DNA of 43,484 nt from a virus. The translations under genes were made by a program, and so were the position numbers. The stretch covers positions 1 through 43,484 of the IMG/VR virus record IMGVR_UViG_3300035390_000058. The stretch is one strand, 5' to 3'. Positions 1 to 43,484 of this stretch are shown piece after piece. The stretch's first letter is position 1. Every line of letters starts with the position of its first letter. Under the pieces are notes generated by a model. It did no database searches. It had not been told where the DNA came from and was given only the letters and a program-made list of their open reading frames with translations.

Positions 1-1581
1 TTAGATTGTCACATTAGTTCCATCCTTTAACTTAAAAGTAATTGTTGAATTTTTATGCACTGTTGCACTTTCAACTATCAATCTCCATACGTGTTCACTC
101 CAATCACTTAATGGATCAATAGAGTTACTTAAGTTATTTATGAATGATTGCATCTTAATTGCCTGTCCTTCTTTTTGAGTCTTTTCAAATGCTAAACCAT
201 CAAACTCAGTTTTTGCTAAATCATAGCGTTTAGTAAGTTCCTCGTATTGACTGTTGAAACCACTAATATCAGATATTGATTTTGAATTACCTTTTACTAG
301 TTTTTTTACAAGTTCTGCAATTACAACCAACTCTCCATTCAGTTCTTGGATTCGGTCATCAATATCTTCTGTTTTTGTAAGTAGTTCAATTACTTCATTT
401 GCATCTTCTAAGACTCTATCTTTATCATCTAGAACCGAATTATAAGCCTTAATAAACTTGTCCTTTATTTCATCTTCGGTAAGGTTTGGAGTTTGGCATC
501 TTTCTTTATGTTTATGGTACTTGTTATTACAACGATACATAAATTTAGAATATTTGCTTGTTGAATGCCATTTCTTTTTACCATAGAATCCACCACAATC
601 TTCACAAACCAATTTTGATGCAAAGGCATCAGAGGATGAATACTGTCTCCCTAGTTCTTTACGTCTTGCTACTTCAACTTGTACTTCTTCCCATGTATCT
701 CTTTCAATAATACCTGGATGATTGTTTTCTACATAATACTGAGGTATTTGACCGTTATTCTTCATCTTGGTGTGTTCAAGATAATCCACTGTAAAGGTCT
801 TTTGAAGTAATGCATCACCTTTGTATTTCTCATTTGTAATAATTGATATTACACCGTTTTTACTCCAATTTGTATTCTTGCCACTTGGTGTTTTAATATT
901 CTGCGATTTTAGAAAGGTTGCGATTCCGGTTCCAGTTTTACCTTCAACGAGGAACATTCTGTAAATCATTCTTACAACTACTGCCTGATCTTCATCAATC
1001 ATTATCTTATCATCCTCTTTTTTGTATCCTAAGAACGATTTATATGCAAATGACACTTTCCCTTGCTGGAACCCTACTCTCTTCCCCCATGTCACATTTT
1101 GGCTTATAGAACGTGATTCCTCTTGAGCTATTGAAGCCATAATGGTAAGTATCAACTCACTCTTAGGATCCAATGTCCATAAATTCTCTTTTTCAAAGAA
1201 TACTTCAACACCATTATCTTTTAATTTCCGAACATAAGATATTGTATCTAGTGTATTACGAGCAAACCTTGATATTGATTTTGTAATGATTAGGTTTATA
1301 TCTCCGTTCATTGCATCTGTTATCATTCGATTAAATTCAACGCGCCTTCTTGTTGTTGTTCCTGATAGACCTTCATCAGCATACACTTTAGTATATTCCC
1401 AATCAAGTCTATCTTGAATTAACTTTGTATAGTAGTTTACTTGAGCTTCATAACTTGTATATTGTTCGTCGCTATTTGTTGATACCCTAGCATAAGCAGC
1501 TACCTTCTTAATAGTCGTTGCATTTAGTGGCATCTGTGTAATTGGATTCATCGTTGAGGGTATAACTGTTACTTTAGGCAT
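1..1581 (-). CDS. Large serine recombinase (site-specific integrase) 1
   Basis: A 526-residue serine recombinase of the phage integrase/transposon resolvase type, cutting and rejoining att sites through a 5'-phosphoserine link. The resolvase fold begins with an AYARVST motif whose serine (about residue 34) is the nucleophile; the SRFARNT motif at about 104-110 carries the usual arginines. A recombinase domain follows (about 180-300), then a zinc ribbon with cysteines near 326, 329, 351 and 362, and a coiled-coil tail from about 405. A TTG codon lies three codons upstream, but the AGGAG at 1591-1595 is 9 bases from the ATG at 1581, so the ATG is taken as start. It overlaps the end of the second recombinase by 8 bases, which suggests translational coupling. 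It looks complete. Confidence 0.93.
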   Translation of the reverse strand: MPKVTVIPSTMNPITQMPLNATTIKKVAAYARVSTNSDEQYTSYEAQVNYYTKLIQDRLDWEYTKVYADEGLSGTTTRRRVEFNRMITDAMNGDINLIITKSISRFARNTLDTISYVRKLKDNGVEVFFEKENLWTLDPKSELILTIMASIAQEESRSISQNVTWGKRVGFQQGKVSFAYKSFLGYKKEDDKIMIDEDQAVVVRMIYRMFLVEGKTGTGIATFLKSQNIKTPSGKNTNWSKNGVISIITNEKYKGDALLQKTFTVDYLEHTKMKNNGQIPQYYVENNHPGIIERDTWEEVQVEVARRKELGRQYSSSDAFASKLVCEDCGGFYGKKKWHSTSKYSKFMYRCNNKYHKHKERCQTPNLTEDEIKDKFIKAYNSVLDDKDRVLEDANEVIELLTKTEDIDDRIQELNGELVVIAELVKKLVKGNSKSISDISGFNSQYEELTKRYDLAKTEFDGLAFEKTQKEGQAIKMQSFINNLSNSIDPLSDWSEHVWRLIVESATVHKNSTITFKLKDGTNVTI

Positions 1582-2884
1582 CTTTTTCAACTCCTTTCAA
1601 TCGATTCAATGTTTTAATTCTTGCTTTTTCTTTCATTTCAGGTGTCCATACATCTTTTCTTGATGGTTGAGTCCATTGATATTCTTTTGTTGATGCATCT
1701 TTCATATGGAAGACTAATAACTTATCTGGCATAACTTCTATCCAGGTTACTTTGGATTTAAAGTAATCCACATTGAAGTGTTCTATATTAAGAATGTTTT
1801 TTGATGCCTCGATAACTTTATTATTTGACACTTGTTTAGAAGCACACTCTTTTACACCTCTTTTTTTAGCAAGCGAGCACCTCCAAACTTCTTTATAAGA
1901 TGTATTTTTATGAGAATATGCTCTTCCACATGCCCCACACCTAATCATTCCTGAGAATGTATATTGCTTCTTGTTTGGATTCATTTTCATTTTACTCAAT
2001 CTTTGTTCTCTGATTCTCTTAGCTTTTAAGAACAATCCTTTTGAAATGATAGGTTCATGCGCTTCTTTTATAAAGTATTTATCAAATTCACCACGATTGA
2101 TTTTTTTCTTTTTAGTTAAGTAGTTTTCTCTATAAGTTTTTTGAAGTATCAAATCCCCTGTGTAATTGTAATTATTTAAGATATTATATACAGATGAAGT
2201 GTTCCATCGTTTCCCTATATATGGTTTGATACCATCTCTTTCAAGTATCTTGCATATCGTCTGATCACCATTTCCATCAATGTATAATTGATAAATCATC
2301 TGTACAATTTCTGCTTCTTCAGGTACAACTGTCAATTTTCTATTTTCAAGTTTGTATCCTAGATGCGATTTGCCTCCCCACATAATGCCTTGTTCAAAGT
2401 CCTTGTTAATTCTCCATTTCATGTTCTCAGAAACACTTCTTGATTCTTCTTGTGCGAATACTGCTAGGAAAGTTAGAATCATTTCACCTTCCCCGCTAAT
2501 AGAATGAATATTCTGTTCTTCAAAGAATACATCCACCTTTAACTCTTTCAATTCTCTTACCGTTTTCAATAGCGTTGCAGTGTTCCTAGCAAACCTGGAT
2601 ATGGATTTTGTAATGATCATATCTATTTTCCCGTGTCTACTATCTATTAACAATTGCTGGAACTCAGCTCTTGAATCCTTAGTTCCTGTATTTGCCTCAT
2701 CAGCATAAACTCCTACAAAAACCCATTCAGAATTTGCATGTATAAACTTTTTGTAGTGATTTATCTGTGATGATAATGAATGAAGCATTGCATCTTTACC
2801 ACTTGATACTCTTGCATATGCAGCAACTCTAGTGCGTTTTACCAAGTTCGGTAATACGTCGAGTTTTGTTATCGTCTTCTTCAT
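1574..2884 (-). CDS. Large serine recombinase (site-specific integrase) 2
   Basis: A 436-residue paralogue of the recombinase downstream. It has the N-terminal catalytic AYARVSS motif (serine near residue 27), SRFARNT at about 96-102, a recombinase domain (about 170-290) and a zinc ribbon with cysteines at 316, 319, 336 and 347. It lacks the long coiled coil seen in the neighbour; only a short C-terminal part follows the ribbon. GGAGG at 2896-2900 lies within the preceding small gene. Both recombinases keep their catalytic residues, so neither is an obvious remnant. One may integrate and the other excise, or they may act together as the Ccr pair of staphylococcal cassettes does; the sequence alone cannot decide. 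Confidence 0.93.
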   Translation of the reverse strand: MKKTITKLDVLPNLVKRTRVAAYARVSSGKDAMLHSLSSQINHYKKFIHANSEWVFVGVYADEANTGTKDSRAEFQQLLIDSRHGKIDMIITKSISRFARNTATLLKTVRELKELKVDVFFEEQNIHSISGEGEMILTFLAVFAQEESRSVSENMKWRINKDFEQGIMWGGKSHLGYKLENRKLTVVPEEAEIVQMIYQLYIDGNGDQTICKILERDGIKPYIGKRWNTSSVYNILNNYNYTGDLILQKTYRENYLTKKKKINRGEFDKYFIKEAHEPIISKGLFLKAKRIREQRLSKMKMNPNKKQYTFSGMIRCGACGRAYSHKNTSYKEVWRCSLAKKRGVKECASKQVSNNKVIEASKNILNIEHFNVDYFKSKVTWIEVMPDKLLVFHMKDASTKEYQWTQPSRKDVWTPEMKEKARIKTLNRLKGVEKDA

Positions 2885-3101
2885 CTCTATTTACCTCCTC
2901 TTCAGACATACTATATATCACTCTTTTAGGGGGGTTAGTCAAGAGATTAAGGCGATAAAGATTACCTTTATTGATACAATATTTGTTTGCTAAATAAGAT
3001 TCAGCTTTTTGATAATCTGACTTCGTTATTATTTCCTGTTCTAACATAGATTTGATTGGTGCGAGCGACAAATAGTATTTTTCTAAATTAGATCTTTTCA
3101 T
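2829..3101 (-). CDS. SHOCT-like small accessory protein of the recombinase operon
   Basis: A 90-residue protein whose first half reads like a SHOCT motif (short helices with KSMLEQEIITKSDYQ, about residues 18-33, then KAESYLANKYCI). The C-terminal part is acidic and charged. It overlaps the HTH/zinc gene upstream by 14 bases and runs 56 bases into the second recombinase, so the genes are tightly coupled. Small SHOCT-like genes commonly sit next to pairs of large serine recombinases in Firmicutes elements. A role as recombination directionality factor or recombinase partner is inference from position only. Confidence 0.7.
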   Translation of the reverse strand: MKRSNLEKYYLSLAPIKSMLEQEIITKSDYQKAESYLANKYCINKGNLYRLNLLTNPPKRVIYSMSEEEVNRDEEDDNKTRRITELGKTH

Positions 3102-3354
3102 TTATTAGTTTGACTTTCTTCAATTTATTCCACCATTGATATCGACATTTATCTGAGCAATATACTTTTCTCTTTTTACCTTCAATTGAGTTTATTTTGG
3201 TATTACAGTTTTTACAAACACCATCTAACGGTTTCTCATCTCCCTTTTTGCAGATGTAGCGTACCTGATCTCTAGTTAGGTTCAATTCACTTGCGATTTT
3301 CTTATAGCCATAACCTTCATCTCGGAGTTCTAATATTTGTTTATTTATTTTCAT
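3088..3354 (-). CDS. Small helix-turn-helix plus zinc-finger protein
   Basis: An 88-residue basic protein. Residues about 7-34 form a resolvase/sigma-like helix-turn-helix (KKIASELNLTRDQVRYICKK). A treble-clef-like zinc motif follows, with CKNC at about 47-50 and CSDKC near 67-71. It is the first gene of the recombinase operon, with GGAGG about 9 bases before the start. The start is preceded by a sequence shared with a distant early phage gene that can hide the ribosome site (see 3362-3387). Likely a DNA-binding regulator or excision factor; the exact function is unknown. Confidence 0.72.
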   Translation of the reverse strand: MKINKQILELRDEGYGYKKIASELNLTRDQVRYICKKGDEKPLDGVCKNCNTKINSIEGKKRKVYCSDKCRYQWWNKLKKVKLINEKI

Positions 3355-3361
3355 TTGAACT

Positions 3362-3387
3362 ACCTCCTCACTAGTTAATGGCGAGGT
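3362..3387 (-). promoter_or_regulatory. Shared leader motif able to sequester the ribosome site (copy A)
   Basis: Read on the minus strand, the motif is ACCTCGCCAT, a 4-base spacer, then CTAGTGA and GGAGGT. ACCTC can pair with GAGGT, closing a hairpin over the Shine-Dalgarno sequence of the HTH/zinc gene. The same arrangement recurs at 36486-36513. Conserved arms and partly conserved loop suggest an RNA control site; this is inference. Confidence 0.45.
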
Positions 3388-3424
3388 TAGCTACTAAAAA
3401 CCGATAAATATGAAAAAAAGGCAA

Positions 3425-3448
3425 ATAAAAAAGGACCCCGAAGGATCC
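3425..3448 (-). terminator. Intrinsic terminator of the HExxH cassette
   Basis: On the minus strand GGATCC-TTCG-GGGTCC forms a 6-bp stem with one G-U pair and a stable UUCG tetraloop (3433-3448), followed by a T-rich run (3425-3432). It lies just after the stop of the 178-residue gene and separates that cassette from the recombinase operon. Confidence 0.85.
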
Positions 3449-3450
3449 AA

Positions 3451-3987
3451 TTAGTTAATCATTGTTTCATTTACTACTATTTTAATTGCATTTACACGAT
3501 CTCGTATTAGATGATGTACATTCATATTAATATCTAATAGTTCTTTCATCATTTGTTTTTCAAATGCCACCGCATCAACTTCGACTTCTTGTTGGATGTA
3601 ATCTGCATCATTGTGCTCAGTACCTGTCGAAGGTGTATAATTCTCGAACTCCTTTTTCCAAACATTAACAGTACTATCAGGTTCTCTGTACATCATATAT
3701 TCTCCATACTCTACTTGAGCATACTGATAAGCGTGTCTTGTTTCATGTAAAACTGTAGCGGTGAAATCAGAAATTCCAACTCTTTCAAGCCAGTTCAAGT
3801 TCACAACAATTGTAAAATTTTCCTTCAAGAAAACTGCATCAATATTTAGATTAGCAAAGAAACTCTCAGGTTTAAACTCAATTAAAATCTCTTCAAGCCA
3901 CAATAATCTTGATGCGAATTCAAGTACCTTGTTACACATTTTCATCTTCTTCTCGATTCGAATATCCCTATAATCAGATTCAACCAT
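3451..3987 (-). CDS. HExxH zinc-metallopeptidase-like protein
   Basis: A 178-residue soluble protein with no signal peptide or membrane segment. The motif HETRH at residues 81-85, in a helix ending VLHETRHAYQ, matches the zinc-binding HExxH of metallopeptidases. A downstream acidic cluster (QQEVEVDAVAFE, about 132-143) could give the third ligand. The family cannot be named with certainty; ImmA/IrrE-type regulators and small gluzincins have a comparable layout. AGAGG at 3995-3999 supports the start. It follows the 147-residue gene by 30 bases and precedes a terminator, so the two form one transcription unit from the promoter near 4510. A role in lysogeny control, host alteration or defence is possible, not shown. 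Confidence 0.75.
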   Translation of the reverse strand: MVESDYRDIRIEKKMKMCNKVLEFASRLLWLEEILIEFKPESFFANLNIDAVFLKENFTIVVNLNWLERVGISDFTATVLHETRHAYQYAQVEYGEYMMYREPDSTVNVWKKEFENYTPSTGTEHNDADYIQQEVEVDAVAFEKQMMKELLDINMNVHHLIRDRVNAIKIVVNETMIN

Positions 3988-4017
3988 GTTTATACCTCTT
4001 CTAAAAATTGAAATTAA

Positions 4018-4461
4018 CTATCCAGGCATTCCTGAAAATAATGCAATATTTTCTTGGTCTACATATTCATTTAGTAACCTTACCATTTCATTACTTATAT
4101 CTCTTTGACCAATATATAAATCTATTATAGTTTTAGAACTCTTATTTACAAATGTATCTAAAACAATATTTCTTTCACTTAACAATTTCACATCACCTAT
4201 TGATGGCACATAAAAAAACAAACAGCCTATTACGGTATTACTTAACTTAATAAAATCGAAATAATAACCATCTTCATTTTTCATAATTACAAGTAGTTTA
4301 CCTTTAGATAATTTCATTGTATCTTCGAAAATATCAAGAATGGAATTTGTCCAATCGGCTATTAACTCAAATCTCAGATTCTTTAGGATGGGATAATTCG
4401 GTTCCTCTTCTCCCGGTGTGTGCATTAGTATTTCAAAAATCGAATGATTATGTCTTGGCAT
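4018..4461 (-). CDS. Hypothetical protein, first gene of the HExxH cassette
   Basis: A 147-residue soluble protein of mixed alpha/beta character that I do not recognise. An upstream in-frame ATG at 4479 exists, but the GGAG lies inside that extension, 8 bases before the ATG at 4459-4461, so the shorter start is preferred. It has an extended -10 promoter of its own upstream and shares a transcript with the HExxH gene. Together they could be a toxin-antitoxin-like or substrate-peptidase pair; nothing in the sequence proves that. Confidence 0.65.
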   Translation of the reverse strand: MPRHNHSIFEILMHTPGEEEPNYPILKNLRFELIADWTNSILDIFEDTMKLSKGKLLVIMKNEDGYYFDFIKLSNTVIGCLFFYVPSIGDVKLLSERNIVLDTFVNKSSKTIIDLYIGQRDISNEMVRLLNEYVDQENIALFSGMPG

Positions 4462-4507
4462 ATATATTTCTCCTTCCATTCGAGCTCAGTTAACTCTCTT
4501 AACACTA

Positions 4508-4537
4508 ATTATACCATCTTTTAGCACTTTTTTTACA
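4508..4537 (-). promoter_or_regulatory. Extended -10 promoter of the HExxH cassette
   Basis: Minus strand TGGTATAAT (TATAAT at 4513-4508 preceded by TGG) with a weak -35-like TGTAAA at 4537-4532. The predicted transcript would start near 4501, about 40 bases before the gene start. The -10 block is nearly the same as that of the ABC-3C operon promoter at 37370. Confidence 0.7.
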
Positions 4538-4573
4538 CTTAAACGTGATACACTCAGGCGTAACTGTTGCAAA

Positions 4574-4607
4574 CAAAAAAAGCCGTACCTTTTTTTACCA
4601 GTACGGC
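4574..4607 (-). terminator. Intrinsic terminator after the SSB-like gene
   Basis: Inverted repeat GCCGTAC / GTACGGC (4601-4607 and 4582-4588), followed on the minus strand by seven T. It ends the late/lysis transcript and insulates the downstream HExxH cassette, which has its own promoter. Confidence 0.85.
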
Positions 4608-4626
4608 CTTGTTTCAAAATACATTC

Positions 4627-4884
4627 TTATTCTTTGGTGTTAATGAATGTTAATTTCTCTCCTACGATTCTTAAAATATTGTTGTCTATATTCAATGATG
4701 CTTTCACTCCAATTGTTGAACCTTCAGTTAGGTATTCGAGAACACTTTCTATAAATCCTTCATTTAGAGTTATTGGGATTAAATCGGATCCCTTTTCATT
4801 CTGTCTTTTAATGTCAATAGAAACAATCCCTGTTAGTTTATCGATTTTAATTACTCTACCTACTAAAACAACTTGATTTAACAT
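4627..4884 (-). CDS. Single-stranded DNA-binding-like OB-fold protein
   Basis: An 85-residue protein beginning MLNQVVLVGRVIKI, the typical first strand of bacterial and phage SSB, followed by an alternating beta pattern. It is shorter than usual SSB (about 110-180 residues) and lacks the acidic tail. An upstream ATG at 4914 exists, but GGAGG at 4891-4895 sits 6 bases before the ATG at 4884. Its position at the end of the lysis region rather than the replication module is odd; the replication module has a separate DUF669 DNA-binding protein. Confidence 0.72.
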   Translation of the reverse strand: MLNQVVLVGRVIKIDKLTGIVSIDIKRQNEKGSDLIPITLNEGFIESVLEYLTEGSTIGVKASLNIDNNILRIVGEKLTFINTKE

Positions 4885-4944
4885 ATTTTTCCTCCTTGTT
4901 TTGATATGACACATATTACCTAAACAAAGACACTATAGCAAGTA

Positions 4945-5439
4945 TTAGAAATCTTTCTTTTTCAGCTTTTCAGCTATTATTTTTTCAGCTTCAGATAGTG
5001 TTTCTTTCCCTTGCATTTTATTGCTAAATGATATGTATTCATTAATAATCGCTTCTATCCTATATTGATTCGTTTCAACAAACTCTACTGCCTTTTCAGT
5101 TGAACCAGTTATATTGCTTACCCATTCGCTGAATCGAGATATAACCGCTAGCTTCTTCTCATCACCAACAAGATATGCTTCACCATTTTGTTTGGCAATC
5201 TGATTTTTTTCTTCTACAATCATAATAAACTCTTTAATTGTCTTTTGAACACTTTCATCAAAAACTACTTCTTTTGCTTTGTTGACGAGTTCATATATAT
5301 TTTCTGCCGTGTCCTTCAAATCTTGTTTTACTTCTTTTATTGCCTCATCCAAAGATTGGTTCTTTGTTAATTTTGATGTTACATATAGCGCTAGCAACAA
5401 TAGTGATATTACCAGTAAAATTATCTCAAGTGCTGTCAT
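4945..5439 (-). CDS. Holin-like membrane protein with long cytoplasmic tail
   Basis: A 164-residue protein with one N-terminal membrane segment (about residues 3-20, rich in Leu/Ile) and a long amphipathic helical tail. The build resembles LL-H-type phage holins, which have one N-terminal segment and a soluble helical region, and the position after the tail genes fits. GGAGG at 5448-5452 supports the start. No endolysin lies beside it, so its role may be membrane disruption without wall degradation, if the host has no wall. Confidence 0.65.
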   Translation of the reverse strand: MTALEIILLVISLLLLALYVTSKLTKNQSLDEAIKEVKQDLKDTAENIYELVNKAKEVVFDESVQKTIKEFIMIVEEKNQIAKQNGEAYLVGDEKKLAVISRFSEWVSNITGSTEKAVEFVETNQYRIEAIINEYISFSNKMQGKETLSEAEKIIAEKLKKKDF

Positions 5440-5752
5440 TTTCTTTTCCTCCTAAATGTTTATATATATTTACTTGTGAATCCTCCAATCTAGTTACTCG
5501 ATGTTCAAGTACGTTTACATCCTTCTTTAGAGATTTAATGTCCTTTGAATGTAGTTCAAGAAGGTTGATCATCTTCACGTTTTGCTTATCGATTTTTTGT
5601 AAATTCACCATAATTTTATCATTTTTTGATTTGTTGTTTTTCTCTTGTCTGTTGAATTGTTTTATTGTAGTAAGAATAACTACTACCATTGTCACAATCC
5701 AATAAATTAAGTTTTCCATTTTAAATAACTGTAGAAGATTATCCCATTCCAT
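5426..5752 (-). CDS. Membrane-anchored coiled-coil protein (XhlA/holin-associated-like)
   Basis: A 108-residue protein with one membrane segment at about residues 14-29 (NLIYWIVTMVVVILTT), a basic stretch and a heptad-patterned coiled coil (about 60-95, ending VLEHRVTRLED). Such proteins are found in the lysis clusters of Gram-positive phages, where XhlA-like products assist the holin. The start overlaps the nucleotidyltransferase gene by 14 bases and the stop overlaps the holin-like gene by 14 bases, so the cluster is translationally coupled. The assignment is by layout and position. Confidence 0.6.
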   Translation of the reverse strand: MEWDNLLQLFKMENLIYWIVTMVVVILTTIKQFNRQEKNNKSKNDKIMVNLQKIDKQNVKMINLLELHSKDIKSLKKDVNVLEHRVTRLEDSQVNIYKHLGGKENDST

Positions 5753-6377
5753 TTTGTATCATCTCATTCCGGTAATTTTCAAGGTAATCCAATTGTTCCT
5801 TAATTTCATCTACATAATTTAGTGCAATTTCATTATCCCAATTCCACTTAAAATCCATCATTTTACTAAACCAGGGTTCTTCAACAACAAGTTCATACTT
5901 TCCTGTCTTTTCATAATGATCAACCATTCCTCTAATCCTAAATACATGGTAGTGTGATTTAAAGTTAGTATTTACATCAAATCGCATACGTCCATATTCA
6001 AGTTCAGCTGCAATATGATTCAACATAAAAGCTTTATCATCGTAAATTAGTAACTGATCGATTGTCTCTTGAAATGATGAATTGATATAGATAAGTGTCC
6101 TATCAATGCTCATTACGTTATCAGCTGCAGCTCTATGATAAGCAATAATTGAACTATCAAATTGTTGTCTTTGAATAAAACGATCTTTTGCAAACACAAA
6201 TAAATCATATTCTCCTAGAGTTAAATGCAAATTCCCTTTAAATCCATCTAGTACAACTGTTACATCTTTATCGCTTGAATTGTCATCTAATCCGTAAGCA
6301 ATAGACCCACCATAATAGATAAGGAGTATCTCTGTATTTGGAAACACTCCTTCAATTATTTTATATAGATCACTCAT
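5739..6377 (-). CDS. Nucleotidyltransferase-fold protein (Pol beta superfamily, YcgL/RlaP-like)
   Basis: A 212-residue protein with the nucleotidyltransferase signature YYGGSIAYGL (about residues 21-30) followed by SSDKDVTVVLD with the paired metal-binding Asp at about 36 and 38. The remaining helical part resembles YcgL/RlaP-type proteins. These transfer nucleotides or act in RNA repair, but the substrate here is unknown. GGAGG at 6387-6391 lies 9 bases before the ATG at 6377; an upstream ATG at 6404 is rejected. The gene sits among tail and lysis genes, an unusual place for such an enzyme. It may act on host RNA or proteins late in infection, or be cargo. Confidence 0.75.
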   Translation of the reverse strand: MSDLYKIIEGVFPNTEILLIYYGGSIAYGLDDNSSDKDVTVVLDGFKGNLHLTLGEYDLFVFAKDRFIQRQQFDSSIIAYHRAAADNVMSIDRTLIYINSSFQETIDQLLIYDDKAFMLNHIAAELEYGRMRFDVNTNFKSHYHVFRIRGMVDHYEKTGKYELVVEEPWFSKMMDFKWNWDNEIALNYVDEIKEQLDYLENYRNEMIQNGMG

Positions 6378-6708
6378 TAGGTTCTTCCTCCTCAATAGGT
6401 TCAAGAAGTGGAGGTTCTAACACATCATAATCATCGATTGCATCTTCAAATCCTATGACATTTTCTTTTAACCATTTATAACCCTCTTCAATTGGATTCA
6501 CATCCAAGAATAAGGTAAAATCAGAAAAGGGAATAGAAATATCCACTTCTTCAATTGGAATGCTTTTATTTTCTCTGGTGGATTTTGATATATATGAGGC
6601 AACACAAATAGTAATCTTTTTATTTGAGTAACTAATATTAAAGGCAGTAATTCGATGATAGGATGCAGCAATTCCAAACTTTGTTTTTAACTCTTTTATT
6701 ATCGCCAT
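6370..6708 (-). CDS. Hypothetical small tail-region protein
   Basis: A 112-residue protein with a short beta-rich core and a C-terminal acidic, proline-rich tail (EPPLLEPIEEEEPNE). AGGAGG at 6718-6723 supports the start, and it overlaps the nucleotidyltransferase start by 8 bases. It belongs to the operon with the tail fibre genes, so a structural or fibre-assembly role is possible. I do not recognise the family. Confidence 0.6.
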   Translation of the reverse strand: MAIIKELKTKFGIAASYHRITAFNISYSNKKITICVASYISKSTRENKSIPIEEVDISIPFSDFTLFLDVNPIEEGYKWLKENVIGFEDAIDDYDVLEPPLLEPIEEEEPNE

Positions 6709-6711
6709 AAT

Positions 6712-7392
6712 CTATTTCCTCCTCATTCTATAAATTGTTATGTTCAAACTATCTGGTGACCCAATAGACATTCCAGTATTAATATAAAGTTGTCCTAGAT
6801 TCCCATATGCTGTATGAACGAAATCAACCATTTTAATTGATCCGTCACCTTGAGCTGATAACGTTGTCATACTTTTGCCATATGCCACCCAAACCTGTGT
6901 GTCTAAATAATTTGCGTGCAGGGTTGGTGAGATTTCAAAATCAATTACTTTTGTGATCCCACTAGTTATTGTTGGTCCAGTCTGATAACTATCTTCAATG
7001 TACTTTGCTGTTGTGTTTTTACCAGCTCTTCTATCATGGGTTGTGTTTTCAGTGTTTAAATGATGATTGATGTATGAACCATATAAACTACTACTTGAAG
7101 AAGTTCTGTAATAAATGTAGGTATCAGATGTGTCAGTTGATGTTCCTTTAGTTGTTGAAATTATATGAACCTTATAAATATAAGCAGGATCAAAAGCATA
7201 TGTAATTGTCCTAGTATATCCATATCCTTGATAGTAATAAACTTGTTCCAGTTCTCCTCCAATTTTGACAATAGATGAGGAACCTCTTGCATATAATATT
7301 TCATTACTGTAGTCAAACGCAAGTTCTCCAACATAAGAGAGATTTGACGTGGTTGGTGTAGTTGTTCCTCGCTTGACTCTAATGACCGCCAT
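6712..7392 (-). CDS. Tail fibre / receptor-binding protein with Mtd-like N-terminus
   Basis: A 226-residue protein. Its N-terminal 50 residues (MAVIRVKRGTTTPT..., then GELAFDYSNEILYAR) match the tail-attachment domain of phage receptor-binding proteins such as the major tropism determinant N-terminus. The rest is rich in Tyr, Ser and Thr with beta-strand pattern, as expected for a trimeric tip. Its start overlaps the previous fibre gene's stop by one base. The two fibres share an N-terminal type but differ beyond it, so they may bind different surface receptors. Confidence 0.75.
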   Translation of the reverse strand: MAVIRVKRGTTTPTTSNLSYVGELAFDYSNEILYARGSSSIVKIGGELEQVYYYQGYGYTRTITYAFDPAYIYKVHIISTTKGTSTDTSDTYIYYRTSSSSSLYGSYINHHLNTENTTHDRRAGKNTTAKYIEDSYQTGPTITSGITKVIDFEISPTLHANYLDTQVWVAYGKSMTTLSAQGDGSIKMVDFVHTAYGNLGQLYINTGMSIGSPDSLNITIYRMRRK

Positions 7393-8243
7393 TAATAAGT
7401 ACCACCATCAATAATTGACGATGGTTGTAATACTTTACTTGTATCAATACCAAGTTTATATATAATTTTAGTTGGAGTGTATCCCGTATCTACTATCGGA
7501 TAATAAATTAGACCATCTACTATAACTGAATTAGCATAATCCGTATCAGAAACTGCTAAAGATATCCCATCGGTTTCAATTATTTCTGACATTTTTACAT
7601 TGTCAAGAATGGTTCTTTGTTCTGTGTCTAAATGGATATTTGATGCAACATGGGTATTATATGTAGTAGATGCTACACCACCTAAACCTGCTAACGAAAT
7701 CGTAACAACTCCAGTAGATCCGTTGACGCTTGTTACTGCATCTGTTGGTGTTAAGAGTTCTTGCCAATTTGCAAGAGTTGAGTATGGTGATGCCTTAAGA
7801 ATAAATGACTTATTTAAATCCGTTCTAACTGCAACGTCACCCTCTTGTGCGTTTGATAAAGCAAGCATAGCGGTTTGACTTGATACAACATACGTATTTG
7901 TCATTGCTATCTTTGGTACTACACTATCTGCTAATTTTCCATTTGAATCAAGAATTGGTACATTACCATTTCCAGTTCCTGTATTTTTTGTTGATGAAGT
8001 ACCTAGATTAAGTGCAGTAATTTTTGAATCAATCTGATCATCTACTTTTTCAGTTCCTGGTATCTTTAGATAATCAGCTTCTGCAAGTGGAACTGATACA
8101 CTTGCCACTTTATCTGCTTTTGCTATATATAAATGTTCACCGGTAAAATCGACTTGTGGTTCTCCTGCTTTTACGGTACCTGTTGAACCAGTTAATGGTC
8201 CCGTTCCAGCTGTTGTTCTTCTTTTTATTTGAATTGTAGCCAT
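7392..8243 (-). CDS. Tail fibre / baseplate protein with Mtd-like N-terminus
   Basis: A 283-residue protein with a tail-attachment N-terminus (MATIQIKRRTTAGTG, then GEPQVDFTGEHLYIA). A middle region contains the phage fibre motif VNGSTGVVTISLAGLGG (about residues 182-198), common in tail fibres and upper baseplate proteins. The C-terminus is probably the receptor-binding tip. Likely trimeric and located at the tail end, next to the second fibre gene. Confidence 0.78.
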   Translation of the reverse strand: MATIQIKRRTTAGTGPLTGSTGTVKAGEPQVDFTGEHLYIAKADKVASVSVPLAEADYLKIPGTEKVDDQIDSKITALNLGTSSTKNTGTGNGNVPILDSNGKLADSVVPKIAMTNTYVVSSQTAMLALSNAQEGDVAVRTDLNKSFILKASPYSTLANWQELLTPTDAVTSVNGSTGVVTISLAGLGGVASTTYNTHVASNIHLDTEQRTILDNVKMSEIIETDGISLAVSDTDYANSVIVDGLIYYPIVDTGYTPTKIIYKLGIDTSKVLQPSSIIDGGTY

Positions 8244-8254
8244 TTAAATTCCTC

Positions 8255-9028
8255 CTATTTTTTCATAAACACACTTGTAATATTGTGTGTCGTATTTCCA
8301 GTTGTTAATGTGACGATTCCATTTTCGTATACAACACTTAATGAATAGTCACTTGATGCGTACCTGTATGATATTGATGTGTTTGATCCAACAAACAAGA
8401 ACATCGCTTCTCCAGGAAACGTTACTACTGTATGATTGTTTATTGTAACGTAAAGAATTGAATCTCTTAATTCTACAGAACTCGTTCCAGAAAAACGATA
8501 TGTCCCTGCAGTTACCAAAGTGAGTGATTTTCTCATTGGTAAATAGTGATTCAATATTTCATCATCCAAATTATCGACTCGAGCTTTATCGTTACTGATA
8601 AGTTTTCTTGAGTAACTCGTTGACGTTACTGATGTCGTTGTTTTTGTATAAGCACATAAAGCTAATTCATATAGTCCATCAGTTGTCAAAAGATTTGTAA
8701 CTGTTAATGATGGATAACTACCTGTTTGTTCTTTCAAATATAAACTAACTGAGTTATTTGAGGTGTTAACGCCTAAAACAACATATCCATATTTGCTTGA
8801 GTCAGGTGTCACACCTATTATTGTCTGATTTTCTATATAAATTATTCGTCCATAAACTGAAACGTACCCATCACTAAATGTAATGGTATTATTAGCCAGT
8901 GTATAACCACACTCGTTTTTTAATCCTTTGAGTATTCCTACATCATTTGAAAATAGAAAATGGTATAAGTCTGAATCTATTTTTGATGTAACATTCCCAC
9001 CTTCAAATGTAATTTTTTGTAAACCCAT
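8255..9028 (-). CDS. Tail tip / baseplate structural protein
   Basis: A 257-residue beta-rich protein. The N-terminal part (residues 1-60) reads like a baseplate protein with a short domain that presents a fibre, and the C-terminal part is a Ser/Thr-rich beta-structure like a carbohydrate-binding tip. It lies between the tail-associated protein and the fibre genes, and its start overlaps the stop of the upstream gene (ATGA). The role is inferred from position and composition. Confidence 0.65.
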   Translation of the reverse strand: MGLQKITFEGGNVTSKIDSDLYHFLFSNDVGILKGLKNECGYTLANNTITFSDGYVSVYGRIIYIENQTIIGVTPDSSKYGYVVLGVNTSNNSVSLYLKEQTGSYPSLTVTNLLTTDGLYELALCAYTKTTTSVTSTSYSRKLISNDKARVDNLDDEILNHYLPMRKSLTLVTAGTYRFSGTSSVELRDSILYVTINNHTVVTFPGEAMFLFVGSNTSISYRYASSDYSLSVVYENGIVTLTTGNTTHNITSVFMKK

Positions 9029-10146
9029 CAGAACTCACCTCCATCGATGTCTGTATTGGTTATTGTTATATTGCTTGTTGAACCACTACTTGTATTTTTA
9101 CTGAGTAGTTGTATTTTTTCTGTAAGTTTAACTCGATATTCTCCTAATGTAATCAATGCATAGTTTAAAGAATCTTTGAACGTGATTCCTGTTATCACCG
9201 ATTCATATGTTTTCCCTTTATGAATAAATGAAACATAATCACCAAGATATATGTTCTCGAAAGGAATGAATATCTTGTTTTTCATGTCAATCATAAATGT
9301 AATATTGTGATCTAATTTGGAAGTTACCATTTCACTTCTTGCTTTGGTTTCTAGTGTTTCATAATCATTATCGGTATAAATATAACTTTTGGCCATGACA
9401 CTTGTGTATCTATCTTCTGATGAGCCATCTTCTGTGATTTCTCCAGTTGAAAGTAAATAGTATGTCTTAACTGTTTGATAGATTTGATTATCACTTCTTG
9501 GATAATACACTACCTTATTGACAAGTTGACTTGTTGAATCATTAGTTTCTATGTTCAAGATTGATGAAAAATCACTTTTAATCATCATACCTTGATTTAC
9601 ACTAACAATTCTAAAGATAATACCTGTAATGCGTCCTCGAAGATATGTTACATCTGTGCTAAAACTGATTCCATATCCTTTAGATACAAGTTCAAATATT
9701 TTTGACATATTAATGATGTTATCTGATTCAAAACTAAGACTTCCAGATACACTTGTTTCTTTGCTTATTGTCAAATAAGATAGATTCTGTTTTTGATCTG
9801 AATTGTTCTTGAAATAGTCTGTTATAATCTGATACAAGTAATCTGCTAAATCACCTGTAAAACTTGTAGCGGGTATGTCCAAATTAAAAATCTCCCTAAA
9901 ATCGAGAGACTTTATGTTGGTTGTGTAATCGTCATTTAGTTCGATACTTTCCAAAACACCAATATACGAATATACATCATTCTTTAAGATAACGATATCT
10001 CCGATAATGCAGTTAATGTTTGTCTTATTTACTTTGAAAGTTGATCTCTTAATAAGTACCATATCTAGTGCGAGTTCAAATTGGTTACTGATATATGCAT
10101 TATCTTTGTACTGCAGAGTGCTACGATCTAAGAATAGTAGTTTCAT
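9028..10146 (-). CDS. Tail-associated (Tal-like) baseplate hub protein
   Basis: A 372-residue protein directly downstream of the Dit gene, the standard place for the tail tip hub (Tal/gp27-like, related to the ReqiPepy6 Gp37-like family). The sequence shows repeated beta-strand blocks and an 'IPFENIYLGDYVSFIHKGKTYESVITG' type hub domain split over about residues 291-317. Unlike many Gram-positive Tal proteins it carries no C-terminal endopeptidase or lysozyme domain, which agrees with the lack of wall hydrolases elsewhere. Its stop is TGA and overlaps the next start. Confidence 0.75.
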   Translation of the reverse strand: MKLLFLDRSTLQYKDNAYISNQFELALDMVLIKRSTFKVNKTNINCIIGDIVILKNDVYSYIGVLESIELNDDYTTNIKSLDFREIFNLDIPATSFTGDLADYLYQIITDYFKNNSDQKQNLSYLTISKETSVSGSLSFESDNIINMSKIFELVSKGYGISFSTDVTYLRGRITGIIFRIVSVNQGMMIKSDFSSILNIETNDSTSQLVNKVVYYPRSDNQIYQTVKTYYLLSTGEITEDGSSEDRYTSVMAKSYIYTDNDYETLETKARSEMVTSKLDHNITFMIDMKNKIFIPFENIYLGDYVSFIHKGKTYESVITGITFKDSLNYALITLGEYRVKLTEKIQLLSKNTSSGSTSNITITNTDIDGGEF

Positions 10147-10149
10147 CTC

Positions 10150-10980
10150 TTATATTCCTAGATAGCCTTCTAAAACAGTTACTCGACAAATAGATTCGGT
10201 AGCCACTCCAGGTTTGAACTCAATCTCATAGTCACCATGATCCAGGAATATGAAATTGTCTTCTTCAAAATCCTGAATGCCATAAATATCAGTTACAGCA
10301 CCAGCTTCATTCATTGTCATTTCTTGCTTACTAGGAATAGAGTTTATAGTAATGGTTATATCTTCTGCAGTTAAATATAATCGTAATATGGATATCACTT
10401 CTCCATTCTTCTTAATTAGCACTTCAGGATCAACAACACTTCCAATCATTTCAATGACAATTGGTGCATCATTTAAGCCTTCATTTCTTAAGTATATTTT
10501 CCCTTCATAGGAACCTGAATAATAGTAAGGATAAATATATGGGTAAACTTTCCCGCTAGATGAACCGTTAGCAACTATTTCATATGACTTCTCTTTTAGC
10601 CACAATGATAACTTCTTAAACACGATGTTACTTTGAATGGTACTTGACACAAGTTCTGCTTTGGATAAACTAGCGACATCTACATAACAATAAGCTTTAA
10701 ATGCATCATTTTGGTAATATAACTTATACTCTTTATTGCTTTTACTAATAAAATCTACAAAATCTTTATAGCCTTGATATCCTCTTAGAAATACTATTGT
10801 TTCAGTAATATCTGATAGAGGAATGTTATATTCTGAACGAGCATAAAAATGGTTATATTCTAAATACTTCAAGTCTAGCGAAAAACCAAGACCACTCACT
10901 TGTGAGATTATAGTCTGGTTCTTATGATTGAAGTAATAGATATCCCCATATTCGTTTTCTATATAGAATTGTCTTATCAT
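10150..10980 (-). CDS. Distal tail protein (Dit)
   Basis: A 276-residue protein with the two-part layout of Dit: an N-terminal beta-barrel belt domain (about 1-130, with the YFNHKNQTIISQVSGLGF stretch) and a C-terminal galectin-like beta domain (about 150-276). Dit forms a hexameric ring linking the tail tube to the tip. It lies immediately after the tape measure gene and overlaps its stop by four bases, the normal siphovirus order. Confidence 0.85.
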   Translation of the reverse strand: MIRQFYIENEYGDIYYFNHKNQTIISQVSGLGFSLDLKYLEYNHFYARSEYNIPLSDITETIVFLRGYQGYKDFVDFISKSNKEYKLYYQNDAFKAYCYVDVASLSKAELVSSTIQSNIVFKKLSLWLKEKSYEIVANGSSSGKVYPYIYPYYYSGSYEGKIYLRNEGLNDAPIVIEMIGSVVDPEVLIKKNGEVISILRLYLTAEDITITINSIPSKQEMTMNEAGAVTDIYGIQDFEEDNFIFLDHGDYEIEFKPGVATESICRVTVLEGYLGI

Positions 10981-12986
10981 ATCACGCTACCTCCTAATGC
11001 CTTATTAATAGAATCTACATCAAAAGTTGGCGATGTTGTATTTATAGTAATATTATTCGTGCTACTGCTAGATGAACTTGAATTTGAATTGTTCACAGTG
11101 CTTGATCCTTTTAGATTAAATGTGTCCGAAAAGAAATCACCAATACCACCAAAGAATCCACTCACCTTATCTGCAGCATTTGACGCAAAATCACTAATGC
11201 CATCAGTTACTTTATTAGCTATATTAGATATACCTTCAGTCACCCCTGAGAATGTTTCTTTGATTTTTCCACCAAAGTCACCAATTTTAGATGGCAAATC
11301 ACCAATCCATTCAAATATTTTTTGAATGAACTCTACGATTTTCTGTACAACATTGAGAACAGGTTCAAGTACTGTTTTTAGAACATTGATTGCAGGAACT
11401 AAAATAGCATTTAATACTTCTCCAACTATTGTGATAAGTGGTGCAAGTAACCCTAAAATCTCAGCAAACATCTGGATTTGAGTAATAAGTGGCATCAAGA
11501 TAACATCTAGAATCGGGACCAGTAAATCTACTAACATAACAACTAAATCAATGATCACATCCAGGATTGGTTGTAATGCTGTCATCAAGCTATCAACGAT
11601 TGCAAGAATTGGAGGAAGCAACTGCATGAACGTTTCCATAAGTCTTCCTAGTAATGCTTTGAACTCTTCGCTTTGAAACAGTGCCATCGCTAATATTGCA
11701 ATGAGAGCACCGATACCTAGTGTTGCAGCATTGATTCCAACACCAGCAAACATTCCTGATGTTCCTACTGCTTTTAGTCCCATAGAAGCGATATTTAATA
11801 GTGGTCCAACTTTTCCAACCACAGCTAATACTGGTCCAACAGCAGCTACTAATCCTGTTAGTGTTGCAATAATTTTTTTGGTTCCTGAATCCATATTATT
11901 CCATTTTTCTATCCAGTTTTTAAGTGTAGGAATAACATTGTCTCTTACTTTAATAATAAGCTCTTGAATAACAGGTAAAAGTGTACTTGCTAAATCAATA
12001 CCTAAACTTGACACTGCTTGTTTAGTACGATCAAGTGCATCTGTGAATTCACCTGCTTGTGCTGCTTGCTCATTAGTGACAACTCCAAGCTCTTGAGCTT
12101 CATCTCTTAAATCACTAATCACACTAGCTTCTTGAGTTAACACAGGAATAATATCTGCAGCGACTCTTTCACTTAACAAATCATTTGCTACACCAACTCT
12201 AACAGCTTCATCTTCTACTTCACTTAAAGCATCTCTAATCAAAGCAAACGCTTGATCAGCATTTTTACCTTTTAAATCGTCAATTGACAAACCAATCAAA
12301 GCTAAACTATCAGCATATTTGTCACCGTTACCTGTAGCAATGTCTCCAAGAATACCATTCACTTTCATGAATGCTCGTTCCATTCTTTCTGTGGATACAC
12401 CAAGTATAGTTGCAGTATGATTCCATTCTTGCATTGCTTCCGCTGACAATCCTAATTTTTCAGCTGTATCTCCAATTTCATCCGCTGTATAAGCTGATTT
12501 TATTGAAAATGCTGTTAAAGCAGAAACGGCACCCAAAATAGGCACCGTTACACTTTTTGTTAATGTTGATCCAAGTTTACCTATTTTCGCAAAATTGGCA
12601 TTACTTAGTTGTTTGATTTTAACTTGTGTTTTGTCTAATTGTCCATTCATCTTAGCTAATTCAGCTTCAGTATATTGGACATTACGTTTGAGCTTATTAA
12701 ACTCCTCTTTACTCATATCCCCAACTTGAACAGCTTTTTTTGCATGCTCAAGTTCTTGGTTTTGTGTTTCGAGCTTTTTCTTTGTTTGTACTAAGATATC
12801 GTTGAGTTTTGATTGCTTTTGTTTCCATAAATCTACATTAGTACTATCATATCGAAGGTTCGTATTAATCGCTCTTAAGTCTTTATTTTGTTCTTTTAAT
12901 TCTTTTTTAACTCCATTAAGTTCATTTTCTAAATCCTTACCATCAAGAGTTAGTTTGATGTTTAGTCCTTTGATTGTTTCTGCCAT
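10977..12986 (-). CDS. Tape measure protein
   Basis: A 669-residue protein with the classic build: an N-terminal coiled coil (about 20-135), a hydrophobic Gly/Ala-rich region (about 145-170 and 365-440), long helical blocks of near-repeating hydrophobic segments (about 440-570) and a Ser/Asn-rich linker before the C-terminus (about 630-650). It fixes tail length and threads the DNA into the cell. It carries no lysozyme or peptidase domain, whereas many Gram-positive tape measures do. The length predicts a tail of about 100 nm by the usual 0.15 nm per residue rule. Confidence 0.92.
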   Translation of the reverse strand: MAETIKGLNIKLTLDGKDLENELNGVKKELKEQNKDLRAINTNLRYDSTNVDLWKQKQSKLNDILVQTKKKLETQNQELEHAKKAVQVGDMSKEEFNKLKRNVQYTEAELAKMNGQLDKTQVKIKQLSNANFAKIGKLGSTLTKSVTVPILGAVSALTAFSIKSAYTADEIGDTAEKLGLSAEAMQEWNHTATILGVSTERMERAFMKVNGILGDIATGNGDKYADSLALIGLSIDDLKGKNADQAFALIRDALSEVEDEAVRVGVANDLLSERVAADIIPVLTQEASVISDLRDEAQELGVVTNEQAAQAGEFTDALDRTKQAVSSLGIDLASTLLPVIQELIIKVRDNVIPTLKNWIEKWNNMDSGTKKIIATLTGLVAAVGPVLAVVGKVGPLLNIASMGLKAVGTSGMFAGVGINAATLGIGALIAILAMALFQSEEFKALLGRLMETFMQLLPPILAIVDSLMTALQPILDVIIDLVVMLVDLLVPILDVILMPLITQIQMFAEILGLLAPLITIVGEVLNAILVPAINVLKTVLEPVLNVVQKIVEFIQKIFEWIGDLPSKIGDFGGKIKETFSGVTEGISNIANKVTDGISDFASNAADKVSGFFGGIGDFFSDTFNLKGSSTVNNSNSSSSSSSTNNITINTTSPTFDVDSINKALGGSVI

Positions 12987-12999
12987 TAATGTTCACCTC

Positions 13000-13230
13000 C
13001 TATAGTAGGAATTTATCAATATCACTTTGCGATGCTCTCTTTGATGATTGCTTCCCATTTATAACATTCATTTCCAGCTCCACTATCTCAAAATAGGTAT
13101 CTAAATCAAAAGCCTTTGTATCTTCAATCGAAATACCTAAGTGAGCAAGATTGAAAATGATATTTGCTGTTATGTTTACATCTTCATTTCTTTGTGGCTG
13201 GGTTGGGACTTGGGCCGTTTTGAAACGTTC
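13000..13230 (-). CDS. Frameshift-encoded C-terminal part of the tail assembly chaperone (gpGT type)
   Basis: After the stop of the 117-residue chaperone at 13184, an open frame continues in the +1 (or -2) register to the TAG at 13000-13002, just before the tape measure gene's ribosome site. It has no good start of its own, is preceded in frame by a stop near 13231, and its product (NEDVNITANIIFNLAHLGIS...) looks coding. The best slip site is a CCC followed by A at 13205-13207 (minus strand CCC AAC), where a proline tRNA could re-pair on CCA. The fusion would be about 178 residues. Confidence 0.75.
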   Translation of the reverse strand, partial: ERFKTAQVPTQPQRNEDVNITANIIFNLAHLGISIEDTKAFDLDTYFEIVELEMNVINGKQSSKRASQSDIDKFLL

Positions 13231-13537
13231 CTAGCATCTCACCTATCGTATTCGTTAGATTTTCAAGTTCAGTCTGATTGCTCAAAACTGAAAAATCCAA
13301 TGACATCAGAAAGTCATTATAGGATTGTTTACTGAATGGTCGATGCAATACATAAATAATTCTGAAGATGGTATCAATCACAGTTGATATATCATCTTCT
13401 TTTTTGATGTTTGATTTTTCTAGTTTCTTGATATCACTAAATAATTCTGTTGAGAATACGCTACGATAATCAATGATAGTAAATAGTGATGAATGAAGTC
13501 GATAATCTTTCTCACCCAGTTTTAATGTTTTTTCCAT
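13184..13537 (-). CDS. Tail assembly chaperone (gpG-like)
   Basis: A 117-residue, mostly helical protein between the major tail protein and the tape measure, the invariant place for the tail chaperone. It ends with the low-complexity stretch NGPSPNPATKK before a TGA. The mRNA reading this end contains the proposed slip codon, so a minority of ribosomes would make a longer product with the domain encoded at 13000-13203. The chaperone coats the tape measure during tail assembly. It has a GGAG-type site before the start. Confidence 0.82.
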   Translation of the reverse strand: MEKTLKLGEKDYRLHSSLFTIIDYRSVFSTELFSDIKKLEKSNIKKEDDISTVIDTIFRIIYVLHRPFSKQSYNDFLMSLDFSVLSNQTELENLTNTIGEMLGTFQNGPSPNPATKK

Positions 13538-13551
13538 AGTAGATTATCTCC

Positions 13552-14118
13552 TTATACAAATGTAGGTAATGTAGGTGTTGTTGTTAGGAAAGCTGTATAG
13601 TTCGTATCTCCCACACCTGCAATTACTCTTAAGATTAAATTGTCTCCAGATTCGATTGGTCTTGCTGTGATGTTTAACGTAATTGAGTTCGCTTCAATTG
13701 AATCGGCTTTTGATTTACTAGCATCTCCCGAAGGTGTAGCGGTACATAAGAAATACCAAATACGTCTTGCTTTGATATCACCTTGAATTTCATATCCCAA
13801 TGCAAAGGTCTTTGTTTCTCCATTTAATACTTCTACAAGATTTCCATTTGTATCTTCTAATACACCAAAGATGTCTTTTTTAAACACGTCATCAATCTCT
13901 GTAAACTTAAGTGTTACATTAGAACCTGAATTAGATACCAATGTTGCTATTACTTTATCATCAGCATATACTTGTGTGCTTCCACCGATTGCTTCTGTTG
14001 TAATTTCTTGTGCTCCTTCTAAGCGTTTTGGTAATGCAAAAATCCAACTACCATCTTCAGCTTGTGTCGCTAGTGAATAGTGTACGTTTGTTAAACCAAA
14101 TGTGACTTTATTACTCAT
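13552..14118 (-). CDS. Major tail (tube) protein
   Basis: A 188-residue protein of the phi13-type major tail family: the start MSNKVTFGLTNVHYSLAT, then LPKRLEGAQEITTEAIGG, is the usual opening of the tube subunit. The core is a beta-sandwich, and a short Thr/Pro-rich end replaces the Ig-like domain found in some phages. It polymerises as hexameric rings around the tape measure. It sits between the tail completion gene and the tail chaperone, as expected. Confidence 0.9.
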   Translation of the reverse strand: MSNKVTFGLTNVHYSLATQAEDGSWIFALPKRLEGAQEITTEAIGGSTQVYADDKVIATLVSNSGSNVTLKFTEIDDVFKKDIFGVLEDTNGNLVEVLNGETKTFALGYEIQGDIKARRIWYFLCTATPSGDASKSKADSIEANSITLNITARPIESGDNLILRVIAGVGDTNYTAFLTTTPTLPTFV

Positions 14119-14454
14119 TTAAAATACCTCCTGTTTAATTTCATATACTCTGTTAACTGAACCATCTTCATTGACAAATTCAGATAATAATTCAAATTCA
14201 TATTCCTTAAAATACAAGGATGCTTCTAGTTGCTCTTCTAATCCCAGATTCTTCTTTTCAGTTATTAAACTAACTTGGAATGTTGCTACTTTCGCTACAG
14301 ATTTATCATCTGCATAAACTATAGATCGATTACTTAGTTCTTGATAGATGATATAATTTGGATTACTTTCTAATCCTTCTCTTGTTCCATAGGATACCTT
14401 ACCAGGTAAAACGGAATTCAAAGTATCAAATAAAGCTTCTAGTTTTTCCTGCAT
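14119..14454 (-). CDS. Tail completion / terminator-like protein
   Basis: A 111-residue protein beginning MQEKLEALFDTLNSVLPGKVSYG and containing IIYQEL, the pattern of the gp17/tail terminator family in siphophages. It lies just upstream of the major tail protein gene, and its start overlaps the stop of the HK97 gp10-like gene. It would cap the tail tube and join it to the head connector. Identification is by position and short motif. Confidence 0.72.
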   Translation of the reverse strand: MQEKLEALFDTLNSVLPGKVSYGTREGLESNPNYIIYQELSNRSIVYADDKSVAKVATFQVSLITEKKNLGLEEQLEASLYFKEYEFELLSEFVNEDGSVNRVYEIKQEVF

Positions 14455-14846
14455 TAGTAATCACCTTTTTCGATAATTGATATAATATCTTGTAACATTT
14501 TAGGTGTCAGTATATCGTATGCTGGACGCATAAATGGTCGTGGTCCAACGTATTTCCCACTACGATGTGTAAAACCAAACTCAAGTAGATGTGTTAGTTT
14601 CCCTTTTTCATTTGAGAAGATAACTATTGTCTTGTTGATTCCACTACCTTGAGGTTCTGCTATAAATGATTCTGCAAATGGTTTTGAACCACCACTTCTA
14701 GGTGCATGGGTTCTGATATATTTCACAATTTCCAGTCCTGTTTCATCCAGTCGCTTTTCTAATTTTATCGTTATCTCTTGTGCATAATCTTCTATCATAT
14801 TAAAAATAGCAACACCTAGTTCATCAAGCGAAATCAACGATATCAC
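14454..14846 (-). CDS. HK97 gp10-like neck / tail connector protein
   Basis: A 130-residue protein with the HK97 gp10 hallmarks: a basic helical N-terminus, then APRSGGSKPFAESF (about residues 49-62), and the C-terminal HRSGKYVGPRPFMRPAYD block (about 93-110), almost diagnostic of this family. It acts at the head-tail joint or as a tail-end connector. It overlaps the head closure gene upstream by 23 bases. Confidence 0.88.
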   Translation of the reverse strand: MISLISLDELGVAIFNMIEDYAQEITIKLEKRLDETGLEIVKYIRTHAPRSGGSKPFAESFIAEPQGSGINKTIVIFSNEKGKLTHLLEFGFTHRSGKYVGPRPFMRPAYDILTPKMLQDIISIIEKGDY

Positions 14847-15159
14847 TCTTTCTGACTTTTGTTTTACTCAAGTAAAGTTCAATGAACTGTCCAATCTGAT
14901 ACGTTCGTTCAATCTTATAGATGTCTCCTGCAATGTCAGCATATTTACTTCCATCATATAGGAAACTTTGCATCTTTAATGCGATGTCAATCCTTATGTC
15001 TGATCGTTTACTTTCATAGTATTCATTTGATGTAATACTAAAGTTTATGCCTATTACTTCTTTTGAACTTTGAAGTTGATAAATTGATGTTCCAATAGAA
15101 TTTTGAACCAAATCCATAGTCAGCAATTTTATGGATATATTTGGTGAATTAGGATACAT
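14824..15159 (-). CDS. Head closure / head-tail adaptor protein
   Basis: A 111-residue protein with a small beta-barrel pattern and the segment YADIAGDIYKIERTYQIG (about residues 71-88), typical of head-tail adaptor (SPP1 gp16/HK97 gp7-like) proteins. It lies between the gp6-like connector and the gp10-like protein, the fixed order in these phages. Both neighbouring genes overlap it by about 11-23 bases. Confidence 0.78.
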   Translation of the reverse strand: MYPNSPNISIKLLTMDLVQNSIGTSIYQLQSSKEVIGINFSITSNEYYESKRSDIRIDIALKMQSFLYDGSKYADIAGDIYKIERTYQIGQFIELYLSKTKVRKSDIVDFA

Positions 15160-15445
15160 TTTCAGATACTCCTTTAGTTAGTGCAATCTGTCCTACCAAC
15201 ATATCAAATGACTTTGGTAGTTCTTTTGCACTCCCATCATTCTTGAACCCAAAGAAGGTCTTAACATAAATAATTATCACTGTACTAACCATTGGATTTG
15301 ATTCATCATTTATATAAGAAGGATCAATCCCACAGCTAGTTAAGTATGCTTTGCAACTACTAATGTGAGTCGATAACTCATCATCCGCATATAATTCTGA
15401 TATAGGGATTAGTAACGCTTTTTTCACAATATCTAATATTGCCAT
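15149..15445 (-). CDS. Head-tail connector (gp6-like)
   Basis: A 98-residue helical protein: ILDIVKKALLI, a DDELSTHISSCKAYLTSCGID segment split by a turn (about 20-40), and a second helix pair. This is the pattern of gp6/gp15-type DNA packaging connectors, which bind under the portal. It is the first gene after the capsid gene, and its start lies 25 bases before the capsid stop on the transcript. Confidence 0.82.
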   Translation of the reverse strand: MAILDIVKKALLIPISELYADDELSTHISSCKAYLTSCGIDPSYINDESNPMVSTVIIIYVKTFFGFKNDGSAKELPKSFDMLVGQIALTKGVSENVS

Positions 15446-15470
15446 GTGATCAATCCTTTCTTAATTTACT

Positions 15471-16604
15471 CTAAGCTACTACTTTCTTTTTGATACGTAG
15501 GAATCCGTTATAACCGACTACATTACCACCAGTGAACACTGATGCTTTATAGCTGATGATTCCATCTTTGAATTTGTAATCTGTTGATTTACCGATTTCA
15601 ACTGGTGAGAACACTGGAACTTCATAGTTTTTAAGTGCACCATAAGCGATACCATATTCTCCAGCCAGTGTATTACTATCAGAAATAGCTTTACAGTTTG
15701 AGTTAATGATATAAGGAATACCATCGATTGTTTTGTTGACATAATCAATTGAGTGCACTTTTCTTCCTTCAGGTGTTTTAAGTCCTGCAAATGCACGTAA
15801 GTCATTCTTATTTAAGATAAGAACTGCTCCACCTTCAACTTCTTCATCTCCACCATAAGCAAAGACAATATCATCAAGTGAAGAATCTGTGATTGCTGCA
15901 ATTTCAAGTGGTGTAGTATCTGCTAAAGCTACTGCAGCATCACTAAAGATTCCAGTGAATGTATTAGTTGTTCCCGCACCACGCAAGATTTGCTCTGAGA
16001 TTTTCTTTTTCAATGAAATATTGATGTTACGTAATACTTCTGCTTGGTATGGAATAGATGGTAGTTTTTCAAGTTCCTCTGTGATTTCTGTATAAGCAGT
16101 AATCTTCACTTTGGAAATTGTCAAATAACCAAATGCAGGTTCTGTCTCACTGTAAGGTTGTCCCTCAAGTGTAGTACCTGCAATCCCATTACTCTTAATA
16201 AATGATTTCTTATATGTTTCTCCACCATTAAGATTAATTACATTTACTCGATCTACAAGTGTTGAGACTTGTCTAAATGGTAATGGATCTAATCCTGAAG
16301 CTGTATGTTCAGGTAGTAAAATCTCTTCACTTAACACTTGAATCACACGACTTTCACGTAAACTAGCACCACGTTGTTCTAACTTTTCTTTATCAATTTT
16401 ATTTCTGTTATCGATATTTATTGGTTTGATTTCTGTTTTACTAGCAATCGCCATTTTCTTATCAATAACACTTCTTTCTTCTTGAAGTTCAGTTGTTTCA
16501 GTTTCTAATGCTTCAAGTTTGGTAATATCTGTTTCCTTATCGACAAGACCTCTGATTTCAGTCAGTCTTGACTTTATTTCTTTTCGTCTCAATTCTAAAT
16601 TCAT
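15471..16604 (-). CDS. Major capsid protein (HK97 fold)
   Basis: A 377-residue protein. Residues 1-65 form a charged coiled coil, the delta (scaffold) domain removed by the protease, with a likely cut before about residue 80. The mature part shows the HK97-type pattern: PLPFRQVSTLVDRV, a region with GETYKKSF (E-loop, about 127-135), the long spine helix and the A-domain GGDEEVEGGAVLIL (about 248-261). It ends with FTGGNVVGYNGFLRIKKK. The gene follows the protease gene, as in HK97. Confidence 0.93.
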   Translation of the reverse strand: MNLELRRKEIKSRLTEIRGLVDKETDITKLEALETETTELQEERSVIDKKMAIASKTEIKPINIDNRNKIDKEKLEQRGASLRESRVIQVLSEEILLPEHTASGLDPLPFRQVSTLVDRVNVINLNGGETYKKSFIKSNGIAGTTLEGQPYSETEPAFGYLTISKVKITAYTEITEELEKLPSIPYQAEVLRNINISLKKKISEQILRGAGTTNTFTGIFSDAAVALADTTPLEIAAITDSSLDDIVFAYGGDEEVEGGAVLILNKNDLRAFAGLKTPEGRKVHSIDYVNKTIDGIPYIINSNCKAISDSNTLAGEYGIAYGALKNYEVPVFSPVEIGKSTDYKFKDGIISYKASVFTGGNVVGYNGFLRIKKKVVA

Positions 16605-16617
16605 AGTTTTTTCTCCT

Positions 16618-17208
16618 TTAAATTTGTGTTTTGATTTTGATTCGTTTCTTTATAATATTTGATTTTCGTTCTTGCTCTACTAACTCCATAGCCTTTAGTT
16701 CTAACTCCATAGATTCTAAAGAACGAGCGTATATACTTGTTGCATCATATGCCGGAGTATCCACTACCGACACATCATACAAACGTTCTATCTTTGTAAT
16801 AGTTCTTTTTGGTACTCTACCTTCACGGTTCCATACTTGTTCGTCAACTGTGAAAGCAAAGCTCATCTTATCTAACAAACCACTTCTTACCATTTTGTAG
16901 ATATCCTGGTTCGTATTTGTATCCAACAATTCAGCGCGAACTTTTAGTCCAATATTATCAACAGTTAGTGTTAATGATTGGTTCTTAGTTCTTGCAACAA
17001 TTAAAAAGGAGTCCATATGATTGTATTTCATAGGAACATCCTTCATTTTAGTTTCTGATAATGCTCTTGAATCGATTTCTTCTAAGAAACCATATTCTTC
17101 ATCACCTATTAATGTTTCGTTATTAAAGATTAATGCATAGCCCTCTAATATCATCTTGTCCTCTTCTTCATGAAGGGTAACATCAGCTAATCTAGTTTCC
17201 TTTATCAT
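16618..17208 (-). CDS. Prohead maturation protease (HK97 family)
   Basis: A 196-residue HK97-type serine protease that cuts the capsid scaffold domain. The catalytic His is in YNHMD (H64) and the nucleophile in LLDKMSFAF (S116); the third acidic position appears as Asp in YDVSVVDTPAYD (about 145-150), where many family members have Glu. The C-terminal part is charged and helical. It is placed between portal and capsid genes. The start at 17208 overlaps the 71-residue gene upstream by 17 bases. Confidence 0.92.
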   Translation of the reverse strand: MIKETRLADVTLHEEEDKMILEGYALIFNNETLIGDEEYGFLEEIDSRALSETKMKDVPMKYNHMDSFLIVARTKNQSLTLTVDNIGLKVRAELLDTNTNQDIYKMVRSGLLDKMSFAFTVDEQVWNREGRVPKRTITKIERLYDVSVVDTPAYDATSIYARSLESMELELKAMELVEQERKSNIIKKRIKIKTQI

Positions 17209-17407
17209 TTTTTCTGGTCTCTACTTTCTTTGATTTTGTTGTTATTTGTTTTTGATACTCATATTCAAGCTCAGAGTCTTTATAAAAAAGTGACTCGAGT
17301 TTTTCCTTTTTACAATAATCATTAATAATGATTTTCTTTTTCTTTTGCGTTTCCAAAATCACCTTAAGTGCATCTTCTGATATCTTTCCATTAACTTTTA
17401 TTTTCAT
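17192..17407 (-). CDS. Small basic hypothetical protein between portal and protease
   Basis: A 71-residue, Lys-rich helical protein (KVILETQKKKKIIIND and so on) with no motif I recognise. It overlaps the end of the portal gene by 17 bases and the start of the protease gene by 17 bases, so it is translated as part of the head operon. Several phages have a small gene here; a scaffold or protease-associated role is possible. Confidence 0.6.
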   Translation of the reverse strand: MKIKVNGKISEDALKVILETQKKKKIIINDYCKKEKLESLFYKDSELEYEYQKQITTKSKKVETRKNDKGN

Positions 17408-18608
17408 CTATTGGTTCCTCCGTTCCTACTTGGTATTGATTGGCTTTATCAGCATCGACAAAGTTTAATGATTGAAGTCGTTTGTTTCCATCTTCAATTG
17501 GCTCTAATCCTAATAAGGCTCTTGATTCATTCAACGACATAATTCCTAAACTCATAAGCTTTTCAATTGCTGTTACTTTTGTATTCCATGAAGCATACTG
17601 TAATCTTTCACTATAGAAGATGATTTCCTCTCCACGTTCTAGTTGATTATCCGTAAGTAAGCCTAAAGAAAAAGCCTCGCTAAGTTGAATAGCTAAAGGC
17701 TCAATTGTTGACTCGTAGAATGAGTTGAATTCATCTTCTGTATATTTACTTGTAAAGATAGGTACTGATACTCCAAAATAATCTAAGATCTTCGATTGTA
17801 AAAACTCAAGTGTATCCTTATCAATTAATTTCGGATCAACATTTAAAGGTATGTATTCTGACTTTAAATCTATAGGGATAATTGAACTCCCTTTGAGACT
17901 CACTGATTCTGAAAGAGCAGCATCGAAAAGTTCACGTTGCTTCTTCTTATCTGTTTCTGATAACATCCCATTCATCTTCAATATACCTTTTATCTGCATT
18001 GAGGATTTTACAGCATTATCAATACCCTGTAGCAAACTATCATTGATGGATATCGTTTTTAGAATTGCCTCATGGTCTCCAGTTGATCCTGTCCCACCAA
18101 AGATATCGTTCTGGCCATAATGTTTTCTCAAATGGATAATATTATCATATGGCAAGATGTATGACTCACCATTATCAAACAAAAACTTAATGAAGTAAGT
18201 GTCTGAATTATCAACAATCATTTCTACAGTTATTGGTCTTAGTGGATAAATTCCTTTGAGTTCACCTGTATCCTTATCGAACTTTGGATAAACAAATGCA
18301 TTATCATTTAACAAAAGTAATGTGATTGTCTTATAAATAAAATCGTATGGTGTCATAATTTCATTTGGTTTATACTTCAAAAGAAAAGACAGTTTACCTT
18401 TTTTCTCGGTTACTGTCTTATCGTTTTCGGTTTTTATAAATCTAGGTTTGAGTTTAGCACATTGGCTAGCTACTCGATCAATACATATCTTTACTACATC
18501 ACTTTTGGATATGTTAGTTCCAAATGATGTGTAGAATGTATTTAAATTACTTATTAACTGGAGTGCATCATATGATCCAGTTTTCTTTTTTCTCTTAAAT
18601 ATGGCCAT
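17391..18608 (-). CDS. Portal protein (HK97 family)
   Basis: A 405-residue protein beginning MAIFKRKKKTGSYDALQL. It has the portal pattern: SKSDVVKICIDRVASQCAKL (about 35-54), LLKYKPNEIMTPYDFIY (about 75-91), a wing region, GTGSTGDHEAILKTI, and the FGVSVPIF helix-turn (about 280-290), typical of HK97-type portals. It forms the dodecameric ring at the capsid vertex. An in-frame ATG at 18620 overlaps the GGAGG (18614-18618), so the ATG at 18608 is the start. The AbiH-like gene ends 17 bases upstream of this start. Confidence 0.92.
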   Translation of the reverse strand: MAIFKRKKKTGSYDALQLISNLNTFYTSFGTNISKSDVVKICIDRVASQCAKLKPRFIKTENDKTVTEKKGKLSFLLKYKPNEIMTPYDFIYKTITLLLLNDNAFVYPKFDKDTGELKGIYPLRPITVEMIVDNSDTYFIKFLFDNGESYILPYDNIIHLRKHYGQNDIFGGTGSTGDHEAILKTISINDSLLQGIDNAVKSSMQIKGILKMNGMLSETDKKKQRELFDAALSESVSLKGSSIIPIDLKSEYIPLNVDPKLIDKDTLEFLQSKILDYFGVSVPIFTSKYTEDEFNSFYESTIEPLAIQLSEAFSLGLLTDNQLERGEEIIFYSERLQYASWNTKVTAIEKLMSLGIMSLNESRALLGLEPIEDGNKRLQSLNFVDADKANQYQVGTEEPIDENKS

Positions 18609-18624
18609 GTGCACCTCCAAAGGA

Positions 18625-19518
18625 CTACTTTTTAATTTTTTGTATATCTAATAATATTAGATTATACTTTTTGATATATTCAGATAAATCAACTTCAAAA
18701 ACCCTTTTCGCTTCCAAATTGTAATAATAAATATACATTGGTATATTACTTGGAACTAATTCTATTATTAAATCTAAATATGGCAAATCAATTTTGTTTA
18801 CAGACCAACCTATAATATGAATTTCGTTTACATTTTTGTATTCCTCAAGATATACTTTCCAGCTTTTAATGATTGATGATACATCTTTATATGATGCTTT
18901 CATATAATTAAGTACAGATTCCATTAAGGAACTTTCCTTTTGTTGCAGAGCATAGTCAACTTGGTTGTTATTTAGTTCTTTCAATAAAGCATCATTCCTA
19001 TGACCCATTACTAAATCTTCATTATATCCTGCTCTACCGTGAATGTGTCTTACTCTGTTGTCATCAATCCCGTATGTGTATTCTAGAGTGTCTGTATAAT
19101 TAAATGAGAAAAAATAGTTGTCATCATTTAAAATGCTTTTTTGAAAAACTTTATCTTCTGGTAAAACTATATAATCAGATACCCATTCTAAAATCAAGTC
19201 AGACCATTGATAAATAAATCCAATCTCCTCGTTTAAAAAATATCCTACCCCTTCATCTTCTCCCGAGTAATAATCGTCATCATTTCTTCCTCTTATAGTA
19301 GCAATTAAAGAATTATCTCTTAATCGATCAATATCCAGCTTTGATAAACTATTTTCAAAATCATTCCACAGCGTTTCTTTACTTCTTAATGAATAATGTT
19401 CCAAAACTTCTAATATTTCCGGATATCTTATTTCTATAAAATCTCTAAAATCCCAATAAGTTGTTTTCATATCATGTGCTCTATCAAAACCGTTCCCAAT
19501 AATTATAAGCTTACTCAT
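18625..19518 (-). CDS. abiH: AbiH-family abortive infection protein
   Basis: A 297-residue protein whose N-terminus (LIIIGNGFDRAHDMKTTYWDF, residues 4-24, without the first residues) matches the AbiH family signature GNGFDxxH. The C-terminal part contains HIIGWSVNKIDLPYL, a SIR2/NAD-like fold pattern typical of the family. AbiH confers abortive infection in lactococci; the mechanism is poorly known. The gene is inserted between the terminase large subunit and the portal, which are normally adjacent. A promoter-like TGATATAAT overlaps the terminase stop codon just upstream (19548-19555). This fits a lysogen-expressed cargo gene against competing phages. Function here is by homology. Confidence 0.88.
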   Translation of the reverse strand: MSKLIIIGNGFDRAHDMKTTYWDFRDFIEIRYPEILEVLEHYSLRSKETLWNDFENSLSKLDIDRLRDNSLIATIRGRNDDDYYSGEDEGVGYFLNEEIGFIYQWSDLILEWVSDYIVLPEDKVFQKSILNDDNYFFSFNYTDTLEYTYGIDDNRVRHIHGRAGYNEDLVMGHRNDALLKELNNNQVDYALQQKESSLMESVLNYMKASYKDVSSIIKSWKVYLEEYKNVNEIHIIGWSVNKIDLPYLDLIIELVPSNIPMYIYYYNLEAKRVFEVDLSEYIKKYNLILLDIQKIKK

Positions 19519-19547
19519 GTTTTTTCACCGATTACCTTTCAACTTAA

Positions 19548-19556
19548 ATTATATCA
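19548..19556 (-). promoter_or_regulatory. Extended -10 promoter candidate of the AbiH gene
   Basis: Minus strand TGATATAAT (TATAAT at 19553-19548, TG two bases before) overlaps the terminase TAA stop. The predicted transcript starts near 19541. No good -35 is present (only a TTAAGA-like hexamer), but the extended -10 makes a -35 less needed. Confidence 0.5.
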
Positions 19557-21192
19557 TATTTTCGAAATCTGTCTTAAATCTATTTAAAACTACATAAGCA
19601 ATTATTAATGCTACTGTCCCATCAATCCTTTTGTATTTAGAATTTAGTTTTGATGGTTGTATGTTTCCATTAAGATCTACCTTAGCTTGTGTATTAGATA
19701 AACACCATTTAAGTATTGGGTTGTTGTTATAGTTTACTAAGTTGTTTTTTAAATCAGCTTCTAGGATTTTCATTGGCTCAGATAGTGAATAGATTCCCTG
19801 TCTAACCTTTTCCATGTTGAAACCTAAGTCTTCCATTTCTTTAATCCAGTATTGAGAATTCCACGGGTCATATCCAACCCAAAGAGGTCTAATTCCATAT
19901 GTTTGTATCATCTTCATGAACCACTGAGTTACTAAACTAAAGTCATTTTGGTTTCCATCAGTTCTTGTAATATAACCTTTTTTTATCCAAATATCATATG
20001 GAACATTATCTTCTTTGATTCTTTTCTCAACTACTTGACTTGGCATAAAGAAATGAGGAATAATGTACTTTATATTACTATCTCTTTTTTGTATCACTAA
20101 GACTGCAGCTGTTAAGTCTGTGGTTGATGATAAATCCACACCAGCAATTGCATACGAATCTCTTAAATCATCGATTGTATATTTGTCTTCATTGTTTAGG
20201 TCATCAAACGACAACCAAGAACCTGAATCTGCTTGTTTTATATTAAAGTCTTTACAAAGCATAGTCACTCGTGTAGATAGGTCGTGTTTTGATTTATTCA
20301 TTACATCTTCTAAGTAGTTACTTAACTTTACTACTCCCAGACTAGGATTTGACTTTTGCCATGTTTGTTTATTTTCATATATCTCTTTTGTTGAATCCTG
20401 AGTGTAAAGCCAGGGAAGCACTCTATCATCCTTTATTTCACCTTTCAACATCTTTCTTACGTAATCTAACTTGTTATCTAAAAACCCACCTACAGTTGTT
20501 CCTTCAGTCGTTATGATAAATATAAGCGGTTCTTTCTTAGTCGATTGTGATTGTTTTATTGCATCATATACTTTAGAGTCAGTCATTTCATGGACTTCAT
20601 CAATACAACCAACTTCGATATTGTATCCATCTTTATTTCTTGACTGAGCTGATAATTTTTTTATTTTATTTTTTGTTTTTGGAGAATAAATGCGATATAT
20701 GTTTTTCTTGCTTCTTGTCTCTTTTGATAAAGCTGGGGACTGTTCTCTCATATTGTTAATCTCTTCAAATAGTATGTTGGCTTGTTCTGTAGTATTAGAA
20801 GCACAAACAATATCAACTCCACCTCTTGATAGGAAGAATTCAGCAAGATCTAATCCAGCCACAAATGTCGTCTTTCCATTTTTACGTGCAATTAATAATA
20901 TAACTTCATTAAATCTACGCAATCCTGAATCAGACATTTTAAATCCATAAGCTGTTTGAAGTATTGCTTTCTCCCAAAGTTCTAATATAAATGGCATTCC
21001 ATTGAATGGTGATTTTGTATGTTTACAGAATCCTTCAATGAAATCAATTCTAAGATTTCCTGGTTTATCATCAAAATAATACAATGGATTATCCAGGTCT
21101 TCTATTAACTTATCGAGTTCTTTTTTCAACTCTTCTCCAACTATAATGTTCCCATTTTCGATTTCATTTTTATATTCTATTAAGTAATTCAT
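19549..21192 (-). CDS. terL: Terminase large subunit
   Basis: A 547-residue DNA packaging motor. The N-terminal ATPase has a deviant Walker A (ARKNGKTT, about 102-109) and a Walker B ending in CIDEVHEM (Asp198-Glu199). The C-terminal nuclease keeps its three acidic residues: D353 in AGVDLSS, D442 in VGYDPWN and D524 in RIDGTVALII. It is full-length and appears active. The 4-base overlap with the small subunit gene shows coupling. The AbiH gene follows. Confidence 0.95.
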   Translation of the reverse strand: MNYLIEYKNEIENGNIIVGEELKKELDKLIEDLDNPLYYFDDKPGNLRIDFIEGFCKHTKSPFNGMPFILELWEKAILQTAYGFKMSDSGLRRFNEVILLIARKNGKTTFVAGLDLAEFFLSRGGVDIVCASNTTEQANILFEEINNMREQSPALSKETRSKKNIYRIYSPKTKNKIKKLSAQSRNKDGYNIEVGCIDEVHEMTDSKVYDAIKQSQSTKKEPLIFIITTEGTTVGGFLDNKLDYVRKMLKGEIKDDRVLPWLYTQDSTKEIYENKQTWQKSNPSLGVVKLSNYLEDVMNKSKHDLSTRVTMLCKDFNIKQADSGSWLSFDDLNNEDKYTIDDLRDSYAIAGVDLSSTTDLTAAVLVIQKRDSNIKYIIPHFFMPSQVVEKRIKEDNVPYDIWIKKGYITRTDGNQNDFSLVTQWFMKMIQTYGIRPLWVGYDPWNSQYWIKEMEDLGFNMEKVRQGIYSLSEPMKILEADLKNNLVNYNNNPILKWCLSNTQAKVDLNGNIQPSKLNSKYKRIDGTVALIIAYVVLNRFKTDFENMI

Positions 21193-21512
21193 TCATTTGC
21201 TCTCTTAAGAAATTCATCAAAGGCATCATCTCCATCATCAACTTGTGTTCCAAGAATGCTATTTAACGTTTTTATTACTGTTCCATATGAGTTCACAAGT
21301 TTTGTATAATACTTCGCAGCTTCAGTCTGTCTTTGTGCTCCTTTATTTGAAGTTTGGATTGCTCCATACTTTCTAATCTGATCTTGTAACTTATCAAGTT
21401 CCACTTTCATAAATGCAGCTTGATAAATTAAGTTATCTACTAACTCTGTCTTTGATTCATCAACCAAAGAAAAAAGCGACTTTAATCGCTCGTATTCTTG
21501 TTTTATATTCAT
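21189..21512 (-). CDS. terS: Terminase small subunit (P27-like)
   Basis: A 107-residue helical protein directly before the large subunit, overlapping its start by four bases. The N-terminal half is coiled; the middle (GAIQTSNKGAQRQTEAAKYYTKLVNSYGTVIKTLNSIL, seen around residues 50-90) has the small-terminase pattern of P27-type proteins, which have short helices and no obvious HTH. It would recognise the cos or pac site. Position is the main evidence. Confidence 0.75.
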   Translation of the reverse strand: MNIKQEYERLKSLFSLVDESKTELVDNLIYQAAFMKVELDKLQDQIRKYGAIQTSNKGAQRQTEAAKYYTKLVNSYGTVIKTLNSILGTQVDDGDDAFDEFLKRANE

Positions 21513-21515
21513 AGT

Positions 21516-22541
21516 TTACTCAACCTTATCTAAAAACTGTACCATTTCTTTTTTTGAGATTTTGTAGTAACTTAACCCGTAACTTTTTTTCTTCATTTTT
21601 GAGAACATCTGATATAACTCAATTCCGTTTGTATAACAATAATTATATACATTTACCTTAGTGCTTAAGTTAGCAAACTCCCCTAAATAAATTGATTTTG
21701 GCTTTAATTCCCCAATTTTATAATGTTGTCGATCTACTTTTGAAATATCTACCAATAGATTAGGCAACAATAATCTCCATTCCTTTTCATAGCTCCATAT
21801 CTTCTTTTTTGTGAAAACAATTGAGTCAGAAATAGTTTTTTGCTTTTTTGGATTAAATAAATCAATACCTTTAGTCTTATACTCTTTCAAAATATCAAGA
21901 TAAGTTGCTCCTTCAATATTAAAGATAGAAGTCATTACTTCAATCGAAGTTTTTATTATTTCAGTAGCATCGTATTTATCGTTAGTATATATTATTCTGT
22001 AGGTGTTATATTGAGAAACATCCTTTGTATCAATATCTCCATAAATCTCTTTGTATCCTTCTATTTGCTGAACAAAGTGGTCTGTTAAGTCATTGACTAC
22101 ATTACAATGATAATCTTTTATTTCTGACAAGTCTTTGTAATGATATTCAGCTGCAAAACCTTTACCATCATCAGCGTAATGAGCCCACATGACTTCATTT
22201 GAAACATCTTCTGAAAAACAAGAAACTAAAAATAATTTCTTCAAAAAGCTCATATTTTCTTTATATAATTCTTCAATCCATTTATGTGCTATATGCCTTT
22301 TATTTTTACTATTTATATTTTTTTGTTTCGCATAAGCAAATAGCAACTCATCTTCTGTATTCTCTAATAAGTAATCTACCAATATTTTTGAATCAACAAC
22401 AAAACTCGTATCATATGGATCGTTAAATGAATCAGGTCTTGAAACCCAAAAATCACTTTTCACCAAAGCATCTAATGTATAATCATTTGCTGGTCTGTAT
22501 CTGAAAAGTGTAAAGTCATTATCAATATTTAAAGTATGCAC
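21516..22541 (-). CDS. DUF2971 domain protein
   Basis: A 341-residue protein with the DUF2971 hallmarks: LFRYRPANDYTLDAL (about 12-26), WVSRPDSFNDPYD (about 32-44), VSCFSEDVSNEVMWAHYAD (about 106-124), GKGFAAEY, and IWSYEKEWRLL (about 243-253). The biochemical function is not known. It is inserted between the terminase and the nuclease genes and may be defence cargo; that is inference. At 22541 the start would be GTG with no ribosome site. The open frame extends upstream past 22587, where AAGGGGG (22598-22604) stands 8 bases before an ATT codon (22587-22589), so the true start may be a non-ATG codon there. Confidence 0.78.
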   Translation of the reverse strand: MHTLNIDNDFTLFRYRPANDYTLDALVKSDFWVSRPDSFNDPYDTSFVVDSKILVDYLLENTEDELLFAYAKQKNINSKNKRHIAHKWIEELYKENMSFLKKLFLVSCFSEDVSNEVMWAHYADDGKGFAAEYHYKDLSEIKDYHCNVVNDLTDHFVQQIEGYKEIYGDIDTKDVSQYNTYRIIYTNDKYDATEIIKTSIEVMTSIFNIEGATYLDILKEYKTKGIDLFNPKKQKTISDSIVFTKKKIWSYEKEWRLLLPNLLVDISKVDRQHYKIGELKPKSIYLGEFANLSTKVNVYNYCYTNGIELYQMFSKMKKKSYGLSYYKISKKEMVQFLDKVE

Positions 22542-22619
22542 AATAGTTGTGCCATCTTTAGTTATGTCTACTGAATACTTTTTTTTAATTTTTATTACCC
22601 CCTTATCATTTTTTCAAAA

Positions 22620-22697
22620 TATTTGCCTCGTGTTTCTTAAGCGTCCCCTTACGCGGTACCCTTCTCAAATAAATAATAGGCATTGGGCGGGGGTTTA
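22620..22697. other. Candidate cos (cohesive end) region
   Basis: A short GC-rich stretch in an AT-rich genome: GCATTGGGCGGGGG near 22680-22693 and GCGTCCCCTTACGC at 22640-22653, which can form a hairpin (GCGT/ACGC). It lies between the nuclease genes and the terminase genes, where cos sites of HNH-plus-terminase phages sit. Assignment is by position and composition. Confidence 0.35.
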
Positions 22698-23048
22698 TTA
22701 CTTACCTTTACTATTCAATAAAGGTGATACTTCATTAATGAATCTATATTCAGGATCATCCTGATAGACTGCAGTGATGTTAAATGTTCTTATTACTTGA
22801 ATTGGATTGTTAGTCTTGTATTCAACTTTCACAGTATTTCGTAAACTATTACCACCTGTATCTCCAGAATTAATATAGCGTCTAACTCTTACCTTAACTG
22901 TATCTTTATACGCACTACCAATATAAACAATCTCATCTTGTTTTGCTGGGTCGCTCAACAAATAATAGCCATTGAAATCAAGATCATTTAAATGATTAAA
23001 AGTTCTTGTTATTAAAATATTTTGCTCAAGAAAGTCATTTAAGTTCAT
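22698..23048 (-). CDS. GIY-YIG nuclease domain protein
   Basis: A 116-residue protein that fits a compact GIY-YIG domain: GYY at 27-29, YIG at 42-44, arginines at 54-57, and the terminal Glu100 followed by the PLLN motif (109-112). Phage enzymes of this fold act as homing or accessory endonucleases, or in cos cleavage. It is downstream of the HNH gene; without the IS110 insertion the two would be adjacent in one operon. A GAAAGGGTG sequence lies about 12 bases before its start. The catalytic residues are inferred from spacing. Confidence 0.75.
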   Translation of the reverse strand: MNLNDFLEQNILITRTFNHLNDLDFNGYYLLSDPAKQDEIVYIGSAYKDTVKVRVRRYINSGDTGGNSLRNTVKVEYKTNNPIQVIRTFNITAVYQDDPEYRFINEVSPLLNSKGK

Positions 23049-23144
23049 TTCTTATCAACACCCTTTCATTAAATATTATATCATGTATATAATATGTTTA
23101 TACAGAGATTATATAACAAATAGTAATCATTGTATAATGAAAAT

Positions 23145-23327
23145 ATAGGAGTCAATCCTATCAAAGAAATAAGTTTAAGTAATGTCGTATTATATCAAGG
23201 GTCTATGAATCCATTTTCGTGCCCGACATACTTATACTTTTTTTCTATCATTCCTATTTGAGAAAGTTGGGAGATTCAATTGATGAAACCCATATTATGC
23301 ATGATTGGGAGAAGAGAATAGTGTAAG
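23145..23327 (+). ncRNA. Candidate IS110 bridge RNA (recombination guide RNA)
   Basis: Three successive hairpins fit the known IS110 bridge RNA layout: a 5' stem-loop ATAGGA-TCCTAT (23145-23161), a target-binding loop closed by ATGTCG/CGACAT (23182-23187 with 23224-23229), and a donor-binding loop closed by CTTATACT/AGTGTAAG (23231-23238 with 23320-23327, one G-U). The first guide side of the target loop, TATTATATCA (23188-23197), repeats the left flank of the element at 23074-23083. A segment of the donor loop, GCATGAT, is complementary to ATCATGT at the left end. Presence of the RNA is inferred, not measured. Confidence 0.6.
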
Positions 23328-23349
23328 ACTTAAACTAGAAGGAGGAATA

Positions 23350-24570
23350 ATGAATGGCAAGAAAGAATATGTCATGGCTATTGACGTAGCCAAAGGAAAG
23401 AGTATGTTTTATATATTATCAGTTTATGGAGAAGTTATCATGGATGCGATTGAGCATAATCATACACTTAGCGGTTTCAAATTAATTGATTTAAAAATTA
23501 GAGAGGAGCGAATAAAACAAGATCTAGCAGTAATTATGGAATCAACAAGTATCTATCACTATCCAGTAATGAGGTACTTCTTAGAACAAGGATATGAGGT
23601 TATTGTGGTGAATCCAAACTTAGTAAAGAAGAGTTCCACAAGCTTTAGAAAAACAAAAACAGATAGATTAGATGCGATTAAGATCGCAGAAACATATTTC
23701 AAGGAGGAAATAAAAAGTAATGCGACTAAAAGTGGCAATTTATATGATAATTTGATGGCAGCAAACAGACAACTACTTAGTTTAGAAAAAGCCTTAACAG
23801 CGATAAAGAACCGATACACTAGAACATTAGATATATGTGTACCTGAACACGAACAATTCTATTCTAGCAAACAAAACAAATATAACAAAAAGTTCATCAC
23901 ACTGTTTGAATACTTACCACACAGTGACTATATACAAAGAACTAGAGTAGATCGAATAGCTAACATATTGAATATGGCATTCGAGTGGAAGTATACAGAA
24001 CGATTAACCAAAGAGGCTATAAAAATTAAGGTTCTATCAAAGAACTCATATCCTGGTGTTTCTAAATACAGTATTGAAGTTGAAAACTTAGGACAAACAA
24101 TACAAATAATGAAGTACTTGATGACTGAGCACGAAAGAGCAAGACAACGGTTAATTCATTTAGGTAAACAAGCAATAGAATACAAATTTATTGTATCCAT
24201 TCCAGGAATCGGTGAACAATCAGCAGCACAACTAATCGCTGAATTAGGTGATATATCAAGATTCAAAAACTATAGACAGATTAATGCCTTTTGTGGTGTA
24301 GAGCCGACAATATATCAATCAGGAAAAGCTTTCTACAACGGCAGAATATCAAAATCAGGAAATAAATCAGCAAGAAAAGTATTATACACAACAATATCCG
24401 GAATTAATATGTCACAAAGAAGATTTAACCCTGAACATCCATTACTTCTTCACTATGATAAAAAGAAAAAAGAGAATAAATCAACTAAAGAGTGCGTGAT
24501 TTCAACCTCAACTAAACTCATTAGAATTATATTCTCTTTGTGTAAGCATCAACAAATGTTTACAATGTAA
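23350..24570 (+). CDS. IS110-family transposase (recombinase)
   Basis: A 406-residue RuvC-fold DEDD transposase with C-terminal serine (Transposase_20) domain. N-terminal acidic residues: D12 in AIDVAK, E64 in IMESTS, D105 and D108 in KTDRLDAI. The C-terminus has IPGIGEQSAAQLIAELGD (helix-hairpin-helix) and YQSGKAF, whose serine (S324) is the likely nucleophile. GGAGGA at 23341-23346 fixes the ATG at 23350; the upstream ATG-like start at 23305 is not used. It appears intact and is opposite to the surrounding phage operon. Confidence 0.95.
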   Translation: MNGKKEYVMAIDVAKGKSMFYILSVYGEVIMDAIEHNHTLSGFKLIDLKIREERIKQDLAVIMESTSIYHYPVMRYFLEQGYEVIVVNPNLVKKSSTSFRKTKTDRLDAIKIAETYFKEEIKSNATKSGNLYDNLMAANRQLLSLEKALTAIKNRYTRTLDICVPEHEQFYSSKQNKYNKKFITLFEYLPHSDYIQRTRVDRIANILNMAFEWKYTERLTKEAIKIKVLSKNSYPGVSKYSIEVENLGQTIQIMKYLMTEHERARQRLIHLGKQAIEYKFIVSIPGIGEQSAAQLIAELGDISRFKNYRQINAFCGVEPTIYQSGKAFYNGRISKSGNKSARKVLYTTISGINMSQRRFNPEHPLLLHYDKKKKENKSTKECVISTSTKLIRIIFSLCKHQQMFTM

Positions 24571-24595
24571 GTTTACCACATTTTTAAAAAGTAGT

Positions 24596-24671
24596 CACTA
24601 ATGTGATTTTTTTAAGTATGTCTAAATTGTACTACATGATTTTTATCAACCTCACTATTGACAATTTAGAA
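24596..24671. other. Inverted repeats at the right end of the IS110 element
   Basis: TCTAAATTGT (24621-24630) and ACAATTTAGA (24661-24670) are perfect inverted repeats flanking the predicted right end, and a smaller TCAC-TAAT-GTGA hairpin (around 24596) with a T run precedes it. The first could be an element end-recognition structure or a terminator for the HNH gene. Confidence 0.4.
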
Positions 24672-24961
24672 AGACATGAAAGGTTTATTAAATTCCCATC
24701 TTTATCAAACAACTGTTTACAAGTGAATCTCTTGTGTTCCTTGTTATGACATTTCTTACATAGGAACTCCAAGTTATCTTGATTTAAACTAATATTTGAA
24801 TCCATTACGTTATGAGCTGTTAATCGTTTAATATGATGAACTTCTTCACCTAATGCACCACAACGTTCACACTTACCATTAACATCTCGTATTTTGATTT
24901 CTCTTGCTACTTGCCATGCTACTGATTTGTAGAATCGATGTATTTCTTTAGGCTTTCTCAT
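24632..24961 (-). CDS. HNH endonuclease
   Basis: A 109-residue phage HNH endonuclease with HHIK (H42, H43), the Asn63 and the C-terminal CHNKEHKR (H72, H76). The four cysteines (31, 34, 68, 71) hold the structural zinc. Phage HNH proteins next to terminase genes help cut at cos sites. The last residues are altered by the IS110 insertion: the uninterrupted frame probably ended ...SIVRLI, now it reads on to LIKIM before a new TAG. The catalytic domain is intact. The start overlaps the metK end by 14 bases. Confidence 0.88.
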   Translation of the reverse strand: MRKPKEIHRFYKSVAWQVAREIKIRDVNGKCERCGALGEEVHHIKRLTAHNVMDSNISLNQDNLEFLCKKCHNKEHKRFTCKQLFDKDGNLINLSCLSKLSIVRLIKIM

Positions 24962-26078
24962 AAAAGTTTCTCAATTCGGTAATCTTGTCATCTACATGTT
25001 CCCAACGAACATCTAAATCTTCTCTACCGAAGTGTCCGTACTTCGCTAACTCCTGGAACTTAACGCTATCAAGGCTGAGTTCTTTTCTTATGCTTTCAGG
25101 TCTAAAATCAAACACATAATTTACAAGTTCTTGTATCTCTTCATCAGATATGACTCCTGTATCAAAGGTATTAACTAAAACACTTACTGGCCTTGCTACT
25201 CCAATTGCATAGCTCAAATGAACCTCGCAGTGTGTGGCCAAACCTGCCCCTACAACGGCCTTTGCTACGTATCTTGCATAATAAGCCGCACTACGATCAA
25301 CCTTGCTTACGTCCTTACCTGAGAAGGCACCTCCGCCATGTTTAGCATAACCACCATAAGTATCAACGATAATCTTTCTACCAGTTAATCCTGAGTCTGC
25401 ATATGGACCACCAATGACAAACTCACCAGTTGGATTGATTAAAACTTCAGCATCTAAAATCGTGTCGAAATCAAATACTTTTGTTAATACTTCATTGATG
25501 ATAATATCTTTTGCTTTTTCTAAAAGTACTCCAGGTTGTGTTTGTGCTGAAACGACAATAGTCTCTACTTTCTTAGGTCTACCATTTTCATAACCAACAG
25601 ATACCTGACATTTTCCATCAGGACCAAAGATATGTGAATACTTCTCTTTACGAATCTTGTCCATTTCTTTTGAGATTTGATTCGCCAACATAATCGGTAG
25701 TGGCATGAACTCTTGCGTTTCATTACAAGCATAACCAAACATGATGCCTTGATCTCCAGCACCTTGCTCATGTAACTCTGTTGAATTTACACCAAGTGCT
25801 ATGTCACTTGATTGTTTGCTTATCTTTTCCATAACTACAAAGTCATCATTGTATCCAATTTCTTTGAGTTTTTGTTTTGCTATATTTGCATAATCTACTT
25901 TCGCAGTTGTTGTGACTTCTCCAAAGACAAATCCTAAATCTTCTTTGATTGCTGTTTCAACCGCTACTCGAGCATTTTTATCTTGTTCTAAAATAGCATC
26001 TAGTATTGCATCACTGATTTGATCACAGACCTTATCCGGATGTCCACTAAATACTGATTCACTTGTTATTATTTGCAT
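24948..26078 (-). CDS. metK: S-adenosylmethionine synthetase
   Basis: A 376-residue enzyme making S-adenosylmethionine from methionine and ATP. Family landmarks are all present: SGHPDKVCDQISD (residues 11-23), GAGDQGIMFGYA, DSGLTGRKIIVDTYGG, and the loop GGGAFSGKDVSKVDRSAAY. Length is close to the usual 380-400. AGGAGA at 26085-26090 supports the ATG at 26078; an ATG at 26099 is rejected. It sits between the methyltransferase and the HNH gene and would supply the methyl donor to the phage methyltransferase. The predicted terminator just upstream means it must use read-through or its own unseen promoter. Confidence 0.94.
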   Translation of the reverse strand: MQIITSESVFSGHPDKVCDQISDAILDAILEQDKNARVAVETAIKEDLGFVFGEVTTTAKVDYANIAKQKLKEIGYNDDFVVMEKISKQSSDIALGVNSTELHEQGAGDQGIMFGYACNETQEFMPLPIMLANQISKEMDKIRKEKYSHIFGPDGKCQVSVGYENGRPKKVETIVVSAQTQPGVLLEKAKDIIINEVLTKVFDFDTILDAEVLINPTGEFVIGGPYADSGLTGRKIIVDTYGGYAKHGGGAFSGKDVSKVDRSAAYYARYVAKAVVGAGLATHCEVHLSYAIGVARPVSVLVNTFDTGVISDEEIQELVNYVFDFRPESIRKELSLDSVKFQELAKYGHFGREDLDVRWEHVDDKITELRNFYEKA

Positions 26079-26108
26079 ATGTTTTCTCCTTTTGTTCATA
26101 AACGCACT

Positions 26109-26135
26109 AAAAAAGGAGCTTTGAAATCGCTCCTT
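26109..26135 (-). terminator. Intrinsic terminator of the 119-residue gene
   Basis: Minus strand AAGGAGC (26135-26129) and GCTCCTT (26119-26113) form a 7-bp stem with a 9-base loop, followed by a T run over 26114-26109. It lies between the 119-residue gene and metK and would insulate that gene's promoter from the late operon. Confidence 0.75.
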
Positions 26136-26151
26136 CTCATTCTACCTATTT

Positions 26152-26511
26152 CTAATATCTATATGATAAATTCTTGATTTTGTCTATTAAACTTTCATAT
26201 TTGTCAAATACGTTTCGTACTCCATTAAGCGCACCAACTATTGGTTGTGCATCCTCGGGTTTTATGTCCTGAGGCATTAAAGATTCGTAAACGTAATGTA
26301 GCATTGGGAAGAACTCATTATATTCTCTATTATAATCTCTCTCAGCTCTTCTCATAATATCAAGTACTATCTCTCTTCTCTCGTAGCTATCATAATCATT
26401 AACCTCATTCACCTCGGATATATATTGATTAATATCTCTGATTAATCGATCCTTGGTAAAATCGGCTTCCATTTTTGCAAACTCCAAAGTTGGAGGCATT
26501 ACTCTTTCCAT
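26152..26511 (-). CDS. Hypothetical protein, promoter- and terminator-flanked cassette
   Basis: A 119-residue, mostly helical, charged protein (LIRDINQYISEVNEVNDYDSYERREIV..., around 23-49) with no signal peptide, membrane segment or known motif. It has its own -35/-10 promoter (26547-26575) and its own terminator, so it is a moron-like unit inside the late region. A regulatory or anti-phage role is possible, not shown. Confidence 0.62.
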   Translation of the reverse strand: MERVMPPTLEFAKMEADFTKDRLIRDINQYISEVNEVNDYDSYERREIVLDIMRRAERDYNREYNEFFPMLHYVYESLMPQDIKPEDAQPIVGALNGVRNVFDKYESLIDKIKNLSYRY

Positions 26512-26546
26512 AATTATCTCCCTTCAAATAAATTGTATATATAACA

Positions 26547-26575
26547 ATTTTATCAAATAAAGATTATTATTTCAA
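26547..26575 (-). promoter_or_regulatory. Promoter of the 119-residue gene
   Basis: Minus strand -35 TTGAAA (26575-26570), 17-base spacer, then TGA-TAAAAT with -10 at 26552-26547. The inverted repeat AAATTGT/ACAATTT (26529-26550) lies across the -10 and start site and might be an operator. Confidence 0.65.
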
Positions 26576-26640
26576 GATGCCAATCTAATCCTCCAGTCAA
26601 AACATATAAATGGTATTTAAAACTGCAAATATCATTTTCA

Positions 26641-27852
26641 CTATAGTGACTTATTTTCAAAGTAATCAAAATTGCTAAGTGGAGACCTTTCTCTATTTCT
26701 AATCAAATAGCAATTATCGTTTGATTCTTTATGTTTGATGTAGCGTTTAACAATAACATCTATAAACTTCTCATCTAGTTCCATTAGATACGCTTTTCGA
26801 TCTAATTGATCAGCTGCAATCATCGTTGAACCTGAACCACCAAATAAATCAAGAATAGTTTCATGTCTCCTTGAAGAATTACTTATTGCTTTTCCTACAA
26901 GCTCTAAAGGTTTCATCGTTGGATGTTCCTCATTCTTTCTCGGTTTGTTATATTCCCATATAGTATCTTGAGAACGATCATCAACAAAGTAATGAGCTGC
27001 TCCTTCTTTCCAACCATAAAGAATCGGTTCATGTCTCCAATGATAATCTTGTCTTCCAAGTACTAAAGCATTCTTCACCCAAACTAAACATTCAGCTAGT
27101 TTATATCCAGCTTTCTTGTATGCGTTTCTAAAGTTGAGTCCTTCTGTATCTGCGTGGCAACAATAGATTGCTCCACCCGGTTTCGTATGTTCAAACATGT
27201 TCTGAAAAGCAGCGTATAAAAAAAGATAGAAAGTATCATCTTCCATCTTATCGTTTTTAATCTTTCCTGCTGTTCCTTCATAATCAACATTGTATGGCGG
27301 ATCAGTAAAAATCATATCTACTTCTTTACCACCAAGTAATGTAGCTACTTGTTTTGAATCTGTTGAATCTCCACACATTACACGATGCGATCCTAACTCA
27401 TAAATATCACCTGATTGTGAGAATGGAACTTCAGGTATTTCATCATCAATATCAAAATCATCATCAGCTGCATTATCAGGAAGTAAACTTTCCATTTCCT
27501 CAAATCCAAACTGAAGCATATCCATATCTAATTTTGCTAGTTCATCTTCAAGTTTTGATAAATCCCATGTAGCAAGCTCTGCTGTCTTGTTATCTGCAAG
27601 CCTAAATGCTTTGATCTGCTCGTCATTTAAGTCATCTGCGATAATACACGGCACTTCTTCTAGTCCAAGCGACACAGAGGCTTTTAATCGTGTATGTCCG
27701 GCAATAAGGACGTTATCACTGGTAATTACAATAGGTACTTTAAACCCGAACTCTTTTATTGAATTAGCAACTGATTTTATTGCCTCATCATTGTTTCTTG
27801 GATTGTTTTCGTACTCTTGGAGTGCCTGTACTGATTTCATCACTATATTCAT
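26641..27852 (-). CDS. ParB-like plus DNA methyltransferase (beta-type N4/N6)
   Basis: A 403-residue fusion. Residues 1-90 are a ParB/Srx-like domain (NVLIAGHTRLKAS, about 47-59) and the rest is an amino-methyltransferase: motif IV DPPY at 184-187 (FTDPPYNVDYEG), and motif I FGGSGST near 337-343 (LDLFGGSGSTMIAAD). Motif IV before motif I gives the beta class, so it methylates adenine N6 or cytosine N4. AGGAGG fits the ATG at 27852; a GTG at 27870 overlaps that site. Such fusions are common in phages next to terminases and probably protect phage DNA from restriction. metK downstream supplies the donor. Confidence 0.92.
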   Translation of the reverse strand: MNIVMKSVQALQEYENNPRNNDEAIKSVANSIKEFGFKVPIVITSDNVLIAGHTRLKASVSLGLEEVPCIIADDLNDEQIKAFRLADNKTAELATWDLSKLEDELAKLDMDMLQFGFEEMESLLPDNAADDDFDIDDEIPEVPFSQSGDIYELGSHRVMCGDSTDSKQVATLLGGKEVDMIFTDPPYNVDYEGTAGKIKNDKMEDDTFYLFLYAAFQNMFEHTKPGGAIYCCHADTEGLNFRNAYKKAGYKLAECLVWVKNALVLGRQDYHWRHEPILYGWKEGAAHYFVDDRSQDTIWEYNKPRKNEEHPTMKPLELVGKAISNSSRRHETILDLFGGSGSTMIAADQLDRKAYLMELDEKFIDVIVKRYIKHKESNDNCYLIRNRERSPLSNFDYFENKSL

Positions 27853-28312
27853 TTGTCCATACCTCCTCACCTTTTTCTAGGCGTTTTTCCATAAGCTTAA
27901 TTTCTGCTTTCTTTTCATTATAGTCAATACCAAACTTCGTAATCAACAAGTATTTAATTGCTGATATATCAGGTAATGATTGTTTCTTATATTTTGTAAT
28001 TCGCTTCTTTGTTCCTGTTTTAGTTTCTTCAATTACTGTCTGTGTTTCTTCATATTCAAAACCTATTGCACGTTGATAGATTGCGTCAACTAATTTTTGC
28101 CTTAGCTCTTCATCACCGTACTGAAAAGCATCATTCAATCGTTTATGTACTTTCCTTAACTTGATAATCGTTTTTTCTGTAACACCTAAATATTCCGCTA
28201 CTTGTCTTTGAGTAGCTCTTTTTGATACCATTTCTGATATTGCTTTTAATTTTGTCTTTAAATGTCCGGATTTTTCCCATTTCTCGTACGTATCAAGCAT
28301 TTTTCCTTTCAT
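27788..28312 (-). CDS. HTH DNA-binding protein, terminase small-subunit-like
   Basis: A 174-residue protein. A helix-turn-helix is clear at about residues 32-52 (ATQRQVAEYLGVTEKTIIKL), followed by a long helical region (about 60-130) and a charged end. This pattern resembles helix-turn-helix terminase small subunits, but another small subunit is present at 21189, so it may be a regulator or a second packaging factor. It overlaps the methyltransferase start by 65 bases. GGAG at 28322-28325 fits the start. Confidence 0.65.
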   Translation of the reverse strand: MKGKMLDTYEKWEKSGHLKTKLKAISEMVSKRATQRQVAEYLGVTEKTIIKLRKVHKRLNDAFQYGDEELRQKLVDAIYQRAIGFEYEETQTVIEETKTGTKKRITKYKKQSLPDISAIKYLLITKFGIDYNEKKAEIKLMEKRLEKGEEVWTNEYSDEISTGTPRVRKQSKKQ

Positions 28313-28322
28313 ATCTAATCAC

Positions 28323-28372
28323 TCCAACTGTTTACAAAAAACTGTAATATTTCACCAGTTGGAATACTACAA
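28323..28372 (-). promoter_or_regulatory. Candidate late promoter with inverted repeat
   Basis: A perfect inverted repeat TCCAACTG/CAGTTGGA (28323-28330 and 28356-28363) overlaps a weak promoter on the minus strand: -35 TTGTAG (28372-28367), 17 bases, -10 TATTAC (28349-28344). It lies directly upstream of the HTH/terminase-like gene, the first late gene, downstream of the sigma-like ArpU gene. A phage factor may act here. Confidence 0.45.
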
Positions 28373-28382
28373 GTATCTCTGC

Positions 28383-28417
28383 AAAAACAAAAAGAACTCC
28401 TTTTTCAAGTAAGTTCT
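28383..28417 (-). terminator. Intrinsic terminator after the SHOCT membrane gene
   Basis: Minus strand AGAACT and AGTTCT (28417-28412 and 28398-28393) form a 6-bp stem with a 13-base loop, followed by a T-rich run. It closes the SHOCT cassette. A TATAAT at 28479-28474 on the same strand lies upstream and could give a short transcript ending here. Confidence 0.7.
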
Positions 28418-28531
28418 TCTAATTTCTAGGCTGGTCTCATAGCCAGTATTCCATATGTTTATATGCCTTGCTCATTATAATACTATCACACCCTTGACAG
28501 TTTCACAATATATCAACCTTGCTCGGCCTTG

Positions 28532-29020
28532 TCATTTTAGTAATACTTCTTTTTTTAGTTCTTGATATTCTTCTTCTGTTATTGCACCTTTTTGCAAAAG
28601 ATCATATAATTTCTCTAATTTTTCTAAATTACTATTACTAGAGTCTGAATTAGGATCCTGTTCTATAATTTCTTTTTTATCGATATTTAAACTAACGCCT
28701 TTTGATTTGAGTTTTTTTGTTATTCCTTTCATTTCCGCGACAACAAATAGATCAAAATCGGATTTTGCTTTCACTTGTATTTTCGATGATTTCATCATAA
28801 CGATTATTGAAATTGGTACAACGATAATAGACGGTATTAGAAACCACAATGCAAAAAGGTAAAATCCCCAATCATAAAATTGATAAACTATAATCGCAAT
28901 TGTAGTTGCAGACGCAAGCAAAAAGAAGATAGAAAATAATAAACCTATCATTCTTCTTTTTCTATTTTGTTTATTGTTTATAAATTGGACATAGTGATTC
29001 TTTTTACTTTCGTAATCCAT
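28532..29020 (-). CDS. Two-span membrane protein with C-terminal SHOCT motif
   Basis: A 162-residue protein with two membrane helices (about residues 24-45 and 52-76), a basic link, and a C-terminal SHOCT motif (LEKLYDLLQKGAITEEEYQELKKEVL, about 133-158, in pieces). The two-span layout places the SHOCT tail in the cytoplasm. Its AGGAGG site (29028-29033), promoter and terminator make it an independent cassette. Membrane proteins of this type in prophages can block superinfecting DNA entry, but that is inference. It is not part of the late head/tail operon. Confidence 0.72.
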   Translation of the reverse strand: MDYESKKNHYVQFINNKQNRKRRMIGLLFSIFFLLASATTIAIIVYQFYDWGFYLFALWFLIPSIIVVPISIIVMMKSSKIQVKAKSDFDLFVVAEMKGITKKLKSKGVSLNIDKKEIIEQDPNSDSSNSNLEKLEKLYDLLQKGAITEEEYQELKKEVLLK

Positions 29021-29050
29021 AAATGAGCCTCCTTAGAAAATCATATGTTA

Positions 29051-29079
29051 ATTATAACACAACAAATACACTATTTAAA
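29051..29079 (-). promoter_or_regulatory. Extended -10 promoter of the SHOCT gene
   Basis: Minus strand TGTTATAAT (TATAAT at 29056-29051) with TTTAAA at 29079-29074, spaced 17 bases. The transcript would start near 29044, about 24 bases before the ATG. Confidence 0.7.
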
Positions 29080-29482
29080 ACGTTATCTCATTCAATGCCT
29101 TATCATGCCATCTTCTTATTGTAGCTGATGATAAGAACATTCTTTCGGCTATTTGTCTCCAACTTAACCAATCAATATATCTGTGGAGTATAATCATCTT
29201 GAATTCCTTATTTTCCAACTGTTCAACACTTGAAAGTAATTCTCTTTTGTAAATTGGTAACATGTGTCTCATTTCTTTAATTTCATTTTCGTAATCTAAA
29301 GTCTTAAGTATCCATTTCTCAAAAGGAGCTTCGAGTTTTCTTGTGCCATCAGCTCTAATTGCATCAAAGTTGACACCTGGTATTTCATTTGCATGTCGAA
29401 TATATTCATTAACTAGCGCTTGTAACTTTTGTATATTCTCTTTTGTCTTGTGGTATCTACTTAGGTATTCTTTAACTGTCAT
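29075..29482 (-). CDS. ArpU-like late transcription factor (sigma-70 region 4-like)
   Basis: A 135-residue protein. A C-terminal helix-turn-helix (SWRQIAERMFLSSATIRRW, about 106-124) resembles sigma region 4 and ArpU-type phage regulators. The central coiled part (ENEIKEMRHMLPIYKRELL) is typical of these proteins. It follows the recombination gene rusA and is the last gene before the late cluster, so it probably switches on late genes. The end of the gene overlaps the SHOCT promoter -35. Confidence 0.78.
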   Translation of the reverse strand: MTVKEYLSRYHKTKENIQKLQALVNEYIRHANEIPGVNFDAIRADGTRKLEAPFEKWILKTLDYENEIKEMRHMLPIYKRELLSSVEQLENKEFKMIILHRYIDWLSWRQIAERMFLSSATIRRWHDKALNEITF

Positions 29483-29894
29483 AATCTTCCTCCTTGAATT
29501 TACTTAATACATTTATTTCAATTGATATCCCTGTTGGATCATCAGACCATAATTTCTCCACATGTTCAACTACTACTTGCGCATCGTCGTTCCAAAACCC
29601 AACTTCTGTCATGCAGTCCTTCAACATCTTCTCAAGATTATCAGTATCAGGTCTTGTGACTCTCCATTCCTGATGCTTATGTCTTTTACCTTTTGGAAAT
29701 CTCCATATCACATCAAGTTTGATTGGACCTTCCAGTGACTTATCTGGTTTGAACGGTTTTAGATGCTTAATAATAGTACGTCTTGCTTTCTTTAATTTTT
29801 CAGGTTTATAGAAGATTGGTTTGTTCTTTACAATTGTTACTTTATTTTGTTGTGCTGTAATTGTTGGTGGATCTAATAGCAAAAATATTTTCAT
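29472..29894 (-). CDS. rusA: RusA-like Holliday junction resolvase
   Basis: A 140-residue endonuclease. Signature RPDTDNLEKMLKDCM (about 81-95) and FWNDDAQV (100-107) carry the conserved Asp residues (83, 85, 103, 104) and Lys89 that bind metal and cut the junction. It resolves phage recombination intermediates and often ends the early module. It overlaps the ArpU-like start by 11 bases. Confidence 0.93.
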   Translation of the reverse strand: MKIFLLLDPPTITAQQNKVTIVKNKPIFYKPEKLKKARRTIIKHLKPFKPDKSLEGPIKLDVIWRFPKGKRHKHQEWRVTRPDTDNLEKMLKDCMTEVGFWNDDAQVVVEHVEKLWSDDPTGISIEINVLSKFKEEDYDS

Positions 29895-30114
29895 AGCTAC
29901 CTCCTTTTTTTATTTTTTTAATTACAGATAGGTGAGTGCTGTCGTTGATGCATTTGTTTGGGATAGGGCTCATTTTATGCCCTATCCAACAAACATGTGT
30001 CAGCGTGTTGGAAGCAACATGTATATATAAGGCCTTTCGGCAACATTCACCCTATAGGGATATAACCCTTTCTTCTTCATTATTTGGCCGATAGGGAATT
30101 TCCCCCTTTCTGCA
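29895..30114. promoter_or_regulatory. Noncoding region with palindromes; possible replication or control site
   Basis: No gene is seen in this 220-base gap. It holds a perfect 9-bp hairpin GGATAGGGC/GCCCTATCC (29961-29969 and 29979-29987), a CCCTATAGGG palindrome near 30050, two copies of ACATGT, and a GGCCGATAGGG block. The ATAGGG word recurs. It stands between the resolvase and the primase-helicase gene, a plausible place for an origin or operator. Function is inference. Confidence 0.4.
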
Positions 30115-32124
30115 TTATTCAGAAGTTACCTTTTGAATCTTCACAATTTTACGTTTTACACAAACATACTCATCGCTAAATTCACTCAACCTTTTACGTA
30201 CTGTTCGCTCTGATAATTCCAAATAATCAGTAATATCTTCTATGTTGCATTGTCCATTTTCTTGGTTTATATCAAATGCAGTATCAAACTCTTCTTTTCG
30301 CGATTCAGTGGTTTGTTTTCTTTTACCGCTTTTTTCAAGGTTTGCCTTTGGATCACCATCGGCATAATTTTTAGCTAATATTCCAGTATCATCTATTCTA
30401 TGTATAGGATATTCAAACCAAAAATTTACTGGTTTAAAGTTCTGAAATTCACGTAAACTACTCTCTAAGCGCCATGCCGTTGATGTCATAATATTTGCAT
30501 TTTTCGCCATGAAATCTTCATTGGTTTCCAATTGAATCATGTCTAACTGTGCATCTGGATCACGTGCAAATACACCAGAGCCTGAAGCTCTATCCATTGC
30601 TTTTTTAAATCCTTGAGATCCTTTAGAATGATGATGTGAGTAAATAGCTGCACAACCAGTTTCGTTACAAATCTTATCAAACTGATTACTAAATGCACCC
30701 ATTTCTGAAGCGTTGTTCTCATCACCTGTAATAACTTTATATATAGGATCAATTATAATCGCATTAAATCCTTGATTTGCGACCTTTCTAATCAATTTAG
30801 GCACAAGTTTGTCAAGTGGCATCGCACGACCTCTTAGGTTCCATATAACAATGTTATGACTGTATTTGGGTTTCATCTTTAATCCTTTGTATATTTCAGA
30901 GAACCGATTAATACAACTTGCTGCATCAATCTCCAAATTTACATAAAGAAGCTTTGATTTCTTACATTGAAACCCAAGCCACTTCTTTCCTTCTGATAAT
31001 GCTATAGAAAGTTCCATAAGCAAGAAAGTCTTACCTGCTTTTGATGAACCTGAAATAAGCATTTTATGTCCCACGCGAACAACACCTTCTATCAATTCCT
31101 CAGGAAGTTCAGGCATATCTGCTAATGCTTCATCAAGATATGTTAGATTAGGTAATTCATCTGTGATGCCTTCGGTAAAATCTAACCATTCATTCCAAGT
31201 TCTCCTTCCGATATTTGTATCCACTAAAGTTTGAATCACACCGTTTCGAGTAACTCCAGGAATCCGTGACAGCCTTGATGGATTACGATTTGCCTTATCT
31301 ACTTTCAATCCGTTTTTATCTAAGAAATCGTATAAGTAGTTTACTCTTTTTCTATATTCTTCAGCATCAACTGCATCAACTTTAACAATTGCATGTAGAC
31401 TTCTACTACCACTGTGAACTAAACAAGCTATAGGTAATTCTAATTTACGGTATATAGCATCTTGTTCTGGGATTGATATTTCATCTGATTCTACTAATGC
31501 GTATGTAAAGCGAGTTACATTTTCATTCTTCACTCCATTACCATCTACCGGATTAAATCTAATCCAAGCACCACATTCATCTTTCCAATCACCAATAACA
31601 GCACCGATATCACTGTTATGTTTTTTCAGTAATTTAATCAGTTCTTTTGCTGTTCTATCATACAGTCCTCTTTTAGGCATCCACTTGCCTTCATCATTTT
31701 GCCAAACATCAGTTGTTACATAACCTACACATTCATCATCTTTGAATAAGGTTTCAAGATAGGTGATTAACTGTTCTGCAGGTTTCATATCACTTGTTGG
31801 GTCATAAATCATTCCATCACCATCGTATTCAATCATGTCGTCCCACTCCATCAAACCACCGTTTTTATATGTATATGGATTCCACCCTATATCTTTAGCT
31901 ATTTTTATAATTGTTCCACCAGATATGGGATCAGAGGAACCGTTAAAAGTTCCCCATTTTCGATCACATTCTCCATCTTTATAACGAGAATCATGCTTGC
32001 TCCAGTCATCCCATATTGAACAATCATATCCTTCGGCTTTGAGTGCCATACCTATGTTAATCCATTCTTGATAAGTTAAATTTGTTACATCTATTTGTTT
32101 CAAAGCTTCTAATATGCTGTCCAT
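30115..32124 (-). CDS. Replication protein: AEP-like primase fused to RepA-like helicase
   Basis: A 669-residue protein. The N-terminus carries a PriCT-like domain (about 1-80, with YQEWINIGMALK). Residues about 200-300 form an archaeo-eukaryotic primase-like region (ALVESDEIS, HSGSRSLHAIVKVD, NPSRLSRIPG), and 350-560 is a RecA-fold helicase with Walker A GSSKAGKT (359-366) and Walker B IIIDPIYK (456-463, D459), then SHHHSKG and SGSGVFARDPDA. A winged-helix C-terminus follows. It primes and unwinds phage DNA. Frequently these are the main replicase of Gram-positive siphophages. Confidence 0.88.
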   Translation of the reverse strand: MDSILEALKQIDVTNLTYQEWINIGMALKAEGYDCSIWDDWSKHDSRYKDGECDRKWGTFNGSSDPISGGTIIKIAKDIGWNPYTYKNGGLMEWDDMIEYDGDGMIYDPTSDMKPAEQLITYLETLFKDDECVGYVTTDVWQNDEGKWMPKRGLYDRTAKELIKLLKKHNSDIGAVIGDWKDECGAWIRFNPVDGNGVKNENVTRFTYALVESDEISIPEQDAIYRKLELPIACLVHSGSRSLHAIVKVDAVDAEEYRKRVNYLYDFLDKNGLKVDKANRNPSRLSRIPGVTRNGVIQTLVDTNIGRRTWNEWLDFTEGITDELPNLTYLDEALADMPELPEELIEGVVRVGHKMLISGSSKAGKTFLLMELSIALSEGKKWLGFQCKKSKLLYVNLEIDAASCINRFSEIYKGLKMKPKYSHNIVIWNLRGRAMPLDKLVPKLIRKVANQGFNAIIIDPIYKVITGDENNASEMGAFSNQFDKICNETGCAAIYSHHHSKGSQGFKKAMDRASGSGVFARDPDAQLDMIQLETNEDFMAKNANIMTSTAWRLESSLREFQNFKPVNFWFEYPIHRIDDTGILAKNYADGDPKANLEKSGKRKQTTESRKEEFDTAFDINQENGQCNIEDITDYLELSERTVRKRLSEFSDEYVCVKRKIVKIQKVTSE

Positions 32125-32134
32125 TTAATTCCTC

Positions 32135-33712
32135 CTACGGTCTATAACTTGCAACGTTTATTCCTCTAGGTAAACACCATCTGTTATCTGCAATACGAGT
32201 AATCATTTTACTTGCAGCATCAAACGCCCAAATACCTACGTGGATGAATCCATATCTTTCTAAGAACCGGATTTGCTTAGGCGTTGCTAGTCCTTCCATT
32301 TGTCTATTTTTTAATTTTTCAATTAGCATGCTTGCCATACCACAACTAGTTACAGCATCCGGATGGATTCCATGTTTCTCTAAATAATCAAGTTGTCGTT
32401 CTGTAGCAGGTCCCATCTCCCACATAAATGTAGGTTCATAATTCGATAGGTCTTCTGCTGATATTGAGAATGCGTATTGTATTGGATCTACAAGTTTAGA
32501 TTTTTTCTTACGCATTGAAGCTAGTTCTCTAGCTAATGCATCTTCACGTTCCTGAATGGCATCTTTTTCTGCTTCTGATTCTGCGTCAAGTAAATCGATA
32601 CCAGATTCTTGATCCATCATTTTCTGATCAATACGTTTTGCTAACTCTTCATCTTTTGAAACAAGTGCTGAAGGTCTACATAAATCATGGCGTTCAGTCA
32701 TCCATAAAAAGTCTAATAATAACAATTCTTTTTTACCAGGATGAAGTCTCATACCACGACCGACCATCTGTTGATATAGACTCCTTATTTTCGTTGGTCT
32801 TAACACAACAATAGTGTCTACTGAGGGACAATCCCAACCTTCTGTTAAAAGCATCGAGTTACATAAAACGTCATACTCTCCATTTTCAAAGTCGGCTAAC
32901 ACTTCATCTCTGTCTTTACTATTACCATTTACTTCAGCAGCTCTTATTCCATGTAAATTTAATAACTCACAGAACTTTTGAGAAGTTTTTACAAGTGGCA
33001 AGAACACAACTGTCTTTCTACCTTTACAGTAGTTGAGCATCTCCAAAGCAATTTGATTCAAATATGGTTCTAAGGCTGACCCAATTTCTCCAACTGCATA
33101 ATCACCATTCGATACATTAACATTTTGAATATCAAGTTCAAGTGGAATCATCTGTGCTTTTACTGGTGTTAAGTACTCTTCTTTAATTGCTTGATGTAAT
33201 GAATACTCATATGCTTTTGAATCAAAGTACTTTCCTAAGTTCTTTTGATCTGAACGATCAGGTGTAGCAGTTACTCCTAGTACATTAGCACCATCAAAAT
33301 AATTTAATATGCTTTGATAAGTTTTGCTCATAGAATGATGTGCTTCATCTACAACAATTGTCTTAAAGTAGTCTTTATCAAACTTCTTTAGCCTTTTCTC
33401 TTGGGATAATGTTTGAACTGAAGCAACTGTTACTTGTTCTGAAGCACCAATGGCAGAGGACTCAGCCTTTTCTAAAGCCGAATCCAACCCACTAGTTATT
33501 TTTAATTTTTCTGAAGCTTGATCGAGTAGTTCACCACGATGTGCAAGTATTAATGCTTTGCTTCCATCTTTTGTCTCTTCTTCTACAACTTTTGAGAAGA
33601 CAATTGTTTTTCCTGTGCCAGTAGGAAGCACTAATAAGGTCTTGTGATGTCCTTCCTGCCACTGGTTTCTAATTGCGTCTACAGCTTCATTTTGATAAGG
33701 TCTTAATTCCAT
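32135..33712 (-). CDS. SF2 DEAD/DEAH-box helicase
   Basis: A 525-residue helicase with motif I LVLPTGTGKT (27-36), motif II VVDEAH (120-125), motif III VTATP and motif VI in QQMVGRGMRLHPGKK. The C-terminal part (about 440-500) repeats ATERQLDYLEKHGI and ATPKQIRFLERYGF, a small binding module seen in phage helicases. It forms part of the replication and recombination operon with DUF669 and Sak4-like proteins upstream. Confidence 0.92.
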   Translation of the reverse strand: MELRPYQNEAVDAIRNQWQEGHHKTLLVLPTGTGKTIVFSKVVEEETKDGSKALILAHRGELLDQASEKLKITSGLDSALEKAESSAIGASEQVTVASVQTLSQEKRLKKFDKDYFKTIVVDEAHHSMSKTYQSILNYFDGANVLGVTATPDRSDQKNLGKYFDSKAYEYSLHQAIKEEYLTPVKAQMIPLELDIQNVNVSNGDYAVGEIGSALEPYLNQIALEMLNYCKGRKTVVFLPLVKTSQKFCELLNLHGIRAAEVNGNSKDRDEVLADFENGEYDVLCNSMLLTEGWDCPSVDTIVVLRPTKIRSLYQQMVGRGMRLHPGKKELLLLDFLWMTERHDLCRPSALVSKDEELAKRIDQKMMDQESGIDLLDAESEAEKDAIQEREDALARELASMRKKKSKLVDPIQYAFSISAEDLSNYEPTFMWEMGPATERQLDYLEKHGIHPDAVTSCGMASMLIEKLKNRQMEGLATPKQIRFLERYGFIHVGIWAFDAASKMITRIADNRWCLPRGINVASYRP

Positions 33713-33724
33713 AACGATTACCTC

Positions 33725-34180
33725 CTAAAATGGAAGATCGTCCGTAATAAAGAACTCTTCTTTGTAATCAATGAAACGATCAATATCATTAATTGATTTC
33801 TCATCACCTTGTTTATTTGTGTATGTTCTTTGTTTGAAGTGTGCTTTACCCTTTGAGCCTATTACTTTATTCCAGTCCATCGCTAATTTCTCACCATGTT
33901 TCTTTTGACCTATACATCTGAAGAATGATGAAATACGCCATTCTAATGAACGATATAATAGTAAATCAAACTTTACTGTAGCAATACCATCTTTCGTTTC
34001 AACTTTTACTGTAATTGTTGCTTTATTACAAGCAGGTACTTTTGGCCCTCCAGGAAATCTCCCTCGTTCAAAATGTATAACTTTAAAAATGTAATCCCCT
34101 TCAGGAAGTAAAACGAATTCCTTCCCATCATCATCGATCGAATCATTCCAATCCATCAACATATCTTTGTTTTCAACCAT
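33725..34180 (-). CDS. DUF669 single-strand DNA-binding-like protein
   Basis: A 151-residue protein matching the DUF669 family: WNDSIDDDGKEFVLLPEGDYIFKV (in parts, about 11-35), RFPGGPKVPACNKATITV and a basic RCIGQKKHGE segment. DUF669 members lie beside phage recombination ATPases and are taken as ssDNA-binding partners. It is located between the Sak4-like gene and the helicase. Aspartate-rich C-terminal end (DDLPF) recalls SSB tails, the DDxPF tip that binds partner proteins. Confidence 0.85.
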   Translation of the reverse strand: MVENKDMLMDWNDSIDDDGKEFVLLPEGDYIFKVIHFERGRFPGGPKVPACNKATITVKVETKDGIATVKFDLLLYRSLEWRISSFFRCIGQKKHGEKLAMDWNKVIGSKGKAHFKQRTYTNKQGDEKSINDIDRFIDYKEEFFITDDLPF

Positions 34181-34182
34181 AA

Positions 34183-35151
34183 TTATTTTTCTCCTTTATT
34201 ATTTTTTATAGATTCTACAATTTTCTTCCAATTAGGGATAATCCACCTTGTCATAAAATCATCTGAGTAGTTTTCTATTGGATCAGTATCTTTGTAATGT
34301 CCACGCTCTGCTACTACTTCTATTAATGCTTCTTCTGTTATGTCTGCTTCTTGAATCATATTTCTTAACTTCTCAACTATCGCAATACTAGTTATATCTT
34401 TAGAGTCATAGTTCATCACTTGGTCTTGTGGTACATTATAAATCTCAAAAAGATGTTTAATCTCTGTAAAATCAAGTTCTAACTCTTCTTGTAAGTTAAA
34501 TCTGTTCTTAGCATCATAGGTTGGATTGTGTGTTGTATATAGAACTCGTTTTCCACCTTGTGCTTTTCTTTTATTATTTTCAGTTGTTACTACATAAATC
34601 TTGTAATTAACAAAGAACAATGCATCACTCCACTCTTTAATAAGCGGTGCTACTTGTCTTGTAAGTTTCATCTCATATCGATCAAAAGACCCTTGCTCTT
34701 CTGGTAGTTCAAACTTCTTCAGTCTTGAATGCGCTGTAATCACAACATTTATTCCAACTTCTATTAACTGATCAAATAACGCTAGTAATTTAGAATATTC
34801 ATCAACCAAATAAACGTATCCTTTTCCGTAACCAAAATCTTCAATATTATTCTTACGGTACTTCTCACATACAGCATTGGTACATAGTGTTTCAGACCAA
34901 TCAGCTGTATCAAGTACGACCGTCTTACAAATATGTGGATTAGTGTGGATTTCTTTCACAATGGCTATTAGTTCATTCCATGATTTATTACATTTGATTC
35001 TTTTTACATCTAAATTACTAGTTCCACCTTCAGTATCAATAAACAGTGGTTCTGGGAACTGGCTAGCAAATGTAGATTTTCCGATTCCTTCTGGCCCATA
35101 TATGACTATTTTCTTTGGACGTTGTTCTACTCCTTCAATAATATTCAACAT
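34183..35151 (-). CDS. Sak4-like RecA-fold ATPase (recombination)
   Basis: A 322-residue P-loop ATPase: Walker A GPEGIGKS at residues 19-26 (VIYGPEGIGKSTFAS), TVVLDTAD (Walker B, about 77-84) and further RecA-fold features. Proteins of this type (Sak4 and AAA_24) act in single-strand annealing and recombination with DUF669 or SSB partners. Adjacent genes have 2-3 base gaps, consistent with one operon. Confidence 0.85.
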   Translation of the reverse strand: MLNIIEGVEQRPKKIVIYGPEGIGKSTFASQFPEPLFIDTEGGTSNLDVKRIKCNKSWNELIAIVKEIHTNPHICKTVVLDTADWSETLCTNAVCEKYRKNNIEDFGYGKGYVYLVDEYSKLLALFDQLIEVGINVVITAHSRLKKFELPEEQGSFDRYEMKLTRQVAPLIKEWSDALFFVNYKIYVVTTENNKRKAQGGKRVLYTTHNPTYDAKNRFNLQEELELDFTEIKHLFEIYNVPQDQVMNYDSKDITSIAIVEKLRNMIQEADITEEALIEVVAERGHYKDTDPIENYSDDFMTRWIIPNWKKIVESIKNNKGEK

Positions 35152-35152
35152 T

Positions 35153-36334
35153 TTAATTTTCTCCTTTTTCGATTTTAGTTACCTCTTCACGAGGATCTGT
35201 TTCTGGTACTAGAATCATTGAACCTGTTTGCATCGTAATGTATGGTCCGATAATGCTAGTCACTTTGCCCTTACCGATTCGTTTGGTCAGTTCTGTAATT
35301 CCCGCAACTTTTTGTGCACTATATGGATCAATTCCAACTTCTTCACAAGCCTTTATTAATCCTGCTTCATCTGTGATTTTTCTTGAAACTCGAGCGTGAA
35401 CCAACTTAAAACCATTCCATTTATGACCGTTTTTTGCTCTTGTAATTGCGAACTCTTTAAGCTCATTTGCATAACGTATATAGTCTTCTAGCTTCGGTAA
35501 TAAATCTTCTATCTTTTCATCTGAGTGAACTGACAATGGTTTTATTAATTCTTTTGACATTTCTATAAATTCATCTCCTCTTTTTACACACATAAATCTT
35601 CCTGAACAATATCTACAATGTTTACCAGTATTTCCTTCTAGATATCCTGTTCTTGTTTTTTCTACTGCAGGTAATAAATCTTCAGTTTCAAATTTCAATA
35701 GCTCTTCTAGATCCATCTCGTATTCATTAGTGTTATTGATAACAGGCTGATAAATCACAAGTCTTACTTTTTTTACCGGATATAAATCTTTGTATGCCTT
35801 GTATAGATAGAGTGCATATATGGCAAGTTGTGTGTTGAACGAGTCTTCTTCTGCATCAAATACATACACCGGTAATCTACCTGTCTTTAGGTCAACAACT
35901 GTCAGTGTTCCACCATTCATTGACGAGATGATTCCACAGTCAAGTGTTCCTCGAGCGTCTTCATCAAAATCCATATCCAAGTGTTGTTCAATAACTACAA
36001 ATGGCTCTGCATCAGATCGTTTCTTTTCAAACTCAATAGTGTTAATTACAAAGTTCGCATATCCATCCGCTATATCCTGCATTTCATCGGAATACATATC
36101 GAGTTCTTTGATTAATTCATCGATTGGTTTTACTTCACTGTCATAATCGATTAATCCTAATGACTTACTAATGAGTACAGCACCTAACTCATGACATTGG
36201 GTACCAAACTCTGCTTGTGGACTTACTTCTTGATTTTTTGAATCGTTGTAGAATGTACTTAATGGACAATTAAGCCAGATACTACTTTTACTTGGACTAT
36301 ACTTTCTACTATGTACCGTTGGACTTCTTGACAT
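35153..36334 (-). CDS. DUF2800 PD-(D/E)XK nuclease
   Basis: A 393-residue Cas4/RecB-like nuclease. It shows WLNCPLS (about 20-26), FGTQCHELG (about 43-51), RGTLDCGIISS with the metal Asp, VVDLKTG (catalytic D-x-K) and a C-terminal CRYCSGRFMC cysteine group, indicating an iron-sulfur cluster. In phages it generates single-stranded ends for recombination. An upstream ATG at 36343 is adjacent to GGAG; the ATG at 36334 has proper 9-base spacing. Confidence 0.9.
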   Translation of the reverse strand: MSRSPTVHSRKYSPSKSSIWLNCPLSTFYNDSKNQEVSPQAEFGTQCHELGAVLISKSLGLIDYDSEVKPIDELIKELDMYSDEMQDIADGYANFVINTIEFEKKRSDAEPFVVIEQHLDMDFDEDARGTLDCGIISSMNGGTLTVVDLKTGRLPVYVFDAEEDSFNTQLAIYALYLYKAYKDLYPVKKVRLVIYQPVINNTNEYEMDLEELLKFETEDLLPAVEKTRTGYLEGNTGKHCRYCSGRFMCVKRGDEFIEMSKELIKPLSVHSDEKIEDLLPKLEDYIRYANELKEFAITRAKNGHKWNGFKLVHARVSRKITDEAGLIKACEEVGIDPYSAQKVAGITELTKRIGKGKVTSIIGPYITMQTGSMILVPETDPREEVTKIEKGEN

Positions 36335-36479
36335 CTTTTTCATCTCCTTTATTTACATCTTCTGGTAGCAACATTACTTCCAGTGCCAATGTCTTAGCTG
36401 TTTCACTAATCAAAAGCAATGCTTCAGCTAAATCCTTATCGGTGAGAAAAGGTTTCTTGGCTATTGGTTCTTTTTTCAT
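36309..36479 (-). CDS. Small early protein
   Basis: A 56-residue protein (MKKEPIAKKPFLTDKDLAEALLLISETAKTLAL, in parts), helical and charged, with no recognised motif. GGAGG lies 7 bases before the ATG at 36479; an upstream ATG at 36518 is part of the conserved leader motif. It is the second gene of the early operon and overlaps the DUF2800 gene start by 26 bases. Confidence 0.6.
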   Translation of the reverse strand: MKKEPIAKKPFLTDKDLAEALLLISETAKTLALEVMLLPEDVNKGDEKDVKKSNGT

Positions 36480-36485
36480 TTCAAA

Positions 36486-36513
36486 ACCTCCTTCACTAGA
36501 TATATGGCGAGGT
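36486..36513 (-). promoter_or_regulatory. Shared leader motif able to sequester the ribosome site (copy B)
   Basis: Minus strand ACCTCGCCAT, a 5-base spacer, CTAGTGA, A, GGAGGT: nearly the same as copy A at 3362-3387. ACCTC pairs with GAGGT, which covers the Shine-Dalgarno of the small early gene. Two unrelated genes share it, so it may be a common control site. Confidence 0.45.
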
Positions 36514-36530
36514 AACATTTGCTTTGCCGA

Positions 36531-37115
36531 TTATTCTTCATATTTTTTTATTTTTTCTTTCAATAGTTTAATAAGTTTCGTTCTTCTCTCTTGAACCATA
36601 CTTCTGGATTTCTTGACTATCTCAGCTATAGCCGCATCAGTTTTTCCTTCATTGAATAGTTTTAATATCTGTCGGTCTGTTGGTTCCAACTTGTTTACTA
36701 GATTCCAAACAAGATCCGTTTGTTCTTGCTCAACTTCTTTTTCACGCTCTGTCTTATAAGAATCGTCAGCAAACTCGAACTCGTAATTATCGAACATATA
36801 ATCCATAGATATTTGAAAGCCAGTTCTTGAATATGGACATTCTTTACAATCAGTTCTACATTTAACAAGCCCAAATTTCTTTGAAGGGATCATGCAACGT
36901 GACTCAGTATCTTTTCTTCTTCTTTCATTACGCTCTTCATTGCGATGCCAATGGAAATACTTCTCAGTACATGGAACGAATCTCTTATCGCCATCAGCAA
37001 ACTCATGCAATACCCAATGTAATAGTTGATTATTTGAATCAGCATTCAAATCCTCTAGGGTTTCGTATCCGTATATATTTGGTAATTGATTCTTAACTAT
37101 TCTTGATATTTTCAT
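36531..37115 (-). CDS. Sigma-70-like early regulator with cysteine cluster
   Basis: A 194-residue protein, first gene of the early operon. The C-terminal region (LVNKLEPTDRQILKLFNEGKTDAAIAEIVKKSRSMV, about 138-173) matches a sigma region 4 helix-turn-helix. The middle contains a cysteine group (CRTDCKECPYS and CMIPSKK, about 74-100) that could bind zinc. A longer ATG start at 37154 has no ribosome site; GGAGG at 37127-37131 fits the ATG at 37115. It likely directs phage early or middle genes. Its leader contains the proposed RNA switch. Confidence 0.72.
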   Translation of the reverse strand: MKISRIVKNQLPNIYGYETLEDLNADSNNQLLHWVLHEFADGDKRFVPCTEKYFHWHRNEERNERRRKDTESRCMIPSKKFGLVKCRTDCKECPYSRTGFQISMDYMFDNYEFEFADDSYKTEREKEVEQEQTDLVWNLVNKLEPTDRQILKLFNEGKTDAAIAEIVKKSRSMVQERRTKLIKLLKEKIKKYEE

Positions 37116-37126
37116 AAAAAAAAACA

Positions 37127-37203
37127 CCTCCGTTATGGAAGTGCATCTGTTCATACTTATGGCAGTCTTAGGCCGTCACAAAAGGATCAGGAATTACTTC
37201 CAT
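37127..37203 (-). promoter_or_regulatory. Candidate riboregulator in the early leader
   Basis: Minus strand: ATGGAAGT (37203-37196) and ACTTCCAT (37142-37135) form an 8-bp long-range hairpin. The same CTTCC (37141-37137) can instead pair with the Shine-Dalgarno GGAGG (37131-37127) across a 5-base loop, with one G-U. The structures exclude each other, so the leader could switch the early regulator on and off. Inference from pairing only. Confidence 0.4.
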
Positions 37204-37310
37204 TTCTTTTTGCAGACCTTTCCTCATAATGGATTAAACTGCAATATTCGATTAGTTGTGTTTTTACGAACGTCCAGCCTAGAATAGGACAAACACTGAG
37301 TGAAAATTAT

Positions 37311-37330
37311 AAGTTCGCATATGCAAACTT
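37311..37330. promoter_or_regulatory. Operator-like palindrome on the early promoter
   Basis: AAGTTCGCAT|ATGCAAACTT, two 10-base arms differing by one position, overlaps the minus-strand TATAAT by one base. A repressor dimer bound here would block leftward early transcription. The XRE protein at 40241 is one candidate partner. Confidence 0.55.
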
Positions 37331-37345
37331 TTTGTTCGATGTAAA

Positions 37346-37375
37346 TTGTTTTTTTATAGCAATAAATGGTATAAT
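37346..37375 (+). promoter_or_regulatory. Promoter of the ABC-3C operon
   Basis: TTGTTT at 37346-37351, 18 bases, TATAAT at 37370-37375 preceded by TGG (extended -10). The transcript would start near 37382, about 108 bases before the first gene, leaving room for the palindrome at 37401-37417. Confidence 0.75.
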
Positions 37376-37400
37376 TGTTATAAGTGAGCAGTTTCTTATT

Positions 37401-37431
37401 GTGTAAACTATTTACACGATTTATTTTACAC
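37401..37431 (+). promoter_or_regulatory. GTGTAAA/TTTACAC operator in the ABC-3C leader
   Basis: A perfect palindrome GTGTAAA-CTA-TTTACAC (37401-37417), followed by another TTTACAC half-site 14 bases on (37425-37431). It lies just after the predicted start of transcription, a typical place for autorepression, perhaps by the XRE gene at the end of the operon. Confidence 0.6.
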
Positions 37432-37489
37432 CCTTGAAAGCGATAAGTATTGGGCACACTTTGGACATCATTTTTAGGAGGCGATTCTT

Positions 37490-38374
37490 ATGGAGACTTT
37501 ATGCTTTGCAACTTTTGTGGATATATTAAGACCTTGTTTACAAGAACCTAATACTCAAGAAATTGTGGTTGAACTACTAATTCAGCCTATTATTGATAGC
37601 GATAATATTCTTGATAAAAACGGCAATACAATGCTTCTTGACAGTTCAATAATAAGTAAGTGGATGACTAGAAAAAGGGATGTTACTAGAGCTATTAGAT
37701 CCGCTTTAAATAAGAATAGTGTTATTAATGCTGTTAAAGATAATTTCCAAAACACTATATTTACTTCTTTTGAAATTGGAAAAGAAGCTGAGTTTTTTGA
37801 TAAGATAAGTGAATTAATCAATCAAGACTCAACTATCACTACAACAAAAAGAGAAAAATATACAAATACATTAGGTCCAAAGATTGATAGAGTAACAGAT
37901 ATCTTCATTCATGCATTGCAGGCAGAAAATAAAACCGAAGATAGAGGTTGGTTAACAAATCTATATCGTGGAAGTATAGAAGATGAAGTGAAAATGGTCT
38001 TAGATAAACTAGCTCAAGATAAACGTGCAGACATAAAAAAAGAACTCAAGTATACTCCTACTTCGTTCAAAAAGAAGATAGAAGAGGATAATCATGAGTT
38101 AATTGATAAAGTGGAATATAATGTAATTTATTACTATGTAATACGCGATTATTTTGCTGAACTTGAAGGTGGAAATGATGCCACTTTTGAAAAGATAGCT
38201 AGACGATTTAGAAAACATTATGAAAAATTAAACAAAGCTGGTTTGTCACAAGATGATATTCATGATGAACTAACCGATATGTTGGTTACAAAGTCTGGTA
38301 CAACAAGAACTACATGTGAAAAAGTTGTAGCATTCTTTATTCAAGATTGTGAGGTATATGATGAAATTACCTAA
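37490..38374 (+). CDS. ABC-3C system first component (putative effector with C-terminal ABC-3C domain)
   Basis: A 294-residue soluble protein without membrane segments. The N-terminal half is unrecognised; the C-terminal part (YNVIYYYVIRDYF, about 203-215, and the helical ending with FFIQDCEVYDEI) resembles the C-terminal domains of ABC three-component systems. It overlaps the middle component by 14 bases, and the ATPase follows. In such systems this member carries the effector activity, gated by the ATPase. What it cuts or alters is unknown. The operon begins at the promoter at 37370 and could be expressed in the lysogen. Confidence 0.6.
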   Translation: METLCFATFVDILRPCLQEPNTQEIVVELLIQPIIDSDNILDKNGNTMLLDSSIISKWMTRKRDVTRAIRSALNKNSVINAVKDNFQNTIFTSFEIGKEAEFFDKISELINQDSTITTTKREKYTNTLGPKIDRVTDIFIHALQAENKTEDRGWLTNLYRGSIEDEVKMVLDKLAQDKRADIKKELKYTPTSFKKKIEEDNHELIDKVEYNVIYYYVIRDYFAELEGGNDATFEKIARRFRKHYEKLNKAGLSQDDIHDELTDMLVTKSGTTRTTCEKVVAFFIQDCEVYDEIT

Positions 38375-38600
38375 TAAAATTATAAAATATGAAGATAGTA
38401 TTTTGGTAAAATTGCCTGTTGTTCTAAATGTAATACAAAAAGGCAATAAATCTATTCTTGAAACGTATAAAGAAGTAAAAAATGAAGTTAATAACATTGC
38501 TGAGTTCACTGAAGTATTATGCTGTCTATATGCACTCAACAAAATTGAATTAAACAATGAATCGGGAGGGTTACGCTATGCTGAAGGAAATATGGAGTAA
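38361..38600 (+). CDS. ABC-3C system middle component
   Basis: A 79-residue small protein (MKLPNKIIKYEDSILVKLP and so on) matching the size and winged-helix pattern of ABC-3C middle components, which link effector and ATPase. GAGG at 38351-38354 gives 6-base spacing to the ATG at 38361. Its end overlaps the ATPase start by 23 bases, so translation is tightly coupled. Confidence 0.7.
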   Translation: MKLPNKIIKYEDSILVKLPVVLNVIQKGNKSILETYKEVKNEVNNIAEFTEVLCCLYALNKIELNNESGGLRYAEGNME

Positions 38601-40215
38601 CAAGTTCATATCGAATGGTAAAATAAGAGACAAAATAGAATTTAATGATAACTTAAACGTAGTTTTAGGTGCTGATGATGCAGCAAACTCAATTGGTAAA
38701 TCAACTTTCTTAATGGCACTCGATTTTGCGTTTTGTGGAAAGGACTATGTTGAGAAGACTAATGTTATTGATAATGTTGATCACCACTTTATCAGCTTCA
38801 AATTTATCTTTAATGAGACGGCTTATTACTTTTCAAGAAGTACTGAGGATCTAAATAATGTTATAGTGTGTGACTCAAATTATTCGGAATTTGATATAAT
38901 GCCAATTGAGGACTACAAGAGTTTTCTATTCGAGATGTATGGACTAAACCTGCCACACACATCATTCAGAAACGTTGTTTCAAGATATCTTAGAATATAC
39001 GGACGTGACAATTCTAACGAGAAACGCCCTCTACATGGATTCCCTAATGAGAAAAGTGGTGTTCCTGTAAATTCACTTATTAAGTTATTCAATAAGTACG
39101 ACACGATAGAAACATATCAAAGTGCGCTTAATGAAGTTAACGAGATTAAAAACGCGCATAAAAAAGCTCAAAAATATACTCTAATACCAAAAATCACAAA
39201 AACTAAATACAATGAAAACATTAAAGAAATCAGGGTACTTGAGCTTGAACTTGAGCAAATTCAATATGCAAAAGAAGATTTGCTTGCTTCTTCGGATAAA
39301 TATGCAGATGATTTTGTAGAACTTAAAAGAGAACTTTCAAGACTCAAAAGACAACGAACTTCCCTTTATAATGAACTTAATATTGTAAACCGAGATATAA
39401 AAATGGGTAGCTCTCAAAACAACTATGATGTTCTGTCAAGATTCTTTGAAAATGCAAATATAAAACATCTAGATGAAATCAATAATTTTCATAGTAGACT
39501 TTATGAAATTTTGCGTAATGAGTTCGATGAAGCTAAGACTAGAATTCAAATCAATATTGAAAACATTTCTGATGAAATTAAGGGTGTAGAGCAACAGATA
39601 AAAACTACTGGTTACTCACAAACTGTTCCAAAGACACTAGTTATGAGAATATCTGAAATCTCCAACAAAATACGTGAGCTTAGAAATGAGAATAACCAGT
39701 ATGATAAATCTAGTGAGTTTAAAGATGATTCAGATAAAAAGAAGGCAAATCTGACTGAAGTCAGAAAAGACATTGTTAAAAATATAGCAAAAACAATAAA
39801 CGAAAAAATGGATGCTATTAATGATCTAATCTATCATGGTGAGAAAACGCCTCCACGAGTTACTTTCCATGATAATAATGACTATAAATTCGAGGTGATA
39901 AATGACTCTGGAACCGGATCACGATACAGAGGTATGTTAATTTACGACATAGTAATCCTTCAAGAAACAGTACTACCAATTTTAATACATGACTCATTCT
40001 TATATAAAAATATTGAAGATCATGCTATTGAAGTTATACTTGAAGACTATACAAGTGTTAACAAACAAGTATTCATCTCACTTGATAAGATTGGTTCTTA
40101 TAGTGAAAATGCTCAAAAGATACTAAAAACAAACGAAGTAATCTATCTTTCTCCTGGTGGAAATGAGTTATTTGGATGGGCATGGAATAAAAAAGAGTTA
40201 AATCAACAACAATAA
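38578..40215 (+). CDS. ABC-3C system SMC-like ATPase (DUF2326)
   Basis: A 545-residue SMC/RecF-like ATPase with a DUF2326 domain. The Walker A is GADDAANSIGKST (31-43), a form seen in these ATPases. Long coiled coils (about 190-290 and 320-430) join the two head halves. The DUF2326 C-terminal part includes RGMLIYDIVILQ and LPILIHDSFL, with HDS in the Walker B place. It would sense phage DNA or protein and gate the effector. GGGAGGG at 38565-38571 supports the ATG at 38578; an earlier ATG at 38557 has no such site. Confidence 0.82.
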   Translation: MLKEIWSNKFISNGKIRDKIEFNDNLNVVLGADDAANSIGKSTFLMALDFAFCGKDYVEKTNVIDNVDHHFISFKFIFNETAYYFSRSTEDLNNVIVCDSNYSEFDIMPIEDYKSFLFEMYGLNLPHTSFRNVVSRYLRIYGRDNSNEKRPLHGFPNEKSGVPVNSLIKLFNKYDTIETYQSALNEVNEIKNAHKKAQKYTLIPKITKTKYNENIKEIRVLELELEQIQYAKEDLLASSDKYADDFVELKRELSRLKRQRTSLYNELNIVNRDIKMGSSQNNYDVLSRFFENANIKHLDEINNFHSRLYEILRNEFDEAKTRIQINIENISDEIKGVEQQIKTTGYSQTVPKTLVMRISEISNKIRELRNENNQYDKSSEFKDDSDKKKANLTEVRKDIVKNIAKTINEKMDAINDLIYHGEKTPPRVTFHDNNDYKFEVINDSGTGSRYRGMLIYDIVILQETVLPILIHDSFLYKNIEDHAIEVILEDYTSVNKQVFISLDKIGSYSENAQKILKTNEVIYLSPGGNELFGWAWNKKELNQQQ

Positions 40216-40240
40216 CCAATAAAGAAAGAAGGAAAATCTA

Positions 40241-40441
40241 ATGGTTAGTTATAATAAATTATGGAAATTACTAATCGATAAGAACTTAAACAAAAAAGAG
40301 CTCATTAAGCTCTCTGGTGTTAGTTCTTCTTCCATTGCAAAAATGACAAAGGGTCAAAATGTTACAACAGATGTATTATGTAAAATCTGCAAAGCATTAC
40401 AATGTGATTTCAAAGATATTATGGAGTATATAGACAAATAA
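40241..40441 (+). CDS. Small XRE-family (Cro/C1-like) regulator
   Basis: A 66-residue protein that is almost only a helix-turn-helix (KKELIKLSGVSSSSIAKMTKGQNVTTDVL, about 19-47) of the Cro/C1 YozG type. It closes the ABC-3C operon, 25 bases after the ATPase, behind a GAAGGAAAA site. It may autoregulate the operon through the palindrome at 37401-37417 or act as the prophage repressor at 37311-37330; no other repressor was found. Confidence 0.85.
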   Translation: MVSYNKLWKLLIDKNLNKKELIKLSGVSSSSIAKMTKGQNVTTDVLCKICKALQCDFKDIMEYIDK

Positions 40442-40446
40442 AAAAT

Positions 40447-40488
40447 GCGACTCAACTCAATTAAGAGCTGGGTCGCTATATTTTTATC
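40447..40488. terminator. Bidirectional terminator between convergent genes
   Basis: GCGACTCAACTC (40447-40458) and GAGCTGGGTCGC (40465-40476) form a 12-bp stem with one mismatch and one G-U pair. T-rich runs follow on both strands (TATATTTTTAT on plus, ATTTTTTATTTG on minus). It ends both the XRE operon and the zinc-ribbon gene. Confidence 0.85.
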
Positions 40489-41117
40489 TATTCTTTACTC
40501 ACTTGCTTTTCAAATTCAAAGTGAGCAGTAAATTTACCTTCTTCATACTCGAAATTATTTCCACAACTACCGCACATAAACGAGTACCCCATGGGATCTG
40601 TATGAATCACATAATCACTAGAACATTCAGGACATAAGAGTTTTGATTGTAGTTCTTCTATTTCCTCTAGGAACTCATCATACCATTCTTCAACTCCTAG
40701 ATCATATGAGCTTTCATCATCAACTAATTCATATGGTCCAAAATCGTATTTATTACATAAAATAATAAAATCAACAAAGTTATCTGGATAAGCATTCATT
40801 CCCAATATTTCTATATTTTCTTCATTTTCAATATGAATTGTAATCTTCCACTCTTCACCATCAAGTACTGTTTTAGAAGGTTTATATTCATCACTCCAAC
40901 TAAGGATATTAATGACTTCTACTGCCTCAGAAATGAAAGACTTAAATTGCTCTTTAGTTCCACCAAGCGAATACATTACATTAGGTTCAGTGGCCTCTTT
41001 TATTACTTCACCTTCCTCATCATATCCATAATAATGCGTCATATCTTCAACTGTATATACACGTCGTAAAAAAGTAATTCCTGTGATATTAAGTTCCTTA
41101 TAGTCCTTTGTTTTCAT
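40488..41117 (-). CDS. Zinc-ribbon protein beside the type III restriction-like gene
   Basis: A 209-residue acidic protein. Residues about 162-188 carry a zinc ribbon (CPECSSDYVIHTDPMGYSFM, then CGSC). The N-terminal part is mixed and unrecognised. It is 12 bases downstream of the restriction-like gene with a GGGAGA site, so they share an operon. It may be a specificity or partner factor. The function is unknown. Confidence 0.7.
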   Translation of the reverse strand: MKTKDYKELNITGITFLRRVYTVEDMTHYYGYDEEGEVIKEATEPNVMYSLGGTKEQFKSFISEAVEVINILSWSDEYKPSKTVLDGEEWKITIHIENEENIEILGMNAYPDNFVDFIILCNKYDFGPYELVDDESSYDLGVEEWYDEFLEEIEELQSKLLCPECSSDYVIHTDPMGYSFMCGSCGNNFEYEEGKFTAHFEFEKQVSKE

Positions 41118-41129
41118 AGTTTTTCTCCC

Positions 41130-43484
41130 TTAACTCCTCTCAAGATTAGTTTTAAAAAGTAATGTAAAGTAATCCCAGTCTTCTGGTTTCTCTTTAAAAT
41201 CCTTATAGTCTCCATTTTTATTCTCATTAATATAGAAATGACTACCACTTCTTACAATCATTCCACCAACAAGATTCTTCCCTTTCTTATTCTCCTCAAC
41301 AATGTGATTCGTTAAGGCATTTGATTTCACAGTTGTGTCAGTAACATTGTAGTCAATTGGCTTAGTATCAAAGATTCCTATCCTACCATCGATGAACTTA
41401 ATTAAGAAATCTGGTTGAAATGTTCTAGAATCCCCATTTTCATCCTTATATGGTATACCAAAATTAGTTTCCATATGTTCTGCTCCATTTTGCCAAAACC
41501 ATTTAATTACTTCAACCTTTGTTTCCATAAAATCAATAAAATCATATTCAAGTTGATTAGCAGGTACAACTTGTCCATTTGATTCTTTTGATAATATGTA
41601 TAACGGCTTATACATTGATAATTTCGAATCCTTTTTTATATGAGTACCACTATTATACATCTTGGTTTCATCAATCTTCCAAGAGTCGTTTCTAACTTCA
41701 TTATAATTCTTACTAAATTTCTCATCTTTTTCAATTCTATATTTTTTAATGGCTGAATCTAGTAACTCACTATAAAAATCTTGATAATAAACAACGATAC
41801 TTTGAATGCGTTTCATTCCATTATCCTTACGTGGATTAATACCCAGATAGTCATTAAAAATTTTTGCAAAAGACATTTTGACTGGTGAAACCGATCTAAC
41901 TTTAGCCAATCCATTTAGATTGCTGATTATAATTGATTCATATGAATGCTGTAAATCATTATCAGAGTAATTTGCATATATTGGATTCAATGATTCTACA
42001 TGTTGATCTTTATCAATTTCTCCTGAAGATATAGATGTTTCACCAATCATTGTATCTGATAGATTAAAATCATATACATCTAATTCACTTTTTTTCAAGT
42101 GATCTAAATTGACTTGATATAGGAATTTATTATCAGATTCGATACCTGTTTTCATCAAAAACTCTTCTTCGAAAATAGGGTAAAAAGAAGCATCAATATC
42201 ATTATATAATCCCCCACGCGACCTGTAATATGAAGTTAGCAAAACATTATCAAAGTCTTCTCTCCTTCTAGATTTTAATGACTTAATAATATTTGGGTTG
42301 TATGTTTCCTTTTTCACATCTATCGATTTTAGATTTGTATACACATACGCTGTATTTAGCATGTCATTCTTATAATGTCTTGCTTCTGGTGTTCTTAGTA
42401 TCCTACCTACTGTTTGAACTTCAAAAGGTATTGATCTAATTTCTCGAAACCTTACTAGGATATGTGCTCTTGGGCAATCCCAACCTGTTGACACAGCCTG
42501 CTTAAATACCAAATAGTTCATTTTATGCGAAAGGTTTCTAATATCTTCCTGGTTGAAATTCTTGGGTATATCTGATAACCAGATACCTATTTTTCCATTG
42601 CTTTCTGTAACTCCTTTTATAGATAAGAAATCACGAATGAAATCAAGCTTATCTTGCCCTGCATCTGTGTTAGGAATTTGTATAAGTACTAGTGGATTCA
42701 CGATAGAATCTTCATCTAAAAAACTATCTACTAATTCTTCTCTTTTTTTATATGCATACTCCATTACTAATGTTTGTGAATCAATTTCGTCATCTCCAAT
42801 ATCATCACTATTAACTTCTGGATTTATTAATACTTCTTTCTTTATCATTCCCTCTTTAATTACATTATATGGATCAACTTGTATTTTAAAATCCAAATCA
42901 GTGATTGAAGGAGTAGCTGACATTTCAATTGTTAAGGAAGGTTTAATGATTTCATCTCTGAGTTCTATCGCCCTTTCACTTTTCGTAGACATATGTGACT
43001 CATCAATTACTAGAATTAGTTTTAGTCCGTTACTTCTTGTGTTATCCAGAACATCTATTAAATTATTTGTTTCTTTGTCCATCATCAAATTATTTTTCCA
43101 AGAGCCATCTTTGTTCTTAGAATTAATTTTCTCCCAATTCAAAAAAACTATTTCATTTGGTAAAATACTTCTTTTAGATCCAAAATAATCTTTTTCTAAT
43201 AATGAACAGTTTGGATATCCTCGCAGCTTATTCTTAACAGAATTATAACTTTGAACATGAAGGTTACCCGTTCCAATTGAAATCCAAACAAAGCAAAAAT
43301 CCTCATTTTTATTTTCATTACATAGACGCTCTATAAAACTTGTTAGCATATAAGTTTTACCTGAACCGGTTGGTGACTGAAGGACTATGGTCTTATTATT
43401 ATTCTCGTATTTAAGTGTCATACTTGTATAATCTAATAACTGATCAACAACTTTCAGTTGATATTTCTTCAATATTTCGCTCAT
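41130..43484 (-). CDS. Type III restriction-like helicase-nuclease (Res-like)
   Basis: A 784-residue protein of the type III restriction endonuclease (Res) kind. Motif I is SPTGSGKTY (37-45), motif II VIDESH (160-165), then SATPS, and motif VI QTVGRILRTPEAR. The C-terminus has a PD-(D/E)XK nuclease: PDF (Asp692) and IFDTK (Asp706, Lys708). The start at 43484 is the last base of the window; no methyltransferase (Mod) is visible, and it would have to lie further right. It may belong to host DNA or to a defence cassette. Confidence 0.82.
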   Translation of the reverse strand: MSEILKKYQLKVVDQLLDYTSMTLKYENNNKTIVLQSPTGSGKTYMLTSFIERLCNENKNEDFCFVWISIGTGNLHVQSYNSVKNKLRGYPNCSLLEKDYFGSKRSILPNEIVFLNWEKINSKNKDGSWKNNLMMDKETNNLIDVLDNTRSNGLKLILVIDESHMSTKSERAIELRDEIIKPSLTIEMSATPSITDLDFKIQVDPYNVIKEGMIKKEVLINPEVNSDDIGDDEIDSQTLVMEYAYKKREELVDSFLDEDSIVNPLVLIQIPNTDAGQDKLDFIRDFLSIKGVTESNGKIGIWLSDIPKNFNQEDIRNLSHKMNYLVFKQAVSTGWDCPRAHILVRFREIRSIPFEVQTVGRILRTPEARHYKNDMLNTAYVYTNLKSIDVKKETYNPNIIKSLKSRRREDFDNVLLTSYYRSRGGLYNDIDASFYPIFEEEFLMKTGIESDNKFLYQVNLDHLKKSELDVYDFNLSDTMIGETSISSGEIDKDQHVESLNPIYANYSDNDLQHSYESIIISNLNGLAKVRSVSPVKMSFAKIFNDYLGINPRKDNGMKRIQSIVVYYQDFYSELLDSAIKKYRIEKDEKFSKNYNEVRNDSWKIDETKMYNSGTHIKKDSKLSMYKPLYILSKESNGQVVPANQLEYDFIDFMETKVEVIKWFWQNGAEHMETNFGIPYKDENGDSRTFQPDFLIKFIDGRIGIFDTKPIDYNVTDTTVKSNALTNHIVEENKKGKNLVGGMIVRSGSHFYINENKNGDYKDFKEKPEDWDYFTLLFKTNLERS

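What the first reader, a model, noticed from the sequence alone, without database searches (positions are those of the whole stretch)
23145..23340. Bridge RNA of an IS110 element readable from sequence alone
Upstream of the IS110 transposase, three successive hairpins (5' stem, target loop, donor loop) match the published bridge RNA layout. The loop guide TATTATATCA (23188-23197) is identical to the left flank at 23074-23083. The donor-loop segment GCATGAT is complementary to ATCATGT at the left end. The shared word ATCA occurs at the left flank, the right junction and in both loops, pointing to a core inside ATCA. One guide (the right target guide) could not be matched, so the right side is less certain.
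Basis: partly seen in the sequence, partly recalled or inferred. Interest (0 to 1): 0.75.

Follow-up and report, generated by a model that had tools for sequence, protein, structure and literature searches.

The report
Phage transposon whose RNA targets promoters
A small jumping gene in a bacterial virus carries a guide RNA, readable from sequence alone, that aims it at the core of a bacterial promoter (the extended -10 box), and most of its relatives are programmed the same way, so the element has a landing site that nearly any such genome or virus offers.

Summary
The finding holds. Window 23084-24676 is an IS110-family element in a virus record, with a bridge RNA at about 23145-23335. A covariance model, compensatory base changes and guide-swapping tests support all four guides. 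The core is CA.

Of 26 copies with a left flank, 17 read exactly TGnTATAAT and 5 have one mismatch. Among 16 distinct left guides the freely varying position inside the motif is the 'n', while right guides are rewritten. In 24 of 25 related phages without the insertion, the same spot holds such a promoter. Two small lineages are re-aimed.

So this is the ordinary IS110 mechanism with a conserved, promoter-directed programme, for which the papers searched hold no precedent. RNA expression and activity are untested.

The parts
23084..24676 (+). IS110-family element, left end to right core copy (1593 bp); left core CA at 23082-23083, right core CA at 24675-24676
   Evidence: ends from alignment of relatives and from guide pairing
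23074..23083 (+). left target plus core TATTATATCA; on the minus strand TGATATAAT(A), extended -10 promoter of the gene 22698-23048
   Evidence: equivalent promoter in phages without the element
24675..24682 (+). right core plus right target CATGAAAG
   Evidence: pairs with 23214-23221, six Watson-Crick and two wobble pairs
23088..23093 (+). -10 box TATAAT in the left end, half of the promoter formed when the ends join
   Evidence: TTGACA-17-TATAAT across the joined ends; 17-nt spacing in all 12 elements compared
24658..24663 (+). -35 box TTGACA in the right end, other half of the junction promoter
23133..23138 (+). second TATAAT just upstream of the 5' hairpin, possible internal promoter of the bridge RNA
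   Evidence: similar box before the 5' hairpin in relatives, by inspection; inference
23145..23161 (+). 5' stem-loop of the bridge RNA
23173..23335 (+). bridge RNA core with closing helix GUUUAAG (23173-23179) and CUUAAAC (23329-23335)
   Evidence: covariance model match 23139-23352, 177.4 bits (the window is one of the model's ten sequences)
23182..23229 (+). target-binding loop: stem AUGUC (23182-23186) with GACAU (23225-23229), inner hairpin 23199-23212
   Evidence: helix 2: 3 of 5 pairs changed on both sides, 96% of cells paired
23188..23197 (+). left target guide plus core, TATTATATCA
   Evidence: identical to left flank; 0 of 20,000 permutations over 26 copies fit as well
23214..23221 (+). 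right target guide, TTTTCGTG
   Evidence: permutation p about 1e-5 over 12 elements
23231..23327 (+). donor-binding loop: stem CUUAUAC (23231-23237) with GUGUAAG (23321-23327), inner hairpin 23269-23291
23261..23267 (+). left donor guide, AGAAAGT, against the right end AGAAAGA (24668-24674)
   Evidence: covaries with the right end in relatives, p = 0.0025
23296..23305 (+). right donor guide TATGCATG plus two handshake bases AT
   Evidence: CATG, CACG or CAAG in the left end matched by the guide in 19 of 19
23350..24570 (+). IS110 recombinase, 406 aa, ribosome binding site AGGAGG at 23340-23345
   Evidence: Pfam, NCBIfam and solved-structure hits

Best explanation
This is an IS110-type insertion sequence in a phage of low-GC bacteria. 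Its recombinase uses a bridge RNA made from the left end. The target loop recognises the promoter TGATATAAT (left guide, bottom strand) and several bases beyond the CA core (right guide); the donor loop recognises the joined ends of the circular form. Recombination at CA inserts the element between the -10 box and its upstream DNA and leaves TG and TATAAT in place. Shown by sequence: the element and its ends, RNA structure, four guides, promoter target in most of the family, and an unoccupied equivalent site in related phages. Inferred: transcription, recombination activity, and that the promoter-directed left guide is kept by selection because hosts and phages alike offer such sites upstream of genes at low cost.
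For: Recombinase family and structural relatives. RNA structure conserved with compensatory changes; covariance model finds 17 further copies. Own guides fit own flanks better than swapped guides. CA at both ends. Junction promoter with 17-nt spacing in 12 of 12. Left target is exactly TGnTATAAT in 17 of 26 and one mismatch away in 5; a gene with a ribosome binding site follows in 14 of 26 against 3.1% of random positions; among 16 distinct left guides the 'n' takes all four letters while most other motif positions are nearly fixed. In 24 of 25 related phages lacking the element the same place holds TGnTATA(A/C)T.
Against: No RNA or activity data. Two lineages (L003-L005, L090-L091) carry other left guides, so promoter aiming is not universal. 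L003 and L017 fit their right guides poorly and L003 has AA at its left core. The window's right guide needs two wobbles. Elements are related, so permutation values overstate independence.
Confidence: 0.88

Rival explanations
1. TTATATCA is the conserved outer end of the element itself, not target DNA, so the loop match says nothing about target choice.
For: The motif is shared by the left side of most copies.
Against: Phages without the element have TGnTATA(A/C)T at the same place. L090-L091 and L003-L005 have other left flanks matched by other guides. The flank and the 'n' base vary between copies with otherwise near-identical left ends.
Confidence: 0.04
2. It is a bridge RNA element, but promoter targeting is a by-product: in AT-rich genomes TTATATCA-like words are common, and the left guide is conserved for another reason, for example as an antisense promoter inside the RNA gene.
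For: The guide DNA does read as an extended -10 box on the antisense strand (23197). The hosts are AT-rich.
Against: TGnTATAAT occurs at only 2 in 10,000 positions of these loci. The insertions sit ahead of genes far more often than random positions. Guides with another target exist, so the RNA does not need this word.
Confidence: 0.07
3. The upstream region is not a functional RNA but a regulatory leader of the recombinase gene.
For: No Rfam family matches, and no RNA data are at hand.
Against: Conserved structure with compensatory changes, high-scoring covariance matches in genomes not used to build the model, guide and flank covariation.
Confidence: 0.01

Closest known systems
IS621 bridge RNA and recombinase (IS110 group; PMC11208160, PMC11208158)
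   Same: RNA upstream of the recombinase; 5' stem-loop, target loop and donor loop; left and right guides on opposite strands; dinucleotide core; discontinuous or wobble donor pairing; junction promoter formed by -35 in the right end and -10 in the left end; catalytic serine position conserved.
   Different: Core CA instead of CT; the target is an extended -10 promoter instead of a REP sequence; predicted closing helix around both loops; no sequence similarity of the RNA was seen or searched directly.
ISEc21 seekRNA (IS110 type; PMC11187229)
   Same: RNA from the upstream non-coding region guides a transposase to a site matched on both strands; circular intermediate with a junction promoter.
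   Different: ISEc21 targets codons inside IS3-type transposase genes; here a promoter box is targeted.
REP-targeting IS110 elements such as ISPpu9, ISPpu10 and ISPa11 (PMC1525189)
   Same: IS110 elements that use a common non-coding sequence as a repeated landing site.
   Different: REP sequences are species-specific repeats; an extended -10 box is a general transcription signal shared by hosts and phages.
IS900 (from own knowledge, not tested here)
   Same: An IS110-family element whose reported target lies in gene-start signals (ribosome binding site and start codon).
   Different: Translation signal in a high-GC host, not the -10 promoter box; no guide comparison was made here.

Membership tests
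IS110 family (IS110 group) | DEDD RuvC-like domain plus Transposase_20 domain with catalytic serine | tested here: met
   Pfam PF01548 and PF02371; NF033542 above cut-off; D105, D108 and S324 aligned to IS621 residues; D12 and E64 invariant in close copies
IS110 family (IS110 group) | long non-coding left end with the RNA upstream of the recombinase gene, short right end | tested here: met
   266 bp before the start codon, 106 bp after the stop codon
IS110 family (IS110 group) | bridge RNA with target and donor loops, each with left and right guides | tested here: met
IS110 family (IS110 group) | dinucleotide core shared by target and donor at both ends | tested here: met
   CA at left end in 25 of 26 and at right end in all 13 elements with a right end
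IS110 family (IS110 group) | junction promoter formed by joined ends | tested here: met
   TTGACA-17-TATAAT in the window; 17 nt in 12 of 12; activity not tested
IS110 family (IS110 group) | RNA-guided recombination in cells or in vitro | not testable with these tools
   needs an experiment
IS1111 group | guide RNA in a long right end downstream of the recombinase gene | tested here: not met
   the RNA lies upstream and the right end is about 106 bp

The most novel reading that the evidence does not exclude
A clade of IS110 elements has settled on the sigma factor's own recognition motif as target, and its left end carries an outward -35-like hexamer (TTTACA or TTTACT, 17-18 nt from the retained -10) so that each insertion rebuilds a working promoter for the gene it lands in front of. 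The hexamer is present in most copies but also in a lineage that no longer targets promoters, and the window has only a weak version.
Probability: 0.2. Interest if true: 0.78.

Novelty: new variant of a known kind. Interest (0 to 1): 0.62.

Why it matters
Bridge RNAs are programmable, so what nature programmes them for is an open question. Here one clade keeps its left guide on the extended -10 box, the sequence read by the main sigma factor and found upstream of many genes in low-GC hosts and phages. That would let an element move between chromosomes and viruses without losing its target and with little damage to genes. The family also offers a natural series of guide and target pairs, including two re-aimed lineages, for testing how the two target guides evolve separately.

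Tried and rejected
Rfam scans found nothing at the gathering score or at a loose E-value, so the family had to be built from relatives. The window's record holds one copy. DNA searches of plasmids and phages, a recombinase scan of viral contigs and a DNA-pattern scan of viral contigs found no other copy. The protein left of the insertion has no relative in the collections searched; the HNH protein on the right gave the unoccupied sites. RNAalifold alone gave an incomplete structure because the 3' ends were misaligned; the closing helix was found by folding sequences singly and tested on a better alignment. More distant IS110 copies in the same hosts (L010, L011, L012; 32-34% identity) gave no match to the RNA model and were set aside. 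Literature searches for IS110 elements that target promoters found none; most subscription papers are not held. Two large genome searches failed on the server side; a smaller one worked.

Full report
The element. The window is a 43,484-base virus record. The open frame 23350-24570 is an IS110 recombinase by Pfam and by NCBIfam NF033542, 178.7 bits against a cut-off of 140. A sequence search of solved structures finds IS621 and ISCro4. In that alignment the window's D105, D108 and S324 fall at IS621's last two acidic residues and its catalytic serine (allowing for a two-residue offset in the deposited chain, my count). D12 and E64 are the expected first two acidic residues; all five are invariant in the five closest copies.

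Relatives. Four close copies (68-79% protein identity) lie in Mycoplasmatota and Izemoplasmatales assemblies. Genome searches by protein gave more distant copies down to 38% identity. A covariance model of the upstream RNA gave 17 further copies; in one order 17 of 117 genomes carry it. Three genomes hold two copies at different places (G252, G397 and G622), and in each case both left flanks read TTATATCA.

The RNA. The window folds at -47.2 kcal/mol, z = -2.7. Folding relatives one by one shows the same layout in most: a 5' hairpin, a closing helix (GUUUAAG with CUUAAAC), a target loop and a donor loop. On ten sequences 93% of cells pair, six pairs change on both sides, and slid controls reach at most 49%. 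Both loops hold an inner hairpin flanked by two guides, as in IS621 (PMC11208158).

The guides and the core. Aligning the ends of all copies puts the core at CA. The left target guide TATTATATCA equals the left flank. The right target guide TTTTCGTG pairs with CATGAAAG at the right junction; L004, L005 and L013 show uninterrupted Watson-Crick matches of 8 to 10 bases including the core. Swapping guides among elements lowers the fit: right guide p about 1e-5 and left guide p about 1e-4 on the first set, left guide 0 of 20,000 on 26 copies. On the donor side the left end reads CATG, CACG or CAAG and the right donor guide follows in 19 of 19 (0 of 50,000 permutations); the left donor guide follows a change from AGAAAGT to AGAATGT (p = 0.0025). 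Elements are related, so these values overstate independence.

The junction promoter. Joining right and left ends gives TTGACA-17-TATAAT in the window, and the spacing is 17 nt in all 12 elements with both ends. In the window the right end is two bases shorter and the left end two bases longer than in relatives, and the spacing is still 17.

The target is a promoter. Read on the other strand, the left target is TGATATAAT, an extended -10 box, with the core as its TG. Of 26 copies with a left flank, 17 read exactly TGnTATAAT and 5 have one mismatch. In 14 of 26 a ribosome binding site and an open frame follow within about 50 nt of the box's start, against 3.1% of random positions. Among 16 distinct left guides the positions that spell TATA(A) are nearly fixed, while the 'n' takes all four letters: 7 A, 5 T, 2 C, 2 G. 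The right guides are rewritten between elements.

The unoccupied site. The HNH gene at 24632-24961 (minus strand) lies right of the insertion. Forty-four viral contigs encode relatives. In 24 of 25 distinct close ones a TGnTATA(A/C)T box follows the HNH stop codon, in 23 of those with a start codon 20-35 nt on, and no element there; random stretches of the same length hold such a box in 2% of cases. Joining the window's flanks gives an HNH stop (TGA, from the core plus one base); the insertion adds a 14-residue tail to the HNH protein.

Exceptions. L003-L005 share a guide for TGATACAA(A/T), and the right flanks of L004 and L005 run into tRNA genes. L090 and L091 carry guides ending AAATTACA and sit at AAATTACA, not a promoter, with matching changes in left end and donor guide. 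L003 has AA at its left core; IS621 also tolerates changes at the first core base (PMC11208158).

What is inferred. That the RNA is made and guides recombination follows from IS621 and ISEc21 (PMC11208160, PMC11187229), not from data here. That promoter aiming is selected rests on the contrast between fixed left and free right guides. That insertion keeps the downstream gene on is possible, since the extended -10 box is kept and the left end of most copies has a -35-like hexamer at 17-18 nt; but the same hexamer occurs in L090, which no longer targets a promoter, and the window has only a weak one.

Novelty. The mechanism is known. The conserved aim at the extended -10 box was not found in the papers searched, which lack most subscription journals. 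From my own knowledge IS900 targets gene-start signals, a partial precedent.

Noticed in passing
24948-26099 (minus strand): The phage carries its own methionine adenosyltransferase gene (metK, TIGR01034, 473.5 bits), next to a ParB-like and DNA-methyltransferase fusion at 26641-27870.
   Followed up: no
24632-24961 (minus strand): The insertion removes the HNH gene's original stop codon and adds a 14-residue tail read from the element's right end.
   Followed up: yes
L038-L066, just after the HNH gene: In related phages different genes follow the same extended -10 promoter after the HNH gene, so this looks like a variable cargo slot with a conserved promoter.
   Followed up: partly
L036 and L037: Bridge RNA and left end without an intact recombinase frame nearby: decayed copies or elements that may depend on another copy.
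   Followed up: no
L090 and L091: A naturally re-aimed lineage: left guide for AAATTACA, left end CAAG with matching donor guide CTTG.
   Followed up: partly
Left ends of L013-type, L016-type and L018-type elements: A TTTACA, TTTATA or TTTACT hexamer on the minus strand lies 17-18 nt from the target's -10 box, as an outward -35 would.
   Followed up: partly
23189-23197 (minus strand): The left target guide itself reads as an extended -10 box on the antisense strand inside the RNA gene, a possible antisense promoter.
   Followed up: no
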